Program-made: the position numbers and the translations under genes
The notes under the pieces: generated by a model
The model's database searches: none
What the model saw: only the letters and a program-made list of their open reading frames with translations
What the model was told of the DNA's origin: nothing
Origin: a virus
Strand: one strand, 5' to 3'
DNA length: 58,938 nt
Virus record (IMG/VR): IMGVR_UViG_3300038954_000089
Coordinates: 1 to 58,938 of that record
Part shown: positions 1 through 58,938 of the stretch, piece after piece
Layout: each line of letters begins with the position of its first letter
Numbering within the stretch: the first letter of the stretch is position 1

Positions 1-127
1 CAGGGGGATCGGCGGCAGTGAAATATAGCCTTTCACCCGTTGCTGATATCCAGGCTGGAACGGCGAACTGGATCACTAAAGAGACCGGGAAAACATCCGC
101 CGGTTCAACATCCATATACGGCCCGGT
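1..127. repeat. 127-bp terminal direct repeat, left copy
   Basis: Bases 1-127 are identical to the last 127 bases (58812-58938). Joining the copies restores one open frame that crosses the window ends. This is the usual mark of a circular contig whose ends overlap by one assembly word. It could also be a real terminal redundancy, but the repeat lies in the middle of a structural gene rather than beside the terminase genes. Confidence 0.95.
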
Positions 128-185
128 AACAGGCGTCCGACTTGAAGCAACGAGCGCGGCGGTAATTTTCGAGGTGGTGATATGA
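1..185 (+). CDS. 3' part of a small virion-associated protein (starts at 58682)
   Basis: This is the downstream part of the gene that starts at 58682. Across the 127-bp overlap the two parts give one 104-residue protein ending in TGA at 183-185. The sequence is rich in Thr, Val, Ser and Gly, looks all-beta, and has no signal peptide or Cys. The stop overlaps the next start as ATGA (182-185), so translation is probably coupled. It lies after the tail terminator candidate. I do not recognise the family. Confidence 0.8.
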   Translation, partial: GGSAAVKYSLSPVADIQAGTANWITKETGKTSAGSTSIYGPVTGVRLEATSAAVIFEVVI

Positions 186-1684
186 AAAATGTAATCGTCC
201 TCATCATTCTTTTGCTTGCATCTTCCGCGTTTGCTCAGTTTGGGCCGACGTTTGAGTCTGAAGGTAGCGGCAGCGGCGTTCCCGACGGTACGGCTGACGG
301 GCAGGTGCTTACATGGGATTTGGCCGGGGATTCCACTTCGTGGGTTAGCCCGATTCCGGTCTCTTCAGGAGGGACCGGGGCGACTACGGCAGCAGCGGCA
401 AGGACGAGCCTTGGCGTTCCGGTTGTCGCCGACGCCACCGCCGACGGCCAGCTACTCGTTGGCGCGGCGGATGGTTCGTGGGATGCGTCAGCCTATCTCA
501 CTATTAAGGAAACATCTTCTGCCTACACGAGTTTTTTCCAAGGCAGTGGTCTTATCTTTAGAGTTGGGCCGGTGTACGGCCTCTATGGTACAGGTCCGGG
601 AATCAAAACAAGAGAAGCAGCGACCCTGACTGAAGCTAATTTGCGGCATCGGTATGCTGAAAACTCCGGTCTCGGCGGGTTAGAAGATAAGCCTACGATT
701 GTTGCAAACGGTAAAACCGGGATGACAGTAGATGGCTCCGGTACCTACCCCACCACCACCATCTTCGGCGGCGCGGCCTCCGGGGCGGTTGGAACCGCCC
801 TTACCGTCGAAAACCCCGAAACCGGCGCGGATGGCGGCGGGGTAGGCATTGATTTCGTCCACGACGACGCCCTCGATTCGCCGCATACTTTGGCGCAGAT
901 TCAGGCGTCGTGGCTGAATGAGCCAGGGACAACGGAGGTAGCGTGGAGCGGGGCGAATCGGTATGATTTTGGCGGGGACATATTTCTATATCCCTCAATA
1001 AACCCCTATATTATCCTCTTAAAAAACTCCGTATCCTCCAATGCGGAGATACAATTCAAAACGACTGCGGGGGGAACGGACTGGCACATCGGATCGGCTG
1101 ACGGCACACCCGCCTGGAGTGATGGGGAATCTTTTTTCATTGGGATGGGATCGTCGACTAACACCACGCCTTCGGTCGTGGTGGATAAGAATGGTAATGT
1201 CGGCATAAACACCACCGCCCCCGGCCGCAAGCTCGACGTTTTAGACGCCTCCAACCCCCAAATCCGCGCCTCATACGACGCGACAACCTACGCCGAGTTT
1301 CAGGCGGATGCGTCGGGTGATACGCAGTACACCAACACTGGGACCAAACATGTTTTTGATGGCTTTGTAACTGATACCGTAGACGCCCGCACAATAGCAG
1401 ACACCGGCGACGCGAATGCCGGAACATTAACTCTCACACCAACAACCGGATACGTCGAACTGACGTGTAATGACTCCAACGGTTGCGATATTACGATGGG
1501 AGAAACTGGCATGGCGCAGGGGATGAAAATTGAGATTATCAATGTGTCGGCAAACTCCTGTAATTTCGCCGATACAGCCGGGGTGTCTGAGACATCTGGC
1601 GTGGTTAATTTAGGGCAATATGATGTTATTGCGTTCCGTTATATTTCAGACCGATGGGTTGAACGCGGTCAAATAAACAATTAG
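182..1684 (+). CDS. Tail-fibre-like protein with an N-terminal signal peptide
   Basis: The 500-residue product starts with a clear Sec signal: Lys-Asn, a hydrophobic core, and an AFA|Q cleavage site near residue 19. The mature part is Gly/Ser/Thr-rich and holds motifs common in phage fibres: a GQVLTWD segment, SSGGTGATT repeats near residues 60-75 and a NVGINTTAPGRKLDV segment. The last 90 residues contain a Cys pair (C-NDSNG-C) and look like a beta-rich C-terminal domain. Fibres are normally assembled in the cytoplasm, so a signal peptide is odd. It may instead be a secreted or surface protein using a fibre fold. The start is fixed by overlap with the preceding stop. Confidence 0.75.
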   Translation: MKNVIVLIILLLASSAFAQFGPTFESEGSGSGVPDGTADGQVLTWDLAGDSTSWVSPIPVSSGGTGATTAAAARTSLGVPVVADATADGQLLVGAADGSWDASAYLTIKETSSAYTSFFQGSGLIFRVGPVYGLYGTGPGIKTREAATLTEANLRHRYAENSGLGGLEDKPTIVANGKTGMTVDGSGTYPTTTIFGGAASGAVGTALTVENPETGADGGGVGIDFVHDDALDSPHTLAQIQASWLNEPGTTEVAWSGANRYDFGGDIFLYPSINPYIILLKNSVSSNAEIQFKTTAGGTDWHIGSADGTPAWSDGESFFIGMGSSTNTTPSVVVDKNGNVGINTTAPGRKLDVLDASNPQIRASYDATTYAEFQADASGDTQYTNTGTKHVFDGFVTDTVDARTIADTGDANAGTLTLTPTTGYVELTCNDSNGCDITMGETGMAQGMKIEIINVSANSCNFADTAGVSETSGVVNLGQYDVIAFRYISDRWVERGQINN

Positions 1685-1698
1685 TAGGAGGATTTAAG

Positions 1699-2046
1699 AT
1701 GAAAAAGATGTTTGCAGTTTTGATGATTTTGGCAATGGTTCTTATGTCCGGTTCGGCTATGGCGCAGGACACACGGAAAGAACAGTGTCTTGATAAAATC
1801 CAGATCGTTTCGACTGAATTTGTCGAGGTGATTCAGAAACTTGAAGAGATGCGCGATATTTGGAATGATGAACAATACGGACCGGCTGCGGCGGATGAAA
1901 TTACGGCTCAAGACGTGACTGATGCGGGGTACACTGATATATCTGTCGCTGAATTCCAGAGCGCAATGGCGCAGATTTACGACATCCTCGATAACTGGCA
2001 GACGGCCGCCAAAATGGCCGAACTGCGGAAGGTTGCGAGGTATTAA
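1699..2046 (+). CDS. Small secreted helical protein
   Basis: A 115-residue product with a strong signal peptide (MKKMF, hydrophobic core, AMA|Q near residue 23). The mature part is acidic and helical, with a single Cys in the sequence KEQCLDK. A strong Shine-Dalgarno sequence (TAGGAGG) precedes the ATG. The stop TAA shares its last A with the next ATG (TAATG at 2044-2048). It is probably periplasmic. No family is recognised. Confidence 0.75.
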   Translation: MKKMFAVLMILAMVLMSGSAMAQDTRKEQCLDKIQIVSTEFVEVIQKLEEMRDIWNDEQYGPAAADEITAQDVTDAGYTDISVAEFQSAMAQIYDILDNWQTAAKMAELRKVARY

Positions 2047-2399
2047 TGAAGGCATTGCATATCCTTGCTATCGCTTTGGCACTGGCTGGATGCGCCCACA
2101 TGGAACAACCAGCTTTCAGGGTCTCCTGTGAGCCGGAGGCTCTCGCCATCGCGACAGAAGCGAGTCGGCACCTTGACAGCCCAATCCGTGTTCAGGCCGG
2201 GCCATCGGTCTGGTCAGATAAGGGCCATGCCGAAGCCGCGACAATGATCGATGGCGAGTGGTTCCCGTTGGTTAAAACCACGACCCGTTATGACGGCGTG
2301 GGCCTTGTCATGGTCGGAGAAAAATGGGAATCAGGCATTGAGGCAGTCAAGCAAACATGGACGCTTGATGAGTATCATCTCTATCTAATGACGAAATAA
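2046..2399 (+). CDS. Putative lipoprotein
   Basis: The 117-residue product has a class II signal peptide with the lipobox LAGC at residues 13-16 (MKALHILAIALALAGCAHM). Cys16 should therefore be lipidated and the protein anchored to a membrane. The mature part is about 100 residues with mixed alpha/beta character. A phage lipoprotein could be an outer spanin or a receptor-masking exclusion protein. It lacks the Pro-rich small size typical of o-spanins, so the role is open. It is coupled to the preceding gene through TAATG. Confidence 0.75.
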   Translation: MKALHILAIALALAGCAHMEQPAFRVSCEPEALAIATEASRHLDSPIRVQAGPSVWSDKGHAEAATMIDGEWFPLVKTTTRYDGVGLVMVGEKWESGIEAVKQTWTLDEYHLYLMTK

Positions 2400-2434
2400 T
2401 CAAATTTACAAGTGGTTCGGATAGGAGAGCATCG

Positions 2435-2893
2435 ATGAAGTACACATTGGCAGTAGCTATTGTAGTGTTCGCGGCACTATTGTTTGCGGGGCAAGCATTT
2501 CCAGCAGGTCCAAAGCAAGACGTTTCCCTCACACTTGCATGGGATTATCCAGCCGAAGGCATAGCGGATGTGTCTTCGTGGGTGTTCTATCGCGCCTTCC
2601 CCGGTACTGAAGATGAAACGGCTTGTGAAGGACTCGAAGGTGCCGTTTGGCACATCGAAGATGCCGTATGTTTGCCGTTTGAAAAGTTTCTTGAGCTTCA
2701 GAAGGAACAGGACAGCACGACATACACACAGGAAGTCGATTTCTCCGACTTTACAGGAGGCGTCGTCTACATCACAATGACGGCCCGTGGAAATGGCGGG
2801 CTACAGAGTGATTATAGCAACATCGTTTCCAAAGACCTTACGTTGCCGGCTGCCCCGGTAATCAACACATTGACATTAGTTGACAATAAGTGA
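2435..2893 (+). CDS. Secreted protein with a fibronectin type III-like domain
   Basis: The 152-residue product has a signal peptide (MKYTLAVAIVVFAALLFAG, cleavage near residue 24). The mature part starts with a VSLTLAWDYP segment and ends with YSNIVSKDLTLPAAP, a strand pattern like FnIII domains. Two Cys residues (near 67 and 81) may form a disulfide in the periplasm. A GGAGAGCATCG stretch precedes the ATG. FnIII domains are common in phage surface proteins and bind carbohydrates or host surfaces. The fold call is by eye only. Confidence 0.65.
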   Translation: MKYTLAVAIVVFAALLFAGQAFPAGPKQDVSLTLAWDYPAEGIADVSSWVFYRAFPGTEDETACEGLEGAVWHIEDAVCLPFEKFLELQKEQDSTTYTQEVDFSDFTGGVVYITMTARGNGGLQSDYSNIVSKDLTLPAAPVINTLTLVDNK

Positions 2894-2899
2894 GGACGT

Positions 2900-3061
2900 A
2901 TGGAATTTATAATTCAAAACTGGGAGTGGTTCCTTTTCGGTTTCATGGTTACCGAGAAGATCGTCAAAATTACACCCGTCAAGTGGGACGATATCATTGT
3001 TGACGGCATCAAGGAGGCGGCCGGTAAAATCGCCGCAAGAAAGGGATTGAAAAATGGGTAA
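2900..3061 (+). CDS. Small amphipathic, membrane-associated protein
   Basis: A 53-residue product with a Trp/Phe-rich hydrophobic N-terminus (QNWEWFLFGFMV) followed by a charged tail containing EKIVKITPVKWDD. Similar short proteins with a KITP-x-K-x-DD motif occur in phage structural or lysis regions, to my recollection, and are usually left unnamed. GAGG lies upstream of the ATG. The stop (3059-3061) overlaps the next start at 3054. A holin-like role is possible but not shown. Confidence 0.6.
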   Translation: MEFIIQNWEWFLFGFMVTEKIVKITPVKWDDIIVDGIKEAAGKIAARKGLKNG

Positions 3062-4082
3062 AAAGTTAGTCCAGATGGAAGCGGCGCGGACGCTTAAGTC
3101 CAAAAGTGAAATGACCGACAGTGGGGACAAAACCGTTTTTACGCTTTCCGGTGTGACGGTCGTCTCTGGAAAGTCCGGTTATGCCCCGGAGGTGTTGCCG
3201 GATGGTGTGCTCGATACGCAGACAATCGGAAGCCCCGGCAGTTCCAACAATGTGCTGAACATTGCAGCGTTCACGGCGCAGCTCGCCGGGGAAACATACA
3301 GCGTTTCAGCCACAACCGTTGACTTGTCGTCAGTAAGGCCGGAAACTGACGTTGCCAAGTGGGTTTCGATCCAACTCGACAGCGACGGATCGACTATCAA
3401 TACTGTGGAAGGCACTGATAGCGCAGATACGTCCTATTTGACCACTCGCGGGACATCGGCCGGGCAGATCCCCTACGTTGTGGATGGTGATATCGAGCTA
3501 TGTTGCGTGCTCTTCACATCCTCGACCGATGCGGTTCTTACCGAATCGCAGATCTATCAGACTGCCAACACATACCAGGACCGTGTGTATTATCCGATTG
3601 TGAAAACCATCTCGAACCTGGGCATGGGCAACAAGGCGCCGGTTTCTGGGAAAAAGAATTTTTACGTGGAATTCAATGCCGCGCTTGAAGCGAAATGCAC
3701 AGGCGACACGACAAAAAACGTCTATGTGACCGCTTACTCCGTGACGACTTTTTCCGACATTTCAAGGACCTACGATTTCGTACCCAATACCCAGTCTTAC
3801 GGACAGGGATCACGGGCCACATATGACGGCGCGGTGAGTTTCGAGACCGACCCTACATTGAATCAGGGCAGCTTTTCCGCCGTGGTAATTGATGGCATCA
3901 CGGATCAGATCGCGCAGGCTGAAGGAGAAACAATGACGTTTCGGTTTTATCCCGATGAGGATGAAAACCCCTACTACCTTCAGCAATCTAAGGTTGGGAT
4001 CACGCCGGCTTATCCGACCAGCGGGGCGAAAACGGTTTCCGTTACGCTTACCGGGGACGCTGCGGTCAAATTCTTTTCATAG
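3054..4082 (+). CDS. Putative major tail tube protein
   Basis: The 342-residue product is rich in Thr, Ser, Val and Gly with a predicted beta fold. It ends with a short Ig-like stretch (SGAKTVSVTLTGDAAVKF), as in many tail tube proteins. The call rests mainly on position: immediately before the frameshifted tail chaperone pair and the tape measure, the standard siphovirus order. AAAGGGA precedes the ATG, which overlaps the previous stop. It has no signal peptide, unlike the genes just upstream. Confidence 0.65.
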   Translation: MGKKLVQMEAARTLKSKSEMTDSGDKTVFTLSGVTVVSGKSGYAPEVLPDGVLDTQTIGSPGSSNNVLNIAAFTAQLAGETYSVSATTVDLSSVRPETDVAKWVSIQLDSDGSTINTVEGTDSADTSYLTTRGTSAGQIPYVVDGDIELCCVLFTSSTDAVLTESQIYQTANTYQDRVYYPIVKTISNLGMGNKAPVSGKKNFYVEFNAALEAKCTGDTTKNVYVTAYSVTTFSDISRTYDFVPNTQSYGQGSRATYDGAVSFETDPTLNQGSFSAVVIDGITDQIAQAEGETMTFRFYPDEDENPYYLQQSKVGITPAYPTSGAKTVSVTLTGDAAVKFFS

Positions 4083-4090
4083 GAGCATAG

Positions 4091-4543
4091 ATGCCGAATC
4101 CTGAATGGCTAATCCAAACTGAATTCACGGCGCGGACGAAAGAATTCGACGCGCCAAAAAACCTTACAGGTATGTTCACGGACGGGGAAGAGAAGGTTTT
4201 CCGCGTCCGTGGGCTTACCCTAAATGAAATATGCCGACGTGATGAGGAAGTAACGGCGATCAGAACGGATCATTTTAAGAACCTGATTGCCCGCGCTTTT
4301 GACACCGGGGAGGGCGGCGGACTTGCGGTGGCAGATGAAGCACTTGCCTATTACTTCGGCGACGCAAAAAAGACCAGGGCCGTAACAGTCCATCACATCT
4401 CAAATTGCGTTCAGGGGTGTGAATATCCTGAATTGAAACGCAATCATTGGGTGAAAATCGGAACCATCGCGCCTAAGTTTGTTGAAAAACTTTCCAATGC
4501 TATCGAAAACATGACCGGTGAGGGCGCCCAACCGGGGGAATAG
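4091..4543 (+). CDS. Tail assembly chaperone, G-like
   Basis: A 150-residue cytoplasmic protein lying between the tail tube and tape measure genes, where siphoviruses encode the chaperone that binds the tape measure. GGAG precedes the ATG. The frame ends at TAG 4541-4543 just after a run of five G (4534-4538). The -1 frame is open from 4522 to 4743, so a fraction of ribosomes could shift and make a longer G-T form. Confidence 0.7.
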   Translation: MPNPEWLIQTEFTARTKEFDAPKNLTGMFTDGEEKVFRVRGLTLNEICRRDEEVTAIRTDHFKNLIARAFDTGEGGGLAVADEALAYYFGDAKKTRAVTVHHISNCVQGCEYPELKRNHWVKIGTIAPKFVEKLSNAIENMTGEGAQPGE

Positions 4544-4743
4544 ATCGCCTCTGGAACATCCCGGAAGTCCAGATGGCGCTCAACAACGGGGCAGAATACG
4601 GACAGTTTTCAGGCGGGTTTATAGGCGTCCGTCGTTATTTGTTTGAGGTCTTGCCCCAACATTTCCCATGGGGCAGGCTGACGCGCATTGAGATGGCCCT
4701 GTGGGGCCGGTTCGCAGAGATGAGAAAGAATTCAAATGGATGA
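4522..4743 (+). CDS. T-like extension made by -1 frameshift (tail chaperone G-T)
   Basis: This is the -1 frame relative to 4091-4543. It opens at 4522 after a TGA and runs to TGA 4741-4743, giving up to about 70 extra residues such as DRLWNIPEVQMALNNG. It has no start codon with a ribosome site of its own. The shift would have to occur between 4522 and 4540; the G run 4534-4538 (GGGGGAA) is the best slip site, although it is not a textbook X-XXY-YYZ heptamer. Programmed frameshifts here are well known in siphoviruses. Confidence 0.6.
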   Translation, partial: GRPTGGIDRLWNIPEVQMALNNGAEYGQFSGGFIGVRRYLFEVLPQHFPWGRLTRIEMALWGRFAEMRKNSNG

Positions 4744-4894
4744 TGAAACCAAAAACGCCATATTGTCGCTGATCGATATTTTGCAGAAGGCTACCAGCAG
4801 CCAAAACAATCATCATTATCATTTCACGTTAGACGATGATGGCCGAAAAGAGCTGGAAGCGTTGAAAAGCAAATTGATTTTTTGGGATGAATAA
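4736..4894 (+). CDS. Small protein before the tape measure
   Basis: A 52-residue acidic protein with a His-rich centre (NNHHYHF). The ATG overlaps the end of the frameshift frame, and the TAA shares a base with the next ATG (4892-4896). Together with the next gene it fills the gap between chaperone and tape measure, which suggests a small tail assembly helper. No family is recognised. Confidence 0.5.
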   Translation: MDDETKNAILSLIDILQKATSSQNNHHYHFTLDDDGRKELEALKSKLIFWDE

Positions 4895-5013
4895 TGTCCG
4901 AACAGATCAAGATAAAAATTGAAACTCCCGAGTTGCGCGGCCACCTTTATAGCATTCTAATCGAAGTGATGGACAAGATTAGAAGCGTTTTAAGTGAGAG
5001 GCAAAAGGAATAG
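4894..5013 (+). CDS. Very small helical protein before the tape measure
   Basis: A 39-residue charged, helical product (EVMDKIRSVLSERQKE at its end). It is coupled upstream by TAATG and ends in TAG directly before the tape measure ATG at 5014, so all three are translated in series. Its short length limits certainty. Confidence 0.4.
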   Translation: MSEQIKIKIETPELRGHLYSILIEVMDKIRSVLSERQKE

Positions 5014-7608
5014 ATGGCCGGCATTCAACGCACAATTGAAATTCTTTTCAGCGGGACCGATAACGTCTCCGGGGTCGCTGAATCCATAGGCGATAACCTA
5101 TCCGGGATCGGCGACGGGATACAGGACGCGACGCAGCCATTCGCCGATCTGACGGCGGCTATCGGCGTCGCTGAAGCAGCGTTTGCCGGGCTTGTGGGCG
5201 TGGCCATCGCGGGCAAGGCCGATATCGAAGACCTGGGGAAATCTATCCAGGCAACGCTCGGAATAACGGCGGATGAAGCGGCAGGTTTGGCCGATGAGGT
5301 TAAGGAAATATTCGCCGAAGGGTTTGACCTGGAGATATCGACAGAGGCCGTTACTTTCGCGTTTCAGCAGTTCCGGGATTCAGCGGAGGAGGATGTCGGG
5401 GCGATTGCATCCAGCGCAACAAAAATATCCCAGGCTTTCGGCGGCGATCTAAAGCAGACAATCGACGCGACCAAAACACTCACCGAGCAATTTGGCCTTA
5501 CAGGGAAAGAGGCGCTTGATTTCATAGCTTCCGGCTTTCAGTCTGGGCTTGACCGCTCCGGCGATTTCCTGGAAACGATCAACGAATACTCTACGCAGTT
5601 TAGTAGCGGCGGTGCGTCGGCCGAACAGTTTTTTTCGCTCCTGGATTCAGGGTTGCAAGGCGGGATACTCGGGACAGACCGCGCCGCAGATGCTTTCAAA
5701 GAGTTTCGTGTCCGAATCCAGGACGGATCGAAATCAACGAGAGAAGGTCTCGAAGCCATCGGAATTAACGCTGCCGACATGGCGGCGAAGTTTCAGAATG
5801 GGAGCATAACGGCGGCTGAAGCGTTTCAGATCGTCCTGAAGAATATTAATGAGACTGATGATCAAAGCAAAGCATTCCAGGCCGGTGTGGCTCTCCTTGG
5901 GACGCAGTTCGAGGATCTTGGCGACAAAGCAGCCAAGGGGTTGACGCTCGCCGGGACAGAGATGGAAGACCTGGCCGGATCGGCTGATCAGGTTGCCGAA
6001 AAGTTTGATACAATTGGCCAGGCTGCACAAGCGGCGTTCAATTCCATTCTTGCATCATTCGCCGATACTGATGCGCTGGATGGATTGTCAGACAAATTTG
6101 AAAAAATTTTTCAAAACATCGCGGAGAATTTCCCGAAGGCTCTGGAGGGTGTAGATTTCTCCGGGCTGAATGATGCGCTGGAAGACGTATTAAGCAACGC
6201 TGAAGGACTTATAAGCGACTTTTTCGGCGGGGTCGATCTGTCCACGCCGGAGGGGCTGGAGGCGGCAATACAGGCCATCGTGGACGCGCTCGAAGGATTC
6301 CAGGATATTGTCGGGGGCGTTATAGACGGGTTCGGGCCGTTAGTGGGATTTCTCGGTGATGCGTTAGATTATTTCAACGATTTGTCGCCGGAGGTCAAGG
6401 CCACTGCCGGCTTCATGCTCGCATTGGCGACGCAGGCGAATCTTGCGGCCGGGGCGTTATCCGGTATCGGCGGGGCTATCAGCGGAGCGGGGCAGGCGCT
6501 TGGTGGGCTTTCAACGGCGGGAAAAGCCGGTACCGCTGCTATCGGAAAACTTGCAACGGCTCTTGGACCGGCTGGCCTCGTGGTTGCCGCAGGGGCGGCC
6601 GGAGCGGCCATCGGGACCCTGATAAATCAAATCCCAGGCGTACAAGAGACGGTTCAAGGGGTAATCGCAGAAGTCGATAATTTTCTCGGTGGAGTGTTTT
6701 CGGCAGGGCCTACGCTTGACGAAATGGAGAAGATCGACAACGCTTTTTTCGCCGCAAAGCAACAGTTTCAGGAGACACAAAAAGCAGCCGAAGATACCAG
6801 CGAGGCAATTGCGAATGTTCCAGGTGAAAAAGAGGTCAACATTGCCACAAACACCGAGGAAGCACAGGCGAAGCTAAATCAACTCGGCGGTGACGTTGAC
6901 AGCCTGACAACCGATGAGTTTTTGCTGGCCATCGGAATCGATGACCAAGCAAGCAATGAAGTTAGACAGGCAAAAGAAGAGTTCCTGGCGCTTGATGGGA
7001 CGGTTGTTGAATTCGTCGGTAAGGCCGACACTGAAGATGCGAAAAAGGCGATTGAAGAACTTGTACCGCCAGACAAACGGCTTGAATTACAGGTTGAACT
7101 CGAAACCGCTCAGATCGAGGCCGACGCGGAGAGATTTGCCGCTCAAATGGAGGCGCTTCAATCGTCAGTTGAATGGGAAGCTAAACTTGATATTGCACAA
7201 GTTGAAGCGAATGCGCGGCAGGTAGAGGCCGCTTTCGAGTCAGTCAATACGACGATCCAAAGCACAGGAGACGTAATTTCAGAATCTCTCGGGCTGCTTG
7301 TCGGTCTGGGTGATGGCATCGGAAACGCGCTTGAAAAATTCGCGATTACAGAACAGATAAGAAAAGAAAATGAACTACGTGAACGGGCAATTAAATTACA
7401 GGAGAAATTGACGGAACAACAAATAGTAACAATGCGAGACCTGTCCGACAGGTTAAACTCGGATGATCCGATCAAATTGACGTTGAACACCGACAACCTA
7501 TCTCCAGCCCTTGAATTGGTTTGGGAGGAGATCCTCGAAGCATTGCAGGATCAGGCCGTGCTTGAGGGTGGTGATATGCTAGTTTCCATGTTGGGGTCGT
7601 CTTCATGA
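5014..7608 (+). CDS. Tail tape measure protein
   Basis: This 864-residue protein is the longest tail gene. It has the features of a tape measure: long Ala/Gly-rich helical stretches, a TP901-like N-terminal region (residues 70-330) with motifs such as FGLTGKEALDF and GGASAEQFF, a hydrophobic central part (about residues 465-560), and coiled-coil regions at 580-830. It sets tail length and helps DNA entry. The stop overlaps the next gene start as ATGA (7605-7608). Confidence 0.92.
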   Translation: MAGIQRTIEILFSGTDNVSGVAESIGDNLSGIGDGIQDATQPFADLTAAIGVAEAAFAGLVGVAIAGKADIEDLGKSIQATLGITADEAAGLADEVKEIFAEGFDLEISTEAVTFAFQQFRDSAEEDVGAIASSATKISQAFGGDLKQTIDATKTLTEQFGLTGKEALDFIASGFQSGLDRSGDFLETINEYSTQFSSGGASAEQFFSLLDSGLQGGILGTDRAADAFKEFRVRIQDGSKSTREGLEAIGINAADMAAKFQNGSITAAEAFQIVLKNINETDDQSKAFQAGVALLGTQFEDLGDKAAKGLTLAGTEMEDLAGSADQVAEKFDTIGQAAQAAFNSILASFADTDALDGLSDKFEKIFQNIAENFPKALEGVDFSGLNDALEDVLSNAEGLISDFFGGVDLSTPEGLEAAIQAIVDALEGFQDIVGGVIDGFGPLVGFLGDALDYFNDLSPEVKATAGFMLALATQANLAAGALSGIGGAISGAGQALGGLSTAGKAGTAAIGKLATALGPAGLVVAAGAAGAAIGTLINQIPGVQETVQGVIAEVDNFLGGVFSAGPTLDEMEKIDNAFFAAKQQFQETQKAAEDTSEAIANVPGEKEVNIATNTEEAQAKLNQLGGDVDSLTTDEFLLAIGIDDQASNEVRQAKEEFLALDGTVVEFVGKADTEDAKKAIEELVPPDKRLELQVELETAQIEADAERFAAQMEALQSSVEWEAKLDIAQVEANARQVEAAFESVNTTIQSTGDVISESLGLLVGLGDGIGNALEKFAITEQIRKENELRERAIKLQEKLTEQQIVTMRDLSDRLNSDDPIKLTLNTDNLSPALELVWEEILEALQDQAVLEGGDMLVSMLGSSS

Positions 7609-7946
7609 TAGTTATTTCTCCGATATCGCCGGGGCTTTCGTCGGTCACGTTCAAAAATGCCGATGCTTTTTTTGCCGATACGCAAACGGGGCGCGTTCAA
7701 AAAGTTATGACGCTCGACGGCGAAGTGTCAATAATGAACCACGGCGTTACGGAGGCAGATCGGACGTTTACAATTGAGGGCTGGCAGGATTCGACAGGTC
7801 AGGCGGCCGCGCGGGCGCTATATTCGGCGGGCGCTTATGTCGGCTTTTACTGCAACGACGGCGCGTATAAAGGCATGATCGAAACATTCAGAAACAATAA
7901 CGGAAAAGTGAAAATAACGATTCTCGCAAAGGAGAAAATTTCATAA
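7605..7946 (+). CDS. Small tail protein after the tape measure (distal tail candidate)
   Basis: A 113-residue beta-rich protein with segments RTFTIEGWQ and KVKITILAKEKIS. It starts by ATGA overlap with the tape measure stop. Its position suggests a distal-tail or baseplate adaptor, but it is much shorter than typical Dit proteins (about 250 residues). I cannot assign a family with certainty. Confidence 0.6.
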   Translation: MIVISPISPGLSSVTFKNADAFFADTQTGRVQKVMTLDGEVSIMNHGVTEADRTFTIEGWQDSTGQAAARALYSAGAYVGFYCNDGAYKGMIETFRNNNGKVKITILAKEKIS

Positions 7947-8890
7947 TGCAAGTTTTCGGAAATTACAAAACAACCCATATCCGAGATGGGGAAGTCCTTG
8001 GCATTTACGAAAAAACGAACCTGATACCAGACGCCGCGTTAAACGATATCCTGGATGTTGTGCTCGGAAATGGGACGCAAAAGACGGCGTGGTACCTCGC
8101 CCCGATGGACGTGAACCATACACCGGCAGCCGCCGATACATACGCGGATAGCTGCGGGACAGGGAACTATGAAAGCACGGATTACAGTGAAGCCAACCGG
8201 CAGACCTGGACGCCGGGGACGGTATCCGGCCAGAGCGTGGACAATTCCGCCTCAATCGCCGCGGTGACGATGCAGGGGAACGATACGGCCATCTATGGCT
8301 GGATGCTGGTATCGGACAATACGAAGGGGGACACGGCGGCATCCGGAGCCATTTTGGCGTCAATGGTGCTGTACGATACGGCTATTACAGGGATTGTAAA
8401 CGGCGACGAATTAAGATGTGAGTTGACCCTGACCGCGTCATCCTCACTAACATCCGGGGCGCTCGTGGTCAATGAAGGGCTTGACCATCTGTTGTCTTCA
8501 TATTTCGCCGGCGGCACACAAATCACAACTTGGTATCTTGCACCTATGGATACCGATCATACTCCGGCGGCGGCCGATACATACGCGGACAGTTGTGGTA
8601 CGGGCGCGTATGAGACGACCGACTATGATGAAGCAAACAGAGTAACCTGCCAATTTGGGAGCGCGTCAAGCCAAAGCATTGACAATAGCGCGAACAAGGC
8701 GACTTTTACGGCTGGAGGTACGGATACGACATGGTATGGTTACATGCTCGTTTCGGACAACACGAAAGGCGATACAGCGGCATCTGGCGCGGTCCTATAT
8801 GACATGGTGCTTTTTTCAGCCGCACGCACCGGGATAGGCGACGGCGATTCAATTAAAATCGAAGCAACGGCGACGATGGCGGCGGCGTAA
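7946..8890 (+). CDS. Tail-tip protein made of two tandem repeats
   Basis: The 314-residue product consists of two copies of a domain of about 140 residues, roughly residues 21-165 and 170-314. Each copy has a TWYLAPMD or AWYLAPMD segment, HTPAAADTYADSCGTG, an NxAS/NKA stretch, a YGxMLVSDNTKGDTAASGA stretch and a VLY/VLF-GDG end. Such duplicated beta domains fit a tail-tip or receptor-contact part. GGAG lies upstream and the ATG shares a base with the previous stop. Confidence 0.7.
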   Translation: MQVFGNYKTTHIRDGEVLGIYEKTNLIPDAALNDILDVVLGNGTQKTAWYLAPMDVNHTPAAADTYADSCGTGNYESTDYSEANRQTWTPGTVSGQSVDNSASIAAVTMQGNDTAIYGWMLVSDNTKGDTAASGAILASMVLYDTAITGIVNGDELRCELTLTASSSLTSGALVVNEGLDHLLSSYFAGGTQITTWYLAPMDTDHTPAAADTYADSCGTGAYETTDYDEANRVTCQFGSASSQSIDNSANKATFTAGGTDTTWYGYMLVSDNTKGDTAASGAVLYDMVLFSAARTGIGDGDSIKIEATATMAAA

Positions 8891-10435
8891 ATGGCGTGGA
8901 ATCCATCCGACAAAAATGCAAATGTAACCCTATCTAATAATAACCGAACGGCTGAATCTACATCTTTATCAGACTATTACAATTGTAGAGCTGTATGGTC
9001 TGTTAGCTCCGGGAAAATATATTTTGAGCTTACACGAAATCGATCTGGTTTCGGCCTGCATGGGGGTATAGCTACAACGGCTGCACCTTTGAGTGGACAG
9101 TTGGGCGGTGCGAATAGTTGGATATACAATGAATCAGGCGATATAGCACATAACGGAACATGGAATTATTCGTTTGGTGCATCATGGACATCCGGCGATA
9201 TTCTCGGGGTCGCTTTTGATGTTGATAACTCAAAGATTTGGTTCGCCATCAATAACGTTTGGCAGGGAAGTGGAGATCCGGCCAATGGAACTAATCCAGC
9301 ATTAACCGGGGTGACCGGAACAATATATGGAATTGTATCATTATATGACGAGGCGTCAACTATTAATGACGCGAGCGGCGATGCTACCTATTCTCCTCCA
9401 TCCGGCTTTTCATTCCCACCTGAATCCATTGAAACTTTAAGCGATAATGCCTCGGCCGGTGCATCCGGTAACGCTGAAAATCTAACGCGTAGGCTATCAG
9501 ATGGCCTCATAACCGGAGCATCTGGTAACGCTGAAAACCTGACAAAGAGGCTGTCGGACGGCCCTATCGCCGGGGCATCGGGCAGCTCCGAAAATCTCAC
9601 AAAAGGAATAGCGGACGGAATTACATCTGGGGCGTCCGGTGATTCTGAAAACCTCACGCGCCGGATTTCAGACAACACACTAACCGCTTCTGCATCCGGC
9701 GACCACAACGCCATTTTCAACCGAACAATCACGCCGGATGGACCGGTTGCGGGCGCGTCCGGTAGTTCCGGCATCGTCGCAGATCGGTCGATATCAGATG
9801 GACCGGTTGCGGGCGCATCCGGTTTTGCCATAAATCAAGAAGAAATAGAACAATACAAAAAAGAAGCAAAAGTTGAGTATCACTTCACCCTTAACGGCGA
9901 TGAAATACCGATATCTAATTTTCAGGGAAGACTAAGAAGTGGAGAGCCAACATATCTAAAAGTCACGATTCCCGATTATTCATGGGCAGATACCATAAAC
10001 AACAATCAAGAATCCGAATATTTAGTTTTGTCAGAAATAGGATCAGAATTGTGGGCAAAAACACTTCTGGCACAAATAAACTCATCTCCTGGAATGGTTT
10101 TATATGGATCATATTATTCTGGTAACCAATATATTGTGACGCAAGAAATAATGTCGGCAGATGTTTATTCTATAGACTTTTATGAGGGGGCAACATCTAA
10201 ATCAATCGTAATGACCGGAAAGAGGACACGAACAGTTCTGGGTCAAAATTCGTTCTTATATGATAATTTTCTAAAACGAACAATAGGCGGAGATACCTAT
10301 TATGATTTTTCAAAAGTAGATTTTTTTATAAGACCTAATGATACAGTTATTATAGGAGATGATACCATAGATATAGAGCATATAACATATACTGTAAAAC
10401 CAGGTAGCGAGCTAATGACAATAAAGGCAAAATAA
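8891..10435 (+). CDS. Tail protein with SPRY-like domain and collagen-like short repeats
   Basis: The 514-residue product has three parts. Residues about 20-180 look like a SPRY/B30.2 domain (GKIYFELTRNRSGFG, GDILGVAFDVDNSKIWFA, GTIYGIVSLYD). Residues about 183-314 are seven short repeats built around SDGxxxGASGxxENLT. Residues about 320-514 form a beta-rich tail domain resembling baseplate hub parts. SPRY domains are used by some phages for receptor or glycan binding. The last part is AT-rich while the first two are GC-rich, suggesting recombination inside the gene. Confidence 0.75.
   Translation: MAWNPSDKNANVTLSNNNRTAESTSLSDYYNCRAVWSVSSGKIYFELTRNRSGFGLHGGIATTAAPLSGQLGGANSWIYNESGDIAHNGTWNYSFGASWTSGDILGVAFDVDNSKIWFAINNVWQGSGDPANGTNPALTGVTGTIYGIVSLYDEASTINDASGDATYSPPSGFSFPPESIETLSDNASAGASGNAENLTRRLSDGLITGASGNAENLTKRLSDGPIAGASGSSENLTKGIADGITSGASGDSENLTRRISDNTLTASASGDHNAIFNRTITPDGPVAGASGSSGIVADRSISDGPVAGASGFAINQEEIEQYKKEAKVEYHFTLNGDEIPISNFQGRLRSGEPTYLKVTIPDYSWADTINNNQESEYLVLSEIGSELWAKTLLAQINSSPGMVLYGSYYSGNQYIVTQEIMSADVYSIDFYEGATSKSIVMTGKRTRTVLGQNSFLYDNFLKRTIGGDTYYDFSKVDFFIRPNDTVIIGDDTIDIEHITYTVKPGSELMTIKAK
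9437..9832 (+). repeat. Seven tandem repeats of about 57-63 bp inside the SPRY gene
   Basis: The repeats encode units of 19-21 residues with the core SDG-x(3)-GASG-x(2)-ENLT. The first four are closest to each other, and the last three diverge. In-frame copy changes would alter spacer length without a frameshift. Confidence 0.85.
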
Positions 10436-11854
10436 ATGGGTAAATCAACCATATCAAGCCATAGTGGCGAAGGTCTATATGAAGTAACCACAAAATATGA
10501 TGTGCAAAAAATAAACAATAAGATATCAAACCTTCAATTGTCCATTTCAAGAATAGAGACTCAAATATCAAACGAAGGGAACGAAAGTAAAAAAAGGGCA
10601 TTAAAGATTCACAAAGCCTCAAAAGAAAGACAACTTGTAAATTTACAATCCCTACCCTCTTCTGAACCCGAAACAATCTGGTGCGCAGATTACACGACGG
10701 ACCTTTCTGGAGATGTCGGAACGATTGAATTGTGCCGGGACGATGAAAAAACGAAAATCATCCGCCCCGGTTATGAAGGCGCGGCGGTTTATACCGTTTC
10801 ACGAGACGGGCAACTCCAAAACCCGCTCGGAGCGGCTGGACCGTTCACGGCCTATTACAATCTGGCTATTTTCCCGGCGGCGGCAAAATGGGCGAAACGG
10901 TATCGGGTGGGGGAGATCACAGCGTTGGCCGGCGATGTAGCGTCCGTATTACTCGACGCGGCGACGGTGCGCACGGGCCATACCGTACAGGAGGCCGAGA
11001 CCATAACTGGCGTCACAGTGCGGTATATGAACTGCCACGGGGCAGCGTTTGATGTTGGCGACAGGGTTGTGGTGGCCTATGAAAACGAAGTGCCGATTGT
11101 AATCGGATTCGAGACACACCCGCAACCATGTTTTGTCGGAGAGGGCGCCTGTTATATCCAGGGCCAAGTCATTTCGCTCGATGGTACCGAAAATGATGTG
11201 GGCCTGCGACTTTATATGTCAGACGCCACATTAGGTATCCAGTCAATATATGTCACCCAATCCGATTGGGTGGAATGGGCCGTGGGAAGCAATGTCCTTG
11301 CGGTCAATATGGATAATTGTACCTGTCCAAAAACATGCGAAAACCCTGAGATTTTCATTGAAAGCGCCAGTCTAATTTCCCTTCACAACGCGACAAGGGA
11401 AGATGAAGGCGTCAACCCGTTGACCGCCAACAGATTGCTTTATGATGCGGCTTCGGATCATGCCGACTGGTTATTGGCTAATTGTAGGCTTGGCCATACG
11501 GGCGAAGGCTTCACAAATTCAGCAGATCGAATTATCGCTGCCGGTTACACGGAAAGCGTAGTGGTTGGTGGGGAGTATGAAATAGGAGAGAACGTCGGCC
11601 TTGCTCGATCAGAGGATGAGGTTTATTCGGCATGGCTGGATAGCAGCGGACATTATGCAAATATCATTCGGGAGGGATATCATGAAATTGGAATTGCCAT
11701 TCGGGATGTTTCATCTTGTGATAATTTTTATTTGGAGGGCGACGGAACCTACGTTGATTTAGCCGCGACAGGTGAAACCTGGTATATATATGTAGTCAAT
11801 TTTGGGAGAAAACAGCCCTCCCCTTGGACAATTATTCCGATTGAGTTGGATTGA
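10436..11854 (+). CDS. Tail hub-like protein with a C-terminal CAP/SCP domain
   Basis: In this 472-residue protein residues 20-75 form a coiled coil, residues about 150-235 look like an OB-fold as in tail hubs (FDVGDRVVVAYENEVPIVIGFE), and residues about 312-465 form a CAP (SCP/PR-1) domain. CAP signatures are visible: LHNATRED, a DHADW segment, CRLGHTGEGF, IGENVGLA, a WLDSSGHYANI stretch and HEIGIAI. CAP domains are usually secreted proteins of eukaryotes and bacteria and are rare on phage tails. The first 75 residues are AT-rich like the end of the preceding gene. Confidence 0.75.
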   Translation: MGKSTISSHSGEGLYEVTTKYDVQKINNKISNLQLSISRIETQISNEGNESKKRALKIHKASKERQLVNLQSLPSSEPETIWCADYTTDLSGDVGTIELCRDDEKTKIIRPGYEGAAVYTVSRDGQLQNPLGAAGPFTAYYNLAIFPAAAKWAKRYRVGEITALAGDVASVLLDAATVRTGHTVQEAETITGVTVRYMNCHGAAFDVGDRVVVAYENEVPIVIGFETHPQPCFVGEGACYIQGQVISLDGTENDVGLRLYMSDATLGIQSIYVTQSDWVEWAVGSNVLAVNMDNCTCPKTCENPEIFIESASLISLHNATREDEGVNPLTANRLLYDAASDHADWLLANCRLGHTGEGFTNSADRIIAAGYTESVVVGGEYEIGENVGLARSEDEVYSAWLDSSGHYANIIREGYHEIGIAIRDVSSCDNFYLEGDGTYVDLAATGETWYIYVVNFGRKQPSPWTIIPIELD

Positions 11855-11857
11855 TTT

Positions 11858-13342
11858 ATGACAGATCTAATCACAAGAGATTCAAGCGATTGCTTATGCA
11901 CCTTATACGGAACTATAACGGGCATAAATGAATCGGCGGGAACGGCTGATGTGTCGCTTGATATTGGTGAGGCTTTATCAGGAGTTGAGGTTTTTTACCA
12001 TTGTGAAAATGGCGATAAAACTAATGGGATTAAAGCCTTCGGTGTGAATGATGAGGTAAAGCTGATATCTGTGAATAACGGCGGAGGGCATACATCTGAT
12101 AATAGTTTCATTGTTGGATTTAAGGACGGCAACAGGCGATATTGTTCCATAACAGGGGTGGCTAAGGTTAGATTTAGCAATTATGCATTTTTGTGGGATT
12201 TTGAAACCGACGATTATTACGAAAAAGACGACGGCACAATTACTGGGTTTGACCACAAAGATAATTTTGGTTTTCTCTCGTCTGAAAGCAGGTATTTAGC
12301 TTCACTGAATACTCGTCCTTTATTCTATGTATATGAAGCTGGGAACTTCCTCCCGACTGGAGGAGAGTTAAAGCCATCAGAGGAAACCCAAATTGATTAT
12401 TGTGATGAATATGGGATGGGGTCGGTTTACGAGACTAAAAGCTCGTATTGGGACCCTTATTTGGTTGATAACGTAAACCAGTACATAGTAAATCCAAATT
12501 ATTTAACAGAAACAGATTATAGCAGAATTTCAGGCTATGGGGTTTATAAAAGGAATACATCAGTTGGTTACTTTTCTGACCGAAAGGACATTTCTGATTC
12601 ATCAGAGAAAGTGGATGAAGTTTTTATGACTCCAGCAGGCGACATGACTTCTGGTTTAACATTAGGAGTAAATCAAAGCTCTTATTGCCAGTATAAACAG
12701 TTTTGTAAAAAATTTGATCCACCCACATATGAAGGTGGGTATAAGCTGCTAAATGCCGTGCAATCCTCCTTTTTTGAAGATGAAATATTTAACGCATGGG
12801 ATAATTTTTATGTATCCGCTTTTACTGATGAGCACATATTGCCTCGGTATATGCAGGACCAGTATGGTTATGTAAGTGACGGTCATTACGTCGTGATAGA
12901 TGATGATACGGACACAAGCAGAAGGAAATATTATCCGGGATCGGTTATCGGAGAAAATGAAGGGAAAAAATTGTGTTGCAATATATTTTTTGTTTATGAC
13001 GGTCGTAAATATGATAGAACATATAGTGAGGGGGAAGATTGTTCGGCTTCGTTTGAGTATGGGGATGAATATACGGGAAACAGGAAAACACCTGTTGTCG
13101 CCGCTGATTTTGGGGCAACATCTGGGAATATTTATCCCGCCATGAAAAAATCTACAAAATTATGCAATGCTACTGCCGGTTTGATTGAATATACACACGA
13201 CCAAGAAGGAATTGCATCAAACGATGTTATTCTATATACTCCTGAAGATGGGGTTTCCGATTGGCAGACAGATGACCCTGATGATTGGGATAGCCCAGAC
13301 GCTCCTTTTAGTATTCATTTATACGATATGGTTGCAAGGTAG
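11858..13342 (+). CDS. Tail-tip or receptor-binding protein with OB-like N-terminus
   Basis: The first 100 or so residues of this 494-residue protein align by eye with the OB-like part of the preceding gene (LYGTITGINESAGTADVSLD, an AFGVNDEVKLI stretch and FIVGFKDGN), so the two share a module. The rest is rich in Tyr, Asp and Ser with few recognisable motifs, as in variable receptor-binding regions. It is the last late gene, followed by a strong terminator. Confidence 0.65.
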   Translation: MTDLITRDSSDCLCTLYGTITGINESAGTADVSLDIGEALSGVEVFYHCENGDKTNGIKAFGVNDEVKLISVNNGGGHTSDNSFIVGFKDGNRRYCSITGVAKVRFSNYAFLWDFETDDYYEKDDGTITGFDHKDNFGFLSSESRYLASLNTRPLFYVYEAGNFLPTGGELKPSEETQIDYCDEYGMGSVYETKSSYWDPYLVDNVNQYIVNPNYLTETDYSRISGYGVYKRNTSVGYFSDRKDISDSSEKVDEVFMTPAGDMTSGLTLGVNQSSYCQYKQFCKKFDPPTYEGGYKLLNAVQSSFFEDEIFNAWDNFYVSAFTDEHILPRYMQDQYGYVSDGHYVVIDDDTDTSRRKYYPGSVIGENEGKKLCCNIFFVYDGRKYDRTYSEGEDCSASFEYGDEYTGNRKTPVVAADFGATSGNIYPAMKKSTKLCNATAGLIEYTHDQEGIASNDVILYTPEDGVSDWQTDDPDDWDSPDAPFSIHLYDMVAR

Positions 13343-13378
13343 TTGCCGCGAGATCTAAACGCGCCGTTTGACCCGTTA

Positions 13379-13416
13379 GCCCCGTCTGGCCGTGTGGTTC
13401 CAGGCGGGGCTTTTTT
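13379..13416 (+). terminator. Intrinsic terminator ending the late operon
   Basis: An 11-bp stem (GCCCCGTCTGG with CCAGGCGGGGC, one G-T pair), a 10-base loop and then six T. It lies 37 bases after the last tail gene. A weaker hairpin followed by T8 occurs near 13473-13506, just before the next promoter. Confidence 0.9.
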
Positions 13417-13507
13417 GTCCTTCCCCGCTCACCTATTTCCCAACCCTCCTAAAATCCAGCCATTTAGACAGCGGGTAAATTTTTTGCCCGCCTTGCCATT
13501 TTTTTTC

Positions 13508-13536
13508 TTGACTTACTAATCCATTATTGATAGATT
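13508..13536 (+). promoter_or_regulatory. Sigma70-like promoter for the J-domain gene
   Basis: -35 TTGACT (13508-13513), a 17-base spacer and -10 TAGATT (13531-13536), preceded by a T tract. The spacer and downstream part (CCATTATTGATAGATTGG, then TAATCAGGATAGGG) resemble those of the promoter at 14140, so both may share an operator. Confidence 0.7.
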
Positions 13537-13584
13537 GGTAATCAGGATAGGGGAACGGACAACAAACAAGAAGGAGGAAACGAC

Positions 13585-14079
13585 ATGACGAAGAAAGAAG
13601 CCCTGGCGATCTTGAAGCCCGAAGGAAAAGACGAAGACTCATTGAAAAAAGCCTACCGGGCCGCAGCGATTGCGAACCACCCGGACCACGGAGGCAACGT
13701 ACATGCAATGCAGCTCGTGAATGCCGCATATGAGGCGCTGAAGGGCGCGTGGTGGACGCCTTACGACGGCCGCATGGCAGCGAAAGAGGAGCCGTTGACC
13801 GAGGCAATCATCAAGGTTTGGGACTCAATCAAGCATTTCCAAAACATCCGGGCAGAAGTCTGCGGGAGGTGGCTGTGGGTTTTCGGCGAAACCTGGCGTT
13901 ACAAGAAGGAATTGAAGTCCGCCGGTTTTAAATGGAGCGGGAAAAAGCGCGGATGGTATTGGCACAATGACGCCGGATACCGGAAAAAATCAAAGCGTGA
14001 ATGGGGCATGAACGACATTAGGAGCACCTTCGGAAGCGCTGATTTGACGCCCGAAACATCTAACGCGCTGCCGGCATAA
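13585..14079 (+). CDS. J-domain (DnaJ-like) protein
   Basis: The 164-residue protein starts with a J domain (residues 1-55) and the diagnostic HPD at residues 32-34 (NHPDHGGN), which would stimulate host DnaK. The C-terminal half holds a short module with LKSAGFKWSGKKRGWYW, like the module in the fragment at 15094-15363 and in DUF3560-type proteins. AAGGAGG precedes the ATG. It has its own promoter and terminator. It may recruit host chaperones for replication or assembly. Confidence 0.85.
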   Translation: MTKKEALAILKPEGKDEDSLKKAYRAAAIANHPDHGGNVHAMQLVNAAYEALKGAWWTPYDGRMAAKEEPLTEAIIKVWDSIKHFQNIRAEVCGRWLWVFGETWRYKKELKSAGFKWSGKKRGWYWHNDAGYRKKSKREWGMNDIRSTFGSADLTPETSNALPA

Positions 14080-14089
14080 ATCGACTCCG

Positions 14090-14121
14090 CCCCGGCCCAC
14101 TACGGGTCGGGGATTTTTTTT
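14090..14121 (+). terminator. Intrinsic terminator after the J-domain gene
   Basis: A 9-bp stem (CCCCGGCCC with GGGTCGGGG, one G-T pair), loop ACTAC, then A and eight T. Confidence 0.9.
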
Positions 14122-14139
14122 CGATTTAGTGTTTTTTTC

Positions 14140-14168
14140 TTGACATGGCGATCCAATATTGATAGGTT
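14140..14168 (+). promoter_or_regulatory. Sigma70-like promoter, sister of 13508
   Basis: -35 TTGACA (14140-14145), a 17-base spacer and -10 TAGGTT (14163-14168). The upstream TTTTTTTCTTGAC and the downstream ATTGATAGGTTAGTAATCA match the 13508 promoter with few changes. Confidence 0.7.
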
Positions 14169-14214
14169 AGTAATCAAGAGGGCGGGAAACGAACATAAAC
14201 AAATGAGGACGGCA

Positions 14215-14388
14215 ATGAAAATCAAATGGGAACAAAATGAAGACCGGACGTGGACTGGCCGTGACGAAAACGGGAACAGGTTTGAAGCGCCCGCCAATAT
14301 GGAAACGTGCATGTGCACCCTTCCCGATGGTCGAAAATCCATAGGTTGGACGCCAGAGGAGGCTGTGGATTCGGCTTCAAACCAATAG
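14215..14388 (+). CDS. Small protein of unknown function
   Basis: A 57-residue product (starts MKIKWEQNEDRTW). The ATG at 14215 follows a GAGGAC ribosome site. A longer reading would begin inside the promoter, so the shorter start is preferred. It has two Cys (ETCMC) and ends with a segment like that of small helical regulators. No family is recognised. Confidence 0.55.
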   Translation: MKIKWEQNEDRTWTGRDENGNRFEAPANMETCMCTLPDGRKSIGWTPEEAVDSASNQ

Positions 14389-14400
14389 CCCAAAACGGTC

Positions 14401-14459
14401 CCGGTGATGATCCGGGGCATCCATCCGGCGTCATCCGGGAGGGTGGCGCGGGATGGATG
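14401..14459 (+). promoter_or_regulatory. Possible pseudoknotted leader before the 14487 gene
   Basis: Two stems interleave. CCGG-tg-ATGA (14401-14410) pairs with TCATCCGG (14431-14438), and CATCCATCC (14418-14426) pairs perfectly with GGATGGATG (14451-14459). The second stem ends before the GGGAAGGGA ribosome site of the next gene. It could control translation. Only the base pairing is seen. Confidence 0.45.
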
Positions 14460-14486
14460 GACACAGGGAAAGGGAAGGGAAAAAAT

Positions 14487-14687
14487 ATGAAAATTGGCAA
14501 AGTCAAAATCCGTAGGGGGCTATACCTCTACAGGGGCCGGAAAATGGTTGTAGAAATACGAGCCACAAAAAATCCTATAAAGGGTTGTAAATGGGGAACA
14601 TTTAACACCACAAGCGGGTCGTTATTGGCAAAAACAAAAACCCTGAAAGAGGCCATCGAAATGGCTTCTATCGAATGCAATTATTGA
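14487..14687 (+). CDS. Small basic protein of unknown function
   Basis: A 66-residue product with many Lys/Arg residues and beta-like stretches (KVKIRRGLYLYRGRKMVVEIR). A GGGAAGGGA ribosome site lies just upstream of the ATG at 14487. An in-frame ATG at 14457 is also possible but lies inside the predicted stem. Confidence 0.55.
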   Translation: MKIGKVKIRRGLYLYRGRKMVVEIRATKNPIKGCKWGTFNTTSGSLLAKTKTLKEAIEMASIECNY

Positions 14688-14722
14688 AGCGACCCGTTGG
14701 CGCAGAACATGGAGGTGACTAT

Positions 14723-15082
14723 ATGAACGGCTACGAACTGTGGAAAATCCGTGAACAATTCAGCTTATCCCAGGCGGACCTTGCAGAGCAAACTGGGATC
14801 GCGCAATCTTCAATCTCTCGGTACGAGACCGGAAAGGGGCCGATCCCGGCCTACATCGAAAATTTGATCCGCCACACATTCAATGGGGCTATCCCGCCAG
14901 ATCCGCCAATTGAGATCACACCGGAGAAAATCCGGGAGATCCGCAACCGGTACCAGCTCCGACAACGGCATTTCGCGGCCATGCTCGGGCTATCTCAGGC
15001 GGCTATCCACAAATATGAGCGTGGCCAGATAAGGCCCTCGCAGCAAGTTGCTAAAAAAATTCTGGATTTGGACATTGAATAA
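14723..15082 (+). CDS. Transcription regulator with two tandem XRE-type HTH domains
   Basis: The 119-residue product contains two helix-turn-helix domains of the Cro/CI type. The first is at about residues 8-40 (FSLSQADLAEQTGIAQSSIS) and the second at about residues 75-110 (LRQRHFAAMLGLSQAAIHK). Both have the SQ-x(3)-A start of helix 2 typical of XRE regulators. The start at 14723 is set by a strong GGAGGTGA site. Fused HTH pairs can bind two half-sites as a monomer. It may act on the nearby repeated promoters. Confidence 0.85.
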   Translation: MNGYELWKIREQFSLSQADLAEQTGIAQSSISRYETGKGPIPAYIENLIRHTFNGAIPPDPPIEITPEKIREIRNRYQLRQRHFAAMLGLSQAAIHKYERGQIRPSQQVAKKILDLDIE

Positions 15083-15093
15083 TTTTTTTGATT

Positions 15094-15363
15094 TTAGTGC
15101 ATTTTTTTCTTGAGCGGATCAAGGCCGATCGGGACCGGCTGAAGGTCGTGAAGGCTCAGGCCGAAAACCGGCGAGCCGCAGAGGACAGCGAGAGAGGGGT
15201 TGTGGTCAAGCCAAACGCTTATGGCGATGCGGTTGTGACGTTTTCCGAAAAGCCGAATCGGCAGATTTTAACGGCGCTAAAATCTGCCGGGTATCGGTGG
15301 ATCAAGGGCTCATGGGTCGGGCCGTGGGATAGTCTGCCGGCGGAAGTCGAGGAGATGGTTTAA
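15094..15363 (+). pseudogene. 5'-truncated gene fragment with an LKSAGYRW module
   Basis: The frame to 15363 encodes a coherent segment (AVVTFSEKPNRQIL, LKSAGYRWIKGSWVGPWD) like the C-terminal module of DUF3560/ArdC-type proteins and of the J-domain gene at 13585. No ATG with a ribosome site exists; only a GTG at 15094 without one. The sequence in front (GATTTTAGTGCATTTTTTTCTTGA) resembles the promoter block at 14122-14145, which suggests a deletion fused that block to the middle of a gene. Confidence 0.5.
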
Positions 15364-15385
15364 ACCATAAATGAAAGGATATGTT

Positions 15386-15601
15386 ATGCCTGACAACAAC
15401 AGAATAGGTTCGGCATGTTGGTACAGAATGGGTACAAGTTCAAATCACGAATGGAAGGGTGGAAGGTTGCGACACTGGAGTACGTTATCAAGTGAAGACG
15501 GATCTGCACCGGTGGCAATTATTGAGGACGACACAACCGGTATGTGTATAGAGGTCGATCCACACAATCGAATTTGTTTTGCCTCTATCCCGCCAGATTG
15601 A
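15386..15601 (+). CDS. Small protein of unknown function
   Basis: A 71-residue product. The ATG at 15386 follows AAAGGA. It contains two Cys, a TLSSEDGSAPVAIIEDD stretch and beta-like segments. It is followed by a bidirectional terminator. No family is recognised. Confidence 0.55.
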   Translation: MPDNNRIGSACWYRMGTSSNHEWKGGRLRHWSTLSSEDGSAPVAIIEDDTTGMCIEVDPHNRICFASIPPD

Positions 15602-15615
15602 TTAAAAACCACAAG

Positions 15616-15653
15616 GGGTGTCAATCTGACCATTCGGTTGACGCCCTTTTTTT
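15616..15653. terminator. Terminator between converging operons
   Basis: A 9-bp stem (GGGTGTCAA with TTGACGCCC, one G-T pair) followed by seven T on the plus strand. On the minus strand the hairpin is followed by an A/T-rich stretch with GGTTTTT further on, so it may stop both the 15386 gene and the minus-strand operon. Confidence 0.8.
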
Positions 15654-15975
15654 ATTCCGGCTTTTCCAACGAGATCGCCCTCGACGGAGCCCAGAATATC
15701 CGATCAGATCCCGGAAGCCGGATTTCATCATGCCCGAAAACGTGGATTTTGTGCATATATGCCTGGACATCCTTCGACGCGACGAAAACTTGCTGCTTGT
15801 CGATCATTTTTTGTGCGGCTTTAAAGTCCTCATCCTGGATCATGCTTATAAAATTGTCCAGGTGTTTCTCGGAGATCGCTATCGGATAGCCTTCTTTTAG
15901 CCAGCAGTCGCCCTGGGCAACGACCAGCCCCGCAATGGCCAAAACCAAAAAAGCCGCAAAAATCAATCGTTTCAT
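15652..15975 (-). CDS. Secreted small protein in the repressor operon
   Basis: A 107-residue product with a clear signal peptide (MKRLIFAAFLVLAIAGLVVA, cleavage before QG). The mature part has a Cys-Trp near its start (GDCWLKEGYPIAIS) and an SMIQDEDFKAAQKMI helix. It is the last gene of the minus operon, starts by ATGA overlap with the preceding stop and has an AAGGAGGAT site. A secreted product transcribed with the repressor fits a lysogenic-conversion (moron) gene. Function unknown. Confidence 0.75.
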   Translation of the reverse strand: MKRLIFAAFLVLAIAGLVVAQGDCWLKEGYPIAISEKHLDNFISMIQDEDFKAAQKMIDKQQVFVASKDVQAYMHKIHVFGHDEIRLPGSDRIFWAPSRAISLEKPE

Positions 15976-16184
15976 TTATCCTCCTTAAAAATAGGCAAAC
16001 TCTTACATTCAAAAGGCTTTAAAACTCTTGACGTACCATGCTCACGTTTTTGTTCCCAAAAACTAAAGTTACAGCTAAGAATCCCACGTTCATTGTTAAA
16101 GTGCTCGCAGAGGTCATGTTCGTCCCAGCAATAGTCTCCATCTGGGACACAAAAAACAAGGGCCACTTTTTGTTTCATTTTCAT
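15972..16184 (-). CDS. Small Cys-rich protein in the repressor operon
   Basis: A 70-residue product with five Cys and several Asp/His residues (DYCWDEHDLCEHF). The GGAGG ribosome site lies inside the end of the repressor gene, and stop and start overlap as TAATG. It may bind metal. Co-transcription with the repressor suggests a role in the lysogen or in repressor control. Family unknown. Confidence 0.65.
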   Translation of the reverse strand: MKMKQKVALVFCVPDGDYCWDEHDLCEHFNNERGILSCNFSFWEQKREHGTSRVLKPFECKSLPIFKEDK

Positions 16185-16393
16185 TACCTCCTATCCTCCA
16201 ATTCGTCAAACAAGTCACAATAATTAACGCAAAGCGCCTTGGCAATTTTTTCAAGCGTTTTGAAATTCAGCCGCTTGAATTCGCCTTCCCGCGCGTAATG
16301 GATTTGATGTTGACCGACGCGGGCGAGTTTCGACAATTCCCGGAAAGTCAATCCCTTGGCTTCCATCAATCGCTTGACGTTGCTCCGAAACAT
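16184..16393 (-). CDS. CI/Cro-like HTH repressor
   Basis: A 69-residue protein formed by one XRE-type HTH domain (LTFRELSKLARVGQHQIHYA) with the usual LNFKTLEKIAKALCV helix after it. It has no protease or dimerisation domain, as in short P2 C-like or Cro-like repressors. It is divergent from the plus-strand genes at 16502. Its promoter places the transcript start almost at the ATG, so the mRNA seems leaderless. The likely target is the operator at 16465-16478. Confidence 0.85.
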   Translation of the reverse strand: MFRSNVKRLMEAKGLTFRELSKLARVGQHQIHYAREGEFKRLNFKTLEKIAKALCVNYCDLFDELEDRR

Positions 16394-16399
16394 GGCGCT

Positions 16400-16428
16400 A
16401 TCATAACCAGCAGCAAGGCAAAAGTCAA
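16400..16428 (-). promoter_or_regulatory. Promoter of the repressor operon
   Basis: Read on the minus strand: -35 TTGACT (16428-16423), a 17-base spacer and -10 TATGAT (16405-16400). The expected start is about 7 bases on, at or next to the ATG at 16393, leaving no room for a ribosome site. Confidence 0.75.
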
Positions 16429-16435
16429 AAAAAAC

Positions 16436-16464
16436 TTGACAAGTGGATCAACTTTTTTTATCGT
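16436..16464 (+). promoter_or_regulatory. Divergent rightward promoter
   Basis: -35 TTGACA (16436-16441), a 17-base spacer and -10 TATCGT (16459-16464). The two -35 boxes of this promoter and the repressor promoter lie 7 bases apart, back to back. Confidence 0.65.
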
Positions 16465-16478
16465 TGCCAGAAATGGCA
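16465..16478. promoter_or_regulatory. Palindromic operator candidate
   Basis: TGCCA-GAAA-TGGCA is a perfect 5+5 palindrome placed at the expected start of the rightward transcript. Binding there would block the rightward promoter while leaving the repressor promoter free. A related palindrome (TGCCG/CGGCA) overlaps the -10 at 44148. Confidence 0.6.
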
Positions 16479-16501
16479 GCAAATTAAGGAGGGGGTTAAA
16501 G

Positions 16502-16699
16502 ATGACAGACATCGAACTTATCAGGGCAATTTATTACGCCGGGTACATGCACGGATACGACCACGGCGTGGACCGCTGTACACGGCCAAGCTTGGCTATG
16601 ATTATGCCAGATGATTCATGGCGCGTGGACATCCAGCCGTTAATCGATTCCGGCGAGTTGCGGATTGACTCGCCGGAGGATTGGAGAAAGGCGTATTGA
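16502..16699 (+). CDS. Small protein, first gene of the rightward operon
   Basis: A 65-residue product starting MTDIELIRAIYYAG, with a HGYDHGVDRC segment. An AAGGAGGGGG ribosome site precedes it. As the first gene under the repressor-controlled promoter it could be an antirepressor or Cro substitute, but no motif shows this. The stop overlaps the next ATG (TGATG). Confidence 0.6.
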   Translation: MTDIELIRAIYYAGYMHGYDHGVDRCTRPSLAMIMPDDSWRVDIQPLIDSGELRIDSPEDWRKAY

Positions 16700-16842
16700 T
16701 GAAAAAAAGAAAATGGAAGCACTATAATGAGTTTAGAGACTGTGCCTACCCAGTTATGCACCTTGACAAGAAAGGCCGCTGCTGCGGTAAAAAACCAGTT
16801 TTCTATACGTGCATTCAACCAGGATGGAACGCAGATAAATAA
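16699..16842 (+). CDS. Small basic Cys-containing protein
   Basis: A 47-residue product (starts MKKRKWKHYNEF) with a CC pair and two further Cys residues. It is coupled to the preceding stop through TGATG. No family is recognised. Confidence 0.45.
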   Translation: MKKRKWKHYNEFRDCAYPVMHLDKKGRCCGKKPVFYTCIQPGWNADK

Positions 16843-16892
16843 TTGGGCGTGGTATATCGCCGCAAATGGTTTGTTTAGAAAAAAGGCTTGAT

Positions 16893-17807
16893 ATGGAAAC
16901 CATGCAAAATCAAGAGTTTGATACATTGCAAGCCACCAAAACATTTTTGAAATTCGCTTGCATGGCATTTTTCCCAATGCTGCTTGTAATTGTCATTGCC
17001 GGGATTTCCTATCAACTCATATCCGACGCCGGAGCCTTTTTCGGGGGCTGGTGGAAGGCTTTCTTTTTGGAAGCCGGGGCGCTGGCCCTGATCGCTTGGA
17101 GGCCAACGAACTGGACGAAGGTGCTTAAGGGGATTGCCCTGATTATTGCTTTTGGCCTGGTGGTTAACGCCGCCGGTATGCACGCCGCAAAACCTCACCT
17201 GGAGGACAGCGGCCTTGCAACGGTGGACCGGATGAAGCTGGAAGCCCTGGAAAGCTCCATCGAGGCGCACAGGGAAGCCGTGGCAGCCGTCAAGGGCCAA
17301 CCGCGCAACTCGGCGATGCGGGCCGGTGACCTGTCCGAAGCCATCGCGACAAGGGACGCATTTCTCGATAGCGTGGAACCGGATAAAACCGTTGTTGCAG
17401 AAAACCACATGGCAGCCGGAACCGCTATTCTTTTTCGTGCTGCGCTACAAGCAATAAACTGGCTTTTGCTGCATTGGCTTGTGTCTATAATTTCGATCAA
17501 AATGGGGAATGACCGTGAAAAGCGTATTGACGTTGCGCCAAATCCTCAACCGTCAGAAGTGAAAACCTCACCGGAACCGGAGGGAAAACCGCTTGCAAGC
17601 GCCGTCAAGTGGGATTCGGAAACACTCAAAATCCTAAGCAAGATCGAGCAAAACGGCGGTCAAATCAAGCGATTGAAGTTGCAGCAAGCGCGGATTGCCG
17701 ACACTGCCGGGCTTGACCCGAGACTGAATCAGCTTTTGGAGGCGGGGGTAATCGATCAGGAGCGGAACGGCAGATTGACCGAAACCATTTACAGGTTGAG
17801 GGGGTAA
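16893..17807 (+). CDS. Polytopic membrane protein with a C-terminal HTH-like tail
   Basis: About 304 residues from the ATG at 16893 (AAAAGG upstream); an in-frame ATG at 16866 lacks a site. Two or three hydrophobic segments lie at about residues 20-75, with another near 190-210. Between them is a helical loop with coiled-coil character. The cytoplasmic end (residues 245-304) holds ILSKIEQNGGQIKRLKL and ARIADTAGLDPRLNQLLEAG, which resembles a winged helix. It begins the membrane-protein module that runs to 23195. Function unknown. Confidence 0.65.
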   Translation: METMQNQEFDTLQATKTFLKFACMAFFPMLLVIVIAGISYQLISDAGAFFGGWWKAFFLEAGALALIAWRPTNWTKVLKGIALIIAFGLVVNAAGMHAAKPHLEDSGLATVDRMKLEALESSIEAHREAVAAVKGQPRNSAMRAGDLSEAIATRDAFLDSVEPDKTVVAENHMAAGTAILFRAALQAINWLLLHWLVSIISIKMGNDREKRIDVAPNPQPSEVKTSPEPEGKPLASAVKWDSETLKILSKIEQNGGQIKRLKLQQARIADTAGLDPRLNQLLEAGVIDQERNGRLTETIYRLRG

Positions 17808-17810
17808 TTA

Positions 17811-18056
17811 ATGGACAAGAAATATCATTGGTTTTGCCTGACATATTTTAGTGGCAGAAACGGAATCGAAATCGGAACAGCATACGTAGGCAACATAAAA
17901 AAGGGTGTGCCCCGGAAACAAATCGACGAATCTAAAGAACCTGCACGGGTTTCAAAAGATGCTGCATTAATTGCGTGTTCATATCTTGGTTATATGACAA
18001 GGGATCAATTTGAATATGGCGATGAATTTGCCGAAGAGGTAGGCGATGGACAATAG
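17811..18056 (+). CDS. Small protein of unknown function
   Basis: An 81-residue product with a WFCLTYFSGRNGIEIG start and an acidic end. It starts 4 bases after the membrane gene stop and overlaps the next start. No family is recognised. Confidence 0.55.
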   Translation: MDKKYHWFCLTYFSGRNGIEIGTAYVGNIKKGVPRKQIDESKEPARVSKDAALIACSYLGYMTRDQFEYGDEFAEEVGDGQ

Positions 18057-18276
18057 GACACCATTTTTAAAGGGCCTGCGCGACTTGCTCGAAAAACACG
18101 GAGCGGAAATTACGTGCGATGACCACTGGGAAGGATACGCCGAATGTGGCCGAGATATCCGCATCACGGTTGAATTCGATGATCACAACATACCGGATAT
18201 AGACTTCGGATCATATATAGACTCAAAAAGTGTCGAACGGATCGCCAGTACAATTCATAGGATGAGGAGTAATTAG
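18046..18276 (+). CDS. Small protein of unknown function
   Basis: A 76-residue alpha/beta product with FLKGLRDLLEKHGAEITCDD and RDIRITVEFDD segments. It overlaps the previous gene by 11 bases, with an AGAGGTAGGCG ribosome site inside it. No family is recognised. Confidence 0.6.
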   Translation: MDNRTPFLKGLRDLLEKHGAEITCDDHWEGYAECGRDIRITVEFDDHNIPDIDFGSYIDSKSVERIASTIHRMRSN

Positions 18277-18281
18277 ACACT

Positions 18282-18461
18282 ATGGATGCAGATAAGGTTT
18301 TAAAATCTCTCAAACAAATGCATGAAGTTCAAGATGAACTGGAATATTATGTCATGACAAATACGGTGATGTCTACTAAGGGGTTGATGGACATGGCCAA
18401 AAAGTTGCGTGAAGTAGAATCAAAAATAATGGCACTTTACAAGAGGGAATTATTGAGGTGA
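18282..18461 (+). CDS. Small coiled-coil protein
   Basis: A 59-residue, Met- and Lys-rich helical product (KSLKQMHEVQDELEYYV). GAGGAG lies upstream. Its last codons form the GAGGTGATAAT ribosome site of the next gene. No family is recognised. Confidence 0.5.
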   Translation: MDADKVLKSLKQMHEVQDELEYYVMTNTVMSTKGLMDMAKKLREVESKIMALYKRELLR

Positions 18462-18465
18462 TAAT

Positions 18466-18708
18466 ATGAACGAATACGATAAACATCGAAATCAACTGCT
18501 TGAAAACATCTCACATGATGTCTGGGGTGCTGCACAATTATTGCCAGGTGAAGGGGTGGAGGATGGAGTAGCGCGAATAATGAATACATTGGATGGTTAC
18601 ATCACCCTGTTTGAATTCGCGATCAGAATAAAAGCCACGAAAGAGGGTGGCGAAATGATGAACGCGTTAAATGACGCGCTGAATGGCGACCGGTCAAAAA
18701 ATGGCTGA
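18466..18708 (+). CDS. Small helical protein of unknown function
   Basis: An 80-residue helical, acidic product with a GAGGTGATAAT site. It overlaps the next gene by 26 bases. No family is recognised. Confidence 0.55.
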   Translation: MNEYDKHRNQLLENISHDVWGAAQLLPGEGVEDGVARIMNTLDGYITLFEFAIRIKATKEGGEMMNALNDALNGDRSKNG

Positions 18709-19099
18709 ATCTGGCTATGTGTATGTCATCTATGACCCCGACGTTCCGGCGGTCAAGATTGGCAAAGCGAAGGACGTTCAACGTCGCCTAAAAACATTTT
18801 TGACGGCGAACTACAATTTGGAATTGATCGGCGTCTTGCCGGGATACACGAAGCTGGAAAAAGAGCTACATCGACGCTTTGAATGGGCGAAAATTGACCG
18901 GGAGTGGTTTCACCCGGTCCCTGAGATTCTCGCAATCGCCCGGAGCGGGCAACATCAACCCAAAGCACGGCCGCCGCGAAGGGAGGCGCGGCGGTCAAAA
19001 CCAAAGCGGAGGCAGGCAAGCGATTCAAACGTTCGATATTTTATCGCATTATTGGTTATCGCTTGGGTTGTTTTTGTGATTTCAAATTTGAGAGGTTGA
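18683..19099 (+). CDS. T5orf172/GIY-YIG-like protein with a C-terminal membrane anchor
   Basis: The 138-residue protein has a T5orf172 domain (GIY-YIG superfamily) at about residues 10-95: GYVYVIYD, VKIGKAKDVQRRL, an LEKELHRRF segment and EWFHP. A basic Pro/Arg stretch follows, then one hydrophobic helix at the end (IALLVIAWVVFVIS). A tail-anchored nuclease-like domain is unusual. The start could be the ATG at 18683 or 18701. A second T5orf172 protein lies at 23400. Confidence 0.75.
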   Translation: MATGQKMAESGYVYVIYDPDVPAVKIGKAKDVQRRLKTFLTANYNLELIGVLPGYTKLEKELHRRFEWAKIDREWFHPVPEILAIARSGQHQPKARPPRREARRSKPKRRQASDSNVRYFIALLVIAWVVFVISNLRG

Positions 19100-19101
19100 A
19101 T

Positions 19102-19317
19102 ATGGTAGCCGAGAAAGATACCGGAATCACAAAGTACCAAATAAAAAAAGATAGGCCGTGGAACGAATACCCCATAGGAACGAAAGCCTACGCTTTTAAT
19201 GGAGGTTACTGGGAAAGAGTAAGGCTCGGATAGAAATGGTGCACAGGCGCGACGTTTCCAACCCCCGGTGGTGATGCAATTGGCGCGTGTATTGAACTTC
19301 CGGTAGAAGAAAAGTAG
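19102..19317 (+). pseudogene. Small phage protein split by an in-frame amber codon
   Basis: The ATG at 19102 opens a frame with YPIGTKAYAFNGGYWERV that stops at TAG 19231-19233. It then continues in frame with KWCTGATFPTPGGDA to TAG 19315-19317. To my recollection this protein type has Trp at the TAG position (a GWKW motif), so TGG to TAG is the simplest change. Reading through gives 72 codons. Other genes here end in TAG, so general recoding is unlikely; suppression or a dead gene remain. Confidence 0.55.
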
Positions 19318-19368
19318 AAATCCGTTGACAACCAACCGGCACAACCAAAATCAAATGGAGGATTTGCA

Positions 19369-19719
19369 ATGTCATGGCTCACCTATTTTGAATCGGCAAT
19401 CACCCAGACCGCCGACACCGGTTCTGGCGCTAACACTGATTTTAATCTTTCGGATGTAGATCCCACCGAATACCCCGGATTCCATGCGGCAGCACAACGG
19501 GAAGGGTGGGACAACCTGTCCCCGGAGAACCGGGCCGAAGTGGTGGACCGTTTCGTCAACGCCGAGGTGGGCGCCACCTTGACCAGGGCCGCCGAAAGGC
19601 ATGGCTACGATGAACAGGAGGTGCTCGATCATTACGGATACGCCCCGCAGAGGGGCTCTACCGAAAAACCGACCACAATGGGGCCGTTCGATTGGTTGAT
19701 TAAAAAACTTTTTTTCTGA
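19369..19719 (+). CDS. Soluble helical protein of unknown function
   Basis: A 116-residue acidic product with an EYPGFHAAAQREGWDNLSP segment and a VLDHYGYAP segment. TGGAGGA lies upstream. Its stop overlaps the next start (TGATG). It lies inside the membrane-protein module. No family is recognised. Confidence 0.6.
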   Translation: MSWLTYFESAITQTADTGSGANTDFNLSDVDPTEYPGFHAAAQREGWDNLSPENRAEVVDRFVNAEVGATLTRAAERHGYDEQEVLDHYGYAPQRGSTEKPTTMGPFDWLIKKLFF

Positions 19720-19892
19720 TGGATTTCTTTGAAGAAATTTGTTGGGTCACCACCGGGATCATCGCCGGTCTGGGATTTAGCGCGGTCTGGGGCGCCCCGC
19801 CGGTAACATGGGCTCTGGCGGGGGTCGCCCTCTTCGCCCTGCTGGCAGGAACCGGGGCGCTGATTATCGCCGTAAGGAAATTTTCAAAATGA
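19719..19892 (+). CDS. Small membrane protein with two predicted helices
   Basis: A 57-residue product with two hydrophobic helices (about residues 9-25 and 30-52) and a basic end (RKFSK). Coupled by TGATG upstream and by ATGA to the next gene. Confidence 0.6.
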   Translation: MDFFEEICWVTTGIIAGLGFSAVWGAPPVTWALAGVALFALLAGTGALIIAVRKFSK

Positions 19893-20269
19893 AAGAGAAT
19901 ATACTGATTTTATCAATCTTTATAGCTTGTGCCTTCAGCGGCGGGGTTATGGTGGCCGGTGGCCTGCTGCCTGCCACGGTCTGGTATTGGCTGATCGGGG
20001 GTGGGGTGCTGGTCGCCGTAATGGCTTTGTTCATCGGGGGTCTTTTGGGTGTGGTCTGGCTGACGAGGCCAAGGCGCCAGCAGCAGGAACATGTTGACCC
20101 ATGGCGAGAGTACCGCCCAACAACAGATCGGGCCTTACAGGGGCACTCCGGCCGCCCTGCGGTCTGGTTTAGTGCCAATGGCCGTCAACAGATCGACCAC
20201 CAGCAACATGAGCAATTATCCGTCTACCAGCCGAAGGGGGGCGCATTGTGTCGAAGAGATCGGAGTTGA
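19889..20269 (+). CDS. Membrane protein with two N-terminal helices and a Gln-rich tail
   Basis: A 126-residue product with hydrophobic helices at about 5-28 and 33-58, followed by a soluble tail rich in Gln, Arg and His. The start is fixed by ATGA overlap. The tail overlaps the small GTG-start gene at 20248. No family is recognised. Confidence 0.6.
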   Translation: MKENILILSIFIACAFSGGVMVAGGLLPATVWYWLIGGGVLVAVMALFIGGLLGVVWLTRPRRQQQEHVDPWREYRPTTDRALQGHSGRPAVWFSANGRQQIDHQQHEQLSVYQPKGGALCRRDRS

Positions 20270-20361
20270 CAAAACTCGAAAAGGCCATTGGCGCCGTATA
20301 CCTTACGTTGACCATTGTCTGCTGCTTGGTCTGGGCATGTCTGTTCATCTATCACTTTTAA
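20248..20361 (+). CDS. 37-residue single-span membrane protein (GTG start)
   Basis: A short charged start (SKRSELTKLEKAIG) precedes one hydrophobic helix rich in Cys and Leu (TLTIVCCLVWACLFIY). A GAAGGGGGG ribosome site supports the GTG at 20248. The stop at 20359 is followed directly by the AAAGGAGG of the next gene. Confidence 0.55.
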   Translation: MSKRSELTKLEKAIGAVYLTLTIVCCLVWACLFIYHF

Positions 20362-20372
20362 AAGGAGGAAAT

Positions 20373-20945
20373 ATGTTACACCCACTGCACCCCAAACGAT
20401 TGATTTGGCTGATAATCGCCATTGCTTGTGCGGCCATGGCTGTTCACCTGGCGGTGGGCCTGGCCGCTGACCTTCACAACGAGGCTTATCTCATCGATGA
20501 CAGGATTTCAGAAGGTGAAAAGGGATGGGATCTGGAGATATACGATGGGCGATACATTGCTTTTGTTTTCGCCTTCCCAGACCGGCTTGTCCGAAATTAT
20601 GGCGAGAAGGTAGAGGGTGTACCCAAGGGGTGGAAATACGAGCGCAAGATTGACGTGCTGACATATTGCTCTATACAAGAGGCGGTTGATGTTTTTCTCG
20701 ACGTTGCAAACGAAAATAACCCAAAATTCAAGATAGTTGATGGCCAAAACTCGCCATCAAATCACCGTCATTTTGGCATAGAAGTATGGGACCCTGGTAG
20801 TGGTTTATTAGTTGTGGAAATTGATTTTATCGGCAACCGGGCCGACGTGCAGATTCATAACGGGTATCAAACCACGGGTAGAACTGAGGCATTTCTCAGT
20901 GCCCTGAAGGCAACTATCCGAAACCGAAAAATCATAAAGGGGTGA
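20373..20945 (+). CDS. Membrane-anchored protein with an exported or soluble alpha/beta domain
   Basis: A 190-residue product from the ATG at 20373 (AAAGGAGG). One hydrophobic helix at residues 10-32 is followed by a 155-residue domain with IYDGRYIAFVFAFPD and LVVEIDFIGNRADVQI. The helix may be an uncleaved signal anchor, placing the domain in the periplasm. No family is recognised. Confidence 0.65.
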   Translation: MLHPLHPKRLIWLIIAIACAAMAVHLAVGLAADLHNEAYLIDDRISEGEKGWDLEIYDGRYIAFVFAFPDRLVRNYGEKVEGVPKGWKYERKIDVLTYCSIQEAVDVFLDVANENNPKFKIVDGQNSPSNHRHFGIEVWDPGSGLLVVEIDFIGNRADVQIHNGYQTTGRTEAFLSALKATIRNRKIIKG

Positions 20946-20948
20946 GCC

Positions 20949-21554
20949 ATGCAAACATTGAGAAACGAACGGGGTTTTATACAATGGATACCCTTGGTGA
21001 TCTGTATTTTGCTCGTCCTGTACGTCGGCGGCATGTTGGCCTGGGATAAAGTGGCCACGTGGGCGCGCCACCGTGAGCTGATCGCCGAGCACCGCGCAAA
21101 ACAGGCAGCGGCCATCGAGGAGAAACGAATAGCCGCCGAGCAGGAAACTGCCCAAAAGCAGATCGAATCGATGCAAGCTGCTTATCAAGATCAGGCAGAG
21201 ATCAACCGCCGGCTGATCGATGAGAATGCCAAAACCGCCGACCGCATAGCAACCGCTCACGAGCAGGCCGCCGATGAGATCGCAACCAGCCACCGAAACA
21301 TGGCCGACATGATGCTGCAATGGGCCGACAGGGGGCAGAACGGCCTATCCCTTGGGGTTGCTTACCTGCTTGGCGCCGTTGCTCTGGTGGCTATTATGGG
21401 GCTGGTGGCCACAGTGTTTTTCGTTCTTCGGCAGGGTGCGAAACATGAGGGGCCGACGATCATTCAAATCGATGGCCAGCCTGTAACGGGCCGAATTGCC
21501 AGTGGGGCCGACGTTTACAAACTGATAGAACATAGAAAGGAATCAATGCGATGA
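20949..21554 (+). CDS. Two-span membrane protein with a long coiled coil
   Basis: The 201-residue protein has a helix at about residues 12-31, a coiled coil at 35-125 rich in Ala, Glu and Gln (EKRIAAEQETAQKQIESM), a second helix at about 135-160, and a cytoplasmic end. The start RNERGFIQWIP resembles a prepilin cleavage site, but with only one example this is weak. It overlaps the next gene by ATGA. The shape recalls scaffold proteins of envelope-spanning machines. Confidence 0.65.
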   Translation: MQTLRNERGFIQWIPLVICILLVLYVGGMLAWDKVATWARHRELIAEHRAKQAAAIEEKRIAAEQETAQKQIESMQAAYQDQAEINRRLIDENAKTADRIATAHEQAADEIATSHRNMADMMLQWADRGQNGLSLGVAYLLGAVALVAIMGLVATVFFVLRQGAKHEGPTIIQIDGQPVTGRIASGADVYKLIEHRKESMR

Positions 21555-21904
21555 ATAGAAATAATCGATATGACGATCTTATGAGAGCTTTGGTGCCGCA
21601 GCAGGGTGGACCGCAGCAAGGCCACCAGCCGGCCGGACATCAACCAATGGCAGCATATCCGGTTTATCCGCCGGGGCCGATGCCGTACCAGCAGCAACCG
21701 CCATATTACGTTGGGTCCGCACCTATTCAGCAGCAGCCTATGCCGTACCAGCAACTGCAGCCGACATATCCCGACACTGCACCGATGCTCCCCAGACAAC
21801 CGCAGCAACCCCGGAAACAGGGTCCTTCGGCGATAGATACAGCGGCTGTGATCTTTTGTGTAGCTTGTGTCCTGATCTTTTTGGCTGCGATGCTACCGCA
21901 GTAA
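21551..21904 (+). CDS. Pro/Gln-rich tail-anchored protein
   Basis: A 117-residue product. Residues 15-85 are a disordered Pro/Gln/Tyr-rich region with repeats such as PMPYQQQPPYY and PMPYQQLQPTY. One hydrophobic helix at about 93-114 ends the protein. The start is fixed by ATGA overlap. Pro-rich, membrane-tethered segments often bridge partners in envelope complexes. Family unknown. Confidence 0.6.
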   Translation: MNRNNRYDDLMRALVPQQGGPQQGHQPAGHQPMAAYPVYPPGPMPYQQQPPYYVGSAPIQQQPMPYQQLQPTYPDTAPMLPRQPQQPRKQGPSAIDTAAVIFCVACVLIFLAAMLPQ

Positions 21905-21914
21905 AGGTGATGAT

Positions 21915-23195
21915 ATGATTGGGAAAATAGCCAAAATGTTTTTGGTAGGCGGTATGGGCCTTTTTCTGTTGCTGACGGCCTGCTTCGCCCTGGCCGGGGT
22001 CTCCTGGGGCATGAATGGCGTGGTGGTCTCCATCGCGGCGCTGATCGCCGTGGGCCTGGTGGGGACCGTCATCTTGATTTGGATCCTAGGCGCGGCGGAG
22101 AGCCTGTTTCTCCGGTTCGCCCTCGTATGGCAAGCTCTTCGGAGAATCCGGGCAGAGACCGAAAAACAGGAATTCGCGGCAGACTATTATCAGATCAATC
22201 ATCCCGTGGCTGGCGCCGTGGCCGTGGATCGCAACGGGCGGATGATTAGATTGGACCCGGCGGCATCAAAACCGAAAGATTCTCCGGTACCAGAACAGGA
22301 GCCGGAGGACGACGGGCCGGAAATCGCCGGGCCTCTGCTGCCTATTCTGGAGGGGATGAGCAGGATTCTCTTGATAGGCGGCATGGGGGCCGGGAAAACT
22401 GAGCTGCTCCGGCATCTGGCGTGGGCGAAAGCCCAACAGGACGGACATGTCATAATTTGCGATTCACACGCAAGCCCAACAACTTGGCCTAATTTCGTTC
22501 AAGTCGCTGGAATCGGACGGAATTATGAGGAAATCGAGGGGGCTGTCAATTACGTTTGCGAAGAGCTTGACAACCGGTATAAACTCCGCGCAAGCGGCGA
22601 GCAAAAACGATTTGAACAGTTGACGCTCGTGGTTGACGAGCTATTTGTTCTCAATCAATTCTGTGACTTGCGGCAACAATTCAAGTCCCTGCTGGCCGAA
22701 AGCCGCAAGGTCAATATCGGCCTGATCGTCGCCGGGCAGTCGGATCGGGCCGGGGCGCTAGGTTTGACCGGGAACAAGGATCTTGTGGCCGGATTCGAAG
22801 CGTGTGTCTACCTTGAGCGCCTCGACAATGGGCAACGGGTGGGATTTATCCGAAGCAGCAACCGGCGAGACGGGAAATATTATCTGCATCCGGGGCCGTT
22901 CCGGGGGCGTGGTGGGGGCGCTTCGGGGCGGTGGAGTGGGGAAGGGGGTAGGGGCAATAACACACACACACACACAAATAGAAAACAAGGATTTGGAACA
23001 GAAAATGAGCCATTCAGTCCGTGTGTGTATGTACCCATGACAGATATTGACGCAGACGGAAGAAACGCGGAAATAATTGAACAGTACAGACAAGGAAATT
23101 CAATATCAGCTATCATGAAAAAAGTTTTCGGCCATAGGGGGGGCGCACAAGCAGACCAAATTAAAAACATTTTGAGACGATACGGGATAGCATAA
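21915..23195 (+). CDS. Membrane-anchored FtsK/HerA-like ATPase with a C-terminal HTH-like domain
   Basis: The 426-residue protein has two hydrophobic helices at residues 8-60 and a P-loop NTPase at about 145-320, with Walker A GGMGAGKT near residue 155 and Walker B TLVVDELFVL. Later come VGLIVAGQSDRAG (sensor-like) and a Gly/Arg-rich linker containing a (CA)8 tract. The last 50 residues (DGRNAEIIEQYRQGNSISAI and on) match the end of the 23400 protein and resemble a resolvase HTH. The architecture recalls FtsK, TraD or Zot-type motors at the membrane. The substrate is unknown, DNA being the first guess. Confidence 0.75.
   Translation: MIGKIAKMFLVGGMGLFLLLTACFALAGVSWGMNGVVVSIAALIAVGLVGTVILIWILGAAESLFLRFALVWQALRRIRAETEKQEFAADYYQINHPVAGAVAVDRNGRMIRLDPAASKPKDSPVPEQEPEDDGPEIAGPLLPILEGMSRILLIGGMGAGKTELLRHLAWAKAQQDGHVIICDSHASPTTWPNFVQVAGIGRNYEEIEGAVNYVCEELDNRYKLRASGEQKRFEQLTLVVDELFVLNQFCDLRQQFKSLLAESRKVNIGLIVAGQSDRAGALGLTGNKDLVAGFEACVYLERLDNGQRVGFIRSSNRRDGKYYLHPGPFRGRGGGASGRWSGEGGRGNNTHTHTNRKQGFGTENEPFSPCVYVPMTDIDADGRNAEIIEQYRQGNSISAIMKKVFGHRGGAQADQIKNILRRYGIA
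22960..22976 (+). repeat. (CA)8 dinucleotide tract inside the ATPase gene
   Basis: A-(CA)8 in the linker between the ATPase domain and the C-terminal domain, encoding a Thr-His alternation. Loss or gain of one unit would shift the frame and remove the C-terminal domain. The DNA just upstream is a G-rich low-complexity stretch. Confidence 0.85.
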
Positions 23196-23206
23196 TTTTA
23201 TATCTC

Positions 23207-23235
23207 TTGACATATCTTTACATATATGATAAGGA
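23207..23235 (+). promoter_or_regulatory. Possible promoter before 23242
   Basis: TTGACA (23207-23212) with a 17-base spacer and a poor -10 (TAAGGA, 23230-23235). TATGAT occurs at 23225 but only 12 bases after the -35. Confidence 0.35.
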
Positions 23236-23241
23236 CTACCC

Positions 23242-23460
23242 ATGAAAGACGTTAAGGTAACGAGATCGATCAGGCCGGATCATAAGGACATCGGAGGCGT
23301 TCAAAAAGTATTCGGAGATAGTCTCGTAAAGGTTCGCTATTATCTCAACACGGCTACAGGCGAACGATGGAAAACTGTAGAGCTTTTATGGGAGGATCAA
23401 TGGAAGGATATGTCTACATCATGTCAAATGAATCCTACAAAGATGGAATCTACAAAATAG
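23242..23460 (+). CDS. Small protein overlapping the second T5orf172 gene
   Basis: A 72-residue product. Residues 1-54 read as a coherent beta-like protein (LVKVRYYLNTATGERWKTVE). The last part lies in the 61-base overlap with the next gene and is Ser/Thr/Met-rich, probably constrained by the other frame. It starts right after the promoter-like box. Confidence 0.5.
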   Translation: MKDVKVTRSIRPDHKDIGGVQKVFGDSLVKVRYYLNTATGERWKTVELLWEDQWKDMSTSCQMNPTKMESTK

Positions 23461-23996
23461 GGTTCACGAAAAACCACCCAGAGCAACGGGCGCAAGAGCT
23501 TTACCAGGCAACCGGAGTCCCGACAGAATTCAAAGTTGAATTTTTTACTCCATGTACCGATATGACAATGTGCGAAAATATCATCCATTCATGGCTTTAC
23601 CGATACAGAATGAACGGCAAGCGGGAGTTTTTCGAGATCGATATTGACCGCGCAATAGACTTGTTAATAAGAGCCGCTGAATATCAAGCCACAATTGGAA
23701 CCAACCAAATGTTGAAACGCATGCTTGATAATGAAGATGATGTATGTCTTACAGAGGGCGAGGTACAAATGGAATCAGAAGATGAGGAATTCGATTCAAA
23801 TGAAAAGCCTGAACTAACAATATCTGGTTTGGTATGCATGAACGACGTGGACGCCACCGGAAGGGATGCCGAGATCATCCAGATGTATCGAAACGGGGAA
23901 ACCGTATCGGCGATTAGAAAAAAGGTCTATGGCCAGTCCGGGGGGAAATACATCGAGCTGATTCGTGGCGTTTTGTATCGCTACGGGGTCGCATGA
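23400..23996 (+). CDS. T5orf172/GIY-YIG-like protein with the ATPase-type C-terminal domain
   Basis: A 198-residue product from the ATG at 23400 (GGGAGGATCA site). The T5orf172 domain covers about residues 1-95 (YVYIMSN, IYKIGFTKNHPEQRAQEL, CENIIHSWLY, REFFEI). An acidic linker follows. Residues about 145-198 (TGRDAEIIQMYRNGETVSAI and on) match the end of the ATPase at 21915, including the YRYGVA/RRYGIA finish. The two proteins may bind the same DNA site or partner. Confidence 0.75.
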   Translation: MEGYVYIMSNESYKDGIYKIGFTKNHPEQRAQELYQATGVPTEFKVEFFTPCTDMTMCENIIHSWLYRYRMNGKREFFEIDIDRAIDLLIRAAEYQATIGTNQMLKRMLDNEDDVCLTEGEVQMESEDEEFDSNEKPELTISGLVCMNDVDATGRDAEIIQMYRNGETVSAIRKKVYGQSGGKYIELIRGVLYRYGVA

Positions 23997-24024
23997 TGCC
24001 CAAAAAAGAAACAAAAAAGCTGCT

Positions 24025-24168
24025 ATGGCATGGTCTGACGAATTTTTCCGCCGCCGGTTCGATTGCCATCCCACAGATGAGACGCCGGAGGCGGTCCAGA
24101 AATGGGCGGATATTTATATCGGCCGTAATGATGTGGGCAAAAAGGCAGTTAAAATAATACTCAAGTAA
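24025..24168 (+). CDS. Small protein of unknown function
   Basis: A 47-residue product (MAWSDEFFRRRF start, ADIYIGRNDVGKKAVKIIL end). Its residue mix looks protein-like, while the competing frame from 23993 is rich in Arg and looks like a shadow. No clear ribosome site. A terminator follows. Confidence 0.4.
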   Translation: MAWSDEFFRRRFDCHPTDETPEAVQKWADIYIGRNDVGKKAVKIILK

Positions 24169-24192
24169 TTGACTTGATACAACAAACCAGCA

Positions 24193-24225
24193 AGGCCGGA
24201 TTTTTTTGATCTGGCCTATTTTTTT
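24193..24225 (+). terminator. Intrinsic terminator of the membrane module
   Basis: A 9-bp stem (AGGCCGGAT with ATCTGGCCT, one G-T pair), a loop of seven (mostly T), then ATTTTTTT. Two bases later a promoter begins. Confidence 0.88.
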
Positions 24226-24286
24226 CCTTGACAGGGTGCCCTTAGAGGGTATATATTGTTTTCCAGGATAGGGAAAAACAGCAACC
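24213..24286 (+). repeat. Promoter block, copy 1 (also at 26316-26390)
   Basis: A 74-base segment from GGCCTATTTTT to AACAGCAACC is nearly identical to 26316-26390, with differences only in the T tract, after the -10 and near the end. It contains the -35, -10 and the CCAGGATAGGGAAAAA leader. Confidence 0.85.
24228..24257 (+). promoter_or_regulatory. Promoter for the 24302 operon
   Basis: -35 TTGACA (24228-24233), an 18-base spacer and -10 TATATT (24252-24257). The spacer GGGTGCCCTTAGAGGGTA is shared with the promoter at 26331 and could hold an operator (CCCTTAGAGGG is an inverted repeat). Confidence 0.75.
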
Positions 24287-24301
24287 ATAAAGGAGGAGGC
24301 G

Positions 24302-24829
24302 ATGAGGGCATACCGGAGCATAGACATAAAGGAGTTATACCGGATTTTTAAATCCGGAACGGTAGCGCCTCACAAGTTCAATGGTAGCTGTGACAGCGAT
24401 GCCTCGGCTGGCAGTTTTTTGTCCTTTTGGTTTCCGTCGGATAAACCGGTAAGGATGTCACGCGCATTTTACGTTGTTGTTGAGGCTGACGTTTGTCCTG
24501 ATTATGCCGGCAGGATGCGGTTTCATCAAGACGACGGCTATAATACTTTCACATATTTTGTGAACGAGGTCGCAACAGATAAGTCTGTTTGCCCAAAGCG
24601 CCTATTTATCGACCGAAGCATGATTGATTGGGTCGAGCAAGATTATTGGGATATGTGTTTAACGCTTGACTTAGATGAAACAAACGGCGTTGATTGGGTA
24701 TATGGAGGCCAAGGTGACGATGAAATGGCTGCATTCTACGATTGGATGCGTCAAAATGAGTACGATATCGAGTCAATCCAGACTATCCACTCAATCGCCG
24801 AAATGGCAGAATGGAGGCAAAATGACTAA
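24302..24829 (+). CDS. Accessory protein of unknown function
   Basis: A 175-residue acidic product with an AYRSIDIKELYRIFKSGTV start, SRAFYVVVEADV and many Asp/Trp/Tyr residues. The start pattern (YR, then EL-x(2)-I-x(2)-G) recalls ADP-ribosyltransferase-like toxins, but the later catalytic motifs are not clear, so this is only a thought. AGGAGGAGGC precedes the ATG. Its own promoter suggests early expression. Confidence 0.6.
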   Translation: MRAYRSIDIKELYRIFKSGTVAPHKFNGSCDSDASAGSFLSFWFPSDKPVRMSRAFYVVVEADVCPDYAGRMRFHQDDGYNTFTYFVNEVATDKSVCPKRLFIDRSMIDWVEQDYWDMCLTLDLDETNGVDWVYGGQGDDEMAAFYDWMRQNEYDIESIQTIHSIAEMAEWRQND

Positions 24830-24965
24830 CTGGCAGAAATCCTGGATGCGGAGAAAGAAAACCCGCGCCGCCGCCAAACAAAAGGCGAAGATCAAGCGGC
24901 GGCGCAACAAAAAGAACCGGCGCGACGGAATAGATGCGCCATTGAATGAAAGGGAGGTGACATAA
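24822..24965 (+). CDS. Small, highly basic protein
   Basis: A 47-residue product of which about half is Arg or Lys (RRKKTRAAAKQKAKIKRRR). It probably binds nucleic acid. It overlaps both neighbours (start inside the previous stop; the end shares a base with the next ATG) and carries the GGGAGGTG site of the next gene. Confidence 0.55.
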   Translation: MTNWQKSWMRRKKTRAAAKQKAKIKRRRNKKNRRDGIDAPLNEREVT

Positions 24966-25309
24966 TGAACGAGCAATCACACGAACACAACGGAAGCGAA
25001 AATCCATGGGGGCAGTGGGAATGCCACTCTCATTGCCCCGAATGCGACCGAGAAGAAGGCCGCACCTGTGACCATTGCGGCCAGCCTGAAACCTGGGGCC
25101 ACTCCACCGATTGTCCGGAACATCCCGACAACCAGCCCTGGAATTGCCCGGAATGGAACCATAACGTGCATGGGTGCAATGGATGCCACGGATACGGCGA
25201 TTGCGGCCGCCAAGATTCGCAAAGAGGGCAAGACGTTTACTGCGGCAACTGCGGCGCTCCGATGGCCCCAGGTACACGTGATTGTGGTATGTGCGGGAGC
25301 ACATACTAA
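24965..25309 (+). CDS. Cys/His-rich zinc-ribbon protein
   Basis: A 114-residue product with 16 Cys and many His in CxxC, CPECD and CDHCG pairs, ending with a zinc ribbon (YCGNCGAPM...DCGMCG). Several zinc sites are likely. It is coupled to the previous gene by a shared base, and its stop shares a base with the next ATG. Function unknown; such ribbons often mediate protein or nucleic acid contacts. Confidence 0.65.
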   Translation: MNEQSHEHNGSENPWGQWECHSHCPECDREEGRTCDHCGQPETWGHSTDCPEHPDNQPWNCPEWNHNVHGCNGCHGYGDCGRQDSQRGQDVYCGNCGAPMAPGTRDCGMCGSTY

Positions 25310-25466
25310 TGCAATCCATAACCCTAATCCGCGGTCTTCCGGGCAGTGGCAAGTCAACCATTGCCCGGAAAATGGTCGTAGACAAAAAGCAACCGGCAAT
25401 TATAACAACGTCCGTGGCGTACCGAACGAGGTCATGGACAGAATGAGAGAGAAATGGGAGGATTGA
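25309..25466 (+). pseudogene. Remnant of a P-loop kinase (internal deletion and frameshift)
   Basis: The ATG at 25309 starts MQSITLIRGLPGSGKSTIARKM, a textbook Walker A start of AAA_33-type polynucleotide kinases, but this frame stops at 25446 after 45 residues. A different frame downstream encodes NNVRGVPNEVMDRMREKWED up to 25466, which looks like the usual C-terminal end of the same family. The roughly 80-100 middle residues are missing, so the gene seems inactivated by deletion. Confidence 0.65.
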
Positions 25467-25468
25467 TT

Positions 25469-25636
25469 ATGAAAATCGTAGAAAGTTGGATTATTGACTA
25501 CCTCATGGTGGTCAAATTGGAGGACGGCAGTTACCGCTATGGAACCGAGGCAAACATTTTCGGGTTCAATCGCCTCGACAAAAATGTGGCTGAAAAAATG
25601 ATTGCAACAGGAAAACGAGAAGAAGGGATTTATTAA
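25469..25636 (+). CDS. Small protein of unknown function
   Basis: A 55-residue product from the ATG at 25469 (GGGAGGATTG site). It begins MKIVESWIIDYLMVVKL and has a YRYGTEANIFGF segment. No family is recognised. Confidence 0.5.
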   Translation: MKIVESWIIDYLMVVKLEDGSYRYGTEANIFGFNRLDKNVAEKMIATGKREEGIY

Positions 25637-25650
25637 GAAAGGAGATTGCC

Positions 25651-26004
25651 ATGTTCAGAAACTTCACACCCCATGTAGTAAAGATCATTGACAGCAACGG
25701 CAATGTCGCCATGGAGATCCCGCCAGAAGGCGTACAGGTACGAGTGAAAGAGCAGGTTGAATACGAAGGTATTATTCAATTCAAGCACGAAGGTTTTTTC
25801 CGTGGCGTACCTGTAGTCCGCAAGAAATATGCCGAAATCGAGGGGTTGCCGCAACAAGAAGATGGCGTCACGTTAATTGTCAGCGTGATTGTTTTAAACG
25901 CCTCAGACCGGTCCGATCTGGTATGCCCCGATACAGGCCCGGATTCGGTCGTGCGGGATGAAGACGGTAATATTCTCGGAGTTCGCCGCTTCCAGAAAAA
26001 ATAA
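25651..26004 (+). CDS. Conserved phage protein of the FxNxTPH type
   Basis: A 117-residue product with the pattern of a common phage and prophage protein of unknown role: FRNFTPHVVKI at the start, EIPPEGVQVRV, an EGLPQQEDGVTLIVS stretch, then RSDLVCPDTGPDSVVRDEDG and VRRF at the end. AAAGGAG precedes it. I recall the family but no tested function. Confidence 0.7.
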   Translation: MFRNFTPHVVKIIDSNGNVAMEIPPEGVQVRVKEQVEYEGIIQFKHEGFFRGVPVVRKKYAEIEGLPQQEDGVTLIVSVIVLNASDRSDLVCPDTGPDSVVRDEDGNILGVRRFQKK

Positions 26005-26080
26005 AGCCGAAACGCCCTTCGGGGCGTCCGTCGGGGCGGTTCCCGGCGCTGACGAGGCAACCAAAAATGGAGTTTTCATA

Positions 26081-26302
26081 ATGACACCAAACCAAATCAG
26101 GGAGGCAAGGGAACATCTCGGGCTATCACAGGCCGGAATGTCCCGCCTAATGGGGGTACACAAATCGACCTATTTAAAGTGGGAGCATGGAGAAAATAAC
26201 CTTTCCGCCGCCGCGGGGACGCTGATAAACTTGTTTCTATACCTCAAAAAAAAATTACCAGCATCTAAGTTCAACGAGATCAAGCGTTTTTTTATGGAGT
26301 GA
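26081..26302 (+). CDS. XRE-type HTH regulator
   Basis: A 73-residue product. Residues 3-45 form an HTH (IREAREHLGLSQAGMSRLMGVHKSTYLKWE), followed by a helical, basic end. The start at 26081 has only a weak site (TGGAGTTTT). It precedes the second copy of the repeated promoter block. It could control these promoters. Confidence 0.75.
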   Translation: MTPNQIREAREHLGLSQAGMSRLMGVHKSTYLKWEHGENNLSAAAGTLINLFLYLKKKLPASKFNEIKRFFME

Positions 26303-26315
26303 TTTTTTTTACTCC

Positions 26316-26390
26316 GGCCTATTTTTTTTCTTGACAGGGTGCCCTTAGAGGGTATATATATTTAACCAGGATAGGGAAAAAACATCAACC
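26316..26390 (+). repeat. Promoter block, copy 2 (also at 24213-24286)
   Basis: Nearly identical to 24213-24286, including the 18-base spacer and the CCAGGATAGGGAAAAA leader. In front of it a 5-bp stem (GGAGT/ACTCC) and T tracts may act as a weak terminator for the HTH gene. Confidence 0.85.
26331..26360 (+). promoter_or_regulatory. Promoter for the 26405 operon
   Basis: -35 TTGACA (26331-26336), an 18-base spacer and -10 TATATA (26355-26360). The spacer is identical to that of the promoter at 24228. Confidence 0.75.
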
Positions 26391-26404
26391 GGGGAGGAAA
26401 GACA

Positions 26405-26830
26405 ATGACAAATGCAGAGCTTAAAAACAAGATCGAAGCAGCAATAAAAGCCCACTCCATGCTCAACGAAATGGAGTCTGAATATCTTTATTATGGTCTC
26501 AGATTTGAAGATGCCGACAGGCAGATCGGAGAAGTTTGCGGAAACAGCCGGCACAATCCCGACCGGGAAGATGAGAGGGAGTTTCCGGAATACGGGTCTG
26601 CAGATTATGAGGGGATGGAAGAGCTTGACGGAACATCGGCGTGGATGATCGATGCGTCCGGTTGGTGGGTCAATTCATTCAAATCTTTTTGGATGAAGGA
26701 CGACGCCGATGTCGCAGTAATGGCCGACCATTGTTACATTATCGCCGGAGATGCCAAAAAGACCCATGACGACGCCGACGAAAATGAGATTGTAATAGGT
26801 GGCGCGGTTGTCATTGAAAAATTGTTTTAA
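26405..26830 (+). CDS. Acidic protein of unknown function
   Basis: A 141-residue strongly acidic product (TNAELKNKIEAAIKAHS start, then DREDEREFPEYGSADYE). GGGGAGGAAA precedes the ATG. Its charge and Trp/Asp content would suit a DNA-mimic or inhibitor, but this is a guess. Confidence 0.6.
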   Translation: MTNAELKNKIEAAIKAHSMLNEMESEYLYYGLRFEDADRQIGEVCGNSRHNPDREDEREFPEYGSADYEGMEELDGTSAWMIDASGWWVNSFKSFWMKDDADVAVMADHCYIIAGDAKKTHDDADENEIVIGGAVVIEKLF

Positions 26831-26853
26831 ACAACCCAAAAAAGGAGGAAGCC

Positions 26854-27087
26854 ATGATCACGAAACTGCAATACCTCCGTGATGAGGCGATCAGCATGAT
26901 CGCCGACCTGGAGACAAAACTGCGCGGCATGTCTGAGAAGGATCTGGAGATAGTCACGGCCCGGCTGACGGATCTCCGGCTTGAACTGGAAGACCGAAAA
27001 CAGAATGCGCCGAAAGACGGCGGCGGTGGCAGGGTCTACAACGATCTGCTGGCGGAATACACCCTGCACGAAGATGGGGGGTGGTGA
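26854..27087 (+). CDS. Small coiled-coil protein
   Basis: A 77-residue product, helical for its first 50 residues (ISMIADLETKLRGMSEKDLEI). Strong AAAGGAGGAAG site. It overlaps nothing and starts 23 bases after the previous stop. No family is recognised. Confidence 0.6.
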   Translation: MITKLQYLRDEAISMIADLETKLRGMSEKDLEIVTARLTDLRLELEDRKQNAPKDGGGGRVYNDLLAEYTLHEDGGW

Positions 27088-27088
27088 A

Positions 27089-27436
27089 ATGGATTACAGG
27101 AAAGAAAAAGCCGAGAAACTTCGGCAACGTGCCGCAATGATCGCAGAGGCGGCCGGGGGGTTGGACGACTTCTCACAGTATGAGGCTGAGATGGCGGAAG
27201 CCGCAGGGCTCCGGGCTGAAGCAAATCGCCTCGATCCTCCGCCCCTAAAACAACTAAAAACTCCACAGATACAGCTTTGTGTCCTATGCAACAAAATCGC
27301 TGCCAACAAAGGATGGAAGGTCATCGAACGGCAAATGGCCCTCTGCCCAGATTGCGAGGATGCGACACCAGAGGATCTCAGGCTTACCGGCCGCCGGTTG
27401 TTCCACGCCGCCAAGGTTCTGGAGCGGCAGGCATGA
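27089..27436 (+). CDS. Helical protein with a zinc-ribbon end
   Basis: A 115-residue product. Residues 1-50 are a helical, Ala/Glu-rich stretch. Residues 65-92 hold a zinc ribbon (CVLCNK and CPDCED). The stop overlaps the next ATG as ATGA. No family is recognised. Confidence 0.6.
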   Translation: MDYRKEKAEKLRQRAAMIAEAAGGLDDFSQYEAEMAEAAGLRAEANRLDPPPLKQLKTPQIQLCVLCNKIAANKGWKVIERQMALCPDCEDATPEDLRLTGRRLFHAAKVLERQA

Positions 27437-27819
27437 GACTATGGCACTATAAGCTAATCCCCCACCTTGACCGTCAGCGCCTACTCGGCCAGCACCGAGA
27501 ATGCTGTGCCTTGAGGGGCCACGGGTGGGGGAAAAAACACGCGACGGTAGACTACGTTTTCGAGCACCACTATGCCATGCTGTTCAACTATCATTGCCTC
27601 ATAATGGCAGAAATGACGAGGCGAGGATATAGCGTCACAGACGATTGGTGGATTCCACCATATCGCGGCAAGAAGATAGGCCATGACCACTCACCTTTCA
27701 CCAAAATCCCGAACAATCAATGCATCTACCCGGATCATGACGAAAAGTATCTTAATGAATGCACTGAGAATTTGAGGGACAAGGGGGTGAACATCTGCCG
27801 AAAAACGATTGTCGGTTAA
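27433..27819 (+). CDS. Pyrimidine-dimer DNA glycosylase-like protein (T4 DenV-like)
   Basis: The 128-residue product matches what I know of the Pyr_excise family: MRLWHYKLIPHLDRQRLLGQHRECCALRG... The sequence continues with HATVDYVFEHHYAMLFNYH and a RRGYSVTDDW segment. The members resemble T4 endonuclease V, which cuts at UV dimers. The start lies in an ATGA overlap. Its presence suggests the phage repairs UV damage. Confidence 0.75.
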   Translation: MRLWHYKLIPHLDRQRLLGQHRECCALRGHGWGKKHATVDYVFEHHYAMLFNYHCLIMAEMTRRGYSVTDDWWIPPYRGKKIGHDHSPFTKIPNNQCIYPDHDEKYLNECTENLRDKGVNICRKTIVG

Positions 27820-27837
27820 CTGCTGGATAGGTGAATT

Positions 27838-28092
27838 GTGAATGTGAGTGAGTGTACCGGTTGTGGGCAATGCTGTTTGTCAGAGCAATGTGAGGCTTCA
27901 AAAATAGCCGTTGGATCGTCTGACAATATCTGCCCTTTTTTAAAACTATCATCACCTGGTTTTTATAGATGTCTCTTGGTTGAGCTTGAAGAATCGACAG
28001 ATTTAGACCCATTAATTAAAAATGCTTTAGCGATTGGTTTTGGATGCACAAATGATTTTAAGTCACCTAACCAGGGTAGTACAGCGGACTAA
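27838..28092 (+). CDS. CxxCxxCC (YkgJ-like) metal-binding protein in a cassette
   Basis: An 84-residue product with CTGCGQCC at residues 6-13 followed by three more Cys, as in YkgJ-type zinc/iron-chelating domains. The GTG start has GGATAGGTG upstream. The stop TAA lies inside an attC-like site (28065-28116), as expected for an integron cassette gene. Confidence 0.6.
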   Translation: MNVSECTGCGQCCLSEQCEASKIAVGSSDNICPFLKLSSPGFYRCLLVELEESTDLDPLIKNALAIGFGCTNDFKSPNQGSTAD

Positions 28093-28116
28093 GGCCGCTC
28101 ACCTCAAACGTTATAG
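28065..28116 (+). mobile_element. attC-like site 1
   Basis: The left core ACCTAAC fits RYYYAAC exactly and the right core is GTTATAG (28110-28116). AGCGG/CCGCT arms with an unpaired A sit between them. The right part GCCGCTCACCTCAAACGTTAT follows the same pattern as the sites at 28569 and 33394. Confidence 0.55.
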
Positions 28117-28192
28117 AATAAAGATGTATGCCTAAACATCGACTAAGCGAAGAAGATTTTTATCCCACAACCATCTGCATTAGGAGAAAAAA

Positions 28193-28606
28193 ATGAAGGC
28201 ACTCTCGATACAACAACCGTGGGCGTGGGCAATCTTGCACGCGGGAAAGGATGTTGAAAACCGGACGTGGACACACAATTATCGTGGGCAAATTTTGGTT
28301 CATGCCGGCAAAAAGTTTGACAAAGCTGGATATGCTTGGCTGATCGATCAATCTCTTAGAAACGGCCCCATAAAGCTAACTATCGATGATATTCCAGCGA
28401 AAGAAGATTTTTATCGTGGCGGACTGGTCGGCCGTGTAGTAATCAAAAAAATGGTAAGGTCGATCGGATACTCTCCGTGGATGTTCGGTCCGTGGGGATG
28501 GGTCCTGGAGGACCCAGAGCCTATCGATTTTTTACCATACACGGGGCGCCTCGGATTGTTCGATGTCAATATAACCCGTCATACGAAAGGATGCGCCCGG
28601 CAATAG
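28193..28606 (+). CDS. ASCH domain protein in a cassette
   Basis: The 137-residue product starts MKALSIQQPWAWAILHAGKDVENR, the typical ASCH pattern, with YRGQILVHAGKKFD and GGLVGRVVI following. ASCH domains are thought to bind RNA or modified bases. AGGAGAAAA precedes the ATG. The stop lies inside the attC-like site at 28569-28640. It would be the only gene of a 524-bp cassette between two attC-like right cores (28110 and 28634). Confidence 0.75.
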   Translation: MKALSIQQPWAWAILHAGKDVENRTWTHNYRGQILVHAGKKFDKAGYAWLIDQSLRNGPIKLTIDDIPAKEDFYRGGLVGRVVIKKMVRSIGYSPWMFGPWGWVLEDPEPIDFLPYTGRLGLFDVNITRHTKGCARQ

Positions 28607-28640
28607 GAGGCCGGCCGCACCGCTCAATTCTACGTTATAC
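28569..28640 (+). mobile_element. attC-like site 2
   Basis: The left side AATATAACCCGTCA is identical to the 14 bases at the left of the 33394 site. The right core is GTTATAC (28634-28640) after CACCGCTCAATTCTAC. Arms GG-A-TGCG/CGCACC and CCGGC/GCCGG can pair, with an extra A on the left arm as in known attC sites. Confidence 0.6.
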
Positions 28641-28663
28641 AGGGAAAGGGGAAATGGCAGAAT

Positions 28664-29140
28664 ATGCGTTCAATACCAAGAGACGAACAGCAAATAAAAA
28701 CGTGGGAGCGGCATAAAAAGGATATCAACTTGGCCGCAGCAGAGTTGAAGATGACACCTCAAAAGCTACGCTACCGGTTGATAGCGTGGGGAGAATACAA
28801 GCCTACAACAATACAGGCTTGTAGAAATTGCAACAGAGATTTCTACGCAAGACGAAATCATGTTCGATGTCCAGAATGCCGCCGTAAGGAGGCGACCAGA
28901 AAAAACTCAGTAAAAAGGCGGAGAAAGCTGGATGTTGAGAAGCCAGAAAAAGTACCGCCCCGATGGCATGATTGCCGATTTTACGAGCGGTGCCTCAACG
29001 AATCGGCACGAAAAAGTGCGGAAATGGATTGTAGGGACTGCAATTACTATTCCGAGATTTCACTCAAAGAACAGGTTGCCAAGTATTCCACATGCGTGGA
29101 AAGAAAAGTGCATGGATTCACACCTATGGAGACGTTTTAA
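28664..29140 (+). CDS. HTH and zinc-finger protein
   Basis: A 158-residue product. Residues 1-45 look like an HTH (INLAAAELKMTPQKLRYRL). Then come a zinc site (CRNCNRDF...CPEC) and a second Cys set (CRFYERC...CRDCNYYS). AAGGGGAAA lies upstream. The stop is next to the next gene start. Probably a DNA-binding regulator. Confidence 0.65.
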   Translation: MRSIPRDEQQIKTWERHKKDINLAAAELKMTPQKLRYRLIAWGEYKPTTIQACRNCNRDFYARRNHVRCPECRRKEATRKNSVKRRRKLDVEKPEKVPPRWHDCRFYERCLNESARKSAEMDCRDCNYYSEISLKEQVAKYSTCVERKVHGFTPMETF

Positions 29141-29365
29141 ATGCTTTATATCCCGAAGAAAATTCTTTCGAACTATCAGCTTACATATACGGACAAAGTG
29201 TTGTGGGCGATCTTTTCAGACAACCCCACAATTACCAACAGGGAAATTGGAAGTAAGGCAGGAATAGGCCCGAATGCGATTACGAGAAGCCTAAAAAGGC
29301 TGGAGCATTTTGGGTTTGTTGCAATCGACCCGAGTAGGCGCAATGGAGATTATCTAGGAAAGTAA
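29141..29365 (+). CDS. Winged-helix DNA-binding protein
   Basis: A 74-residue product with a wHTH pattern (TITNREIGSKAGIGPNAITR, then LKRLEHFGFVAID). It starts directly after the previous stop. Similar small wHTH proteins act in phage replication control. A promoter follows. Confidence 0.7.
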   Translation: MLYIPKKILSNYQLTYTDKVLWAIFSDNPTITNREIGSKAGIGPNAITRSLKRLEHFGFVAIDPSRRNGDYLGK

Positions 29366-29392
29366 AGGTAACCAAGTAGGATCGTTTTCTTC

Positions 29393-29421
29393 TTGACATC
29401 ACTAAACAAATATTATAATAT
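29393..29421 (+). promoter_or_regulatory. Promoter of the recombination operon
   Basis: -35 TTGACA (29393-29398), a 17-base spacer and -10 TAATAT (29416-29421); a perfect TATAAT lies two bases earlier, with spacing 15. Upstream is TTTTCTTC. Confidence 0.7.
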
Positions 29422-29452
29422 TACAGGCAAAGAAAGGGGGTGGTAAGGGGTG

Positions 29453-29602
29453 GTGACAATCATATCAATAAGCGCAGACAAGGAGGTGATCGACAAGTTT
29501 CGTGATCTGGCGCACAAGACGCGCCGGACGCAGAAAGATTTGTTCGCGGAAGCTGTTGGGTTGTTGGAGGAGAAGATAAAGGAGGAGGAGAAGAATGGCT
29601 AA
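29453..29602 (+). CDS. Ribbon-helix-helix-like small regulator
   Basis: A 49-residue product (GTG start after TAAGGGG). The pattern ISADKEVIDKFRDLAHKTRRTQKDLFAEAVGLL matches the product at 41463 by eye (KRFRELAVKTGKTQRELFDEAV). Both directly follow a TTGACA promoter, so each may repress its own operon. The end overlaps the next gene. Confidence 0.65.
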   Translation: MTIISISADKEVIDKFRDLAHKTRRTQKDLFAEAVGLLEEKIKEEEKNG

Positions 29603-30629
29603 AAAGGATGATAAATCAGGTCTGGATCTTCTGCGGGAACCGTTTCCAGCCAATCTTGTCTCTAAGTTGCCAAAACCGACCAAGCAGCAAACGGAAGCCG
29701 TTAAAAAGGATTTTAAGGCAGGCATTAGGTGCAAAGTGTGCGGGGCGTGGCACCATCCTAAAGTTGTCCATTTGGATTATGTAGGCCACGCAGCCTTAAC
29801 CGACCGACTTCTTGATTGTGATCCTGAATGGAATTGGGAGCCAATGTCAACAGACAGTAACGGCGCCCCAATGATCGACGACAATGGCGGCATTTGGATT
29901 AAATTAACGGTTTGCGGAGTTACCAGAATAGGATATGGGCACCCAGACGGAAAAACTGGAGGCAACGCGATCAAGGAAACAATCGGAGATGCACTGAGAA
30001 ATGCAGCCATGCGCTTTGGTGCAGCCCTTGATTTGTGGCACAAGGGCGATTTGCACCCTGATGAGGGGGACGACACTGGAGGTAACGGCACAGGGGCGCG
30101 AGAGGCTGATCCGCAGGATGCGACAGGCACACAAAAAGACGATACCGATGTCAGGATTAAAATGATTCGGAAAGAGATCACTGGGTATCTCAACTCCGAA
30201 TGGCTGGCATTCGACAAGAAGTCCGCGGGCGAAAAGTTCATGGAAGAAAACCCTTCTTTGGCCAGGCTGGAAAAATTTCGAGACAGCCTGTTGAAGCTAT
30301 ACGGCGAATGGCAGGAGGCGGAACGTCAGAAAAAAGAGGAGGATGACAAAAAACCTGAAAACCCGGTCGAAAAACCGTCAGAAAAAATGTGGCGGTGTAT
30401 CGTTTGCAATTCACAGTCAAAGGGCGGCAGCGACGATGCTACCAAAGACTGGAAACTGATATCAACCCAACAGACCGGGCCGCACATGGGCCTATGCCCA
30501 AAGCACGCCGGAGAAACAGCCGACAGCCTCCGCGATCAGGCCGAAGCCGCGAAAGAGAAAGGCAAAACGGCCGACGTGACGCGGTATGAAAAGGCTGCTG
30601 GCATTCTGGCAGACATGAAGGGCCAATGA
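29595..30629 (+). CDS. Rad52-like single-strand annealing protein
   Basis: A 344-residue product. Residues about 45-150 carry the phage Rad52 pattern: YVGHAALTDRLLDCDPEWNWEP, GIWIKLTVCGVTRIGYG, then IKETIGDALRNAAMRFGAALDLWHKG. A charged linker and a C-terminal zinc-like CIVC segment follow. It would pair complementary strands in recombination. It lies before a RuvC-like nuclease and SSB, as in phage recombination modules. Confidence 0.85.
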   Translation: MAKKDDKSGLDLLREPFPANLVSKLPKPTKQQTEAVKKDFKAGIRCKVCGAWHHPKVVHLDYVGHAALTDRLLDCDPEWNWEPMSTDSNGAPMIDDNGGIWIKLTVCGVTRIGYGHPDGKTGGNAIKETIGDALRNAAMRFGAALDLWHKGDLHPDEGDDTGGNGTGAREADPQDATGTQKDDTDVRIKMIRKEITGYLNSEWLAFDKKSAGEKFMEENPSLARLEKFRDSLLKLYGEWQEAERQKKEEDDKKPENPVEKPSEKMWRCIVCNSQSKGGSDDATKDWKLISTQQTGPHMGLCPKHAGETADSLRDQAEAAKEKGKTADVTRYEKAAGILADMKGQ

Positions 30630-30667
30630 AGGGCCAGAACCACCTCACATGAAACAACAATATAACC

Positions 30668-30700
30668 GCCCTGGCTCATGACCAGCCGGGGCAGAAAGGA
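30668..30700 (+). promoter_or_regulatory. Hairpin leader with ribosome site, copy 1
   Basis: A 9-bp stem (GCCCTGGCT with AGCCGGGGC, one G-T pair) with loop CATGACC is followed by AGAAAGGA. The same arrangement occurs at 31392-31423, with related sequence. Confidence 0.6.
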
Positions 30701-30709
30701 ACCACAAAC

Positions 30710-31384
30710 ATGCATTTTCATTGTGAGCTAATTATGCCAAAGTCAAGAAACATAGAGGAAGATGTCGAACAAATCATGGGAGACTTTTACGAAGGAAAGG
30801 ACGATGAAGAAATACATGGCGGAGAGTTTCATGATTTTTATGTCATAGGGGGGCGGTTCGCTGGAGCAAAGGAGTTGTGCAGGTACAGTGAAGACAAGCT
30901 GTCAGAGTTCTACAAGTTTTTACGGGAAAAAAAGGTGACCGTTTCCGGTCTCCAATTTGGCAAACAAGAAATTTATCCATCGTCACAGATCCCGATGGTG
31001 GATGAAGCATGGAACCGCTTTTTCCCGACTGAAAACGGAGAAACCACCCCTTGTCCGCTTTTTGCACACTCCAACGACCAGCGCGAAAATCTCGATATCA
31101 TTTCTTGCGACATCTGTAACGTGGATGAAATTCCAACAAATCTCGAATGTGAAAGGGTTATAATAGCAGGCCCTTCTATAAGAGAGGACAAATTAGAAGC
31201 AAAATATATGATTTGCAAGGATGTATGGAATGGCGTAAACCATATGCCGATAGCATGGGATTTACGCGTTTTATCCGCCATTGAGATGTTTGAGGAAAAA
31301 GGCGAGAGGTATCGGAATATTTATTGGGAGAAAATCAGGCCACGGCCAGACCATATATGTATAACAATTGACTATCACTTATAA
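30710..31384 (+). CDS. Phage protein of unknown function
   Basis: A 224-residue product containing HDFYVIGGRFAGAKEL near residue 45, a segment I have seen in unnamed phage proteins (F-x-D-Y-x(2)-IGGR). The C-terminal part has MPIAWDLRVLSAIEMFEEKG. Translation probably starts downstream of the hairpin leader. Function unknown. Confidence 0.65.
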   Translation: MHFHCELIMPKSRNIEEDVEQIMGDFYEGKDDEEIHGGEFHDFYVIGGRFAGAKELCRYSEDKLSEFYKFLREKKVTVSGLQFGKQEIYPSSQIPMVDEAWNRFFPTENGETTPCPLFAHSNDQRENLDIISCDICNVDEIPTNLECERVIIAGPSIREDKLEAKYMICKDVWNGVNHMPIAWDLRVLSAIEMFEEKGERYRNIYWEKIRPRPDHICITIDYHL

Positions 31385-31391
31385 AGTACGA

Positions 31392-31423
31392 GCCCCGGCT
31401 CACGACCGGCCGGGGCAGGAAGG
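31392..31423 (+). promoter_or_regulatory. Hairpin leader with ribosome site, copy 2
   Basis: A perfect 8-bp stem (GCCCCGGC with GCCGGGGC), loop TCACGACCG, then AGGAAGG. It shares CCGGCTCA-GACC-GCCGGGGCAG with the leader at 30668. No T tract follows, so it is not a terminator. Confidence 0.6.
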
Positions 31424-31428
31424 CTACG

Positions 31429-31893
31429 ATGACTAACCTTGTCGCGATAGATCCAGGCCCGGAGAAAAGCGCGTGGGTGTTATTTGATGAAGCACCGGTT
31501 ATGGCCGGGATCGATGACAACGAAAAACTCGTCAGAGAGATAGAGTTTTTAGATACGACACACCTGGCCGTCGAAATGGTCGCTTCATACGGGATGCCTG
31601 TTGGTCGAGAGGTTTTTGAAACTGCATTTTGGGCCGGACGTTTCGTAGAGGCATGGTTCGGAACATGGGAAAAAGTCTACAGGTCGGACGTAAAAATGTT
31701 TCTGTGCGGCAACATGAGGGCAAAAGATAGCCATATTCGGCAGGCACTGATAGACCTGTATCCTCGGACCGGAGGCGGTAAATGCCCTCAGATAGGGACC
31801 AAGGCGAAGCCGGGGCCGCTCTATGGATTCAAAAAGGACATGTGGGCCGCATTGGCGGTTGCCCATACCGTGGCTGGTAGACACGTTCCATGA
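31429..31893 (+). CDS. RuvC-like Holliday junction resolvase
   Basis: The 154-residue product has an RNase H-like fold with probable catalytic acids D8 (VAIDPG), E49 (AVEMVASYG) and D137 (KKDMWAALAVAH). The segments YRSDVKMFLCG and RQALIDLYP fit phage RuvC-like nucleases. It would resolve recombination branches before packaging. The end overlaps the next gene by ATGA. Confidence 0.82.
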   Translation: MTNLVAIDPGPEKSAWVLFDEAPVMAGIDDNEKLVREIEFLDTTHLAVEMVASYGMPVGREVFETAFWAGRFVEAWFGTWEKVYRSDVKMFLCGNMRAKDSHIRQALIDLYPRTGGGKCPQIGTKAKPGPLYGFKKDMWAALAVAHTVAGRHVP

Positions 31894-32237
31894 AATGCCC
31901 ATGCTGCGGCACGCCGTTGGTTATAGACGAATGGGGCGGCTGGATATGGACCTGCTTCCATTGCGATTACACGGCCAGGCCAGCAACGGATGAAGAGATT
32001 GAGGCACAGGAGAGGGTCGTTCAATTACCGTTTGAGGAAATTGGGGAAAAATGGATGCCTGACATAAGGGGACAGCTAAAAATAAAAAGTGTTAGGTTAA
32101 GGCAAACTGGCGATGTAGCCATATACCTTGATGTCTACCTTGAAGACGAGGACCAAAGGGTTTTCAAGGCTCAAACATCCAGTTTTTTGTTTGACCTTGA
32201 ATGCGTTGTTACGGCTGGTGATAAGTCCACACCGTAG
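31890..32237 (+). CDS. Zinc-ribbon protein of unknown function
   Basis: A 115-residue product. Residues 3-25 form a zinc ribbon (CPCCGTP...WTCFHCDY). The rest is beta-rich. A 27-base stretch in its coding region (31987-32013) is repeated, with one change, in front of the gene at 34772. Confidence 0.65.
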   Translation: MKCPCCGTPLVIDEWGGWIWTCFHCDYTARPATDEEIEAQERVVQLPFEEIGEKWMPDIRGQLKIKSVRLRQTGDVAIYLDVYLEDEDQRVFKAQTSSFLFDLECVVTAGDKSTP

Positions 32238-32312
32238 TCATCACTTTTAGCCCAAAAATGATAAACAAAAGAATTTTACGTTTAATTTTTCAAGACAAGG
32301 AAGGATTGATTT

Positions 32313-32717
32313 ATGGCGGGTTTAAACAAAATGTCAATTATCGGCTTTTGCGGTCGGGACAGTGAGGTTCGCTATTCTGCACAAGGGATGGCAATTACAA
32401 ATTTCTCCGTCGCGGTCTCTGAGAAAATCAAGGGCGAGGACAAAACGTTATGGTTCAAAATTGTGTGTTTCGGTAAGCTCGGAGAATTGATGGGCGAGAT
32501 GATCCGACGGGGACAACAGGTTTACATAGAGGGCCGCCTCCAGACAAGCGAATGGGAAGACAGGGACGGTAATAGGCGATTCAACCTCGAAATTGTGGCG
32601 AATCAGGTCATTCTGCTCGGCAGCAAATCCGACAACAACCAATCCCGCCAGCGTCACGACGAACAAAAGCGGAATGGGTATCAACCGGAAGCGGATGATG
32701 ACTCAATTCCGTTTTAG
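32313..32717 (+). CDS. ssb: Single-stranded DNA-binding protein
   Basis: The 134-residue product follows the bacterial SSB plan: an OB fold at residues 1-108 (MSIIGFCGRDSEVRYSAQG, then WFKIVCFGKLGELM and QQVYIEGRLQT), a short polar linker and the acidic tip DDSIPF that binds partner proteins. AAGGA lies upstream. It fits with the Rad52-like and primase-helicase genes nearby. Confidence 0.93.
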   Translation: MAGLNKMSIIGFCGRDSEVRYSAQGMAITNFSVAVSEKIKGEDKTLWFKIVCFGKLGELMGEMIRRGQQVYIEGRLQTSEWEDRDGNRRFNLEIVANQVILLGSKSDNNQSRQRHDEQKRNGYQPEADDDSIPF

Positions 32718-32760
32718 CGTTGGAGTTTCTGTATGTTAACCTGTTATAATGCGAGGTAAA

Positions 32761-33123
32761 ATGAACTGTGACAAATGCGGGAGGTTTCACGATCATGGAC
32801 CTGGGAGTGCCTGGAAAGTGGTTTATTCAGGCGGACCTATTCCCATGCCCGATCGAGAGATTACGAGATGCCGGGCGTGCGTAGAAAAGCATGGCCCATT
32901 TTTACCGCAATACGGAATTAAGTCAGGCCATAGCTGTGGGCTCGTATCATCAGGGGAACAAACGTCAATACCTAATAATGCTGCGGTATCTTGCATAAAT
33001 GTGAATTGCGGGTGGGAAGGGGAACTCAAGGATTGCCCTGTTGAATGGGCCATAGAAACCTATGAAACTGGTCTATATCAAGTAGCTTTATGCCCTAAAT
33101 GTGGTGAAGAGTTTGATATTTGA
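32761..33123 (+). CDS. Multi-zinc-ribbon protein
   Basis: A 120-residue product with Cys pairs at the start (CDKCG), middle (CRACVEKH) and end (CGWEGELKDC, CPKCGEEF). The start at 32761 is chosen for GAGGTAAA; a second ATG lies 12 bases earlier. A TATAAT lies just upstream but with no good -35. Function unknown. Confidence 0.6.
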   Translation: MNCDKCGRFHDHGPGSAWKVVYSGGPIPMPDREITRCRACVEKHGPFLPQYGIKSGHSCGLVSSGEQTSIPNNAAVSCINVNCGWEGELKDCPVEWAIETYETGLYQVALCPKCGEEFDI

Positions 33124-33170
33124 TCAAATATGGACATGCGCGGGGTGGTCGTTAATTAAGGAAAATCACC

Positions 33171-33341
33171 ATGAAACGAAAAGACGTTTTAAGGTTGGCC
33201 GATTCACAGGACACAATTATGCGTGTATTGGCCAGGTCGTGGCTGGATGCGGATACAGGTGATTGGCCCCGCCAAAATGCGGGACAATGGAAGAGCCTGG
33301 TCGAGAAGGCCATTTCGCAACGGATCGAGGAGGGGGGATAG
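33171..33341 (+). CDS. Small helical protein
   Basis: A 56-residue product with helices (RKDVLRLADSQDTIMRVLARSWL, EKAISQRIEE). AAGGAAAAT lies upstream. It would belong to the cassette closed by the attC-like site at 33394, though the left border of that cassette is not clear. Confidence 0.5.
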   Translation: MKRKDVLRLADSQDTIMRVLARSWLDADTGDWPRQNAGQWKSLVEKAISQRIEEGG

Positions 33342-33393
33342 CTGAATGGACCACCGCCGCGAAACCCGTCGCGTGATATACGCAGGGACACTA

Positions 33394-33457
33394 ATATAAC
33401 CCGTCAGTTGAGGCGGACGCGGAAAAAGCCCCGCGCCGCTCACTTTAAGAGTTATGC
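33394..33457 (+). mobile_element. attC-like site 3 (best match)
   Basis: Cores ATATAAC (33394-33400) and GTTATGC (33451-33457). Between them TGAGGCGGACGCGG pairs with CCGCGCCGCTCA when one G and one A of the left arm are left unpaired, exactly the extrahelical-base layout of integron attC sites. The loop is AAAAAGCC. Confidence 0.75.
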
Positions 33458-33477
33458 AACACAAAAAAGGAGCCGAC

Positions 33478-33681
33478 ATGATTATTGAAATATATACACC
33501 GATGAACACGAAGCATGTGGTGGAAGCGGACAAGGAAGATAAACACCGTATCCTTGATTTGATTTTCTCAGCCGAATACGGCGACATAGATATCAAAACC
33601 CCTTCCGGCAGGCTTATTATTCCTCATGAGGTAAAACGACGATGCATTTTTATGGTCAAAGATCAGCATTCAACGGCATAA
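33478..33681 (+). CDS. Small cassette gene of unknown function
   Basis: A 67-residue product (IIEIYTPMNTKHVVEADKED, then FSAEYGDIDIKTPSGRLIIP). AAAAAGGAG precedes the ATG at 33478. It is enclosed by two attC-like right cores (33451 and 33734), giving a 283-bp one-gene unit. Its stop TAA is part of the left core of the next site, typical for cassettes. Confidence 0.6.
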   Translation: MIIEIYTPMNTKHVVEADKEDKHRILDLIFSAEYGDIDIKTPSGRLIIPHEVKRRCIFMVKDQHSTA

Positions 33682-33740
33682 CCCAATACCGAACCGGACC
33701 GGCGAAACAGCCAGCCGGCCGGTTACATTAGTCGTTAATC
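33676..33740 (+). mobile_element. attC-like site 4
   Basis: Cores GCATAAC (33676-33682) and GTTAATC (33734-33740). The arms AACCGG-A-CCGGC and GCCGGCCGGTT form an 11-bp stem with one unpaired A on the left arm. Confidence 0.7.
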
Positions 33741-33936
33741 ATAATGTGCGGGGCCGAATATGGCGGCTCGGTTGCGGGGAATTGTATCCTTTATGGCGTT
33801 TTTCCGGCGGACCAACTGGTCTGATGGGTACGCACCATAGGCGGCCCGGTGCGGCGATGTTGTAGCCGGAAGAGGAGTCGGGTGGGGAATCCGACCGCAT
33901 ATTTTTCTCGACACACTTTTTTGGGAGAGCGTAGAA
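33741..33936 (+). other. Non-coding stretch with hairpins
   Basis: No convincing reading frame. Palindromes are present (GACCAACTGGTC; GTCGG with CCGAC around 33880-33897). A TCGACA box near 33910 could be a poor -35. It may be the degraded rest of a cassette. Confidence 0.4.
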
Positions 33937-34143
33937 ATGGGATGCGATTTGTGCGGAGATGATACCGAAACAATTCACCTTCCTTTGTATGTTTTCGGTT
34001 CTGAAGGAATCGAAACGTGCCTACAATGTAGGCTTGTATTAACTGAAGTCGCGAGTGGTATCCGATCTGCTTCATACAAGGCGAGGAAACAGGGTTATCT
34101 TTCCGGGAAAATGATTCGTGGCGTATCAGGCAATGAGGATTGA
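33937..34143 (+). CDS. Small zinc-site protein
   Basis: A 68-residue product with CDLCGDD and CLQCRLV pairs and a basic end. The GGGAGAGCG site precedes the ATG. No family is recognised. Confidence 0.6.
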   Translation: MGCDLCGDDTETIHLPLYVFGSEGIETCLQCRLVLTEVASGIRSASYKARKQGYLSGKMIRGVSGNED

Positions 34144-34205
34144 CAATCCTATGAATTTATCGAGGCCTTTATCGACGTTTCCGCTTGACATATGGGAGTT
34201 ATAAT

Positions 34206-34478
34206 ATGGGAATTCACATTTTTTTATTAAAAGAAAGTAGCGCCGATCATCCTGATTGGGATTCGCTGAGACAAATCAACGACAGGAATTTTGCTGGATT
34301 AATTGATTATGAGCAAGTCGATATAAATCCAGATGATGAAGAAGAGTTTAGACCAGGAGATTTGGATAAATTAGTGGATAGAGTCAACAGAACGGATTGG
34401 TGCAATAAAGAAAGGTATTTGCATTTGATCGATTTATTAGAAAAAAACGATGAATACTGGCTTTATTTTTCAAGGTAA
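34206..34478 (+). CDS. Phage protein of unknown function
   Basis: A 90-residue product (MGIHIFLLKESSADHPDWDS start, then RDxF-like INDRNFAG). Similar acidic proteins beginning MGxxxFLLK occur in phages, to my recollection. GGGAG precedes it, and TTGACA lies 21 bases before the start but with no matching -10. Confidence 0.55.
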   Translation: MGIHIFLLKESSADHPDWDSLRQINDRNFAGLIDYEQVDINPDDEEEFRPGDLDKLVDRVNRTDWCNKERYLHLIDLLEKNDEYWLYFSR

Positions 34479-34491
34479 ATATAGGTGTATT

Positions 34492-34668
34492 ATGAAATGG
34501 AAAACATATTGGTGGGGGTGCAAGTTTTTAGCCGAAAATGATGATGAAGAAGAGTTTTTGAAAAAATTCAAACATATTTTGGGTGAAAAAACGTCAGATT
34601 GTTATGAGGAAGGAACCGCTGAGTTGATAGAATCAGATACTGAAATAATGCTTGAAATCAACAGGTGA
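34492..34668 (+). CDS. Small acidic protein
   Basis: A 58-residue product (MKWKTYWWGCKFLAEN start) with many Glu/Asp. It starts 13 bases after the previous stop. No family is recognised. Confidence 0.5.
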   Translation: MKWKTYWWGCKFLAENDDEEEFLKKFKHILGEKTSDCYEEGTAELIESDTEIMLEINR

Positions 34669-34771
34669 TTTATGCGCGGGGTGGGCGTTAATTGTCGCGG
34701 CGTTTATCGACGTTTCCCCTTGACACGGGGGCGGGGTCAGCGGATCAAGAGATTGAGGCACAGGAGATGAT

Positions 34772-34960
34772 ATGGGATTTATTGAGGAAATAGGCGATTT
34801 TTCGGAGTTCGGAGACTATTATGACCATCACATGATGCGATGGTACGCAATTCAGACATACGATGTTTGGTTTGGGGCCAACTCATCGATTCTAAGGCTG
34901 TTCCTTTTCGCCTGGGCATGCGGGTACACCGTTGAGATTGACCTGGTGCATAAAAATTGA
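34772..34960 (+). CDS. Small hydrophobic protein
   Basis: A 62-residue product with an acidic start (GFIEEIGDFSEFGDYYDHH) and a hydrophobic second half (ILRLFLFAWACGYTVEI). The GGAGATGAT site belongs to a copied stretch from 31987-32013. Membrane association is possible. Confidence 0.5.
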   Translation: MGFIEEIGDFSEFGDYYDHHMMRWYAIQTYDVWFGANSSILRLFLFAWACGYTVEIDLVHKN

Positions 34961-34970
34961 GTTTATCCCC

Positions 34971-34999
34971 TTGACACAGGGGCGGGGTTGGGGTAGGGT
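34971..34999 (+). promoter_or_regulatory. Promoter before the initiator genes
   Basis: -35 TTGACA (34971-34976), a 17-base spacer and a weak -10 TAGGGT (34994-34999). A better -10 (TATACT, 34999-35004) has too long a spacer. Related CCTTGACAC boxes occur at 34720 and 34181. Confidence 0.5.
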
Positions 35000-35040
35000 A
35001 TACTTGTGATGAAAACATATACTATAGCATTGGGGGCGAC

Positions 35041-35211
35041 GTGGAGACAGCTACTGAAAAGCTTGAAAAAAGGATCACCCTGGTAGTTGACCCAGAGATA
35101 AAAGAATGGGCTCGAAAAGAGGCCGAAAAGCGGAAGTGGAGCCTGTCACTCTACTGCCGGGAACTACTCAGGGAGGCGATGGAGCGGGGGCTCTCAAATG
35201 GGGCTGAATAA
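35041..35211 (+). CDS. Small RHH/Arc-like DNA-binding protein
   Basis: A 56-residue product with a GTG start (ITLVVDPEIKEWARKEAEKRKWSLSLYCRELLREAM). A strand followed by two helices fits ribbon-helix-helix repressors. It overlaps the initiator gene start by 14 bases, so it may control its expression. Confidence 0.6.
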   Translation: METATEKLEKRITLVVDPEIKEWARKEAEKRKWSLSLYCRELLREAMERGLSNGAE

Positions 35212-36025
35212 CGACAACTGGTTTAAGGTTCACCGCGAACTTTTTGAGAAGCCCATTTTTTTGAACTCATCGCCAGAGCATTTCAAGGTTTTAATGGTGA
35301 TTTTAAAAATGGCGAATTTTGCGGAAAAAGAATGGGAGTGGGGGGGAAAATCATTCAAGGCCGCCCCCGGCCAGTTCGTCACAAGCCTTGAATCAATCCG
35401 CCAAAATTGCGGCAAAGGGGTAACAATCCAAAATATCAGATCGGCCATAACTCGTTTTGAAAAGCTCGGATTTCTAACAAACGAAGCAACAAAGACAGGA
35501 CGGCTAATAACTATTGTAAATTGGGCAGCTTATCAGGCCACAAAAGACAATGGCAACAAAGGAGCCAACAAAGAAGTAACAAAGAGCCAACAAAGAGGTA
35601 ACAAAGAGGTAACAAAGCGGCTAACACCTAAAGAAGAATGTTATAAAGAAGGGAGAGAAGGAAAGAATGGAAGAATGGGAGAAAACAGACAAACACCTTC
35701 TGCCCGGAACGCTGCCCGCGATTCCGGTCCGCCGCCGGCGGATACCGTTTTGTCTATTCCCCTTGCTCGGAAAAACGGCGACGGCAACCCGGAGCTTTTC
35801 CATGTCACCAAGGACATGGTTGAGGACTGGCAATCGGATTTCCCAGGGGTGGATGTTATCCAGGAACTCCACAAGGCCAACGCATGGAACAAGGCCAACC
35901 CGACGAAGCGGAAAACCCGATCAGGCATACGGCGGCATCTGGCCGGGTGGCTTGGGAAGGCGCAAGATAAAGGGAACGGAGCAAACGCCAAAAAATCACC
36001 TTACTCAACGGAGGTATGTTTATGA
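35198..36025 (+). CDS. Replication initiator / helicase-loader-like protein (O-like)
   Basis: A 275-residue product. Residues 1-110 look like a winged-helix initiator domain (DNWFKVHRELFEKPIF, then TRFEKLGFLT). The middle (115-175) is Asn/Lys/Glu-rich and encoded by tandem DNA repeats. The end (about 205-255) has FPGVDVIQELHKANAWN, then KRKTRSGIRRHLAGWL, typical of phage replisome organisers. As in lambda O, the origin may lie inside the gene. Confidence 0.75.
   Translation: MGLNNDNWFKVHRELFEKPIFLNSSPEHFKVLMVILKMANFAEKEWEWGGKSFKAAPGQFVTSLESIRQNCGKGVTIQNIRSAITRFEKLGFLTNEATKTGRLITIVNWAAYQATKDNGNKGANKEVTKSQQRGNKEVTKRLTPKEECYKEGREGKNGRMGENRQTPSARNAARDSGPPPADTVLSIPLARKNGDGNPELFHVTKDMVEDWQSDFPGVDVIQELHKANAWNKANPTKRKTRSGIRRHLAGWLGKAQDKGNGANAKKSPYSTEVCL
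35555..35622 (+). repeat. Iteron-like tandem repeats, candidate replication origin
   Basis: Six tandem units of 11-12 bases starting AACAAAG (AACAAAGGAGCC, AACAAAGAAGT, AACAAAGAGCC, AACAAAGAGGT twice, AACAAAGCGGCT), followed by an A-rich stretch. They lie in the initiator gene, as lambda iterons do. Confidence 0.65.
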
Positions 36026-36345
36026 ACAAAGAAACCGATGTTTTTAACAGTCTTCTAAAAAGGTCATTTTATGAGTATATCCCGGTAAGATGTTCACATT
36101 GCGGGTTTGATTATACTCATCAATTTGAAACCCATGTGTTTGAGAGGCCAGAAGACGCCAAACATGGGAATCATGTAACGGTTAACAATAACGATGTTAA
36201 GATTGACAGGGATATTTCAAAGAATCCGAGTGGAAGGCGGCACGGAGTATCCATTCTTTTGTCATGCGAAGGTTGCGACGGAATAACTCGTCTCGATATT
36301 ATTCAACACAAAGGGAACACGCTTATAGAGGTCCATAAAACATGA
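36022..36345 (+). CDS. Small zinc-site protein between initiator and primase
   Basis: A 107-residue product with CSHCG and CEGCDG pairs. GGAGGTATG precedes the ATG at 36022, which overlaps the previous stop. The end overlaps the primase-helicase start by ATGA. It could be a replication accessory protein. Confidence 0.6.
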   Translation: MNKETDVFNSLLKRSFYEYIPVRCSHCGFDYTHQFETHVFERPEDAKHGNHVTVNNNDVKIDRDISKNPSGRRHGVSILLSCEGCDGITRLDIIQHKGNTLIEVHKT

Positions 36346-38060
36346 AAACCCTTTCCGACTACGGGATCGAACTCGGAGCGTCGGCAACCGGCACAGAAAC
36401 CAGGACAACCTGCCCGCAATGCTCTGAACAGCGGAAAAAAAGCCGTGACAAATGCCTTGCGGTTAATACGGAGAAAAAGACTTGGTTCTGCTTTCATTGC
36501 GGGTGGGCTGGCGGAATAGGGCGTGAAGAGTCGGCGTCGGAATATGTGGCCAGGACGCCGATGCCAGCTAACAATTACCGTAAGCCGCAACCGCCGAAGG
36601 CAGACCCCGACGGATTGCCGGAGAAAGTCGTTAGGTGGTTCGCGGATCGCGGTATATCCAAAGCGACATTGGAGGCCGCTAAAGTCGGTTACGGCCCGAT
36701 CTGGATGCCGCAGGAAAATGGCGAAGTGAACGCGATAAATTTTCCGTATTACGGCGGCGGGGAACTGATCAACGTCAAATATCGGGACGGTAAAAAGAAT
36801 TTCCGAATGGAGAAGGGGGCACGTCGGGCGCTTTACGGTCTGGATGATATCAACGAATTCCAAACAATCTGGACGGAGGGCGAAATAGACAAGCTGTCCT
36901 TTGCGGAGGCTGGCTTTTCAAACTGCGTATCGGTCCCGGATGGAGCGCCGACGCCAAACACGAACAACTATTCATCGAAATTCGATTTTTTGGACGATGC
37001 CGAAAACCTTATTGAGCCGGTCCTATCCCATGTCATAGCTGTCGATGGGGACGCCCCAGGTGCAAGGCTGAAAGCCGAGCTTATCCGCCGTCTCGGCCCC
37101 GGTAAATGCCGCGTGATCGAATGGCCGAACGGTTGTAAAGACGCCAACGAGGTTTTGGCCGCCCATGGGCCGGAGGCGCTAAAGAATCTTATTGACAAAG
37201 CCCGTCCTGCACCGGTCGCCGGCGTGTTCGATGTCGATGATATCGAGCGGGAGGTTTTGGATTTTTATGATTATGGATTTGAAAGGGGGGAATCGACAGG
37301 GTGGAAAGCGGTTGATGAATTTTACACGGTCAGGGTACGGGAATGGTCCGTCGTTACTGGAATTCCTTCACATGGGAAATCGGAATGGCTGGACGCGGTA
37401 ATGGTTAACATGGCGCAAACTGCCGGGTGGAGGTTCGGTATTTGTTCTATGGAAAATTTTCCGCTGTCAAGGCACTTTGCCAAACTGATTGAAAAATATG
37501 TCGGTTTGCCGTTCCAGAGCCATCACCGAACATCGAGGATGAGCCGGGATAATTTAAAATCCGCCATCGAATGGGCGCGGGAGCATTTCTTTTTTATCCA
37601 TCCTGAAGACGACGAAATGACGGTTGATGGCGTTTTGAGCTTGGCTCAAGTCCTTGTTTATCGCCATGGGATACAGGGCTTGATTATCGATCCGTGGAAT
37701 GAACTAGATCACACATGGCCCCGTGAACAAAACGAGGTCATGTATATTTCTTCATCCCTTTCAAAAATCCGCAGATTTGCCCGTAAGGCCGGGGTCCATG
37801 TCTGGATCGTTGCGCATCCGACGAAATTACCAAAGCGGGCCGATGGGCAATACCCTCCGCCGACACCGTATGACATCAGCGGAGCGGCTCACTGGCGAAA
37901 CAAGGCCGATAACGCTATTACGATCTATCGGCCAAACATGGCGGATTGGGAGGATCCGACAGTTGAAATTCATGTCCAAAAAGTCCGCTTTAAAGAAATC
38001 GGAAAAGTAGGTCTTGCAACATTGCAATATGATTACGCAAACGGGAGGTATTCAGAATGA
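36342..38060 (+). CDS. Primase-helicase (T7 gp4/Twinkle-like)
   Basis: The 572-residue product has a zinc finger (C24, C27, C50, C53), a TOPRIM-like primase core (IWTEGEIDKLSFAEAG, then HVIAVDGDAPG) at about 170-275, and a RecA-like helicase from about 320 with Walker A GIPSHGKSEW (near 340) and LIIDPWNELDH. It would unwind the fork and prime synthesis. The overlap with neighbours shows a tight operon. No separate DNA polymerase was found, so the host enzyme is probably used. Confidence 0.88.
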   Translation: MKTLSDYGIELGASATGTETRTTCPQCSEQRKKSRDKCLAVNTEKKTWFCFHCGWAGGIGREESASEYVARTPMPANNYRKPQPPKADPDGLPEKVVRWFADRGISKATLEAAKVGYGPIWMPQENGEVNAINFPYYGGGELINVKYRDGKKNFRMEKGARRALYGLDDINEFQTIWTEGEIDKLSFAEAGFSNCVSVPDGAPTPNTNNYSSKFDFLDDAENLIEPVLSHVIAVDGDAPGARLKAELIRRLGPGKCRVIEWPNGCKDANEVLAAHGPEALKNLIDKARPAPVAGVFDVDDIEREVLDFYDYGFERGESTGWKAVDEFYTVRVREWSVVTGIPSHGKSEWLDAVMVNMAQTAGWRFGICSMENFPLSRHFAKLIEKYVGLPFQSHHRTSRMSRDNLKSAIEWAREHFFFIHPEDDEMTVDGVLSLAQVLVYRHGIQGLIIDPWNELDHTWPREQNEVMYISSSLSKIRRFARKAGVHVWIVAHPTKLPKRADGQYPPPTPYDISGAAHWRNKADNAITIYRPNMADWEDPTVEIHVQKVRFKEIGKVGLATLQYDYANGRYSE

Positions 38061-38278
38061 TAACCGAAGCAATCGAAAGCGACGCTGAGACGATCATGGA
38101 TGTTCTGGAAGAAATGGTTCTTTCAACCGGCGATCGTTACATTGCAATATCCAGGTGGCGGGAAAAATGCGGCGAGTTTAACGGCGATAGATGGAAAGCG
38201 GCGGCGCGGTATTTGGTCGATGAAGGCATCATTCATAGATCCGGGGCGCTTGTGTCTTTCGGGGGGAAACAGCAATGA
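38057..38278 (+). CDS. Small helical (wHTH-like) protein
   Basis: A 73-residue product (TIMDVLEEMVLSTGDRYIAISRW, then WKAAARYLVDEGIIHRSGA), which looks like a winged helix. It overlaps the primase-helicase stop by ATGA. No family is recognised. Confidence 0.6.
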   Translation: MITEAIESDAETIMDVLEEMVLSTGDRYIAISRWREKCGEFNGDRWKAAARYLVDEGIIHRSGALVSFGGKQQ

Positions 38279-38288
38279 GCAACTACCT

Positions 38289-38504
38289 ATGCCGCCACTG
38301 CGCAAAATAGCGGACAAGGAACCCTGCCAGCACTGCGGCTGGCATGATGGCGAGGACCGGATGGAGCACGTCAGCGGGCCGACTTGGCGGGTGATGGACC
38401 GGCTTGGTGGTGATCAATGTCCGATGTGCGGTGATCCAGTAGACAGGGCGTTTCAGCCGTATTGCTCCGAGGAGTGCTGGGATATAGGGAGGGGGGAGCT
38501 ATGA
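38289..38504 (+). CDS. Small zinc-ribbon protein
   Basis: A 71-residue product with CQHCGWHDGED, CPMCGDPV and YCSEECW, three metal-binding pairs. The start is uncertain: an ATG at 38275 in another frame gives only 11 residues (ending CRHCAK), perhaps an old start of the same gene lost by a frameshift. Confidence 0.55.
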   Translation: MPPLRKIADKEPCQHCGWHDGEDRMEHVSGPTWRVMDRLGGDQCPMCGDPVDRAFQPYCSEECWDIGRGEL

Positions 38505-38749
38505 CGATCAAGAACAATCAATTCAAATGTGATATCTGCGGCAAGAAATCAAAGACATGGGGGCGCGACTGGTGGCGGTATGGGTCAATAGAGCAAATTG
38601 AAAATTGTCCGGCCGAATTGCCAATGGCATGCTCTGATGCGTGCCGACATGAATTGAATCGAAAAATCCAGAGTAAGGAATTTGTGCTCCCAATATTGCG
38701 AAATCGAGGATATTATTCGGACATCGCGTATGCGAGAAAGGGCTATTGA
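38501..38749 (+). CDS. Small zinc-site protein
   Basis: An 82-residue product with CDICGKKSK and CSDACRHE. GGGAGGGGGGAG precedes the ATG, which overlaps the previous stop. No family is recognised. Confidence 0.6.
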   Translation: MTIKNNQFKCDICGKKSKTWGRDWWRYGSIEQIENCPAELPMACSDACRHELNRKIQSKEFVLPILRNRGYYSDIAYARKGY

Positions 38750-38985
38750 TGATACTCGGTGGATATAGGAACAAGAAAACTGGCGACATATACTGTGCTA
38801 TTGCCGTTGCAGATGAGTTCTATGCCCGCGGCAGAGGCCATATTGTTGTTTTTCATCCGAAGAATAACGATGGTGAGATTTTTGTTTGTCAAGAGTCTAA
38901 GTTTATGGATAATTTTAACCTTTTAATAGCATTCACAATTCCGACTCGTTTATCGATAACGGCGAATGCAAGTGGCGACTCATGA
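38749..38985 (+). CDS. Small protein of unknown function
   Basis: A 78-residue beta-rich product (ILGGYRNKKTGDIYCAIAVADEF). It starts at the last base of the previous stop (TGATG) and overlaps the next gene. Confidence 0.5.
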   Translation: MILGGYRNKKTGDIYCAIAVADEFYARGRGHIVVFHPKNNDGEIFVCQESKFMDNFNLLIAFTIPTRLSITANASGDS

Positions 38986-39236
38986 CCGGCTACCACGTCA
39001 CTACCCCGAAAAAACTGGAGCGATACCGAAAAACCGGAGCGATCCTCCCGCCGGTTCGATTTTGGCCGAACGAATACACGGCTCGACGATGGGCGAAGCG
39101 GACGGGCAGGTCTGTGATTTTGGAAATCGATGTGGAGAAGTCATCTCCCCTGCCGGATCATAGGTCGGCTCGGTGGACGGATGAGGTTGTGAGGGGGTGG
39201 AAAAAATATCTTGACACAACCGAACGAATGGGATAA
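38982..39236 (+). CDS. Phage protein of the YHVTTPKK type
   Basis: An 84-residue product starting MTGYHVTTPKKLERY, with ILPPVRFWPNEYTARRWAKRTG and VILEI. I recall unnamed phage proteins with the same pattern. ATGA overlap with the previous stop. The end carries a promoter for the RNA ligase gene. Confidence 0.6.
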   Translation: MTGYHVTTPKKLERYRKTGAILPPVRFWPNEYTARRWAKRTGRSVILEIDVEKSSPLPDHRSARWTDEVVRGWKKYLDTTERMG

Positions 39237-39239
39237 AAG
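39211..39239 (+). promoter_or_regulatory. Promoter before the RNA ligase gene
   Basis: -35 TTGACA (39211-39216), a 17-base spacer and -10 TAAAAG (39234-39239), inside the end of the upstream gene. Confidence 0.5.
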
Positions 39240-39280
39240 GGAATCGTGGAAGCAAAAATCGACAAAAAGAGGGAGGTAAG

Positions 39281-39940
39281 ATGAAAGAATATCATAAGAT
39301 TCAGACTGTGTTTAAAAGAGATCCAGAAACAAAATATAAAACCCTTCTTGAAGATGATTACTCTAAGCCAGAGTTTGAGTATCTGCAACACAATAAATGG
39401 ATTTTCACCGAGAAGGTTGACGGAACTAATATTCGCGTGATGTTTAATGGAAACCAAATTATTTTTGGCGGCAAAACAGATCGGGCGCAGATTCCAGGCA
39501 AGCTTTTAAATCGCTTGAGAGAGCGGTTTGACCATCAACTTGATTTCTTTAAGGCCATTTTTGACGATGGTAACGAGGACATACTAGAGCATCTTGAGGT
39601 TTGTTTTTATGGCGAAGGGTACGGCGCAAAGATTCAAAAGGGCGGCGGAAACTATTGCATCGACCAAGACTTTGTACTTTTTGACGTAAATGTAAATGGC
39701 TGGTGGTTGCAGCGCAATGACATTGAAGATATCGCAGTTAAGTTTGGCATTGATGTCGTGCCCATTATCGGCGAAGGAACACTGCCGGAAATGGTCGAAA
39801 AAGTTAGGGGCGGGTTTCACTCTCAATGGGGCGATTTTATGGCAGAGGGTATCGTTGCGCGTCCCGAAACTGAATTAAGAGCAAGAAATGGAGAACGAAT
39901 CATCACTAAATTAAAAGTCAAGGATTTTATCCGAAGGTGA
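39281..39940 (+). CDS. RNA ligase (Rnl2-like)
   Basis: The 219-residue product holds the nucleotidyltransferase motif EKVDGTN with the probable adenylated K45, a GEGYGAKIQKGG segment, motif IV EGIVARP near residue 190 and motif V KLKVKDF near the end. This is the catalytic core of Rnl2-type ligases without an added domain. It would seal broken RNA. The kinase that could prepare 5' ends seems broken in this genome (25309-25466). GGGAGG lies upstream. Confidence 0.85.
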   Translation: MKEYHKIQTVFKRDPETKYKTLLEDDYSKPEFEYLQHNKWIFTEKVDGTNIRVMFNGNQIIFGGKTDRAQIPGKLLNRLRERFDHQLDFFKAIFDDGNEDILEHLEVCFYGEGYGAKIQKGGGNYCIDQDFVLFDVNVNGWWLQRNDIEDIAVKFGIDVVPIIGEGTLPEMVEKVRGGFHSQWGDFMAEGIVARPETELRARNGERIITKLKVKDFIRR

Positions 39941-39943
39941 ATC

Positions 39944-40111
39944 ATGGAAACCGAAGAAAAAAGCTGGCTAAGGGTTGAGATGGACAAGGCGCTCCATCGC
40001 CAATTCCGTGCAGCGGCCATAATGCACGGGATGTCAATCAAAGACGCGGCCAAAGAGGCCGTGGAGATGTGGCTGGAGAGGTACCAATCGGAAAGGGTGG
40101 TGAAAGGATGA
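39944..40111 (+). CDS. Small RHH-like DNA-binding protein
   Basis: A 55-residue product (SWLRVEMDKALHRQFRAAAIMHGMSIKDAAKEAVEMWLE), a CopG/ParD-like pattern. The stop overlaps the next ATG (ATGA). It is one of four such small proteins here (29453, 35041, 39944, 41463). Confidence 0.6.
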   Translation: METEEKSWLRVEMDKALHRQFRAAAIMHGMSIKDAAKEAVEMWLERYQSERVVKG

Positions 40112-40305
40112 GTAGGTTGCCGTGGGAGGAGAGGGTGCCGCTGTTTTCGATCAACCCGGACGCCGCCAACTCGGAAGACGTGGCCAGGATGGCGGCCGAG
40201 TTGATGGAGGCTCGGCGTGAATTAATGGTTGCCCGCAAGTTGATTTGGAAGGTCCATATATCGGTTCAGAAGTACAGCTCAGAATACGGAAGGGGGGAAG
40301 GGTGA
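40108..40305 (+). CDS. Small helical protein
   Basis: A 65-residue product with ANSEDVARMAAELMEARRELMVARKLIW. Coupled to both neighbours by overlaps. No family is recognised. Confidence 0.5.
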   Translation: MSRLPWEERVPLFSINPDAANSEDVARMAAELMEARRELMVARKLIWKVHISVQKYSSEYGRGEG

Positions 40306-40544
40306 TGTACACAGGCGACAGGGGATCGAACGGTTTTGTACTGAACAAACGCCGGTCCCGACTGCGGTTGTTGATCGGCGAGGTTCTGAGGGCTCTGGTG
40401 ATTTTTATTCTCGGCGGGATGCTGGCGTGGATGATCTTATGTGCCCCGAAGGCAGGGGCAGCAGGGTCGCCCAGTATTGAGCTTGAAGGGCCAGTAAGTG
40501 TGCGCGGCAAACAGGCGTGGCGGCCTGGATCGGACGGAGATTGA
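40305..40544 (+). CDS. Small single-span membrane protein
   Basis: A 79-residue product with a basic start (NKRRSRLRLLIGE), one hydrophobic helix (LVIFILGGMLAWMIL, about residues 30-46) and a polar end. The AAG-AGA after the helix could be a cleavage site. GGGGGGAAGGG precedes it. Confidence 0.55.
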   Translation: MYTGDRGSNGFVLNKRRSRLRLLIGEVLRALVIFILGGMLAWMILCAPKAGAAGSPSIELEGPVSVRGKQAWRPGSDGD

Positions 40545-40548
40545 ATAC

Positions 40549-40887
40549 ATGGAAAATCTATTGCCAGAATACAGGATTAAAACTGAAAAGTGTTTGATCT
40601 GTCAAAGACAAATCCCCATTGAGCACCCATGTCTGATGCTGAAAAGAGGGTTTATTTGTATGCTATGTGAGAACGTAGCGAACGAAAAAATGGTTGTTTT
40701 TAAGTTGTCACCAGAACTTGGGGATGGGCAAAGCGTTTTTGTCGAGGCATCGGTTGAAAATGTTTTGTCCGCCGTCAGGACGTTTTGTGAGTATGCCTTG
40801 GCTGGCGAGCATGAGGCTGGCGAACACTGCCGGATTGAGATCGGCGAAATGAACCGGCTGGAATTTAAGTCCCTACCGGATTTATAA
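40549..40887 (+). CDS. Small Cys-rich protein ending in an attC-like core
   Basis: A 112-residue product with CLICQRQIP and CMLCENV pairs (zinc-ribbon like). GGAG precedes the ATG at 40549. Its stop TAA is part of TTATAAC in the short attC-like site at 40882. Confidence 0.55.
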   Translation: MENLLPEYRIKTEKCLICQRQIPIEHPCLMLKRGFICMLCENVANEKMVVFKLSPELGDGQSVFVEASVENVLSAVRTFCEYALAGEHEAGEHCRIEIGEMNRLEFKSLPDL

Positions 40888-40909
40888 CCCGATCAATTCG
40901 ACGTTATGC
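40882..40909 (+). mobile_element. Short attC-like remnant
   Basis: Cores TTATAAC (40882-40888) and GTTATGC (40903-40909) are separated by only 14 bases (CCGATCAATTCGAC). The right side matches the right ends of the full sites, but the central stem is missing, so it may be a deleted attC. Confidence 0.4.
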
Positions 40910-40931
40910 CGCAAGGCAGGAAGGATTAGAT

Positions 40932-41204
40932 GTGAGAAAATATAGAAAAAAACCTGTTGTTGTCGAAGCTGTCAAGTTTGACACAGGTTGTGATATGCCA
41001 GAGGTTGACCTTGTTATGGCCGATCCCATTGATAGCGAAGAGATCTGCCCTGTTTGTGGAAAAACGGCAAAAGAACACGGTAATGTAAAAACATTGGAGG
41101 GTTATCTATGCGCTTGCCCTGGTGATTTTATCATTAGAGGGATCAAGGGAGAACACTATCCATGTAAGCCGGATATTTTTAAATCAACTTACGAGCCGGC
41201 ATAA
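40932..41204 (+). CDS. Phage protein of the PGDFIIRG type
   Basis: A 90-residue product (GTG start after GGAAGG). It has RKYRKKPVVVEAVKFD, a zinc pair (CPVCGKT), then CPGDFIIRGIKGEHYPCKPDIF and TYEPA. This is a very common phage protein of unknown role. Confidence 0.75.
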   Translation: MRKYRKKPVVVEAVKFDTGCDMPEVDLVMADPIDSEEICPVCGKTAKEHGNVKTLEGYLCACPGDFIIRGIKGEHYPCKPDIFKSTYEPA

Positions 41205-41278
41205 CCGGGCTATTGGATTGAGTGAGACGGGCCGCGGCATCAATGGATATGGCAGCACTGGGAAATAAACACTGAGTT

Positions 41279-41371
41279 TGCGCTCGGAAACGCATCCGAT
41301 CCCTGTACAACACAATTTGCCGATTGTATCCCAGGGTAGGATGCGGGCGACTGGTACCCGCCGAGAGCGCA
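41279..41371 (+). ncRNA. Structured RNA candidate with its own terminator
   Basis: TGCGCT-CGG (41279-41287) pairs with CCG-AG-AGCGCA (41361-41371), closing a long inner hairpin: CGCATCC/GGATGCG (41291-41297 with 41339-41345), CCCTG/CAGGG (41301-41305 with 41332-41336) and TACAA/TTGTA (41306-41310 with 41324-41328). GCGGG/CCCGC (41343-41361) competes with the base of this hairpin. No open frame is evident. A terminator follows 5 bases later. It could be a small RNA or a switch. Confidence 0.55.
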
Positions 41372-41375
41372 TTTA

Positions 41376-41409
41376 GCCGGGGGGATGGTGACTCCCCGGC
41401 TTTTTTTTT
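41376..41409 (+). terminator. Intrinsic terminator
   Basis: A 7-bp stem (GCCGGGG with CCCCGGC, extendable by an A-T pair), an 11-base loop and nine T. The next promoter begins two bases later. Confidence 0.9.
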
Positions 41410-41410
41410 C

Positions 41411-41440
41411 TTGACAGATAGATATATTTATTGATATGTT
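41411..41440 (+). promoter_or_regulatory. Promoter of the helicase-methyltransferase operon
   Basis: -35 TTGACA (41411-41416), an 18-base spacer and -10 TATGTT (41435-41440), with the terminator T tract directly in front. Confidence 0.65.
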
Positions 41441-41462
41441 TTCCATGAAAGGAGGTGATTAC

Positions 41463-41621
41463 ATGACAACGATTTTTTCAATCAATGCGGAACAAGATGC
41501 GGTCAAACGGTTCAGGGAGCTGGCCGTAAAAACAGGCAAGACCCAAAGGGAGCTTTTCGACGAGGCGGTTGATTTTCTGTCGCGGGAGTATGGAGTAAGG
41601 GAGGATGTGAAAAATGGATAG
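41463..41621 (+). CDS. Ribbon-helix-helix-like small regulator
   Basis: A 52-residue product after GGAGGTGATTAC. FSINAEQDAVKRFRELAVKTG and the following helix match the product at 29453. It starts right behind a promoter, so it may act on that promoter. Confidence 0.65.
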   Translation: MTTIFSINAEQDAVKRFRELAVKTGKTQRELFDEAVDFLSREYGVREDVKNG

Positions 41622-41781
41622 CTTAAATAATGTGGACTGGGAACATGGCGGGAATGTCCATAATTGGAGACGGCATGTCCCGGTAAACGTTCGTAAAATA
41701 TGGGATTCCTTTTTTGAGTTTCAAAAAAAGGCCCTGTATGAATGGGCAGAGAGCTTGGCAGACGGGGAGGAATGGGAATAA
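41614..41781 (+). CDS. Small Trp-rich protein
   Basis: A 55-residue product (DSLNNVDWEHGGNVHNWRRHVPV, then FFEFQKKALYEWAESL). It overlaps the RHH gene by 8 bases and shares a base with the helicase start. No family is recognised. Confidence 0.55.
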   Translation: MDSLNNVDWEHGGNVHNWRRHVPVNVRKIWDSFFEFQKKALYEWAESLADGEEWE

Positions 41782-43184
41782 TGGGAGAATATGAGGATTT
41801 TATCCTAAAAAAAGAACATTACCATGACGATAGCGGATTTGAACCGTTATGGCTGCCGGACTTCCTGTTTCCGTTTCAACGGGACTTGGTTGAATGGTCG
41901 GTAAGAAAAGGACGGGCGGCCCTATTCGCAGATTGTGGGATGGGGAAAACACCTATGTATCTTGTGTGGGCCGAGAATGTTGTCAGAAAAACAAATGGCA
42001 GAGTAATAATTTTGACGCCGCTTGCTGTTGCGGATCAGGTTGTTTCTGAGGGCGAAAAATTTGGCATTGAGGTCGAGAAAAGCCGAGACGGCAAGTTTTC
42101 AAAAAATATCGTCGTTACAAACTACGAGCGGTTGAGGTGTTTTGATCCTGGAGACTTTGATGGATGTTGCGGCGACGAATCAAGTATAATCAAAAACTTC
42201 AATGGATCGATCAAGAGCGAAGTCACTCAATTTATGCGCAAAATGTTGTACCGTATGTTAGCGACTGCAACAGCGGCACCAAACGATTACCCTGAAGTTG
42301 GGACATCATCTGAGGCATTGGGCTATCTTGGATATATGGATATGCTCAATCGATTTTTCAAAAATGAGCAGGGGAATTCGAAGGTCGGCCGCCATTACGG
42401 GCAGGTTTTGAAGTGGCGGATGAAGCCACACGCCGAGCCTATTTTTTGGCGATGGATGACATCATGGGCGCGTGCCGTAAGAAAGCCGTCAGATTTGGGA
42501 TACGATGACGGTGATTTTATATTACCGGAATTGATCGAAAGACAGCATGAAGTCAAAGCGACGAGGCCGCACCCTGGCAAGCTATTTATAGAGGAAGCTC
42601 ACGGGCTGCAAGAACAGCGCGAAGAACTGAGAATGACATTGACGGAGCGATGCGAAAAAGTCGCAGAATTGGCGCATGGGTGGCCAGTTTCCGTACACTG
42701 GTGCAACCTAAACTCTGAATCTGATTTGCTTGAAAAGTTTATTCCGGGCGCTGTGCAAGTTTCCGGATCAATGTCAGACGAAAAAAAGGAGGAGAGAATA
42801 AAGGCTTTTGCGAATGGCGAAATCAAGCATTTCATCACCAAGCCAAAAATAACAGGGTTCGGGATGAACTGGCAACATTGCGATTATATGAGCGTTTTTC
42901 CGTCACATTCTTTCGAGCAATATTATCAAATGATCAGGAGAATGTGGCGGTTTGGGCAGAAAAAACCTGTTCATGTTGACCTGATAACCACTCCGGGCCT
43001 TCGGAAGGTTTTGGCCAATTTGCAACGAAAACAAGCTGATGCCGACAAAATGTTTACGGAACTGGTTCGGTTGATGAATGAGTCAATCAATATCCAAAAC
43101 AACCGGGATGTCGGTAAAAAGATGGAACTGCCGACATTTTTGAAAGGAGGAGAAAATGGGGATAGTAGATCAAGAGCTGCATGA
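41781..43184 (+). CDS. SF2 (SNF2-like) DNA helicase
   Basis: The 467-residue product has Walker A ADCGMGKTPM (residues 50-59), a Walker B-like GDESS (131-135) where most SF2 helicases have DEAD/DEAH, a GSMSDEKKEERIKAF segment and motif VI QMIRRMWRFGQ. This is the common phage SF2 form with DESS. The start is set by TAATG at 41779. The end overlaps the methyltransferase by 29 bases. Confidence 0.85.
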   Translation: MGEYEDFILKKEHYHDDSGFEPLWLPDFLFPFQRDLVEWSVRKGRAALFADCGMGKTPMYLVWAENVVRKTNGRVIILTPLAVADQVVSEGEKFGIEVEKSRDGKFSKNIVVTNYERLRCFDPGDFDGCCGDESSIIKNFNGSIKSEVTQFMRKMLYRMLATATAAPNDYPEVGTSSEALGYLGYMDMLNRFFKNEQGNSKVGRHYGQVLKWRMKPHAEPIFWRWMTSWARAVRKPSDLGYDDGDFILPELIERQHEVKATRPHPGKLFIEEAHGLQEQREELRMTLTERCEKVAELAHGWPVSVHWCNLNSESDLLEKFIPGAVQVSGSMSDEKKEERIKAFANGEIKHFITKPKITGFGMNWQHCDYMSVFPSHSFEQYYQMIRRMWRFGQKKPVHVDLITTPGLRKVLANLQRKQADADKMFTELVRLMNESINIQNNRDVGKKMELPTFLKGGENGDSRSRAA

Positions 43185-44127
43185 AAAATACGCTATTTAT
43201 TGCGGGGACTGCCAGGAGGTAATGGGAGGCTTACCGGATGAGTCTGTTCATTTGTCTATCTATTCTCCTCCGTTCGGGACTAAGCGTGGAGGTCTTTATC
43301 ATTACAGCAGCGATCCGCGCGACCTTTCCAATTGCGTCGATTATGATCAATTCATGTCGCATTACAAGCACCATGTGAAGCAAATTGCCCGGATAACAAT
43401 GCGCGGTCGGATGTCTTGCGTCCATTGCATTGATGTCCCTTCAGGAAATAGCGGGCAGGATTATATGCTTGACTTTCCTGGCGATATAATCAGGATGCAC
43501 GAAAGGTTCGGATTCCACTATTGCGGTCGGCATATGATATGGAAAGAGCCCTTGGGGGTCCGAAATCGAACTATGGCAAAAAATCTTGCACACAAAACGG
43601 TTGTCGAAGATTCGATTTATGCATCCCTTGCCGGAGCGGAATATCTTTTGCTTTTTCGGAAGCGCGGAAAAAATCCTATACCGGTTGCCCACCCTACAGG
43701 TCTGCATGAATATGCCGGAGAGCGAGAGATACCGCACGAATTGACATCATTCAGGGGGTACGAGGGCAAGCAAACTAAAAACCGTTTCAGCCATTGGATA
43801 TGGCGCCAATATGCGTCTTCAAATTGGGACGACATTAGACTTAACAACGTCTTGCCATTCAAGCCGGCCAAGGAAGAGGACGACGAAAAACACGTTCATC
43901 CGCTGCAACTTGACGTAATAGAACGATGCGTTACACTTCGGTCTAATCCAGGAGAGGTAGTTTTTACCCCATACATGGGCGTAGGGTCTGAGGTTTATGG
44001 CGCTGTCAAAAATGGAAGGTTTGGCATTGGGTCTGAGTTGAAGCATAGCTATTTTAAGCAGGCGCAACGCAACATGGTTGACGCGATAGAACCGAAAGCA
44101 AATGAGCAACTCGAACTTTTTTCTTGA
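43156..44127 (+). CDS. DNA N4/N6 methyltransferase
   Basis: The 323-residue product has the catalytic SPPF motif at residues 37-40 and the SAM-binding FxGxG-like motif VFTPYMGVGSEVYGA near residue 275, in the order of beta-class enzymes. SPP[FYW] fits N4-cytosine or N6-adenine methylation. AAGGAGG precedes the ATG. No partner restriction gene is visible, so it probably protects phage DNA. Confidence 0.85.
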   Translation: MGIVDQELHEKYAIYCGDCQEVMGGLPDESVHLSIYSPPFGTKRGGLYHYSSDPRDLSNCVDYDQFMSHYKHHVKQIARITMRGRMSCVHCIDVPSGNSGQDYMLDFPGDIIRMHERFGFHYCGRHMIWKEPLGVRNRTMAKNLAHKTVVEDSIYASLAGAEYLLLFRKRGKNPIPVAHPTGLHEYAGEREIPHELTSFRGYEGKQTKNRFSHWIWRQYASSNWDDIRLNNVLPFKPAKEEDDEKHVHPLQLDVIERCVTLRSNPGEVVFTPYMGVGSEVYGAVKNGRFGIGSELKHSYFKQAQRNMVDAIEPKANEQLELFS

Positions 44128-44153
44128 CAAAACACCTAAACCATGCCGATAAT
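44124..44153 (+). promoter_or_regulatory. Promoter of the holin region
   Basis: -35 TTGACA (44124-44129), an 18-base spacer and -10 GATAAT (44148-44153). The -10 lies within a palindrome. Confidence 0.65.
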
Positions 44154-44161
44154 GCGGCATG
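44142..44161. promoter_or_regulatory. Operator-like palindrome over the -10
   Basis: CATGCCG-ATAATG-CGGCATG is a perfect 7+7 palindrome. Its half-site TGCC resembles the palindrome at 16465-16478 (TGCCA/TGGCA), but the spacing is two bases longer. Confidence 0.5.
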
Positions 44162-44253
44162 TTCGGTTCCTTTCTCGCCATTGTTCCATTCTTTCCTCCA
44201 GGGGCCGGGTTTCCTCCTTCCCCGGCCCCACCCCTCCATTTTTCCGTCGAATC

Positions 44254-44592
44254 ATGACCGAAGACGATATCAAAAGCATGGTCGATGCCATGTTCAAAAA
44301 ACTCGACAGGATCGAGTCTAAAGTAGATGCGGCTCAAGTCCATAACTCTGAAAACTACAGAATGCTTTCTGTACTGGAGCAGCGCACAGTCGGGAACGAG
44401 GCGCGGATCAAAAGATTAGAAAAAGAGGCAGAATCGGCAGAAGCGCATCAGGTAGAATGCGCAAAACATCGAGGACAATGTCCGGCGGATGAATTCCATC
44501 AGTTCCGTCGGCTTTTTTTTGGCCTTCTTTTTGGCTTTTTTCTCCAAACAATCGGAATCATTTTTACGCTCCTAAAAGCAGGGTCAAAATGA
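44254..44592 (+). CDS. XhlA-like holin candidate
   Basis: A 112-residue product with an N-terminal coiled coil (residues 5-70, FKKLDRIESKVDA, then RIKRLEKEAESAE) and one C-terminal hydrophobic helix (LFFGLLFGFFLQTIGIIFTLL). This matches the layout of haemolysin XhlA-type holins. The ATG at 44254 lacks a good ribosome site; a longer form from 44143 is possible. ATGA overlap with the next gene. Confidence 0.65.
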   Translation: MTEDDIKSMVDAMFKKLDRIESKVDAAQVHNSENYRMLSVLEQRTVGNEARIKRLEKEAESAEAHQVECAKHRGQCPADEFHQFRRLFFGLLFGFFLQTIGIIFTLLKAGSK

Positions 44593-44918
44593 TTGCTTGT
44601 GCCTCAACAGCGCATACAGGATGTGACCAATGCCGACCGACTGTTAGTGACTCGATTCCGCCATTCGATATGTATTCATATGACGTTACAACGCGGAATT
44701 ATGGCGCCGAACTCGCTTACCAAGCATATATCCATTGGTTATCTATTCGGACAGTTTATATCGAAAAATTCAAAGCGGCATGCGACCGGGTAGATGCCCG
44801 CTTTGTTTTTCTTTCCAGATGCTTTTTCAATGTTTGGCGCCCTATCCTTTTCCGCCGGCAGATGATATCTAAAAGCGGCTTTCTGGGTAGGAATGGAAAG
44901 AAGAAGAAGGGGTTATGA
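44589..44918 (+). CDS. Uncertain protein after the holin
   Basis: A 109-residue frame coupled by ATGA. The middle (AELAYQAYIHWLSIRTVYIEKFK) reads as a helix. The end is basic and Phe-rich. It takes the place of a lysis accessory gene, but no spanin or endolysin motif is seen. Confidence 0.4.
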   Translation: MIACASTAHTGCDQCRPTVSDSIPPFDMYSYDVTTRNYGAELAYQAYIHWLSIRTVYIEKFKAACDRVDARFVFLSRCFFNVWRPILFRRQMISKSGFLGRNGKKKKGL

Positions 44919-45178
44919 GGGACGAATATCAGGCCATAGTGCCAAGGACATCGACCGGTGGAGACGAAGCTATCGACCAGCCGGCTCATTATCAACACCC
45001 CTCTGGGATGGAGTGCATTCAAGTTGCCAAGCTGTTTGGGTTTTGTCTCGGCAACGTCGTGAAATACATTTGGCGGTTCGAGTTTGGAAATAGGCCGAAA
45101 GAGAAAAAACTTGAAGATTTGAAAAAAGCCAGGAAATATATTGACATCAAAATAGCCGATTTTGAGACGGAAAAATGA
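44915..45178 (+). CDS. DUF3310 protein
   Basis: The 87-residue product has the DUF3310 pattern: QPAHYQHPSGMECIQVAKLF, then GNVVKYIWRF and KKLEDLKKARKYID. These occur in many phages, often labelled nucleotide kinase without proof. GGGGTT lies upstream; the ends overlap neighbours by 4 bases. Confidence 0.8.
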   Translation: MRDEYQAIVPRTSTGGDEAIDQPAHYQHPSGMECIQVAKLFGFCLGNVVKYIWRFEFGNRPKEKKLEDLKKARKYIDIKIADFETEK

Positions 45179-45375
45179 GCGCCACAAAATATACAAACCA
45201 TAACCTTTCGCAATTCCTGCGATATTTGGCTGCCGATATGGATTCTGCATCATTTCAGATGGCAAAACTACCAGATCCGTGGCCGGTCAATTCTTGCAAG
45301 CTACGCGGCCAGGCATCGCTTGTTCGTGAATGGGCCGAACAGATCGAAAAGGACGTGGATTATGGCTCGGATTGA
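45175..45375 (+). CDS. Small helical protein
   Basis: A 66-residue product (NLSQFLRYLAADMDSASFQMAK). Coupled to the previous gene by ATGA and overlapping the next. No family is recognised. Confidence 0.55.
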   Translation: MSATKYTNHNLSQFLRYLAADMDSASFQMAKLPDPWPVNSCKLRGQASLVREWAEQIEKDVDYGSD

Positions 45376-45547
45376 CGTTGAAATATTGAAGATTCTCGGC
45401 ATTGACCCGGAAAAGGTCACCCGGTTCAAGATCGGATTTTCAGCGAACGAACAGCCGTATCTGTATTTGGAGCGGGCCATAACAGACCAGGAACTCGGCG
45501 AAATAAAAAATGAGCTGTACCTGTTGCGGGCGGTCAAAAATGAGTGA
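45362..45547 (+). CDS. Small protein of unknown function
   Basis: A 61-residue product (MARIDVEILKILGIDPEKVTRFKIGF, then ITDQELGEIKNEL). GGACG lies upstream. No family is recognised. Confidence 0.55.
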   Translation: MARIDVEILKILGIDPEKVTRFKIGFSANEQPYLYLERAITDQELGEIKNELYLLRAVKNE

Positions 45548-45704
45548 GGATCGCGATAGGTGGATATGCTTCGACGATTCGGAGGACGCGATCAAGAGAT
45601 ATGCGGAATCGATGAGGATAAAAATTGACGATCATAGACAGGGTGGCGGCTCATTGGAAGAAAAGAGAAGACCTGATGTACCGTTTGGCAAAGCATGTTC
45701 GTGA
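45540..45704 (+). CDS. Small protein overlapping the 45625 gene
   Basis: A 54-residue product. The first 30 residues (RWICFDDSEDAIKRYAESMR) look real; the rest lies in the overlap with the 45625 frame. CGACGATTCGGAGGA in its coding region (from 45572) recurs at 45708, in the next gene. Confidence 0.45.
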   Translation: MSEDRDRWICFDDSEDAIKRYAESMRIKIDDHRQGGGSLEEKRRPDVPFGKACS

Positions 45705-45795
45705 TACCGACGATTCGGAGGATGCCCGCGCTATTCTGGCAGAAATAAGGGCGTTGGACCCAGGGAAATATGAAAGAAAAACACAAAATACATGA
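45625..45795 (+). CDS. Small helical protein (TTG start)
   Basis: A 56-residue product (RVAAHWKKREDLMYRLAKHV, then ARAILAEIRALDPGKYE). GAGGAT lies 5 bases before the TTG. Its coding region carries the second copy of CGACGATTCGGAGGA. It overlaps both neighbours. Confidence 0.5.
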   Translation: MTIIDRVAAHWKKREDLMYRLAKHVRDTDDSEDARAILAEIRALDPGKYERKTQNT

Positions 45796-46345
45796 GGATC
45801 TGATCCCGCTGAAAGCCGGGATAGACGACTTCCGGCCGGACCCGAAAAACGCGCGAAAAAATCATGACGTTGATGGGATTGCGGCAAGCCTGAAAGAATA
45901 TCACCAGCGAAAGCCCATAGTAATCAACTCCAGGACCGGGGCAATTGAGGCCGGAAACGGGACGTGGAAGGCCGCTAAAAAACTCGGTTGGACGCATATA
46001 GCCGTTTTGGTAGTCGATGAGGATAGAACCGCTCAGATTGGTTTTTCCGTGGCAGATAATTTGCTCACAGATAAATCAAAATTTGACATTACGACATTAA
46101 GTGAACTTTTTAACTCTATTGATGATCCGACAGACATTCCAGGCGTTGACAATGTTTTTCTTGATGACGTAATGCCATCAAAAGATTTTTTACTCGAAGA
46201 CCCAGAGGAAGAATATATAGACCAAGGTTATGAAAAAATTCATATTCTAATTTCTGTCGATGTGGATAAATACGTTCAAATATCAAAACTAATTGAAGAA
46301 ATGTCAGAAAATAATTTTGTTGAGATCGAAAAAAGTGCCAACTAA
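45770..46345 (+). CDS. ParB/Srx-like nuclease-fold protein
   Basis: The 191-residue product's residues 15-100 follow the ParB-like domain: FRPDPKNARKNH, IAASLKEYHQRKPIVIN, then EAGNGTWKAAKKLGW and HIAVLVVDE. The C-terminal part is AT-rich. In phages this domain often stands beside DNA methyltransferases and is not a partition protein. There is no HTH for centromere binding. Confidence 0.75.
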   Translation: MKEKHKIHEDLIPLKAGIDDFRPDPKNARKNHDVDGIAASLKEYHQRKPIVINSRTGAIEAGNGTWKAAKKLGWTHIAVLVVDEDRTAQIGFSVADNLLTDKSKFDITTLSELFNSIDDPTDIPGVDNVFLDDVMPSKDFLLEDPEEEYIDQGYEKIHILISVDVDKYVQISKLIEEMSENNFVEIEKSAN

Positions 46346-46874
46346 AACAGACAACAGCCATTTTGAGCACAAGGTCAAAATAAGACTTGATAATCTTCCA
46401 AGTTCAAAAGAAATATCTGTCTTGGATTGCTTCCATGGCGATGGAAAGATATGGTCTGAAATAAAGAGACGTGCTAACATTCAAATAAATGTTGTCGGAA
46501 TAGACAAAAAAAACAATAAAAACGGCGCCATGGTTGGCGATAACATAAAAGTTATGCGCTCAATCGATTTGAATAAGTTTGATGTAATAGACCTCGATGC
46601 CTACGGGAGCCCTTTTAAACAACTTTTTGTTTTGTTTGAAAAAAAATACAAAGGCACTGTATATTTTACATCTATTCAGACTATGCAAGGCAATCTCCCA
46701 TTGGGGCTTTTGACATCACTAGGGTTTACAAAAAAGATGATTCAAAAATGCCCCACCTTGTTTTCAAGGAATGGATTTGAAAAGCTAAAAAAATATTTGT
46801 CCATGAATGGAGTAACCTTCATTAAGCACTATTCTTTTGGTCGGAAACATTACGGTTGTTTTTCGATACTTTAA
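46335..46874 (+). CDS. SAM-dependent methyltransferase, Trm1-like
   Basis: About 179 residues from the GTG at 46335; a TTG at 46293 would overlap more. Motif I is VLDCFHGDGKIW, an acidic motif II follows VVGIDKK, and motif IV is DLDAYGSPF, close to the DLDPFGSP of Trm1 tRNA guanine-26 methyltransferases. Later SFGRKHYG. The gene is strongly AT-rich compared with its neighbours, so it was probably acquired recently. The substrate is unknown. Confidence 0.6.
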   Translation: MPTKTDNSHFEHKVKIRLDNLPSSKEISVLDCFHGDGKIWSEIKRRANIQINVVGIDKKNNKNGAMVGDNIKVMRSIDLNKFDVIDLDAYGSPFKQLFVLFEKKYKGTVYFTSIQTMQGNLPLGLLTSLGFTKKMIQKCPTLFSRNGFEKLKKYLSMNGVTFIKHYSFGRKHYGCFSIL

Positions 46875-47085
46875 ACACTTGATTTTATTTACGAATAAAA
46901 ACTTGGCATCAGTTAAGCTATATGGTTCACATTTTTCAGGAAAAATCAAATTGAAAACAGATATTTACAATGCAGGTTTAAACGGTCGTAAAAAACACCG
47001 AATACCAAACCATAGGGCGGTATAAAAAGATTGATTACAAGCGATTCTACGGGGTTTGTTTTTTTTAATAGTACGTTGAATTTAC
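46875..47085 (+). other. AT-rich non-coding stretch
   Basis: No convincing gene: a 62-codon frame (46837-47025) is Lys/Asn/His-rich, overlaps the preceding gene and lacks a ribosome site. The DNA is AT-rich like the methyltransferase before it and ends in a strong promoter. Confidence 0.5.
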
Positions 47086-47114
47086 TTGAAATTTATATCA
47101 ATATGGTTTATAAT
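47086..47114 (+). promoter_or_regulatory. Strong promoter before the radical SAM and terminase genes
   Basis: -35 TTGAAA (47086-47091), a 17-base spacer and a perfect -10 TATAAT (47109-47114), the best consensus promoter in the window. The start should lie near 47121, at the first base of the folded leader. Confidence 0.8.
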
Positions 47115-47117
47115 TAT

Positions 47118-47184
47118 GGATGGAATAGGGTAGCTCCCGAAAAGCAAGTGTCCTGGCTTGTCTGTCCATCCATTAACCCAGGAC
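47118..47184 (+). promoter_or_regulatory. Pseudoknotted leader RNA (riboswitch-like)
   Basis: GGATGGA (47118-47124) pairs with TCCATCC (47165-47171). Inside, GCAAG/CTTGT (47144-47148 with 47157-47161) closes a loop whose GTCCTGG (47150-47156) pairs perfectly with CCAGGAC (47178-47184). AGGAGG of the next gene begins 11 bases later. Stem-in-stem plus loop pairing beside a ribosome site is the layout of translational riboswitches or autoregulatory elements. It matches no class known to me. Confidence 0.55.
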
Positions 47185-47206
47185 AAACAACTACAGGAGG
47201 TTGAAA

Positions 47207-47938
47207 ATGGGTATAATTTACACACCGAGAGGCAGGGCGCAGGAATATTCACCTTTGGCGGCTAATTTGTTTTCAGGATGCGTCCATGGATGCAAGTATT
47301 GTTATGCTCCGGCTTGTTTGAGGCGAAAGCCGGAAGATTTCCACGGAAAAACTATTGTCAGGAAAGATGTTCTCGATATTATTGAAAAGGACTTGAAGAA
47401 AATTCAACCCAGCCTTTTTGATGACGATTTACCGCCAGTTTTGCTTTGTTTTACGACTGATCCGTATCAGCCGAACGAAAGTAAAGAAATCACACGACAG
47501 GCTTTAGAGCTTTTCAGGTGGTACGATTACCCATTCCAGGTATTGACCAAGGGCGGCATGAGGGCGGCGCTGGATTTTGATTTATTCTCAGGAAAAGACG
47601 CTTTTGCGTCAACCCTTACCTTTTTAGATGAATCTTTGTCAAAAGAGTGGGAACCTTTCGCCGCGAGTCCATCCGACAGGATTGAGGCCATAAAACTTGC
47701 GAAACAAAAAGGCATCCATACATGGGTATCGTTTGAGCCGGTTCTTGATGCTGATCAAGTTTTTCAGCTTTATGAAGCCACAAAGGATTTTGTCGATCTT
47801 TATAAGGTCGGGAAATGCTCTGGCACATATTCCAATGTAATAGATTGGGCCGCATTCGCCGGAGAAATTATTCGTCGAATGGAAGATGATGGCAAAAACT
47901 ATTACATCAAAAATGATCTTAGGAAGCACATAGAATAA
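47207..47938 (+). CDS. Radical SAM protein (spore photoproduct lyase-like)
   Basis: The 243-residue product has the iron-sulfur motif C25-x3-C29-x2-C32 (CVHGCKYC), followed by LCFTTDPYQPNE, FQVLTKGG and TWVSFEPVLD, as in SplB-like/Rv2578c-type radical SAM proteins found in phages. AGGAGG lies 7 bases before the ATG. It could repair DNA lesions, in line with the dimer glycosylase at 27433, but other reactions are possible. It is coupled to the terminase genes. Confidence 0.78.
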   Translation: MGIIYTPRGRAQEYSPLAANLFSGCVHGCKYCYAPACLRRKPEDFHGKTIVRKDVLDIIEKDLKKIQPSLFDDDLPPVLLCFTTDPYQPNESKEITRQALELFRWYDYPFQVLTKGGMRAALDFDLFSGKDAFASTLTFLDESLSKEWEPFAASPSDRIEAIKLAKQKGIHTWVSFEPVLDADQVFQLYEATKDFVDLYKVGKCSGTYSNVIDWAAFAGEIIRRMEDDGKNYYIKNDLRKHIE

Positions 47939-48312
47939 TGCCTGCTGGAAGGCCGAAAAAACAAATCAACCTCGACGAAGCGGCGAAGCTGTGTAGCCTG
48001 CAATGTACCCTTTCCGAAATCGCCGGCTTTTTTGGTATCGATGAAGACACCGTACAGGCCAGGATAAGAGATGCTGGATATGACAATTTTTCGGCCTTCT
48101 ATAAAAAGCATTCCCACGGCGGGAAAATAAGTCTCAGGAGAAATCAGTTTAAGCTATCTGAGAAGAGCGCGGCCATGGCCATTTGGCTCGGCAAGCAATA
48201 TCTATGGCAATCTGATTATCCGAATCAAGAATTTGATGAAGAGATGGATGATGGTTTTTTTGACGCCTTGAACGACACCGCGCAGGAAGTGTTCGACGAT
48301 GGCGACGAATAA
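47938..48312 (+). CDS. Terminase small subunit
   Basis: The 124-residue product starts with PAGRPKKQINLDEAAKLCSLQCTLSEIAGFFGI, an HTH typical of small terminase subunits. An acidic end (QEFDEEMDDGFFDALND) would bind the large subunit. It sits right before TerL and overlaps it by 14 bases. Confidence 0.85.
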   Translation: MPAGRPKKQINLDEAAKLCSLQCTLSEIAGFFGIDEDTVQARIRDAGYDNFSAFYKKHSHGGKISLRRNQFKLSEKSAAMAIWLGKQYLWQSDYPNQEFDEEMDDGFFDALNDTAQEVFDDGDE

Positions 48313-50632
48313 GCGAGATCAAGCCCGTCCATTCAAGTGGGGGACGTTATCCCGGAAAGCCAAGCAGGCGCTTACCTGGTGGGTTGATTCGTCGCCGCAT
48401 CGGCACAAGGATATTTTTATCGCCGATGGTGCGGTCCGGTCGTCGAAATCCTTGTGTGTTTCATCTGCTTTTGTCGATTGGGCGATGGAGCGGTTTTCCG
48501 GGGAGTTGTTCGGTATGGCAGGTAAGACCATCGGATCATTTCGTCAAAATGTTCTGCGGGATTTAAAGCGCGTTATGGTTGGGCGGGGGTACACGTTCAA
48601 GGACCGGCGATCCGAGAACGTTTTGGAAGTATCCAAAGGCCGCCGTGTCAATGAATTTGAAATATTCGGCGGGAAAGATGAAGCAAGCCAGGATTTGATC
48701 CAGGGGCGGACGCTGGCCGGTTTTCTCGGTGACGAGGCAGCTCTTTATCCGCAGTCGTTTCTGAAGCAGGCGATGGCGCGATGCTCGGTTGACGGATCGA
48801 AAATATGGTTGACGTGCAATCCTGGACCGCCGCAGCACCCAATCAAAAAAGAGTTGATCGACCGTGCCAAAGAGTTGAATCTGCTTCATATCCACTTTAC
48901 CCTCGATGACAACCTCACCTTAACGGAATCCATCAAGAATCGGTACAAAGCACTGTATTCCGGTCTTTTTTTTAAGCGGTTCATTCTTGGCCTATGGGTC
49001 ATGGCCGACGGAATCATTTATGATATGTTCGATCCAGACCGGCATATAGTTGATGATGTGGATTTGACGGGATGGAATCAGCTTATATCCGGTGTCGATT
49101 ATGGCATCGGAAACCCGACAACATGGGATGAAACATGGACGGACGGTGAACGGTTCCACGTTGCGCGGGAATATTATCATTCATCCGGTGTGACCGGACG
49201 GCAGATGACGGATGATGAATATGCGGATGAATTCGATGCTTTCTGGGGAGAAAGACGGCCGGACAAGGTTTACATCGACCCGTCGGCCGCGTCGCTGAAA
49301 TTGGCATTGCAGAACCGTGGATATTCGATATTTTCAGCGGACAATGACGTGCTGGAGGGGATCAAGTATGTATCGACGCTTTTGCATACCGGAAAATTGA
49401 CGTTTTCACCGAGTTGCCACAACCTGATTGAGGAAATGGGTTCATATATTTGGGACGCCAATGCCCAAAAGCGCGGAGAAGATAAGCCGTTGAAGGCGAT
49501 GGACCATTGTTTTGCGGCTGGAACTATGGTCGAAACAATCAATGGAGAGGTGCCGATAGAAGAGATAGTGGAGGGCGACTTGGTTTTAACGTCGCAAGGG
49601 TTCAAGAACGTTTTGTCTTCTGGCATAACGTCAAAAAATGCAGAGGTATTCGATTTCTTGATGCCTAACGATACAGTTTTAATTGCAACAAAAGGACACC
49701 CGGTGTATACTGAATGCAATGGATTTGTTGAAATATCAAACCTTAAAAAGGGGGATGTTTTAAAATGCCTTTGCAAGCAGAAACACAGGAGTTTAACGGA
49801 ATCGTGTATAGACGTTATCCAGAATCAGAAACAATGTCAGATCGGCGGTATTTTAGGTGTAATTCAAACCATTTTGAAAAGGGCTTACGATATTTGCATC
49901 GAGACATTTGGAAGTTTCATTACGGAGAAATACCGAATGGACACCATATCCACCACATCGATGGGGACTTTTCAAATAACTCCATCGAAAACTTACGGCT
50001 TGTCCATGCCTCTGAGCACTTATCAGAACACGGAAAGAAAGGGTGGGAAAATAGGATCGAAGAAGGGCTTAAACGTCTCGAAGAAATCAGGCCGCTTGCC
50101 GCTAAGTGGCATAGCAGCGAAGAAGGTAAAAAATGGCATTCTGAACATGCCAAAAAAGTTTTTGGCAATCTTCCGTATAGACGGTCGTCGTGTGAGGTTT
50201 GCGGGAAAGAATACGAAACAAAGAGACCGGATTTGTCAAGATTTTGCTCCAATAACTGCAAATCAAAATTCAGGAGAATGTCAGGCATTGACGACATTGC
50301 AAGGCAATGTAAAAGATGTGGGAAAGAGTTTGTTATTAACAAATACAGCAAGACGATCTTTTGTTCAGGCCGTTGTGCAAAAAAATATCATTGGGGAAAA
50401 TAAGCGAACGGCAACGGTTTACAATTTGACTGTTGATAATTGCCCGGAGTTTTTTGCCAATGGGGTATTGGTTCATAATTGTCAGGATCGCACTCGCTAC
50501 GCCCTATTTTCGCATTCTGGCAAATGGGCAAGAACTCCTCTTTCATACGCCGGAGCGGATCAAGGCCAAACAGCGACCACTCGGAAAGATGGCAAGCAAC
50601 GACCTACCCGCAGAATGCGAGGATTGAGATAA
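48299..50632 (+). CDS. Terminase large subunit precursor containing an intein
   Basis: A 777-residue precursor. The N-extein (1-403) has Walker A GAVRSSKS (44-51), Walker B-like FLGDEAALY (about 145), then nuclease motifs SGVDYG (about 265) and KVYIDPSAAS. The intein covers residues 404-727. The C-extein (728-777) starts CQDRTRYALF, completing the nuclease motif AMDH-CQD. Splicing would leave a 453-residue enzyme, normal for phage terminases. A separate HNH gene lies inside the intein in another frame. Confidence 0.92.
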   Translation: MATNKRDQARPFKWGTLSRKAKQALTWWVDSSPHRHKDIFIADGAVRSSKSLCVSSAFVDWAMERFSGELFGMAGKTIGSFRQNVLRDLKRVMVGRGYTFKDRRSENVLEVSKGRRVNEFEIFGGKDEASQDLIQGRTLAGFLGDEAALYPQSFLKQAMARCSVDGSKIWLTCNPGPPQHPIKKELIDRAKELNLLHIHFTLDDNLTLTESIKNRYKALYSGLFFKRFILGLWVMADGIIYDMFDPDRHIVDDVDLTGWNQLISGVDYGIGNPTTWDETWTDGERFHVAREYYHSSGVTGRQMTDDEYADEFDAFWGERRPDKVYIDPSAASLKLALQNRGYSIFSADNDVLEGIKYVSTLLHTGKLTFSPSCHNLIEEMGSYIWDANAQKRGEDKPLKAMDHCFAAGTMVETINGEVPIEEIVEGDLVLTSQGFKNVLSSGITSKNAEVFDFLMPNDTVLIATKGHPVYTECNGFVEISNLKKGDVLKCLCKQKHRSLTESCIDVIQNQKQCQIGGILGVIQTILKRAYDICIETFGSFITEKYRMDTISTTSMGTFQITPSKTYGLSMPLSTYQNTERKGGKIGSKKGLNVSKKSGRLPLSGIAAKKVKNGILNMPKKFLAIFRIDGRRVRFAGKNTKQRDRICQDFAPITANQNSGECQALTTLQGNVKDVGKSLLLTNTARRSFVQAVVQKNIIGENKRTATVYNLTVDNCPEFFANGVLVHNCQDRTRYALFSHSGKWARTPLSYAGADQGQTATTRKDGKQRPTRRMRGLR
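49508..50479 (+). mobile_element. Intein in the terminase nuclease motif
   Basis: A 324-codon intein with block A CFAAGTMVET (Cys1), block B with TKGHPVYT, and block F ending VYNLTVDNCPEFFANGVLVHN before Cys+1. His-Asn at the end and Cys on both sides indicate standard class 1 splicing. The middle (about residues 90-300 of the intein) has no endonuclease in this frame; it is the shadow of the HNH gene at 49765-50403. Confidence 0.92.
49765..50403 (+). CDS. HNH homing endonuclease nested in the intein in another frame
   Basis: The 212-residue product has a classical HNH domain (YLHRDIWKFHYGEIPNG, HHIHHIDGDFSNNSIENLRLVHASEH) and two C-terminal treble-clef zinc sites (CEVCGKEY...FCSNNCK and CKRCGKEF...FCSGRCA). 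Its frame differs from the terminase-intein frame, and both stay open for 639 bases. AAGGGGGAT lies about 10 bases before the ATG, so it can be translated on its own. It would cut intein-free terminase genes and spread the intein. Confidence 0.9.
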   Translation: MPLQAETQEFNGIVYRRYPESETMSDRRYFRCNSNHFEKGLRYLHRDIWKFHYGEIPNGHHIHHIDGDFSNNSIENLRLVHASEHLSEHGKKGWENRIEEGLKRLEEIRPLAAKWHSSEEGKKWHSEHAKKVFGNLPYRRSSCEVCGKEYETKRPDLSRFCSNNCKSKFRRMSGIDDIARQCKRCGKEFVINKYSKTIFCSGRCAKKYHWGK

Positions 50633-52041
50633 TGGGTATCCGTCAACGCATAGCGCGACTACTTGCACCCAACCTGATCGAGCGGAAAGAACTTGACGCC
50701 ATTGTTGCGGAAAAGGTTTTGCAAGCGCAACAGGCCATCCCGGCTTTCCGTGATTACGACAAAAACAATCAGGGATTCAGGCCGCTATCGGGCATTGAGG
50801 GACATAAACGGGACCTGTCGCCGATCTCCCAAACGCAGATGATTGAGTCGGCATATTACTATTTCGACACGTCCGGGCTCGTGAGGCGATTTATCCGGGA
50901 TACTCGGAACTTCACGGTGGGGAAGGGGTTCGAGTGGAGGGTCGAAAACGACACAGAAGACGGCCAAGCCCGGCAGGTATTGGTTGATTTTTGGGATTCG
51001 TTTTACAACGGTTGGGGCCGTCTTTTCGATGAGCGGATCGACACATGGTATTTGCTCGGCGAGATCGCACTCGCAATCGACGTGAATAAATTTAATGGGT
51101 CCGTCACGATATCTGACATCGATCCGGCGAACATTAACGATGTGCTGACGGTTCGGTCATTCCCAGGAATACCAGCGGCGCTTGAATTGGCAGGATCGCG
51201 GACATCTGTTAATAAGGCCGTGGTCCGTGAGGACCTCCAACCAACGTCGCGTACATACAAGCGGCTGGTCGGGGAGGTGTTTTTCGAGGCGCTAAACAAG
51301 ACGCCGACTGCATCCCGTGGACGGTCTGATCTGCTGACGGTTTTCGATTTTATCGATTCTTTGGAGCAGGGGCTTTTCGATGAATTGGATCGGTCCCGGT
51401 TTATGAAAAACTTTATCTGGGACATCACAATTGAAGGTGCCACCCAAGCAGAGATCGACGAATATGCCGCAAAGCAGGGGCCGCCTGACCCAGGGTCTGG
51501 GCGGTACCACAATGAGCGAGTTAAGTGGGAGGCGGTTACACCGGATTTGAAAGCGGCCGACAACAAAGCCCTGTATGATACGATCAAGAGCTATGTCGCC
51601 GCTTCACAAAATCGCCCTGACTCATGGCTCGGCGGAGGCGGGAAAGCCTATCAGACAGAGGCCGATTTGATGGGCGAGCCGACTTTTATGGATCTGGAAT
51701 CCCGTCAGAACAGGAATAAACTTTTCCTCCATGACATGGCGCGGTACGTTATCGATCAGGCTGTGATTCACAAGGCGATCCCGAACGGCGATTACAAGAT
51801 CAGCGTTGACACGCCGGATTTGTCGAAAAAAGACATTGCTTCCGTTGCATCGGCATTGCCTCAGTTGTCTAATGCCCTGTCGATGGCCGTAGAGCAGGGA
51901 TGGTGCAGGCGCGAAACGGCAACCCGGATATGGGCGTCACTCGCCAGCGAGACGGGCGTTGACGTGGACCCGGAGGCTGAAATTGAAGCACAACCGGAAC
52001 CAGGCAGCGGAGAAGAACAGGTTACGAAGGACTATCAATGA
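50632..52041 (+). CDS. Portal protein
   Basis: A 469-residue product between terminase and head morphogenesis genes. Portal-type segments are visible: RKELDAIVAEKV, FIRDTRNFTVGKGFEWRV (wing/stem region), RGRSDLLTVFDFIDSLEQ and FLHDMARYVIDQAVIHK. The start at 50632 shares a base with the TerL stop (TAATG). The protein forms the dodecameric channel of the head. Confidence 0.88.
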   Translation: MGIRQRIARLLAPNLIERKELDAIVAEKVLQAQQAIPAFRDYDKNNQGFRPLSGIEGHKRDLSPISQTQMIESAYYYFDTSGLVRRFIRDTRNFTVGKGFEWRVENDTEDGQARQVLVDFWDSFYNGWGRLFDERIDTWYLLGEIALAIDVNKFNGSVTISDIDPANINDVLTVRSFPGIPAALELAGSRTSVNKAVVREDLQPTSRTYKRLVGEVFFEALNKTPTASRGRSDLLTVFDFIDSLEQGLFDELDRSRFMKNFIWDITIEGATQAEIDEYAAKQGPPDPGSGRYHNERVKWEAVTPDLKAADNKALYDTIKSYVAASQNRPDSWLGGGGKAYQTEADLMGEPTFMDLESRQNRNKLFLHDMARYVIDQAVIHKAIPNGDYKISVDTPDLSKKDIASVASALPQLSNALSMAVEQGWCRRETATRIWASLASETGVDVDPEAEIEAQPEPGSGEEQVTKDYQ

Positions 52042-52190
52042 TCGATGACGATCCGGTCCGTTGCTGCTATTGCGGGAAAATATTGGCCGTTGAAGTTGTT
52101 TTTTGGGTCGGCGAAAAGCCCTATTGCATTGATTGCGCGACGAATAAGGGGTTTTCAGTTTCTTATTTAATCGGTGGGAAAATGGTTTAA
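52038..52190 (+). CDS. Small zinc-ribbon protein
   Basis: A 50-residue product with CCYCGKI and YCIDCAT pairs. It overlaps the portal stop by ATGA. No family is recognised. Confidence 0.55.
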   Translation: MIDDDPVRCCYCGKILAVEVVFWVGEKPYCIDCATNKGFSVSYLIGGKMV

Positions 52191-52202
52191 TATGGAGGCA
52201 TT

Positions 52203-52346
52203 ATGCCATAACAAAGGAAAGATGAATCGAAAAACGAATATATCAGCAGATCTGTAGAGATTAGGCAACAGGAAAATCCTAACGAGGATCGTAGCCAATC
52301 TGTAGCAATATGTTCAAGTATGTATGACCAGAAAACGGGTAAATAG
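52203..52346 (+). pseudogene. Small phage gene with an in-frame ochre codon at position 3
   Basis: ATG-CCA-TAA (52203-52211) is followed in the same frame by QRKDESKNEYISRSVEIRQQ and SQSVAICSSMYDQKTGK up to TAG 52344-52346. The pattern KDES-x(2)-EYISR(C) ... RSQSVAIC belongs to small proteins or domains common near phage head genes. TGGAGGCATT precedes the ATG. One stop codon thus seems to silence an otherwise intact gene; no later start codon fits. Confidence 0.6.
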
Positions 52347-53231
52347 GTGCTTTCCACTTTCCGAACAGTTAGACAAGCTGAAAACCCACGTCAAGCGGCA
52401 TATGATGCCAAGCTGGCAGATCTGACCGGCAAAGCTCAGGATTATGTTGAATCGCAAGTTACCGGCGTTCTGGATCTGCTGCGGGCCGCACAAAAGGATG
52501 TTTTATCCGCTGTTGCTGGTACGGATTGGGATACATATCACAACGCGGAACGGAAAAAAGCCATTGAGGAGGCAATCAAAACATTTGAGGCCAAAGCAAA
52601 AGATTTTGTCTCCGAATCCCAAAGGGAATTGATCGACGCCGGCATTGATATTATAGATGAACCGATGGCCGCCGCTGGCGTTGACGTCAAAACAAAACTG
52701 CCGGCATTCCCTCCGGAAAATTTGAATATCATGGTCGAATACTCGGCGGATTTGATAACAAATGTTTCGGATGACGCGATAACAAAAATCAATGGCGTTA
52801 TCAGTCGGGCGATCACAGGCGGGCTGACGCTGCAAGAGGCCATCGACCAGATAGGCCGCAACCTGGACTCACCGGGCGTTTTCCGGTCCATCGCCAATCG
52901 GGCCGAATTCATAGCCCGCACAGAGATGGCCAGAGTTAACAATGCGGCACGTCAAGCGCGGGCAAATCAATTATCTGGGATGTTCCCGGAGTTGAACCCA
53001 CAAAAAAAATGGATTCACTCAGGAAAACCAAAAAAGACCCGCCGGCGGAATCACTACAAGGTTGACGGTGAGATCGTGCCGGTCGATGAAAAGTTTTCAA
53101 ACGGGATCGACTATCCGCACGCTCCGGGACTGCCGGCGAAAGAGGTTGTGAATTGCGGATGCACCCATGTCCTTGTCATGGATTGGGATGCGGCCGGGAA
53201 GGATTTTCCAGCATTTGAAAAATTAATATAA
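52347..53231 (+). CDS. Mu F/SPP1 gp7-like head morphogenesis protein
   Basis: A 294-residue product (GTG start directly after the previous stop). The C-terminal domain shows the Mu F pattern: FIARTEMARVNNAARQARAN, KKWIHSG, VPVDEKFSNGIDYPHAPG, then EVVNCGCTHV. These minor head proteins bind the portal and take part in capsid assembly or DNA ejection. Confidence 0.85.
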   Translation: MLSTFRTVRQAENPRQAAYDAKLADLTGKAQDYVESQVTGVLDLLRAAQKDVLSAVAGTDWDTYHNAERKKAIEEAIKTFEAKAKDFVSESQRELIDAGIDIIDEPMAAAGVDVKTKLPAFPPENLNIMVEYSADLITNVSDDAITKINGVISRAITGGLTLQEAIDQIGRNLDSPGVFRSIANRAEFIARTEMARVNNAARQARANQLSGMFPELNPQKKWIHSGKPKKTRRRNHYKVDGEIVPVDEKFSNGIDYPHAPGLPAKEVVNCGCTHVLVMDWDAAGKDFPAFEKLI

Positions 53232-53286
53232 CATATTTGCAATTTTAATACATTTGTGAGATAAACGAAAAAAGGAGATTTCTATC

Positions 53287-53547
53287 ATGGATGAAAAAGA
53301 CGATAAACGCGGGCGCAAGAAAGAGAGCCTGTTCGACAAGGCGCTGAAAGCCTACGGGATTACAAGCGGCCATGTCCTTGGTGATTCCGTCGAGCATGAC
53401 GGCGCCGTGACTTTCGTAACGACCGGCGGGAGAAAAATCACGTTTCAGGATGGCGACCAACCGGCAAGAATTCCGTGGCCGATGTTGACCGGAGAGCCGC
53501 CGGAAATGGAACGCGGCGGGCTTACGGCTGGTAAAAAGCAGAAATAG
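53287..53547 (+). CDS. Small head-region protein
   Basis: An 86-residue, basic product (KKESLFDKALKAYGITSGHVL). AAAAGGAG precedes the ATG. It lies between the Mu F-like and capsid genes. No family is recognised. Confidence 0.6.
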   Translation: MDEKDDKRGRKKESLFDKALKAYGITSGHVLGDSVEHDGAVTFVTTGGRKITFQDGDQPARIPWPMLTGEPPEMERGGLTAGKKQK

Positions 53548-53559
53548 AGGTGCTAAACA

Positions 53560-55827
53560 ATGGATATTTTTAAACCATTCAGGGCCAAACAAGACGCGGG
53601 CGAACAGCCGGTTGAGGTGCAAGCCCATGTTGTTCGGTCGATCCAGGGCCAAAATGGGCGCGTTTGGGAGGCGGTTTTGATCGCTCCCGGCGAATCAAAG
53701 TCGAAACCCAAATTCGATTGGACGCCGCAAGTTCTCCAGATGGCCGTGGATGACGGCGTTTTTGAGGGCGTGGCGATCAATGCCTACCAGGTCGCGGATG
53801 GCTACTATAGCCACGTTGACGCGAAACTGGAAGACCTGAAGCAGTATCTCATTCAGGAAAAGGCTGGCGTCGTCAAAGATGTTCGATACGTCGAAAATGA
53901 GGGCGTTGTCGGATATATCGAATTTTCGGAGCGATACGAATGGATACCGGCGCAGCTTTCGGACAAGCCGGATTTTCTCGGTCTATCCATCGATGCCCGA
54001 GTGACAGCAAGCGAGAATACGGAACCGATTCCGGTGACCAAAATCCTGGAGGCCAGTTCCGTTGACGTAGTGACCCGTCCGGCAGCGGGCGGAAAATTCA
54101 TCCGCGCCGTTGCGGATCAGACAACCCCAAACGAAAAACAGGAGCAAGACATGGACAAGCGCAAAGTTTTTCGGATGCTCCAGGGCGTCCGGCCCGACCT
54201 AACGGACGGGAAACAAATTAACAGCATGAGCGATGACGAGGTGATGCAACTCGTACAGCAGGCTCTTGCCATTCCAGAACCTGGGAGCGCCGAACCGGAA
54301 ACACCGGCGCAGCAGAACGAACCCGCCGGGGACAAAGAACCGGAAAAGGCCAAGGAGCCGAAAAAAGAACCCGAAACCGAGCAACCAGCACAGCAGGGTA
54401 TGACGATGGACGACATCAAGAAGGAATTAGAGAAATTCAAGCGGGAGCAGGAATGGGAAAAATCCCTCCGTTCTGCTATGAGCGAGAGCAACCTCCCTGA
54501 CCATATCCTTAAACGGCTGCGGGAGAAGTGGGAGCCCAAAGTCGGCGAATTGGACGGGCTGAAAGCCGACATCAAGGCGGAAGTCGAATGGCTGGCGAAA
54601 CAGGCCGTCCCCGGCTTCGACATCCCGGATCAGTCCCGTGTCAATGTGGGCGTAGGTCCGATGCAGAAAATCCAGATCGGGCTTGACAAGGCTTTTGGGC
54701 TTTCGCAGGAGGATTTTGACGGGGCGCGGAAAGCCACCCTCCTGAATGGGAAAAAGGCATTCCCGGACCTCCGGGCCGCGCAGGCCGAAGACTGGGACAA
54801 CACGCCGTCGTCCCTGTCCCTTCGGGAGCTATACGTTCAGCTTTCAGGAGATCCCGACATCACCGGCCATTTCCGTCCGGAGAATGTGTCCCGCGACATC
54901 CGGGCCGCACAGGATTTTACATCATCGACGTTCAGTTATGCGCTCGGTAACACGCTCCACCGGCGGCTGGTCAAGGATTTCCGGGAGCCGGATTTCAAGG
55001 AAGACCTGTTGGTTTCCATCCGCAAAACCGTAACCGATTTCAAATCCCAGGAAGCGGTCAACGTCGGGTATTTTCCTGACATCGCCACAGTCAACCCGGA
55101 AGCCGAGGACTACGACGAGATCGCCACCGTAACCGATGAGGAAAGTATCTACACAATCACTCAGAAGGGTAACCTCATGAGCGTGACTCGGAAGATGATC
55201 TTCAATGATGATATTTCCCTTCTCCAGCGGCTTGTCGGACGACTCGGTCGGGCAGCGCGGCGGACACATGCTAAGGCCGTTTGGGCTTTCTTCACCGGTA
55301 ACGCGACCTGCTCCGATGGGACGCCTTGGTTCACCTCCGGGCATGGGAACCTGAGCAATTCCGCGCTTTCCTTCACCACTGCGATTGCTGCTTACAAGGC
55401 GCTGGCGAAGATGACGGAGAAGGACTCCGGCGAACGGATCGGTCTTCTGGACGGCATGGAGATGCCGACGCTCGTTTATCCGATTGACCTGATGGAAACA
55501 GGCATGAAGGTTGTCGAAGATGAGATCTACTATGCTACAAATGACCTGACTGACAAGACCCGGAACCCGCTGCGCGGGAAGATCCGTGGCGCAATGGTTT
55601 CGCTCCTGACCGATGCGAATGACTGGGGCTTGCTTATGCCGCCTTCGGTGGTCGATATGGTGGAGATGGGCTATCTGAACGGTCGGCAGGAGCCGGAATT
55701 CTTTTTAGCCAATAATCCGACGGTCGGGCAGATGTTTTTAAATGACAAAACGCAGTACAAATTGCGCCATGAATACAATGGCGCGGTAATTGCGTATCAG
55801 TCCGGTTACAAGGGCATAGTGGCCTAA
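53560..55827 (+). CDS. Fused prohead protease, scaffold and major capsid protein
   Basis: In this 755-residue protein residues 1-195 look like a prohead protease (AINAYQVADGYYSH, VGYIEFSERYEW, LGLSIDARV, ASSVDVVTRPAAGG). Residues 198-360 form a charged, Pro/Glu-rich and coiled-coil scaffold part. Residues 370-755 form a HK97-like capsid protein (LHRRLVKDFREPDF, LVGRLGRAARRTHA, TLVYPIDLMETGMKVV). An internal ATG at 54151 has GGAGC upstream, so a scaffold-capsid form could also be made alone. Such fusions need self-cleavage during maturation. Confidence 0.85.
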   Translation: MDIFKPFRAKQDAGEQPVEVQAHVVRSIQGQNGRVWEAVLIAPGESKSKPKFDWTPQVLQMAVDDGVFEGVAINAYQVADGYYSHVDAKLEDLKQYLIQEKAGVVKDVRYVENEGVVGYIEFSERYEWIPAQLSDKPDFLGLSIDARVTASENTEPIPVTKILEASSVDVVTRPAAGGKFIRAVADQTTPNEKQEQDMDKRKVFRMLQGVRPDLTDGKQINSMSDDEVMQLVQQALAIPEPGSAEPETPAQQNEPAGDKEPEKAKEPKKEPETEQPAQQGMTMDDIKKELEKFKREQEWEKSLRSAMSESNLPDHILKRLREKWEPKVGELDGLKADIKAEVEWLAKQAVPGFDIPDQSRVNVGVGPMQKIQIGLDKAFGLSQEDFDGARKATLLNGKKAFPDLRAAQAEDWDNTPSSLSLRELYVQLSGDPDITGHFRPENVSRDIRAAQDFTSSTFSYALGNTLHRRLVKDFREPDFKEDLLVSIRKTVTDFKSQEAVNVGYFPDIATVNPEAEDYDEIATVTDEESIYTITQKGNLMSVTRKMIFNDDISLLQRLVGRLGRAARRTHAKAVWAFFTGNATCSDGTPWFTSGHGNLSNSALSFTTAIAAYKALAKMTEKDSGERIGLLDGMEMPTLVYPIDLMETGMKVVEDEIYYATNDLTDKTRNPLRGKIRGAMVSLLTDANDWGLLMPPSVVDMVEMGYLNGRQEPEFFLANNPTVGQMFLNDKTQYKLRHEYNGAVIAYQSGYKGIVA

Positions 55828-55857
55828 TTTTTCAATAATTTATAGGAGGTTTCTATT

Positions 55858-56928
55858 ATGAAACGGTTTTCTTTTTTCATGGCGCTTTTCATGGCGCTGG
55901 TTTTCGCGGCCAGTGTGAACGCCGCTTATACGGTCGATCAGAAATGGGTCCGATTCCCCGGGACCGCCGGCGCGACCCTGGTTACGGGCGATCCCGTGGC
56001 AGTGGCCGATGCGGACGGAGAGGTATATGAGGCCGATGCCAACGTGGCGACGCGACGGCCTTGTATCGGGATTATTGCGCACAAGACGGGCGGCGACGGT
56101 GAAACGGTCGAGGTTGTGACCTACGGCATTGTCGGCGGTTTGACCGGACTCACCGAGGGAGGCGCGGTCTATTTGAGCGAGACGGCGGGAGAATTCACGC
56201 AATCCGCACCGACCTATTCCCAGATTGTCGGATATGCGATTAGTACGACCGAGATCATTTTCAACCCGCTGGCCTACTTTGACACATCCAGTTTGACGGC
56301 GCTTGGGACGTTGACTGGGGCAACCCCGATTATCATGGAGGGCGCCTCTGATGATGCCCACGAAACTACCATCACACCGGAGGATCCCACGGCGGACAAT
56401 GTATTCACTATCCCAGATGACACCGGAACAGCCATTACATCCACGCTATCGACGAATGGCCAGGATGTTGTGAATTCAGTCTGGGGGGCGTCTGACAGTA
56501 TCGTGGCCGAAGGTGCAACGGCTGACGCATACGAAGGCACTCTGACATGGGCAGATCCTACGGCAGACGTGACGTGGACCATGCCAGATGATACCGGTTA
56601 CATCGCCTACCAGCCGGGTGGTTCAACGACCAGTGCGGGAGATTCTCTCGCCATTCCGATTACTCACGCTGTAGTTACGAAAACGACCGGTGGGGACGCG
56701 GAGGCCTTGACATTGGCCGACGGCGAAGAGGGGCAAATCCTGACAATCACTCTCGGAACCGATGGCGGTGGGAATGGCACTTTGACGCCATCAACATCTA
56801 CCGGATGGGCGACGGCTGTTTTTGCCGATGCCGGCGACACAATCACGGTGAAATACGTCGATGATTCGGTTGGATGGATCCTGATGTCGGCATATGGCCT
56901 GACTGCGCAACCTGAAATCACGCAGTAA
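55858..56928 (+). CDS. Capsid decoration-like (DUF2190-like) protein with a signal peptide
   Basis: A 356-residue product. Residues 1-23 form a Sec signal (MKRFSFFMALFMALVFAASVNA|A). Residues 24-140 resemble DUF2190-type decoration proteins (TLVTGDPVAVADADGEVY, CIGIIAHKTGGDGETVEV, YGIVGGLTGLTEGGAVYLSET). The rest is Thr/Asp-rich with an imperfect duplication (MEGASDDAHETTITPEDPTADN and AEGATADAYEGTLTWADPTAD). It follows the capsid gene, where decoration genes stand. The signal peptide conflicts with cytoplasmic capsid assembly. Confidence 0.7.
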   Translation: MKRFSFFMALFMALVFAASVNAAYTVDQKWVRFPGTAGATLVTGDPVAVADADGEVYEADANVATRRPCIGIIAHKTGGDGETVEVVTYGIVGGLTGLTEGGAVYLSETAGEFTQSAPTYSQIVGYAISTTEIIFNPLAYFDTSSLTALGTLTGATPIIMEGASDDAHETTITPEDPTADNVFTIPDDTGTAITSTLSTNGQDVVNSVWGASDSIVAEGATADAYEGTLTWADPTADVTWTMPDDTGYIAYQPGGSTTSAGDSLAIPITHAVVTKTTGGDAEALTLADGEEGQILTITLGTDGGGNGTLTPSTSTGWATAVFADAGDTITVKYVDDSVGWILMSAYGLTAQPEITQ

Positions 56929-56933
56929 TTGAG

Positions 56934-57674
56934 ATGGGCGATCTTACGGACTATAAAGCGGTAGTCGCTGCTCTGGTGCCTGGTACTCACCCGGCATCGG
57001 CCGGCGAACTGTCAACTCTCCAGGAGCGGGCCGTCAATATGGCCTTTGGCGAGCATTCCCGTTTCCGCCCGGTCGATGTCGTGGAAGATGTGACGGCTGA
57101 CGGCGGGCGGGATTACACGCTTTCCGATTTGGCGAGTTGGGTTTCAGGTTTTTCGGTCGTCAATTCTGTTCAATATCCTTTCGACGACACCGAAGAGACG
57201 GCGACAACACTCGAACAGTCTGAAGATTGGTCCATTTATGAAGAGCCTTCCGGGGCGGTTTTGCGCTTTGCAACCGCCCCGGATTCTGGCGACGATTTCC
57301 GCATAAAATATACCGGCAAGCACGCGATTACAGACGACGCATCCAGCTCAACTCTCAATCCTGCCGACGTGCTGCCCACTCAATCGTTAGCAGCCGGTTT
57401 TTATGCCCGTATGATTTCTGCTTATTATGCTCTTGATCAGGACCCCACCATTTCCGCAGATTCGGTGAACCATTCCGACCGGATGTCGAAGTATGAAAAG
57501 TTGGCTCAAAAATATTTCTCGGAATACTATCAGCACGTCGGCGTTAGCACTGGGAAGGGTTCCGGCAATGAAGGCGGAAAACTCGGTGTAGGGATTGCAT
57601 CGACCATAAAAGATTGGGACATGAATGCGTCAATGGGTTATGACCGCTTAACGCATCCGAGACGGTACAGATAA
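56934..57674 (+). CDS. Head-tail connector protein candidate
   Basis: A 246-residue product directly after the decoration gene and before the gp10-like gene, the place of the head-completion adaptor. Segments: LQERAVNMAFGEHSRFRPVDVV, FDDTEETATTLEQSEDW, LAAGFYARMISAYYAL and DRMSKYEKLAQKYFSEYY. The call is by position. Confidence 0.65.
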   Translation: MGDLTDYKAVVAALVPGTHPASAGELSTLQERAVNMAFGEHSRFRPVDVVEDVTADGGRDYTLSDLASWVSGFSVVNSVQYPFDDTEETATTLEQSEDWSIYEEPSGAVLRFATAPDSGDDFRIKYTGKHAITDDASSSTLNPADVLPTQSLAAGFYARMISAYYALDQDPTISADSVNHSDRMSKYEKLAQKYFSEYYQHVGVSTGKGSGNEGGKLGVGIASTIKDWDMNASMGYDRLTHPRRYR

Positions 57675-58199
57675 ATGGCCGAAAACATTAAAATAACAGG
57701 CGATAAAAAGCTAATAAAAGACCTGAAAAATTTAGCGAAAAAATGGCCGGAGATTTACAAGGAAGAAACCACCAAAATACTGAAATTGATCGCGGCAAGA
57801 TATGAAAGTGAAGTTGTGCAACGGACGCCGGCAGGCGTTGGAGGCGCATCGGGATTACGCGGATCAATTGGCGCAACGGAACCGAAAGTTTCCGCTGCGG
57901 GAGCAAGCGTTTCTGTAGGTTCACCGCTTGAATATGCCGAGCCGGTTGAATTCGGACGCAAAGCAGGACGTCGTCCGCCGGTCGGTCCGCTTGAATTGTG
58001 GGCGATCCGAAAACTTGGCATCTCAAAAGACGAAGCCCGGTCTGTTGGATTCGCGCTGTCAATTCATATCGGCCGGCATGGAACTGAAGGCGCGTTCATG
58101 TTTCGTGATGGTTGGGCGGCGATGGAAGGGTGGGCCGATGAACAGGCGGCCATATTGCCAAAACGAATCACAGACAGGGCAATGGCGCAGGTGGATTGA
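57675..58199 (+). CDS. HK97 gp10-like neck protein
   Basis: The 174-residue product follows the gp10 pattern: KKLIKDLKNLAKKWPE start, SEVVQRTPAGVGGASGLRGSI, YAE-PVEFGRKAGRRPP, then a C-terminal helix. It starts next to the previous stop and overlaps the next start. Confidence 0.8.
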   Translation: MAENIKITGDKKLIKDLKNLAKKWPEIYKEETTKILKLIAARYESEVVQRTPAGVGGASGLRGSIGATEPKVSAAGASVSVGSPLEYAEPVEFGRKAGRRPPVGPLELWAIRKLGISKDEARSVGFALSIHIGRHGTEGAFMFRDGWAAMEGWADEQAAILPKRITDRAMAQVD

Positions 58200-58666
58200 T
58201 GGCACTATCTGACATTATATCTGCGATCAAAACGAAAGTAGAAACTGCCGTTCCGACTGCAAAAGTCTATGGATATGAAAGATGGTCGCCGCGTTGGGAC
58301 GGCATGTTGGCGTTATTCAAAACCGATACCGACCTTATTAACGCATGGATGATAACTCGAATCCAAACGGAATCAGAGCGGACGGCATACGACACCCGCA
58401 GACGGGCACACGTATTCCGATTGCGCGGCGTTTACGGGCTCGATGATAGTGAAAACACTGAGGCGACATTCCAGGCGCAGATTGAAGCGATTGACGCGGC
58501 CTTTTCGCTCGATGATGAAACAATGGGTGACGCCGTAACAACGATCAGGCCATATTTCGGGCCAATGTCGGGAATTGATGGTACACAGATTGACTCAGTT
58601 GACGTGCGAATGTTTGGGAATGTCCTTTGTCATTATGCCGAATTAAGATTGGGCGTGATCGAATAA
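58199..58666 (+). CDS. Tail terminator candidate
   Basis: A 155-residue product in the usual tail-terminator place, after the gp10-like gene. It begins ALSDIISAIKTKVETAVPTAKVYGYERW and has a ferredoxin-like alternation. The start shares bases with the previous stop (TGATG). Confidence 0.7.
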   Translation: MALSDIISAIKTKVETAVPTAKVYGYERWSPRWDGMLALFKTDTDLINAWMITRIQTESERTAYDTRRRAHVFRLRGVYGLDDSENTEATFQAQIEAIDAAFSLDDETMGDAVTTIRPYFGPMSGIDGTQIDSVDVRMFGNVLCHYAELRLGVIE

Positions 58667-58681
58667 GAAAAGGAAAATGAA

Positions 58682-58938
58682 ATGGCGAAAGTGGATTTAA
58701 CCGAAACAATCGACGCATACGGGAAAACGTATAACGGAAGCGTCGGGGCTGGCGATTATGCCATTGTGGAGACTCGCCGAAAGGATGTTTCCGTCGCTTG
58801 GCATCCATCATCAGGGGGATCGGCGGCAGTGAAATATAGCCTTTCACCCGTTGCTGATATCCAGGCTGGAACGGCGAACTGGATCACTAAAGAGACCGGG
58901 AAAACATCCGCCGGTTCAACATCCATATACGGCCCGGT
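58682..58938 (+). CDS. 5' part of a small virion-associated protein (ends at 185)
   Basis: The ATG at 58682 follows AAAAGGAAAATGAA. The frame is open to the window end and continues, after the 127-bp overlap is collapsed, to TGA 183-185. See the entry at 1-185. Confidence 0.8.
   Translation, partial: MAKVDLTETIDAYGKTYNGSVGAGDYAIVETRRKDVSVAWHPSSGGSAAVKYSLSPVADIQAGTANWITKETGKTSAGSTSIYGP
58812..58938. repeat. 127-bp terminal direct repeat, right copy
   Basis: Identical to 1-127; see the left copy. Confidence 0.95.

What the first reader, a model, noticed from the sequence alone, without database searches (positions are those of the whole stretch)
28065..28640. Integron attC-like sites bounding an ASCH gene
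Sites at 28065-28116 and 28569-28640 have GTTAT right cores, (R)YYYAAC/ATAAC left cores, CCGCTCA boxes and pairing arms with unpaired A. The CDS stop codons fall inside the sites, as in integron cassettes. Together they define a one-gene cassette (28110-28633). Integron cassettes inside a phage genome would be unusual and would show a capture route for small genes.
Basis: partly seen in the sequence, partly recalled or inferred. Interest (0 to 1): 0.8.

Follow-up and report, generated by a model that had tools for sequence, protein, structure and literature searches.

The report
Integron gene cassettes inside a phage
This complete bacteriophage genome carries integron recombination sites (attC), including a pair that frames an ASCH gene as a movable gene cassette, although the phage has no integrase of its own; phages carrying such sites are already known, so this is a clear new example of a rare, known kind.

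Summary
A covariance model built from 41 attC sites, none from the window, finds three full-length attCs, all on the + strand: 33394-33457 (35.6 bits), 28569-28640 (27.8) and 28065-28116 (16.7). A weaker fourth lies at 33676-33740. Full-length hits in about 480 kb of control phage and plasmid DNA reach at most 13.4 bits. The sites form two pairs, framing an ASCH gene (cassette 28111-28634) and a 66-75 aa orphan (33452-33734). Each framed cassette shows the end signature of a real cassette: its first bases match the inverted R'' box of its own attC, 6/7 for ASCH and 7/7 for the orphan. The window is a complete phage genome (127-bp terminal repeat) with no tyrosine recombinase, so any movement would need a host integron integrase. 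A second phage contig, binned with a Thiothrix MAG, carries at least five attCs and a truncated ASCH gene ending in one. Phage-borne attC clusters without an integrase (CALINs), some recombined by IntI1 in vivo, were published in 2023 (PMC9892861). New member of a known kind. What may be new: one phage gene family fused to attC in two distant phages.

The parts
28065..28116 (+). attC site 1 (R'' ACCTAAC 28065-28071, R' GTTATAG 28110-28116); holds the stop codon of gene A
   Evidence: R1 16.7 bits, E 0.061, full length 1-70/70; sequence
28569..28640 (+). attC site 2 (R'' ATATAAC 28569-28575, R' GTTATAC 28634-28640); holds the stop codon of the ASCH gene
   Evidence: R1 27.8 bits, E 1.3e-4, full length; sequence
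28111..28634 (+). ASCH gene cassette (524 bp) between the G|TT points of sites 1 and 2
   Evidence: cassette start GTTATAG against inverted R'' of its own attC GTTATAT, 6 of 7
28193..28606 (+). ASCH-domain gene, 137 aa; the last codons lie inside site 2
   Evidence: phrog_3193 E 1.5e-43; Pfam ASCH E 0.0023, 19 bits, under the cut-off of 21.2; homologues mostly end near residue 125
27838..28092 (+). gene A, 84 aa, GTG start, cysteine-rich; the homologue continues beyond the point where site 1 begins here; left border of its cassette, if any, not found
   Evidence: 62% over residues 5-73 of a 106-aa protein in viral contig L175; best start signature only 5 of 7
33394..33457 (+). attC site 3, best of the window (R'' ATATAAC, R' GTTATGC); first 13 bases identical to site 2
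   Evidence: R1 35.6 bits, E 1.7e-6; canonical bottom-strand fold, z -2.4; identity of 13 bases
33452..33734 (+). second cassette (283 bp) between the G|TT points of sites 3 and 4
   Evidence: cassette start GTTATGC is the exact inverse of R'' GCATAAC of its own attC, 7 of 7
33481..33681 (+). orphan gene of the second cassette, 66 aa (75 aa if read from 33454); stop codon inside R'' of site 4
   Evidence: ORF; no relative in viral contigs, no family
33676..33740 (+). probable attC site 4 (R'' GCATAAC, R' GTTAATC); only the stem reaches the model
   Evidence: R1 9.2 bits, stem only: E 4.1 in the window, E 0.01 in the 151 bases searched; stem z -2.5 and -2.9; 7 of 7 cassette-end match
33171..33341 (+). 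56-aa ORF upstream of site 3; possible cassette gene, left border uncertain; its stop lies 53 nt before the site
   Evidence: ORF; best start signature 6 of 7 at 32743 and 5 of 7 at 33151
1..127 (.). terminal direct repeat, identical to 58812-58938: complete genome

Best explanation
The sites are genuine integron attC sites, and the DNA between the members of each pair is a genuine gene cassette. The phage itself has no integrase: it carries two small clusters of attCs (a CALIN) on either side of a block of genes that includes its single-strand-binding protein. Shown here: sequence, structure, common orientation, stop-codon position and cassette-end signature of attCs; a complete genome; no tyrosine recombinase. 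Inferred: in an integron-bearing host the host's IntI folds and recombines the bottom strand of these attCs, so that cassettes enter the phage (at attC or at loose G|TT 'attG' sites) and can leave it for the host's integron. Small accessory genes such as ASCH would thereby pass between phages and integrons, and would be read from phage promoters while in the phage.
For: Three full-length hits of an independent attC model on one strand, 35.6, 27.8 and 16.7 bits, next best 9.9 (default filters). Full-length hits in controls at most 13.4 bits, partial ones at most 14.6. Three of the four ORFs before the sites end inside the site. Cassette-end signature 7 of 7 and 6 of 7, as in integrase-linked arrays. 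Box variants shared with integrase-linked arrays. Canonical bottom-strand fold of site 3. No Phage_integrase match in a complete genome. Other phage contigs carry attCs: G002:C24, L174, G010 with a complete integron. Published phage attCs recombine with IntI1 (PMC9892861).
Against: Site 1 alone is borderline (E 0.06) and its R' box is unusual; site 2 has mismatches in the outer arm; site 4 reaches the model only by its stem. No empty site, no donor array and no relative with the same insertion was found. ASCH was found in 1 of 369 gammaproteobacterial genomes, and that copy is on a phage contig, so no bacterial integron is shown as the source. R1 is home-made, and it missed 6 of 10 integrase-linked loci outside its training set. 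Nothing was tested at the bench.
Confidence: 0.75

Rival explanations
1. Real attCs, but fossils: a piece of a host integron array entered the phage by homologous or illegitimate recombination, and the sites no longer move.
For: Sites 1 and 4 deviate from consensus; the two clusters are 4.75 kb apart; no integrase. PMC9892861 also considers illegitimate recombination for phage CALINs.
Against: Sites 2 and 3 keep boxes, unpaired bases and pairing; the cassette ends still match, which decay would erase.
Confidence: 0.14
2. Cassette birth in the phage: phage-resident genes (gene A, ASCH) were joined to attCs within phage genomes rather than captured ready-made.
For: ASCH of this kind is common in phages (142 of 50,697 records) and was absent from 368 of 369 gammaproteobacterial genomes and from the integrase-linked loci held; in two distantly related phages the ASCH-attC joint differs; gene A resembles a phage gene that continues past the point where site 1 begins.
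Against: A stop codon inside the attC is usual for cassettes of any origin (recalled). The genomes searched are a sample. No intermediate is seen, and the homology of gene A rests on one relative.
Confidence: 0.08
3. Chance hairpins or phage terminators that happen to resemble attCs.
For: Site 1 alone is only E 0.06; sites 1 and 2 fold modestly; CGTTAT is not enriched.
Against: Three top-ranked full-length hits on one strand; two pairs with one cassette ORF between each; stops inside sites; matching cassette ends; no comparable full-length hit in about 480 kb of control DNA.
Confidence: 0.03

Closest known systems
Phage-borne CALINs (Qi et al. 2023, PMC9892861), e.g. Tetrasphaera phage TJE1, Pseudoalteromonas phage PH101, Polaribacter phage P12002L
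   Same: At least two attCs with small ORFs between them, in a phage genome without integron integrase.
   Different: Here two clusters 4.75 kb apart, other cassette genes (ASCH and an orphan, not methyltransferases), an uncultivated phage; recombination not tested.
Cassettes of sedentary chromosomal integrons
   Same: R'' and R' boxes, unpaired bases, orientation, stop codon in attC, matching cassette ends.
   Different: No intI, no attI, only about two cassettes, in a phage.
Complete integron in phage contig G010 (IMGVR_UViG_3300001199_000021)
   Same: attCs on a contig with terminase, portal and tail sheath genes.
   Different: G010 has its own integron integrase (E 5.1e-142); the window has none.
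Cassette insertion at attG sites in bacterial genomes (Loot et al. 2024; known to me from its citation and a passage in PMC12901181)
   Same: Would explain cassettes away from an integron platform, inserted at G|TT.
   Different: No insertion event could be reconstructed here.

Membership tests
attC site | R'' (YAAC end) and R' (GTT start) boxes as inverted pair | tested here: met
   Four sites: ACCTAAC/GTTATAG, ATATAAC/GTTATAC, ATATAAC/GTTATGC, GCATAAC/GTTAATC; the last three R' bases depart from GTTRRRY at one or two positions, as in some integrase-linked attCs
attC site | inner stem with unpaired bases, found by a covariance model | tested here: met
   Sites 3 and 2 clearly (35.6 and 27.8 bits), site 1 weakly (16.7), site 4 by its stem only (9.2)
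attC site | recombined by an integron integrase, bottom strand preferred | not testable with these tools
   needs the attC x attI assay
Integron gene cassette | one gene plus one attC in the same orientation, stop codon in or near the attC | tested here: met
   ASCH 28193-28606 with site 2; orphan 33481-33681 with site 4
Integron gene cassette | cassette start complementary to R'' of its own attC | tested here: met
   7 of 7 and 6 of 7; real arrays mostly 7 of 7
CALIN | at least two attCs near each other without integron integrase | tested here: met
   Sites 1 and 2 are 0.5 kb apart; no Phage_integrase match in the complete genome. TIGR02249 itself was not run on the window.
Complete integron | intI gene with attI | tested here: not met
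   no tyrosine recombinase (PF00589) in the record
Mobile cassette in a living phage population | occupied and empty forms of the same locus | tested here: inconclusive
   no close relative in phages or viral contigs

The most novel reading that the evidence does not exclude
Phage genomes are places where integron cassettes are born: an ordinary phage gene family (ASCH) has been fused to attC at least twice, independently and in distantly related phages (full length here; truncated in phage contig G002:C24), and gene A has lost its 3' end to attC site 1. Phages would then supply integrons with new cassettes, not merely carry old ones.
Probability: 0.15. Interest if true: 0.8.

Novelty: new member of a known kind. 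Interest (0 to 1): 0.45.

Why it matters
It adds a complete, uncultivated phage genome to the short list of phages with integron components (21 phages in PMC9892861). It also points to further cases: a phage contig in a Thiothrix MAG with at least five attCs, an IMG/VR contig with terminase, portal, tail sheath and an integron with its integrase, and two more IMG/VR contigs with phage genes and attCs. If the ASCH-attC unions arose in phages, they bear on the open question of where integron cassettes come from.

Tried and rejected
Bacterial donor arrays: ASCH was sought in GTDB contigs (7 loci), 369 gammaproteobacterial genomes, plasmids (112 records) and the integrase-linked loci held. The only copy seen next to attCs outside the window lies on a phage contig. 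Of the 112 plasmid records only 4 were looked at, and of the 142 phage records only 2; R1 gave nothing above 10.8 bits in these six.

Empty-site comparison: megablast and blastn against 50,697 phage records gave no match. Terminase relatives are at most 51% identical. The 14 contigs sharing the 29595-30629 gene match the window in at most two other ORFs of the 30 compared, the SSB and primase/helicase genes.

Cassette borders of gene A and of the ORF before site 3: the best start signatures were 5 of 7 and 6 of 7 at several places, so no border is claimed. I considered that an insertion might have cut the pyrimidine-dimer-glycosylase gene 27433-27819; no comparison could support it, and I dropped it.

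Plain pattern counts: CGTTAT alone is not clearly enriched (37 found, 28.4 expected). The attC-like pattern with 16 fixed bases gave 8 loci in viral contigs, no more than I would guess by chance; only L018 and L021 proved to be attCs.

Full report
WHAT THE WINDOW IS. The window is a whole IMG/VR virus record of 58,938 bases. Its first and last 127 bases are identical, so I take it as a complete genome. PHROG matches show a tailed phage: tape measure 5014-7608, primase/helicase 36342-38060, terminase 48299-50632, head protein and protease 53560-55827. It has no Phage_integrase match. No relative by DNA was found in the phage collection, searched with parts of the window.

CHECKING THE SITES. 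I read the two sites directly. Both have R'' (ACCTAAC; ATATAAC), R' (GTTATAG; GTTATAC), a CCGCTCA box and a stem with one unpaired A. TAA 28090-28092 and TAG 28604-28606 lie inside them. CGTTAT alone is not clearly more frequent than expected, so a model was needed.

INDEPENDENT MODEL. I looked for integron integrases (TIGR02249) in 274 genomes of the class of G002 (107 with a match at E up to 1e-60) and 199 genomes of the phylum of G004 (34 with a match), and fetched the array side of 20 of them. A script scoring R and L box pairing recovered attCs there, in class 1 integron plasmids and in two IMG/VR contigs. From 70 such sites I took 41, none from the window, aligned them and built model R1 with 19 base pairs. 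On the window with filters off, R1 gives 33394-33457 at 35.6 bits (E 1.7e-6), 28569-28640 at 27.8 (1.3e-4) and 28065-28116 at 16.7 (0.061); the next hit is 9.9. With default filters these three are the only hits at E up to 5.

CONTROLS. 45 terminase loci, 216,304 bases: one hit at E up to 5, 13.4 bits. 17 other phage loci, 234,861 bases: one hit at E up to 2, 14.6 bits and partial. Seven of those 17 with filters off, 97,083 bases: best 11.9. Six ASCH loci from plasmids and phages, 32,000 bases: best 10.8, partial. In one search (38 sources, 371,381 bases) 17 hits at E up to 1 fell in 6 sources: four integrase-linked loci, one class 1 integron plasmid and L071. The other 32 had none, among them 6 of the 10 integrase-linked loci outside training, so R1 misses sites and absence means little. 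The 14 phage ASCH loci had none.

A THIRD AND A FOURTH SITE. Site 3 (33394-33457) is the best in the window. It starts with the same 13 bases as site 2, and its bottom strand folds into a textbook attC (z -2.4). Site 4 (33676-33740) has a strong stem with an unpaired A (z -2.5 and -2.9), but R1 sees only the stem: 9.2 bits, E 0.01 for the 151 bases searched and chance level for the window. I call it probable for two reasons: the stop of the ORF before it lies in its R'' box, and the next test.

CASSETTE-END TEST. In a real cassette the first bases (G|TTNNNN) came from the same circle as the attC at its end, so they match the inverted R'' box of that attC. In six integron loci (five integrase-linked ones and IMG/VR contig L021) most cassettes match 7 of 7 (all seven in L151; L159 is worse, 4 to 7). 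Here the orphan cassette starts GTTATGC, the exact inverse of GCATAAC in site 4, although the R' box beside site 4 is GTTAATC. The ASCH cassette starts GTTATAG against GTTATAT, 6 of 7. In the window 8 of 873 GTT heptamers are GTTATGC and 36 of 873 reach 6 of 7 for the other. In joined circular form, site 4's script score rises from 14.0 to 18.5, while site 2's falls slightly, from 14.4 to 13.9.

WHAT THE CASSETTES CARRY. The ASCH protein matches phrog_3193 (E 1.5e-43); the Pfam ASCH match is under its cut-off. Relatives occur in 142 of 50,697 phage records, all under 60% identity, in 14 viral contigs and 112 plasmid records, and most of those aligned end near residue 125. The window's protein runs into attC site 2 there. 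Gene A matches one viral contig, L175 (62% over residues 5-73 of a 106-aa protein); in the window it runs into attC site 1 instead of continuing. The orphan cassette protein has no relative in viral contigs and no family. Gene A's stretch (38.8% G+C) and the orphan's (41.1%) are poorer in G+C than the genome (48.9%), the ASCH gene (48.9%) is not.

A SECOND PHAGE WITH AN ASCH-attC UNION. The best local identity to the window's ASCH among GTDB contigs (67%, over 52 residues) lies on a 59,571-base contig of a Thiothrix MAG. That contig is a phage: portal, terminase, primase/helicase. It shares its primase/helicase and one more gene distantly with the window. R1 finds five attCs, on one strand and at both contig ends. 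Its ASCH gene is cut to 68 aa and ends at an attC unlike those of the window. So the two unions differ. They may be separate events, or old relatives that drifted apart.

OTHER PHAGE CONTIGS WITH attC. IMG/VR contig G010 has an integron integrase (E 5.1e-142), attCs and terminase, portal and tail sheath genes; G009 has tail genes and attCs; L174's contig has terminase and virion genes and four R1 hits. L173 (4.6 kb) has one attC, and its nature is unknown.

HOW IT MOST LIKELY WORKS. The phage has no integrase, so the sites can only be moved by an IntI from elsewhere, most simply that of an integron-bearing host. IntI recombines the folded bottom strand of attC (established knowledge, and shown for phage attCs in PMC9892861). 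The host is not known here, and no insertion or excision was observed.

COMPARISON WITH WHAT IS KNOWN. I read parts 1-4 of 7 of PMC9892861. It screened 10,705 phage genomes and found 3 complete integrons, 1 integrase without cassettes and 17 CALINs; five of six attCs tested from virulent phages recombined with attI1 in E. coli. The window fits that description. Of PMC9024848, PMC12901181, PMC11023631, PMC8352920, PMC8618304 and PMC12444791 I saw only passages. A full-text search for 'ASCH domain' with 'integron' gave 0 papers, in a library that lacks most subscription journals.

VERDICT. Mobilisation by a host integrase is inferred. The kind is known; the ASCH-attC unions in two phages are the most interesting residue.

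Noticed in passing
window 26005-26066 +: Hammerhead_II ribozyme match (RF02276, 53.3 bits, E 3.5e-8) directly after the ORF 25651-26004 and before a helix-turn-helix gene.
   Followed up: no
window 47118-47183 +: int-alpA RNA motif (RF02996, 37.8 bits) just before a radical-SAM/DUF5131-like gene (47201-47938).
   Followed up: no
window 24201-24278 and 26304-26381: 78-nt direct repeat, 90% identical, with a TTGACA promoter-like core.
   Followed up: no
window 30668-30699 and 31392-31423: Two 88%-identical intergenic GC-rich hairpin sequences (GCCC(C)GGC...GCCGGGGC) before consecutive genes.
   Followed up: no
window 33137-33160 and 34671-34694: Near-identical ATGCGCGGGGTGG(T/G)CGTTAATT before small ORFs; one copy ends in a GTTAAT like the R' box of site 4. 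Role unknown.
   Followed up: partly
L170-L172 (Thiothrix MAG contig NZ_JAQTLS010000024.1): A 59.6-kb phage contig binned in a bacterial MAG, with attCs at both contig ends, as if the array spans the join of a circular genome.
   Followed up: partly
L193, L194 (IMGVR_UViG_3300001199_000021): A viral contig with terminase, portal, tail sheath and tape measure genes together with an integron integrase and attCs.
   Followed up: partly

What the first reader, a model, noticed from the sequence alone, without database searches (positions are those of the whole stretch)
33394..33740. Best attC pair encloses a 283-bp one-gene cassette
The 33394-33457 site folds TGAGGCGGACGCGG against CCGCGCCGCTCA with one G and one A extrahelical, the signature of attC. 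The site at 33676-33740 folds an 11-bp stem with one extrahelical A. The gene 33478-33681 fills the space, and its stop lies in the left core of the second site. The left 14 bases of the first site (AATATAACCCGTCA) recur exactly at 28569. No integron integrase was seen, so the cassettes arrived by another enzyme or with host DNA.
Basis: partly seen in the sequence, partly recalled or inferred. Interest (0 to 1): 0.85.

Follow-up and report, generated by a model that had tools for sequence, protein, structure and literature searches.

The report
Integron gene cassettes in a phage
An uncultivated bacterial virus carries two small groups of integron gene cassettes, the exchangeable one-gene units that bacteria usually shuffle with an integron, next to its own DNA-recombination genes and without the enzyme that moves them; this is a clear new case of something already reported in a few phages.

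Summary
A covariance model of attC sites, built only from bacterial integron cassettes, was run on the whole window. Its four best matches are all on the + strand: 33394-33457 (40.9 bits, E 2.6e-8), 28569-28640 (22.0), 33676-33740 (19.7) and, weakly, 28065-28116 (14.9). It finds 3 sites in phage TJE1, a published attC carrier, and nothing at E<=5 in 73 other viral loci, 942 kb. The 33452-33734 unit is exactly 283 bp. Its R'' box GCATAAC is the exact reverse complement of the unit's own start GTTATGC, as expected for a cassette that closed as a circle before insertion; 14 of 18 control cassettes show the same 7/7 match. A second unit, 28111-28634, carries an ASCH-like gene of a known phage family. 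The two pairs lie 5 kb apart, with annealing, Holliday-junction and SSB genes between them, so host contamination is unlikely. No integron integrase is in the window. Best reading: two integrase-less attC clusters (CALIN-like), most likely inserted by a host integron integrase at G|TT sites. Phage CALINs are published (PMC9892861): a new member of a known kind. Host and source were not found.

The parts
28065..28116 (+). attC S1 (degenerate, 52 nt): R'' ACCTAAC, L''/L' GCGGAC...GCCGCTCA, R' GTTATAG
   Evidence: 14.9 bits E 0.18, 18.0 bits E 0.059; fold alone not significant
28111..28634 (+). 524-bp cassette with the ASCH-like gene, G|TT to G|TT
   Evidence: R'' of S2 matches its own start 6/7
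28193..28606 (+). ASCH-like gene (phrog_3193, unknown function); stop TAG lies inside attC S2
   Evidence: phrog_3193 E 1.5e-43; Pfam ASCH 19 bits, below cut-off 21.2
28569..28640 (+). attC S2: R'' ATATAAC, R' GTTATAC; C and A at the two consensus extrahelical positions
   Evidence: 22.0 bits E 0.0024; not reported by model R2 with default filters
27838..28092 (+). 84-aa cysteine-rich gene, stop TAA inside attC S1; probable cassette gene whose 5' end is not resolved
   Evidence: no cassette start matching R'' at 3 or more of 4 bases upstream
33394..33457 (+). attC S3 (best site): R'' ATATAAC, 13 L-arm pairs with extrahelical T, G, A, R' GTTATGC
   Evidence: 40.9 bits E 2.6e-8, 39.8 bits
33452..33734 (+). 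283-bp one-gene cassette, G|TTATGC to G|TTAATC
33478..33681 (+). 67-aa orphan cassette gene
   Evidence: no Pfam or PHROG match, no relative in viral contigs, plasmids or 398 genomes
33676..33740 (+). attC S4: R'' GCATAAC (exact reverse complement of its own cassette start GTTATGC at 33451), 10 L-arm pairs, extrahelical A, R' GTTAATC
   Evidence: 19.7 bits E 0.0096, 23.5 bits, 7/7 circle match
32743..33451 (+). possible first cassette of cluster 2: GTTATAA (6/7 to S3 R'') 18 nt before ATG 32761; contains ORFs 32761-33123 and 33171-33341
   Evidence: inference, one of five 3-of-4 matches in the 2.5 kb upstream
29595..32717 (+). phage recombination genes between the two clusters: single-strand annealing protein 29595-30629, Holliday junction resolvase 31429-31893, SSB 32313-32717
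   Evidence: phrog_3290, phrog_1770, phrog_44, PF00436

Best explanation
These are genuine integron gene cassettes in a tailed-phage genome: two integrase-less attC clusters (CALIN-like), one at 28.1-28.6 kb and one at 33.4-33.7 kb, on the phage's coding strand. Shown by sequence: four attC-like sites; gene stops inside three of them; and a cassette whose R'' box pairs exactly with its own 5' end. Inferred mechanism: during infection the phage DNA meets a host integron. Single-stranded DNA folds the bottom-strand attC hairpin, the host IntI cuts at 5'-G|TT-3', and a free circular cassette joins either an attC already in the phage or a secondary G|TT (attG-type) site. The cassettes read in the phage's direction, and the region holds no more promoter-like sites than its shuffles, so they are probably expressed by phage read-through. 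They could be returned to any integron that the phage later meets.
For: attC models built without the window put the sites on top, all on +. Positive control: three sites in phage TJE1, in which Qi et al. reported 3 attC sites and tested two; window S3 outscores all three (PMC9892861). Negative controls: 0 matches E<=5 in 73 viral loci; 1 match at E 5 in 52 of those loci with R2. Circle rule: S4 7/7 and S2 6/7; in 18 control cassettes, 14 are 7/7, 2 are 6/7 and 2 are 2/7. In the circular form the S4 hairpin closes R''/R' fully (-15.6 against -12.2 kcal/mol). Stops of 27838-28092, 28193-28606 and 33478-33681 lie inside attC sites. Core phage genes lie between and around the clusters. No integron integrase. 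A second uncultivated phage record, G406, has six attC matches, all on +, in three regions; two of them (65849, 81512) have an exact 4-of-4 start 231 and 159 nt upstream without a detected attC in front, as insertion at a non-attC site would leave.
Against: S1 is weak: 14.9 bits, barely above an off-array match on the - strand at 17664-17717 (14.0 bits), and 59 of 200 shuffles fold as well. S2 was not reported by model R2, and its circular form does not fold better than the form in place. S4 lacks three outer L pairs. S2 and S4 could be inactive. The 5' boundaries of S1's and S3's cassettes are not resolved. No source integron, host or relative with an empty site was found. Insertion by IntI in trans is inferred, not shown.
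Confidence: 0.88

Rival explanations
1. The hairpins are intrinsic transcription terminators or other regulatory stem-loops between small early genes that resemble attC by chance.
For: They lie at gene ends; stem-loops at gene ends are common in phages; S1 and S4 are imperfect attCs.
Against: None of the four is among the 5 terminator-like sites of 27500-34500. A model of sequence and structure with R''/R' boxes ranks them first in the window while 942 kb of other viral loci give none. The exact circle match of S4 is not expected of terminators.
Confidence: 0.04
2. The cassettes came in with a block of host chromosome by illegitimate or homologous recombination (as Qi et al. suggest for some phages), not by integrase-mediated insertion at each place.
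For: No integrase in the record. attC-rich stretches that may be host flank do occur in viral records: G405, G407 and G409 carry dense arrays.
Against: The two clusters are 5 kb apart with phage genes between, so two imports would be needed. G406 shows lone cassettes with an exact start and no detected attC in front.
Confidence: 0.3
3. The window is a chimeric assembly of phage and host integron DNA.
For: Virus record with no close relative found.
Against: Two clusters interleaved with SSAP, resolvase, SSB and primase/helicase genes on one strand; GC of cassettes 0.475 and 0.449 against 0.479 for the DNA between.
Confidence: 0.02

Closest known systems
CALINs in phages (Qi et al. 2023, PMC9892861; e.g. 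Tetrasphaera phage TJE1 HQ225832)
   Same: Tailed phage, same-strand attC sites, one short gene per cassette with its stop in the attC, no integron integrase; the same model detects both. TJE1 uses closely similar boxes (GTTATAC, GTTATGC, GCATAAC).
   Different: Here two clusters 5 kb apart around the phage's recombination genes; one cassette carries a gene of a phage family (phrog_3193) rather than a methyltransferase; uncultivated phage, recombination not tested.
Class 1 and chromosomal integron arrays of Proteobacteria (R388 L075, L142, L151)
   Same: R''-L''-L'-R' hairpin with extrahelical A, G|TT boundaries, circle rule.
   Different: No intI found here; sites more degenerate (14.9-40.9 bits against up to 73.1).
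Insertion of cassettes at attG sites (Loot et al. 2024, Nat Microbiol; seen only as a reference in PMC11023631, content recalled)
   Same: Would explain dispersed cassettes without an integron.
   Different: Shown, as recalled, for bacterial genomes; no attG motif was tested here.
G406 / L160 (94,313-base virus record, portal phrog_213)
   Same: Six attC matches on one strand in three regions, cassette genes ending in attC.
   Different: A different phage; a cassette there carries a DNA methyltransferase.

Membership tests
attC site | R'' (...AAC) and R' (GTT...) boxes with a G|TT cleavage point at the ends | tested here: met
   All four sites
attC site | L''/L' hairpin with extrahelical bases on one arm, A at the conserved second position | tested here: met
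   Seen in the alignments of S1-S4; S1 weak, S2 with three mismatches, S4 without the outer three pairs
attC site | Recognised by an attC covariance model above the bit score of 20 that Qi et al. used | tested here: inconclusive
   Own models, not theirs: S3 40.9 and S2 22.0 pass with R1; S4 19.7 (R1) and 23.5 (R2); S1 14.9 and 18.0 fail
attC site | Bottom strand recombined by an integron integrase | not testable with these tools
   Needs the suicide-conjugation assay
Integron gene cassette | R'' complementary to the cassette's own 5' end (closed as a circle) | tested here: met
   67-aa cassette 7/7, ASCH cassette 6/7; controls 14 of 18 at 7/7
Integron gene cassette | One or few genes, stop close to or inside attC | tested here: met
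   Stops inside S1, S2, S4
CALIN | At least two attC sites close together (within 3 kb in Qi et al.) with no integron integrase | tested here: met
   S3-S4 282 bp apart, S1-S2 504 bp apart, start to start; no TIGR02249 match
Complete integron | intI gene and attI site | tested here: not met
   No integrase match in the record; attI was not searched for

The most novel reading that the evidence does not exclude
Some phages are routine landing platforms for host integrons: single cassettes enter at scattered G|TT points on the coding strand, are expressed by phage transcription, and phage-type genes (here the ASCH-like gene) become cassettes. Phages would then both receive cassettes from and donate genes to the integron pool.
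Probability: 0.4. Interest if true: 0.65.

Novelty: new member of a known kind. Interest (0 to 1): 0.45.

Why it matters
It adds an uncultivated phage to the few known to carry integron cassettes. It also shows a testable signature, the match between R'' and the cassette's own start, that fixes cassette boundaries even for lone cassettes. A phage-family gene in a cassette, and lone cassettes in a second phage, point to two-way traffic between phages and integrons.

Tried and rejected
Host and source: the pattern TATAACCCGTCAN{0,12}GCGGACGCG gave 0 in genome contigs and 0 in viral contigs. The 84-aa cassette protein matched 0 of 6 and 1 of 398 genomes (E 4.3e-4, 31% identity; not followed) and three Roseomonas plasmids at 40%. 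The 67-aa protein matched 0 of 398 genomes, no plasmid and no viral contig. Gene 28664-29137 and the primase-helicase found no relative in viral contigs, so no empty site could be compared. The ASCH gene has 14 relatives in viral contigs; I saw no attC beside those genes by eye, and R1 found none in those loci.

Terminators were considered and rejected.

Limits of the controls. Model R1 was trained on 15 sequences that I picked from the 155 candidates; a 16th was dropped after it misaligned. Model R2 was trained on 38 hits from 20 of the 80 genome loci. I left out singletons, the two hits of L117, the two of L081, two of the four of L153 and the + hit of L151. R1 found neither published site of P12002L; one of these two failed in the published assay. 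The pattern was written after seeing the window's sites.

Full report
What was checked. The window is a 58,938-base IMG/VR virus record with terminase, portal, capsid/protease, tape measure, primase/helicase, annealing protein, Holliday junction resolvase and SSB genes. The finding concerns 33394-33740.

The attC model. I took IntI1 from plasmid R388, fetched 80 bacterial loci that encode it or a relative, listed attC-like sequences by a simple script, aligned 15 of them and built covariance model R1 with the attC structure. The window was not used. Scoring every position of the window with R1 gave 8 matches up to E 10. The first four are 33394-33457 (40.9 bits, E 2.6e-8), 28569-28640 (22.0, 0.0024), 33676-33740 (19.7, 0.0096) and 28065-28116 (14.9, 0.18), all on +. 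The fifth is on - at 17664-17717 (14.0, 0.29). With default filters only these four are reported for the window, and phage TJE1 gives 38.9, 29.2 and 24.4 bits. Qi et al. describe 3 attC sites and 4 ORFs in TJE1's CALIN and tested TJE1_attC1 and attC2 with IntI1 (PMC9892861, abstract, sections 2.1 and 3.4 and passages read). In 73 other viral loci (942,095 bases) R1 finds nothing up to E 5. A second model from 38 hits gives 39.8, 23.5 and 18.0 bits for S3, S4 and S1 and does not report S2; in 52 of the 73 loci it finds one match at E 5. R1 finds none in P12002L, another published carrier, so it misses some sites.

Anatomy. S3 aligns with 13 L-arm pairs and extrahelical T, G and A on the top strand. 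The extra G column also occurs in training sequences, and a GAGGCGGAC...GCCGCTC site of this kind sits in a dense array in L161. S2 has C and A at both consensus extrahelical positions and three mismatched L-arm pairs. S4 has 10 L-arm pairs and the A. S1 keeps GCGGAC...GCCGCTCACCTCAAACGTTA, but its left arm is poor and its fold is not better than shuffles (59 of 200). S2 and S3 share the 14-mer AATATAACCCGTCA, found nowhere else in the window, which suggests a common source. None of the four is called a terminator.

The circle rule. When a circular cassette inserts, the R'' box of its attC should pair with the first bases of that same cassette, not with the R' that now follows. In 18 control cassettes the four variable bases match the cassette's own start at 3.56 of 4 on average and the R' in place at 2.33 of 4; 14 of 18 own-start matches are 7/7. 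In the window the 67-aa cassette is 7/7 with its own start and 5/7 with the R' in place; the ASCH cassette is 6/7 with both. Folding the circular form of S4 pairs the whole R''/R'; for S2 it changes nothing. For S1 no upstream start matches at 3 or more of 4 bases. For S3 the nearest is GTTATAA at 32743, 18 nt before ATG 32761; that S3's cassette begins there is an inference.

What the cassettes carry. The 67-aa protein has no match in Pfam, PHROGs, viral contigs, plasmids or 398 genomes. The ASCH-like protein belongs to phrog_3193 (E 1.5e-43), a family of phage proteins of unknown function, with 14 relatives in viral contigs, none with an attC by R1. The 84-aa protein before S1 is cysteine-rich and has weak plasmid relatives.

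How common. A strict attC string occurs in 6 further IMG/VR contigs; R1 confirms attC sites in 5 of those 6 records. G405, G407 and G409 carry 8, 15 and 9 matches, dense arrays that may be host flank. G406 (94,313 bases) has a portal gene (phrog_213), replication genes and six attC matches on + at about 8.4-9.5, 65.8 and 81.5-81.8 kb. At 65849 the expected start GTTAGGT lies 231 nt upstream, 12 nt before an ORF that ends in the attC. At 81512 the exact start lies 159 nt upstream. In neither case does a detected attC precede it closely. Of the other four, one has the exact start at the preceding attC, two match it at 3 of 4, and one has none in the 0.4 kb available. A lone cassette with an exact start is the mark expected of insertion outside an integron, at a G|TT site.

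Interpretation. Sequence shows attC sites, cassettes and the absence of an integron integrase. That a host integrase inserted them, at attC or at secondary sites, is inferred from the known biochemistry of IntI (recalled) and from the published activity of phage attC sites. The kind is known: my paper searches found one study devoted to attC sites in phages, PMC9892861. None of the listed titles describes dispersed cassettes in uncultivated phages, but the library is partial.

Noticed in passing
26005-26066 +: Type II hammerhead ribozyme (RF02276, 53.3 bits, E 3.5e-8), 2 kb upstream of the first attC cluster.
   Followed up: no
47118-47183 +: int-alpA RNA (RF02996, 37.8 bits) upstream of the terminase genes, although no phage integrase was recognised in the proteins scanned.
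   Followed up: no
48299-50632 +: The 777-aa large terminase has an intein: Hint and intein-splicing Pfam domains at residues 404-727, where terminase relatives stop aligning.
   Followed up: partly
33136-33157 and 34672-34693: Near-identical repeat ATGCGCGGGGTGG(T/G)CGTTAATT, with further repeats around CTTGACA at 34157, 34692 and 34966: possible repeated early promoters or operators, or G|TT landing sequences.
   Followed up: no
G406 / L160:4675-7446: Portal gene of the second attC-bearing phage record is interrupted by an HNH-bearing insert, perhaps an intein.
   Followed up: no
window 34534-34577: 44 bases 91% identical to Proteus phage Privateer, in an acidic low-complexity stretch; probably chance.
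   Followed up: no

What the first reader, a model, noticed from the sequence alone, without database searches (positions are those of the whole stretch)
49508..50479. HNH endonuclease gene nested out of frame inside a terminase intein
The intein frame (49508-50479) and a full HNH gene (49765-50403) run in different frames on the same strand and both stay open for 639 bases. A random frame of 213 codons would be stop-free about 4 times in 100,000 at equal base use. Thus the intein carries a roughly 200-residue shadow peptide where inteins normally carry an in-frame endonuclease, while the HNH seems to have its own ribosome site. This lets splicing and homing be expressed separately. Inteins with in-frame endonucleases, and split inteins with free-standing ones, are established; a dual-frame arrangement is not one I know.
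Basis: partly seen in the sequence, partly recalled or inferred. Interest (0 to 1): 0.9.

Follow-up and report, generated by a model that had tools for sequence, protein, structure and literature searches.

The report
Two-frame intein hiding an HNH endonuclease
In a phage's DNA-packaging gene, a self-splicing protein insert (intein) carries the gene for its DNA-cutting partner in a different reading frame of the same DNA, and the same two-in-one layout recurs in over a hundred distantly related viruses, so it is a real and widespread kind of mobile element rather than a sequencing error.

Summary
Confirmed. terL (48299-50632) holds a canonical Cys1...His-Asn/Cys+1 intein (49508-50479). A complete HNH_3 gene (49765-50403) lies inside it in the -1 frame, and both frames are open.

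The decisive evidence is comparative. Of 185 non-redundant HNH relatives, 144 sit in the -1 frame of an uninterrupted Hint/TerL ORF. Three sit in the other overlap phase, and there the other frame is the stop-free one. Standalone relatives average about six stops in the +1 frame. Isolate phages (TJE1, Highwayman) and an archaeal plasmid show the same layout, with the HNH unannotated.

AlphaFold gives a Hint fold at both ends with a disordered, about 190-residue shadow linker; the HNH frame folds at pLDDT 96. Two phages share an intein at 98.5% identity inside terL flanks at 84% and 78%, the signature of recent homing as a unit.

Most likely: cis protein splicing of TerL, plus an HNH homing endonuclease made by internal initiation. 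Nearest published case: the out-of-frame HNH "ShiLan domain", which has no splicing domain. Function is untested at the bench.

The parts
48299..50632 (+). terL ORF: TerL N-extein, intein, TerL C-extein (777 aa precursor)
   Evidence: TIGR01547 4.4e-44; PHROG TerL families
48299..49507 (+). TerL N-extein, ends ...KAMDH just before the nuclease-domain motif D-H/x-x-D-x-x-R-Y
   Evidence: all 45 intein-less TerL relatives align straight across the junction
49508..50479 (+). intein, 324 aa, Cys1 ... His323-Asn324
   Evidence: Hint_2, PT-HINT, Intein_splicing, TIGR01443; Hint fold at both ends
49508..49771 (+). N-terminal Hint half (blocks A and B: CFAAGT..., ATKGHPVY)
   Evidence: pLDDT 90-98 over residues 1-88; invariant C1, T61, H64
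49765..50403 (+). HNH endonuclease gene, -1 frame relative to the intein, ATG start, TAA stop, 212 aa
   Evidence: HNH_3 3.7e-17; PHROG 15471 HNH 2.4e-40; AlphaFold pLDDT 96
49888..50019 (+). HNH catalytic domain (invariant H63, H64, N72, N76, H85)
   Evidence: invariant columns
50191..50259 (+). first Cys4 zinc finger of the HNH protein (C143, C146, C161, C165)
   Evidence: invariant or nearly invariant columns
50308..50376 (+). second Cys4 zinc finger (C182, C185, C200, C204)
   Evidence: sequence; aligned in the longer family members
49766..50402 (+). intein-frame reading of the HNH region: low-complexity, disordered shadow linker between the Hint halves
   Evidence: pLDDT about 44-56 over residues 91-280; no detectable similarity to the HNH profile; HNH-frame synonymous sites diverge about as freely as in Hint
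50414..50479 (+). C-terminal Hint half (VYNLTVDNCPEFFANGVLVHN), followed by Cys+1
   Evidence: TIGR01443; pLDDT 96-98 over the last 24 residues
50480..50632 (+). TerL C-extein beginning Cys+1 (CQDRTRY...)
49745..49754 (+). purine run AAAAAGGGGG upstream of the HNH ATG, possible weak ribosome site
   Evidence: sequence; fails the strict Shine-Dalgarno criterion
49759..49765 (+). T TTA AAA heptamer in the intein frame directly before the HNH ATG, a theoretical -1 slip site, probably fortuitous
   Evidence: sequence; such heptamers are not enriched in the family

Best explanation
This is a two-frame (dual-coding) intein that behaves as a mobile element. In frame 0 the ribosome makes a TerL precursor whose two Hint halves, joined by a long disordered linker, fold together and splice in cis, restoring the TerL nuclease motif. 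In the -1 frame the same DNA encodes a separate I-HmuI-like HNH endonuclease with zinc fingers, started at its own ATG inside the intein. The HNH cuts intein-free terL alleles and repair copies the whole intein in. The HNH frame is what selection preserves; the intein frame across that stretch need only stay free of stops. Shown here: sequence anatomy, conservation of the overlap, independence of phase, predicted folds, empty sites, and transfer of the element as a unit. Inferred: splicing, HNH translation by internal initiation, and DNA cleavage.
For: Both frames recur together. tblastn of the intein frame covers 100% of the query in isolate phages, and the HNH query hits the same loci at the same offset. 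In 144 of 185 non-redundant HNH relatives the HNH is -1 to an uninterrupted Hint/TerL frame; 3 more (L160, L133, L128) use the other phase, where the +2 frame has 0 stops against 11-13 expected and the +1 frame has 7-10. Nested HNH genes never place Met before a codon starting with A (0 of 188), which would make TGA in the intein frame; relatives lacking Hint do so in 23 of 59. Hint ends pLDDT 90-98, linker about 44-56, HNH 96; Foldseek finds inteins. Starts: ATG in 131 of 141; Shine-Dalgarno of 5 nt or more in 33% against 7% at other same-frame ATGs. HNH amino-acid identity exceeds shadow identity in diverged pairs, and synonymous divergence is similar to Hint. Mobility: L002 and L003 inteins 98.5% identical within flanks at 84% and 78%; 45 of 45 empty sites span the junction. 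Catalytic residues of both proteins are intact.
Against: No splicing, HNH translation or cleavage was measured. The window's own ribosome site is weak, and about half of family starts lack a recognisable one. The 144 loci came from searches seeded with this family, so their share is not a population frequency. The best structural match of the HNH (I-HmuI, 1u3e) is weak in Foldseek (E 0.17), though the profile search gives 7e-4.
Confidence: 0.85

Rival explanations
1. The HNH is made by programmed -1 ribosomal frameshifting at T TTA AAA (49759-49765), as a fusion of TerL-N, the N-terminal Hint half and HNH.
For: A perfect in-frame slippery heptamer sits exactly at the HNH ATG in this window.
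Against: Slippery heptamers are no commoner there than elsewhere in terL (18 of 138, 13%, against 11%). The -1 frame opens a median of 12 nt upstream of a conserved ATG with enriched Shine-Dalgarno sites. The phase-switched members would need a different shift.
Confidence: 0.05
2. Two compensating sequencing or assembly indels moved an ordinary in-frame HNH intein out of frame.
For: The overlap is flanked by homopolymers (TTTTAAAA and A7).
Against: The same overlap occurs in isolate phages, in a complete archaeal plasmid and in well over a hundred diverged contigs. Only members with an intact two-frame layout avoid intein-frame stops.
Confidence: 0.01
3. The HNH serves DNA packaging together with TerL rather than homing, and the intein is only its shelter.
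For: Standalone HNH genes of this family lie beside terL in PAE1, CL2, EauM-23 and BP10, and HNH proteins aid packaging in some phages (Kala et al. 2014, cited in PMC10448857; known to me, not tested).
Against: Patchy distribution, transfer of the intein as a unit across diverged terL, several insertion sites, and I-HmuI-like zinc-finger architecture all fit homing. Many TerL relatives lack the element.
Confidence: 0.06
4. The HNH ORF is a decayed remnant that is no longer expressed.
For: The window's ribosome site is weak.
Against: All catalytic and zinc-binding residues are intact, the model has pLDDT 96, and the HNH frame is the more conserved frame in related pairs.
Confidence: 0.04

Closest known systems
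[quoted passage not shown]
   Same: Free HNH with zinc fingers encoded out of frame inside a host gene whose own frame stays open; patchy, homing-like distribution.
   Different: The authors found no splicing domain and expect no splicing. Here canonical Hint halves flank the HNH and the host is the essential terL. Here a Shine-Dalgarno signal is enriched, while they detected none.
Fractured genes: split inteins with a free-standing endonuclease between the halves (Dassa et al. 2009; paper not held, known to me by title and recall)
   Same: Endonuclease ORF lies between the two Hint halves and is translated separately. Relatives of this HNH occur in exactly that layout in terL (L012, L119, L183, L184, L187 and others).
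   Different: Here the precursor frame is unbroken, so splicing is in cis and the endonuclease overlaps the precursor frame.
Bifunctional inteins with in-frame endonuclease, for example mycobacteriophage TerL inteins (Kelley et al. 2016, PMC5050341)
   Same: TerL host gene, Hint splicing, homing endonuclease in the conserved position between the Hint blocks.
   Different: The endonuclease is not part of the intein polypeptide. Kelley et al. place TerL inteins in the ATPase domain; this one interrupts the nuclease domain.
Group I introns carrying HNH ORFs (I-HmuI type)
   Same: HNH relative; ORF expressed separately from the host reading frame.
   Different: No group I or other Rfam match at the locus; removal is at the protein level.

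Membership tests
Intein (class 1) | Cys1 at the N-terminal junction, TxxH in block B, His-Asn at the C-terminal end, Cys/Ser/Thr at +1 | tested here: met
   Sequence; conserved columns
Intein (class 1) | Hint (intein) fold | tested here: met
   Model m837685f5961c; Foldseek top hits are inteins such as gp41-1, probability 1.00
Intein (class 1) | Precise insertion in a conserved motif with intein-free alleles | tested here: met
   45 of 45 intein-less TerL relatives align across the junction
Intein (class 1) | Protein splicing activity | not testable with these tools
   Needs expression of the precursor
Bifunctional intein with in-frame endonuclease domain | Endonuclease in the same reading frame as the Hint domain | tested here: not met
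   HNH is in the -1 frame
HNH homing endonuclease (I-HmuI-like) | HNH motif with intact catalytic residues and DNA-binding appendages | tested here: met
   HNH_3 3.7e-17; invariant H, N, H; two Cys4 fingers; profile match to 1u3e at 7e-4
HNH homing endonuclease (I-HmuI-like) | Site-specific cleavage of the element-free allele | not testable with these tools
   Indirect only: unit transfer between L002 and L003
Split intein / fractured gene | N and C halves on separate ORFs | tested here: not met
   One 777-codon ORF; relatives L012, L183 and others do meet it
ShiLan-type out-of-frame HNH insertion | HNH out of frame in a host gene whose frame stays open | tested here: met
ShiLan-type out-of-frame HNH insertion | No splicing domains in the host-frame reading | tested here: not met
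   Hint domains present
Group I intron | Intron RNA structure at the locus | tested here: not met
   No Rfam match up to E = 1 in 48000-52000

The most novel reading that the evidence does not exclude
Two-frame inteins are a widespread, previously unrecognised class of mobile element in viruses of bacteria and archaea. One DNA stretch encodes a cis-splicing linker and a separately expressed homing endonuclease, in either of two overlap phases. A single stop in the linker frame turns such an element into a split intein with a free endonuclease, so the class could be a route by which natural split inteins arise.
Probability: 0.45. Interest if true: 0.92.

Novelty: new variant of a known kind. 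Interest (0 to 1): 0.82.

Why it matters
It solves the intein's design problem in a new way: splicing and homing are uncoupled without breaking the host gene, at the cost of keeping a second frame stop-free. It offers a large natural set (two overlap phases plus standalone and fractured relatives) for measuring how overlapping genes constrain each other, and a testable route to natural split inteins. It also means that HNH genes are missing from annotations of isolate phages (TJE1, Highwayman) and of an archaeal plasmid whose terL is annotated as one gene, and that counts of endonuclease-free 'mini-inteins' in phages may be too high.

Tried and rejected
(1) Sequencing frameshift: rejected by conservation in isolates and in two phases. 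(2) Programmed -1 frameshifting: the window has a perfect T TTA AAA, but the family shows no enrichment. (3) Functional shadow peptide: AlphaFold shows disorder and HNH-frame synonymous sites diverge about as in the Hint half (80/322 against 55/177, Fisher p 0.14), so only stop avoidance is supported. (4) Group I intron: no Rfam match. (5) Near-identical DNA in phage records: none even with sensitive blastn. (7) Dassa et al. 2009 and the bioRxiv preprint 10.1101/2025.01.02.630785 were sought and are not held. (8) The direction of change between nested, fractured and standalone forms could not be read from the FastTree phylogeny.

Full report
What is there. The window is a 58,938-base IMG/VR virus record. 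Between the small terminase gene and the portal gene lies terL, one 777-codon ORF at 48299-50632. Its first 403 codons and last 50 codons are a PBSX-type large terminase (TIGR01547, 4.4e-44). The 324 codons between (49508-50479) are an intein: Cys1 in CFAAGT, block B ATKGHPVY, and C-terminal FFANGVLVHN followed by Cys. Pfam and NCBIfam give Hint_2, PT-HINT, Intein_splicing and the C-terminal splicing motif, most of them weak but concordant. Inside, in the -1 frame, ORF 49765-50403 encodes a 212-residue HNH_3 endonuclease with two Cys4 fingers (3.7e-17; PHROG 15471 2.4e-40). The third frame has 19 stops across the HNH gene; the intein frame has none.

Chance at this locus. Permuting synonymous codons of the HNH keeps the intein frame open in 0.7% of trials, and drawing codons by the phage's usage in 0.5%.

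Conservation of the two-frame layout. tblastn of the intein frame against phage records covered the whole query in Tetrasphaera phage TJE1, Acinetobacter phage Highwayman, Rhodobacteraceae phage LS06-2018-MD07 and a human-gut contig; the HNH query hit the same loci, always at offset 2 mod 3. Records with annotation show only a terminase there. Scans of viral contigs and genome contigs brought 270 loci. After collapsing at about 95% HNH identity there are 185 HNH relatives. In 144, including the window, the HNH is in the -1 frame of an uninterrupted frame that begins with an N-terminal Hint half. Three (L128, L133, L160) use the other phase. Three have stops in the -1 layout. The rest are fractured, in frame, or lack a Hint half. 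In a scan seeded by the single window HNH, which is less biased by architecture, 17 of 28 non-redundant relatives are -1 nested. Halobacterium plasmid pGSL19_54.9 shows the same -1 nesting in a complete RefSeq record. Intein boundaries could be assigned in 144 loci (141 in the -1 phase and 3 in the other); the script required Cys at 1 and Asn at the end, so those residues are partly by construction.

Natural controls. In relatives lacking a Hint half the +1 frame of the HNH holds about 6 stops on average, as random synonymous recoding predicts; in the -1 nested set it holds none by definition of the class, against 1.9 expected. The non-circular points are these. First, given a Hint half in the -1 phase, almost all are open (144 of 147). 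Second, the three phase-switched loci have no stops in the +2 frame, where 11-13 are expected, and 7-10 in the +1 frame. Third, nested HNH proteins avoid Met followed by a codon beginning with A (0 of 188, against 23 of 59 in relatives without Hint). Annotated standalone relatives beside terS or terL in BP10, EauM-23, CL2 and PAE1 have 4-12 stops in the +1 frame. Openness therefore follows the intein's frame and is not a property of the HNH sequence.

Structure. With 60 homologous sequences AlphaFold models residues 1-88 and the last 24 or so of the intein frame at pLDDT 90-98, and the stretch between at about 44-56 apart from edge blocks. Foldseek returns inteins first, gp41-1 at 5.7e-6. The HNH frame is modelled at pLDDT 96; the nearest solved protein is I-HmuI (profile 7e-4; Foldseek weak). 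The shadow stretch has no detectable similarity to the HNH profile.

Which frame is selected. In diverged pairs the HNH protein is better conserved than the shadow (0.92 against 0.76, 0.84 against 0.68, 0.74 against 0.43, 0.72 against 0.48). HNH-frame fourfold sites, which are second codon positions of the shadow, differ at 80 of 322 against 55 of 177 in the Hint half (p 0.14). The shadow behaves as a passive linker that must only avoid stops.

How the HNH is made. 131 of 141 family members have an ATG at the homologous place, and 33% have a Shine-Dalgarno match of 5 nt or more against 7% at other ATGs in the same frame of these genes. The HNH frame opens a median of 12 nt before the start. 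Slippery heptamers are not enriched (13% against 11%). Internal initiation is favoured over frameshifting; the T TTA AAA next to the window's ATG is probably fortuitous. The window itself has only a purine run upstream, so its own start signal is weak.

Mobility. All 45 intein-less TerL relatives align without interruption across KAMDH|C. L002 and L003, from different metagenomes, share the intein at 98.5% nucleotide identity while terL upstream is 84% and the downstream DNA 78% identical. L135 and L148 show the same contrast (86% against 65% and 55%). This is the pattern expected of recent transfer of the whole element. Exteins fall in at least 17 PHROG terminase families, and insertion sites include the nuclease motif near the C-terminus, a G-x-D-x-G-like motif (L209) and sites that look like the ATPase region (L144, L154); L209 and L154 each carry two such inteins.

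Evolutionary setting. The same HNH family occupies terL in four ways: two-frame inteins; fractured inteins with the HNH between separate Hint-half ORFs; one in-frame intein (L028/L029); and standalone genes beside terL. On a FastTree phylogeny the states are clustered but interleaved: 20 changes, shuffled mean 36.7. The tree is unrooted, has many weak forks, and the sample was gathered with family-derived patterns, so the direction of change is not established. That two-frame inteins could be a source of split inteins is a hypothesis only.

Comparison with the literature. The closest published case is the ShiLan domain, an out-of-frame HNH in a methylase gene that the authors find to have no splicing domain (PMC11855218). 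Fractured genes with split inteins are known (Dassa et al. 2009, not held). TerL inteins with in-frame endonucleases are described in mycobacteriophages, in the ATPase domain (PMC5050341). I found no paper describing an out-of-frame endonuclease nested in a splicing intein. [quoted passage not shown]

Verdict. It is a new variant of a known kind, an intein with a homing endonuclease, distinguished by its two-frame coding and by how widespread it is. Splicing, HNH expression and cleavage remain to be shown.

Noticed in passing
L209 (inteins 1732-2625 and 3001-3927); L154 (112-939 and 1801-2709): Two two-frame inteins in one terL gene at different motifs.
   Followed up: partly
L160, L133, L128: The HNH is nested in the opposite overlap phase, with the corresponding frame kept free of stops.
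   Followed up: yes
L185 (HNH 2854-3528, tail 3347-3592), L174, L103: Standalone HNH just after an intact terL, followed by an ORF whose end resembles the terL C-terminus again: possible target reconstitution at DNA level.
   Followed up: partly
L012, L119, L109, L114, L183, L184, L187, L147, L142, L167: Fractured terL: N-terminal Hint ORF, HNH ORF, C-terminal Hint ORF, with HNH of the same family.
   Followed up: partly
L186 (single stop in the intein frame), L177 (frame break inside the N-terminal Hint half): Nearly intact two-frame inteins with one disruption; either intermediates toward split inteins or assembly errors.
   Followed up: no
NC_019930.1 (TJE1), OZ038341.1 (Highwayman), NZ_CP070376.1 (Halobacterium plasmid): The terminase or Hint gene is annotated and the nested HNH gene is missing from the annotation.
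   Followed up: yes
window 47201-47938: A 245-codon ORF with two CxxxCxxC-like cysteines (SGCVHGCKYCYAP, as in radical SAM enzymes) directly before the small terminase gene; PHROG gives unknown function.
   Followed up: no
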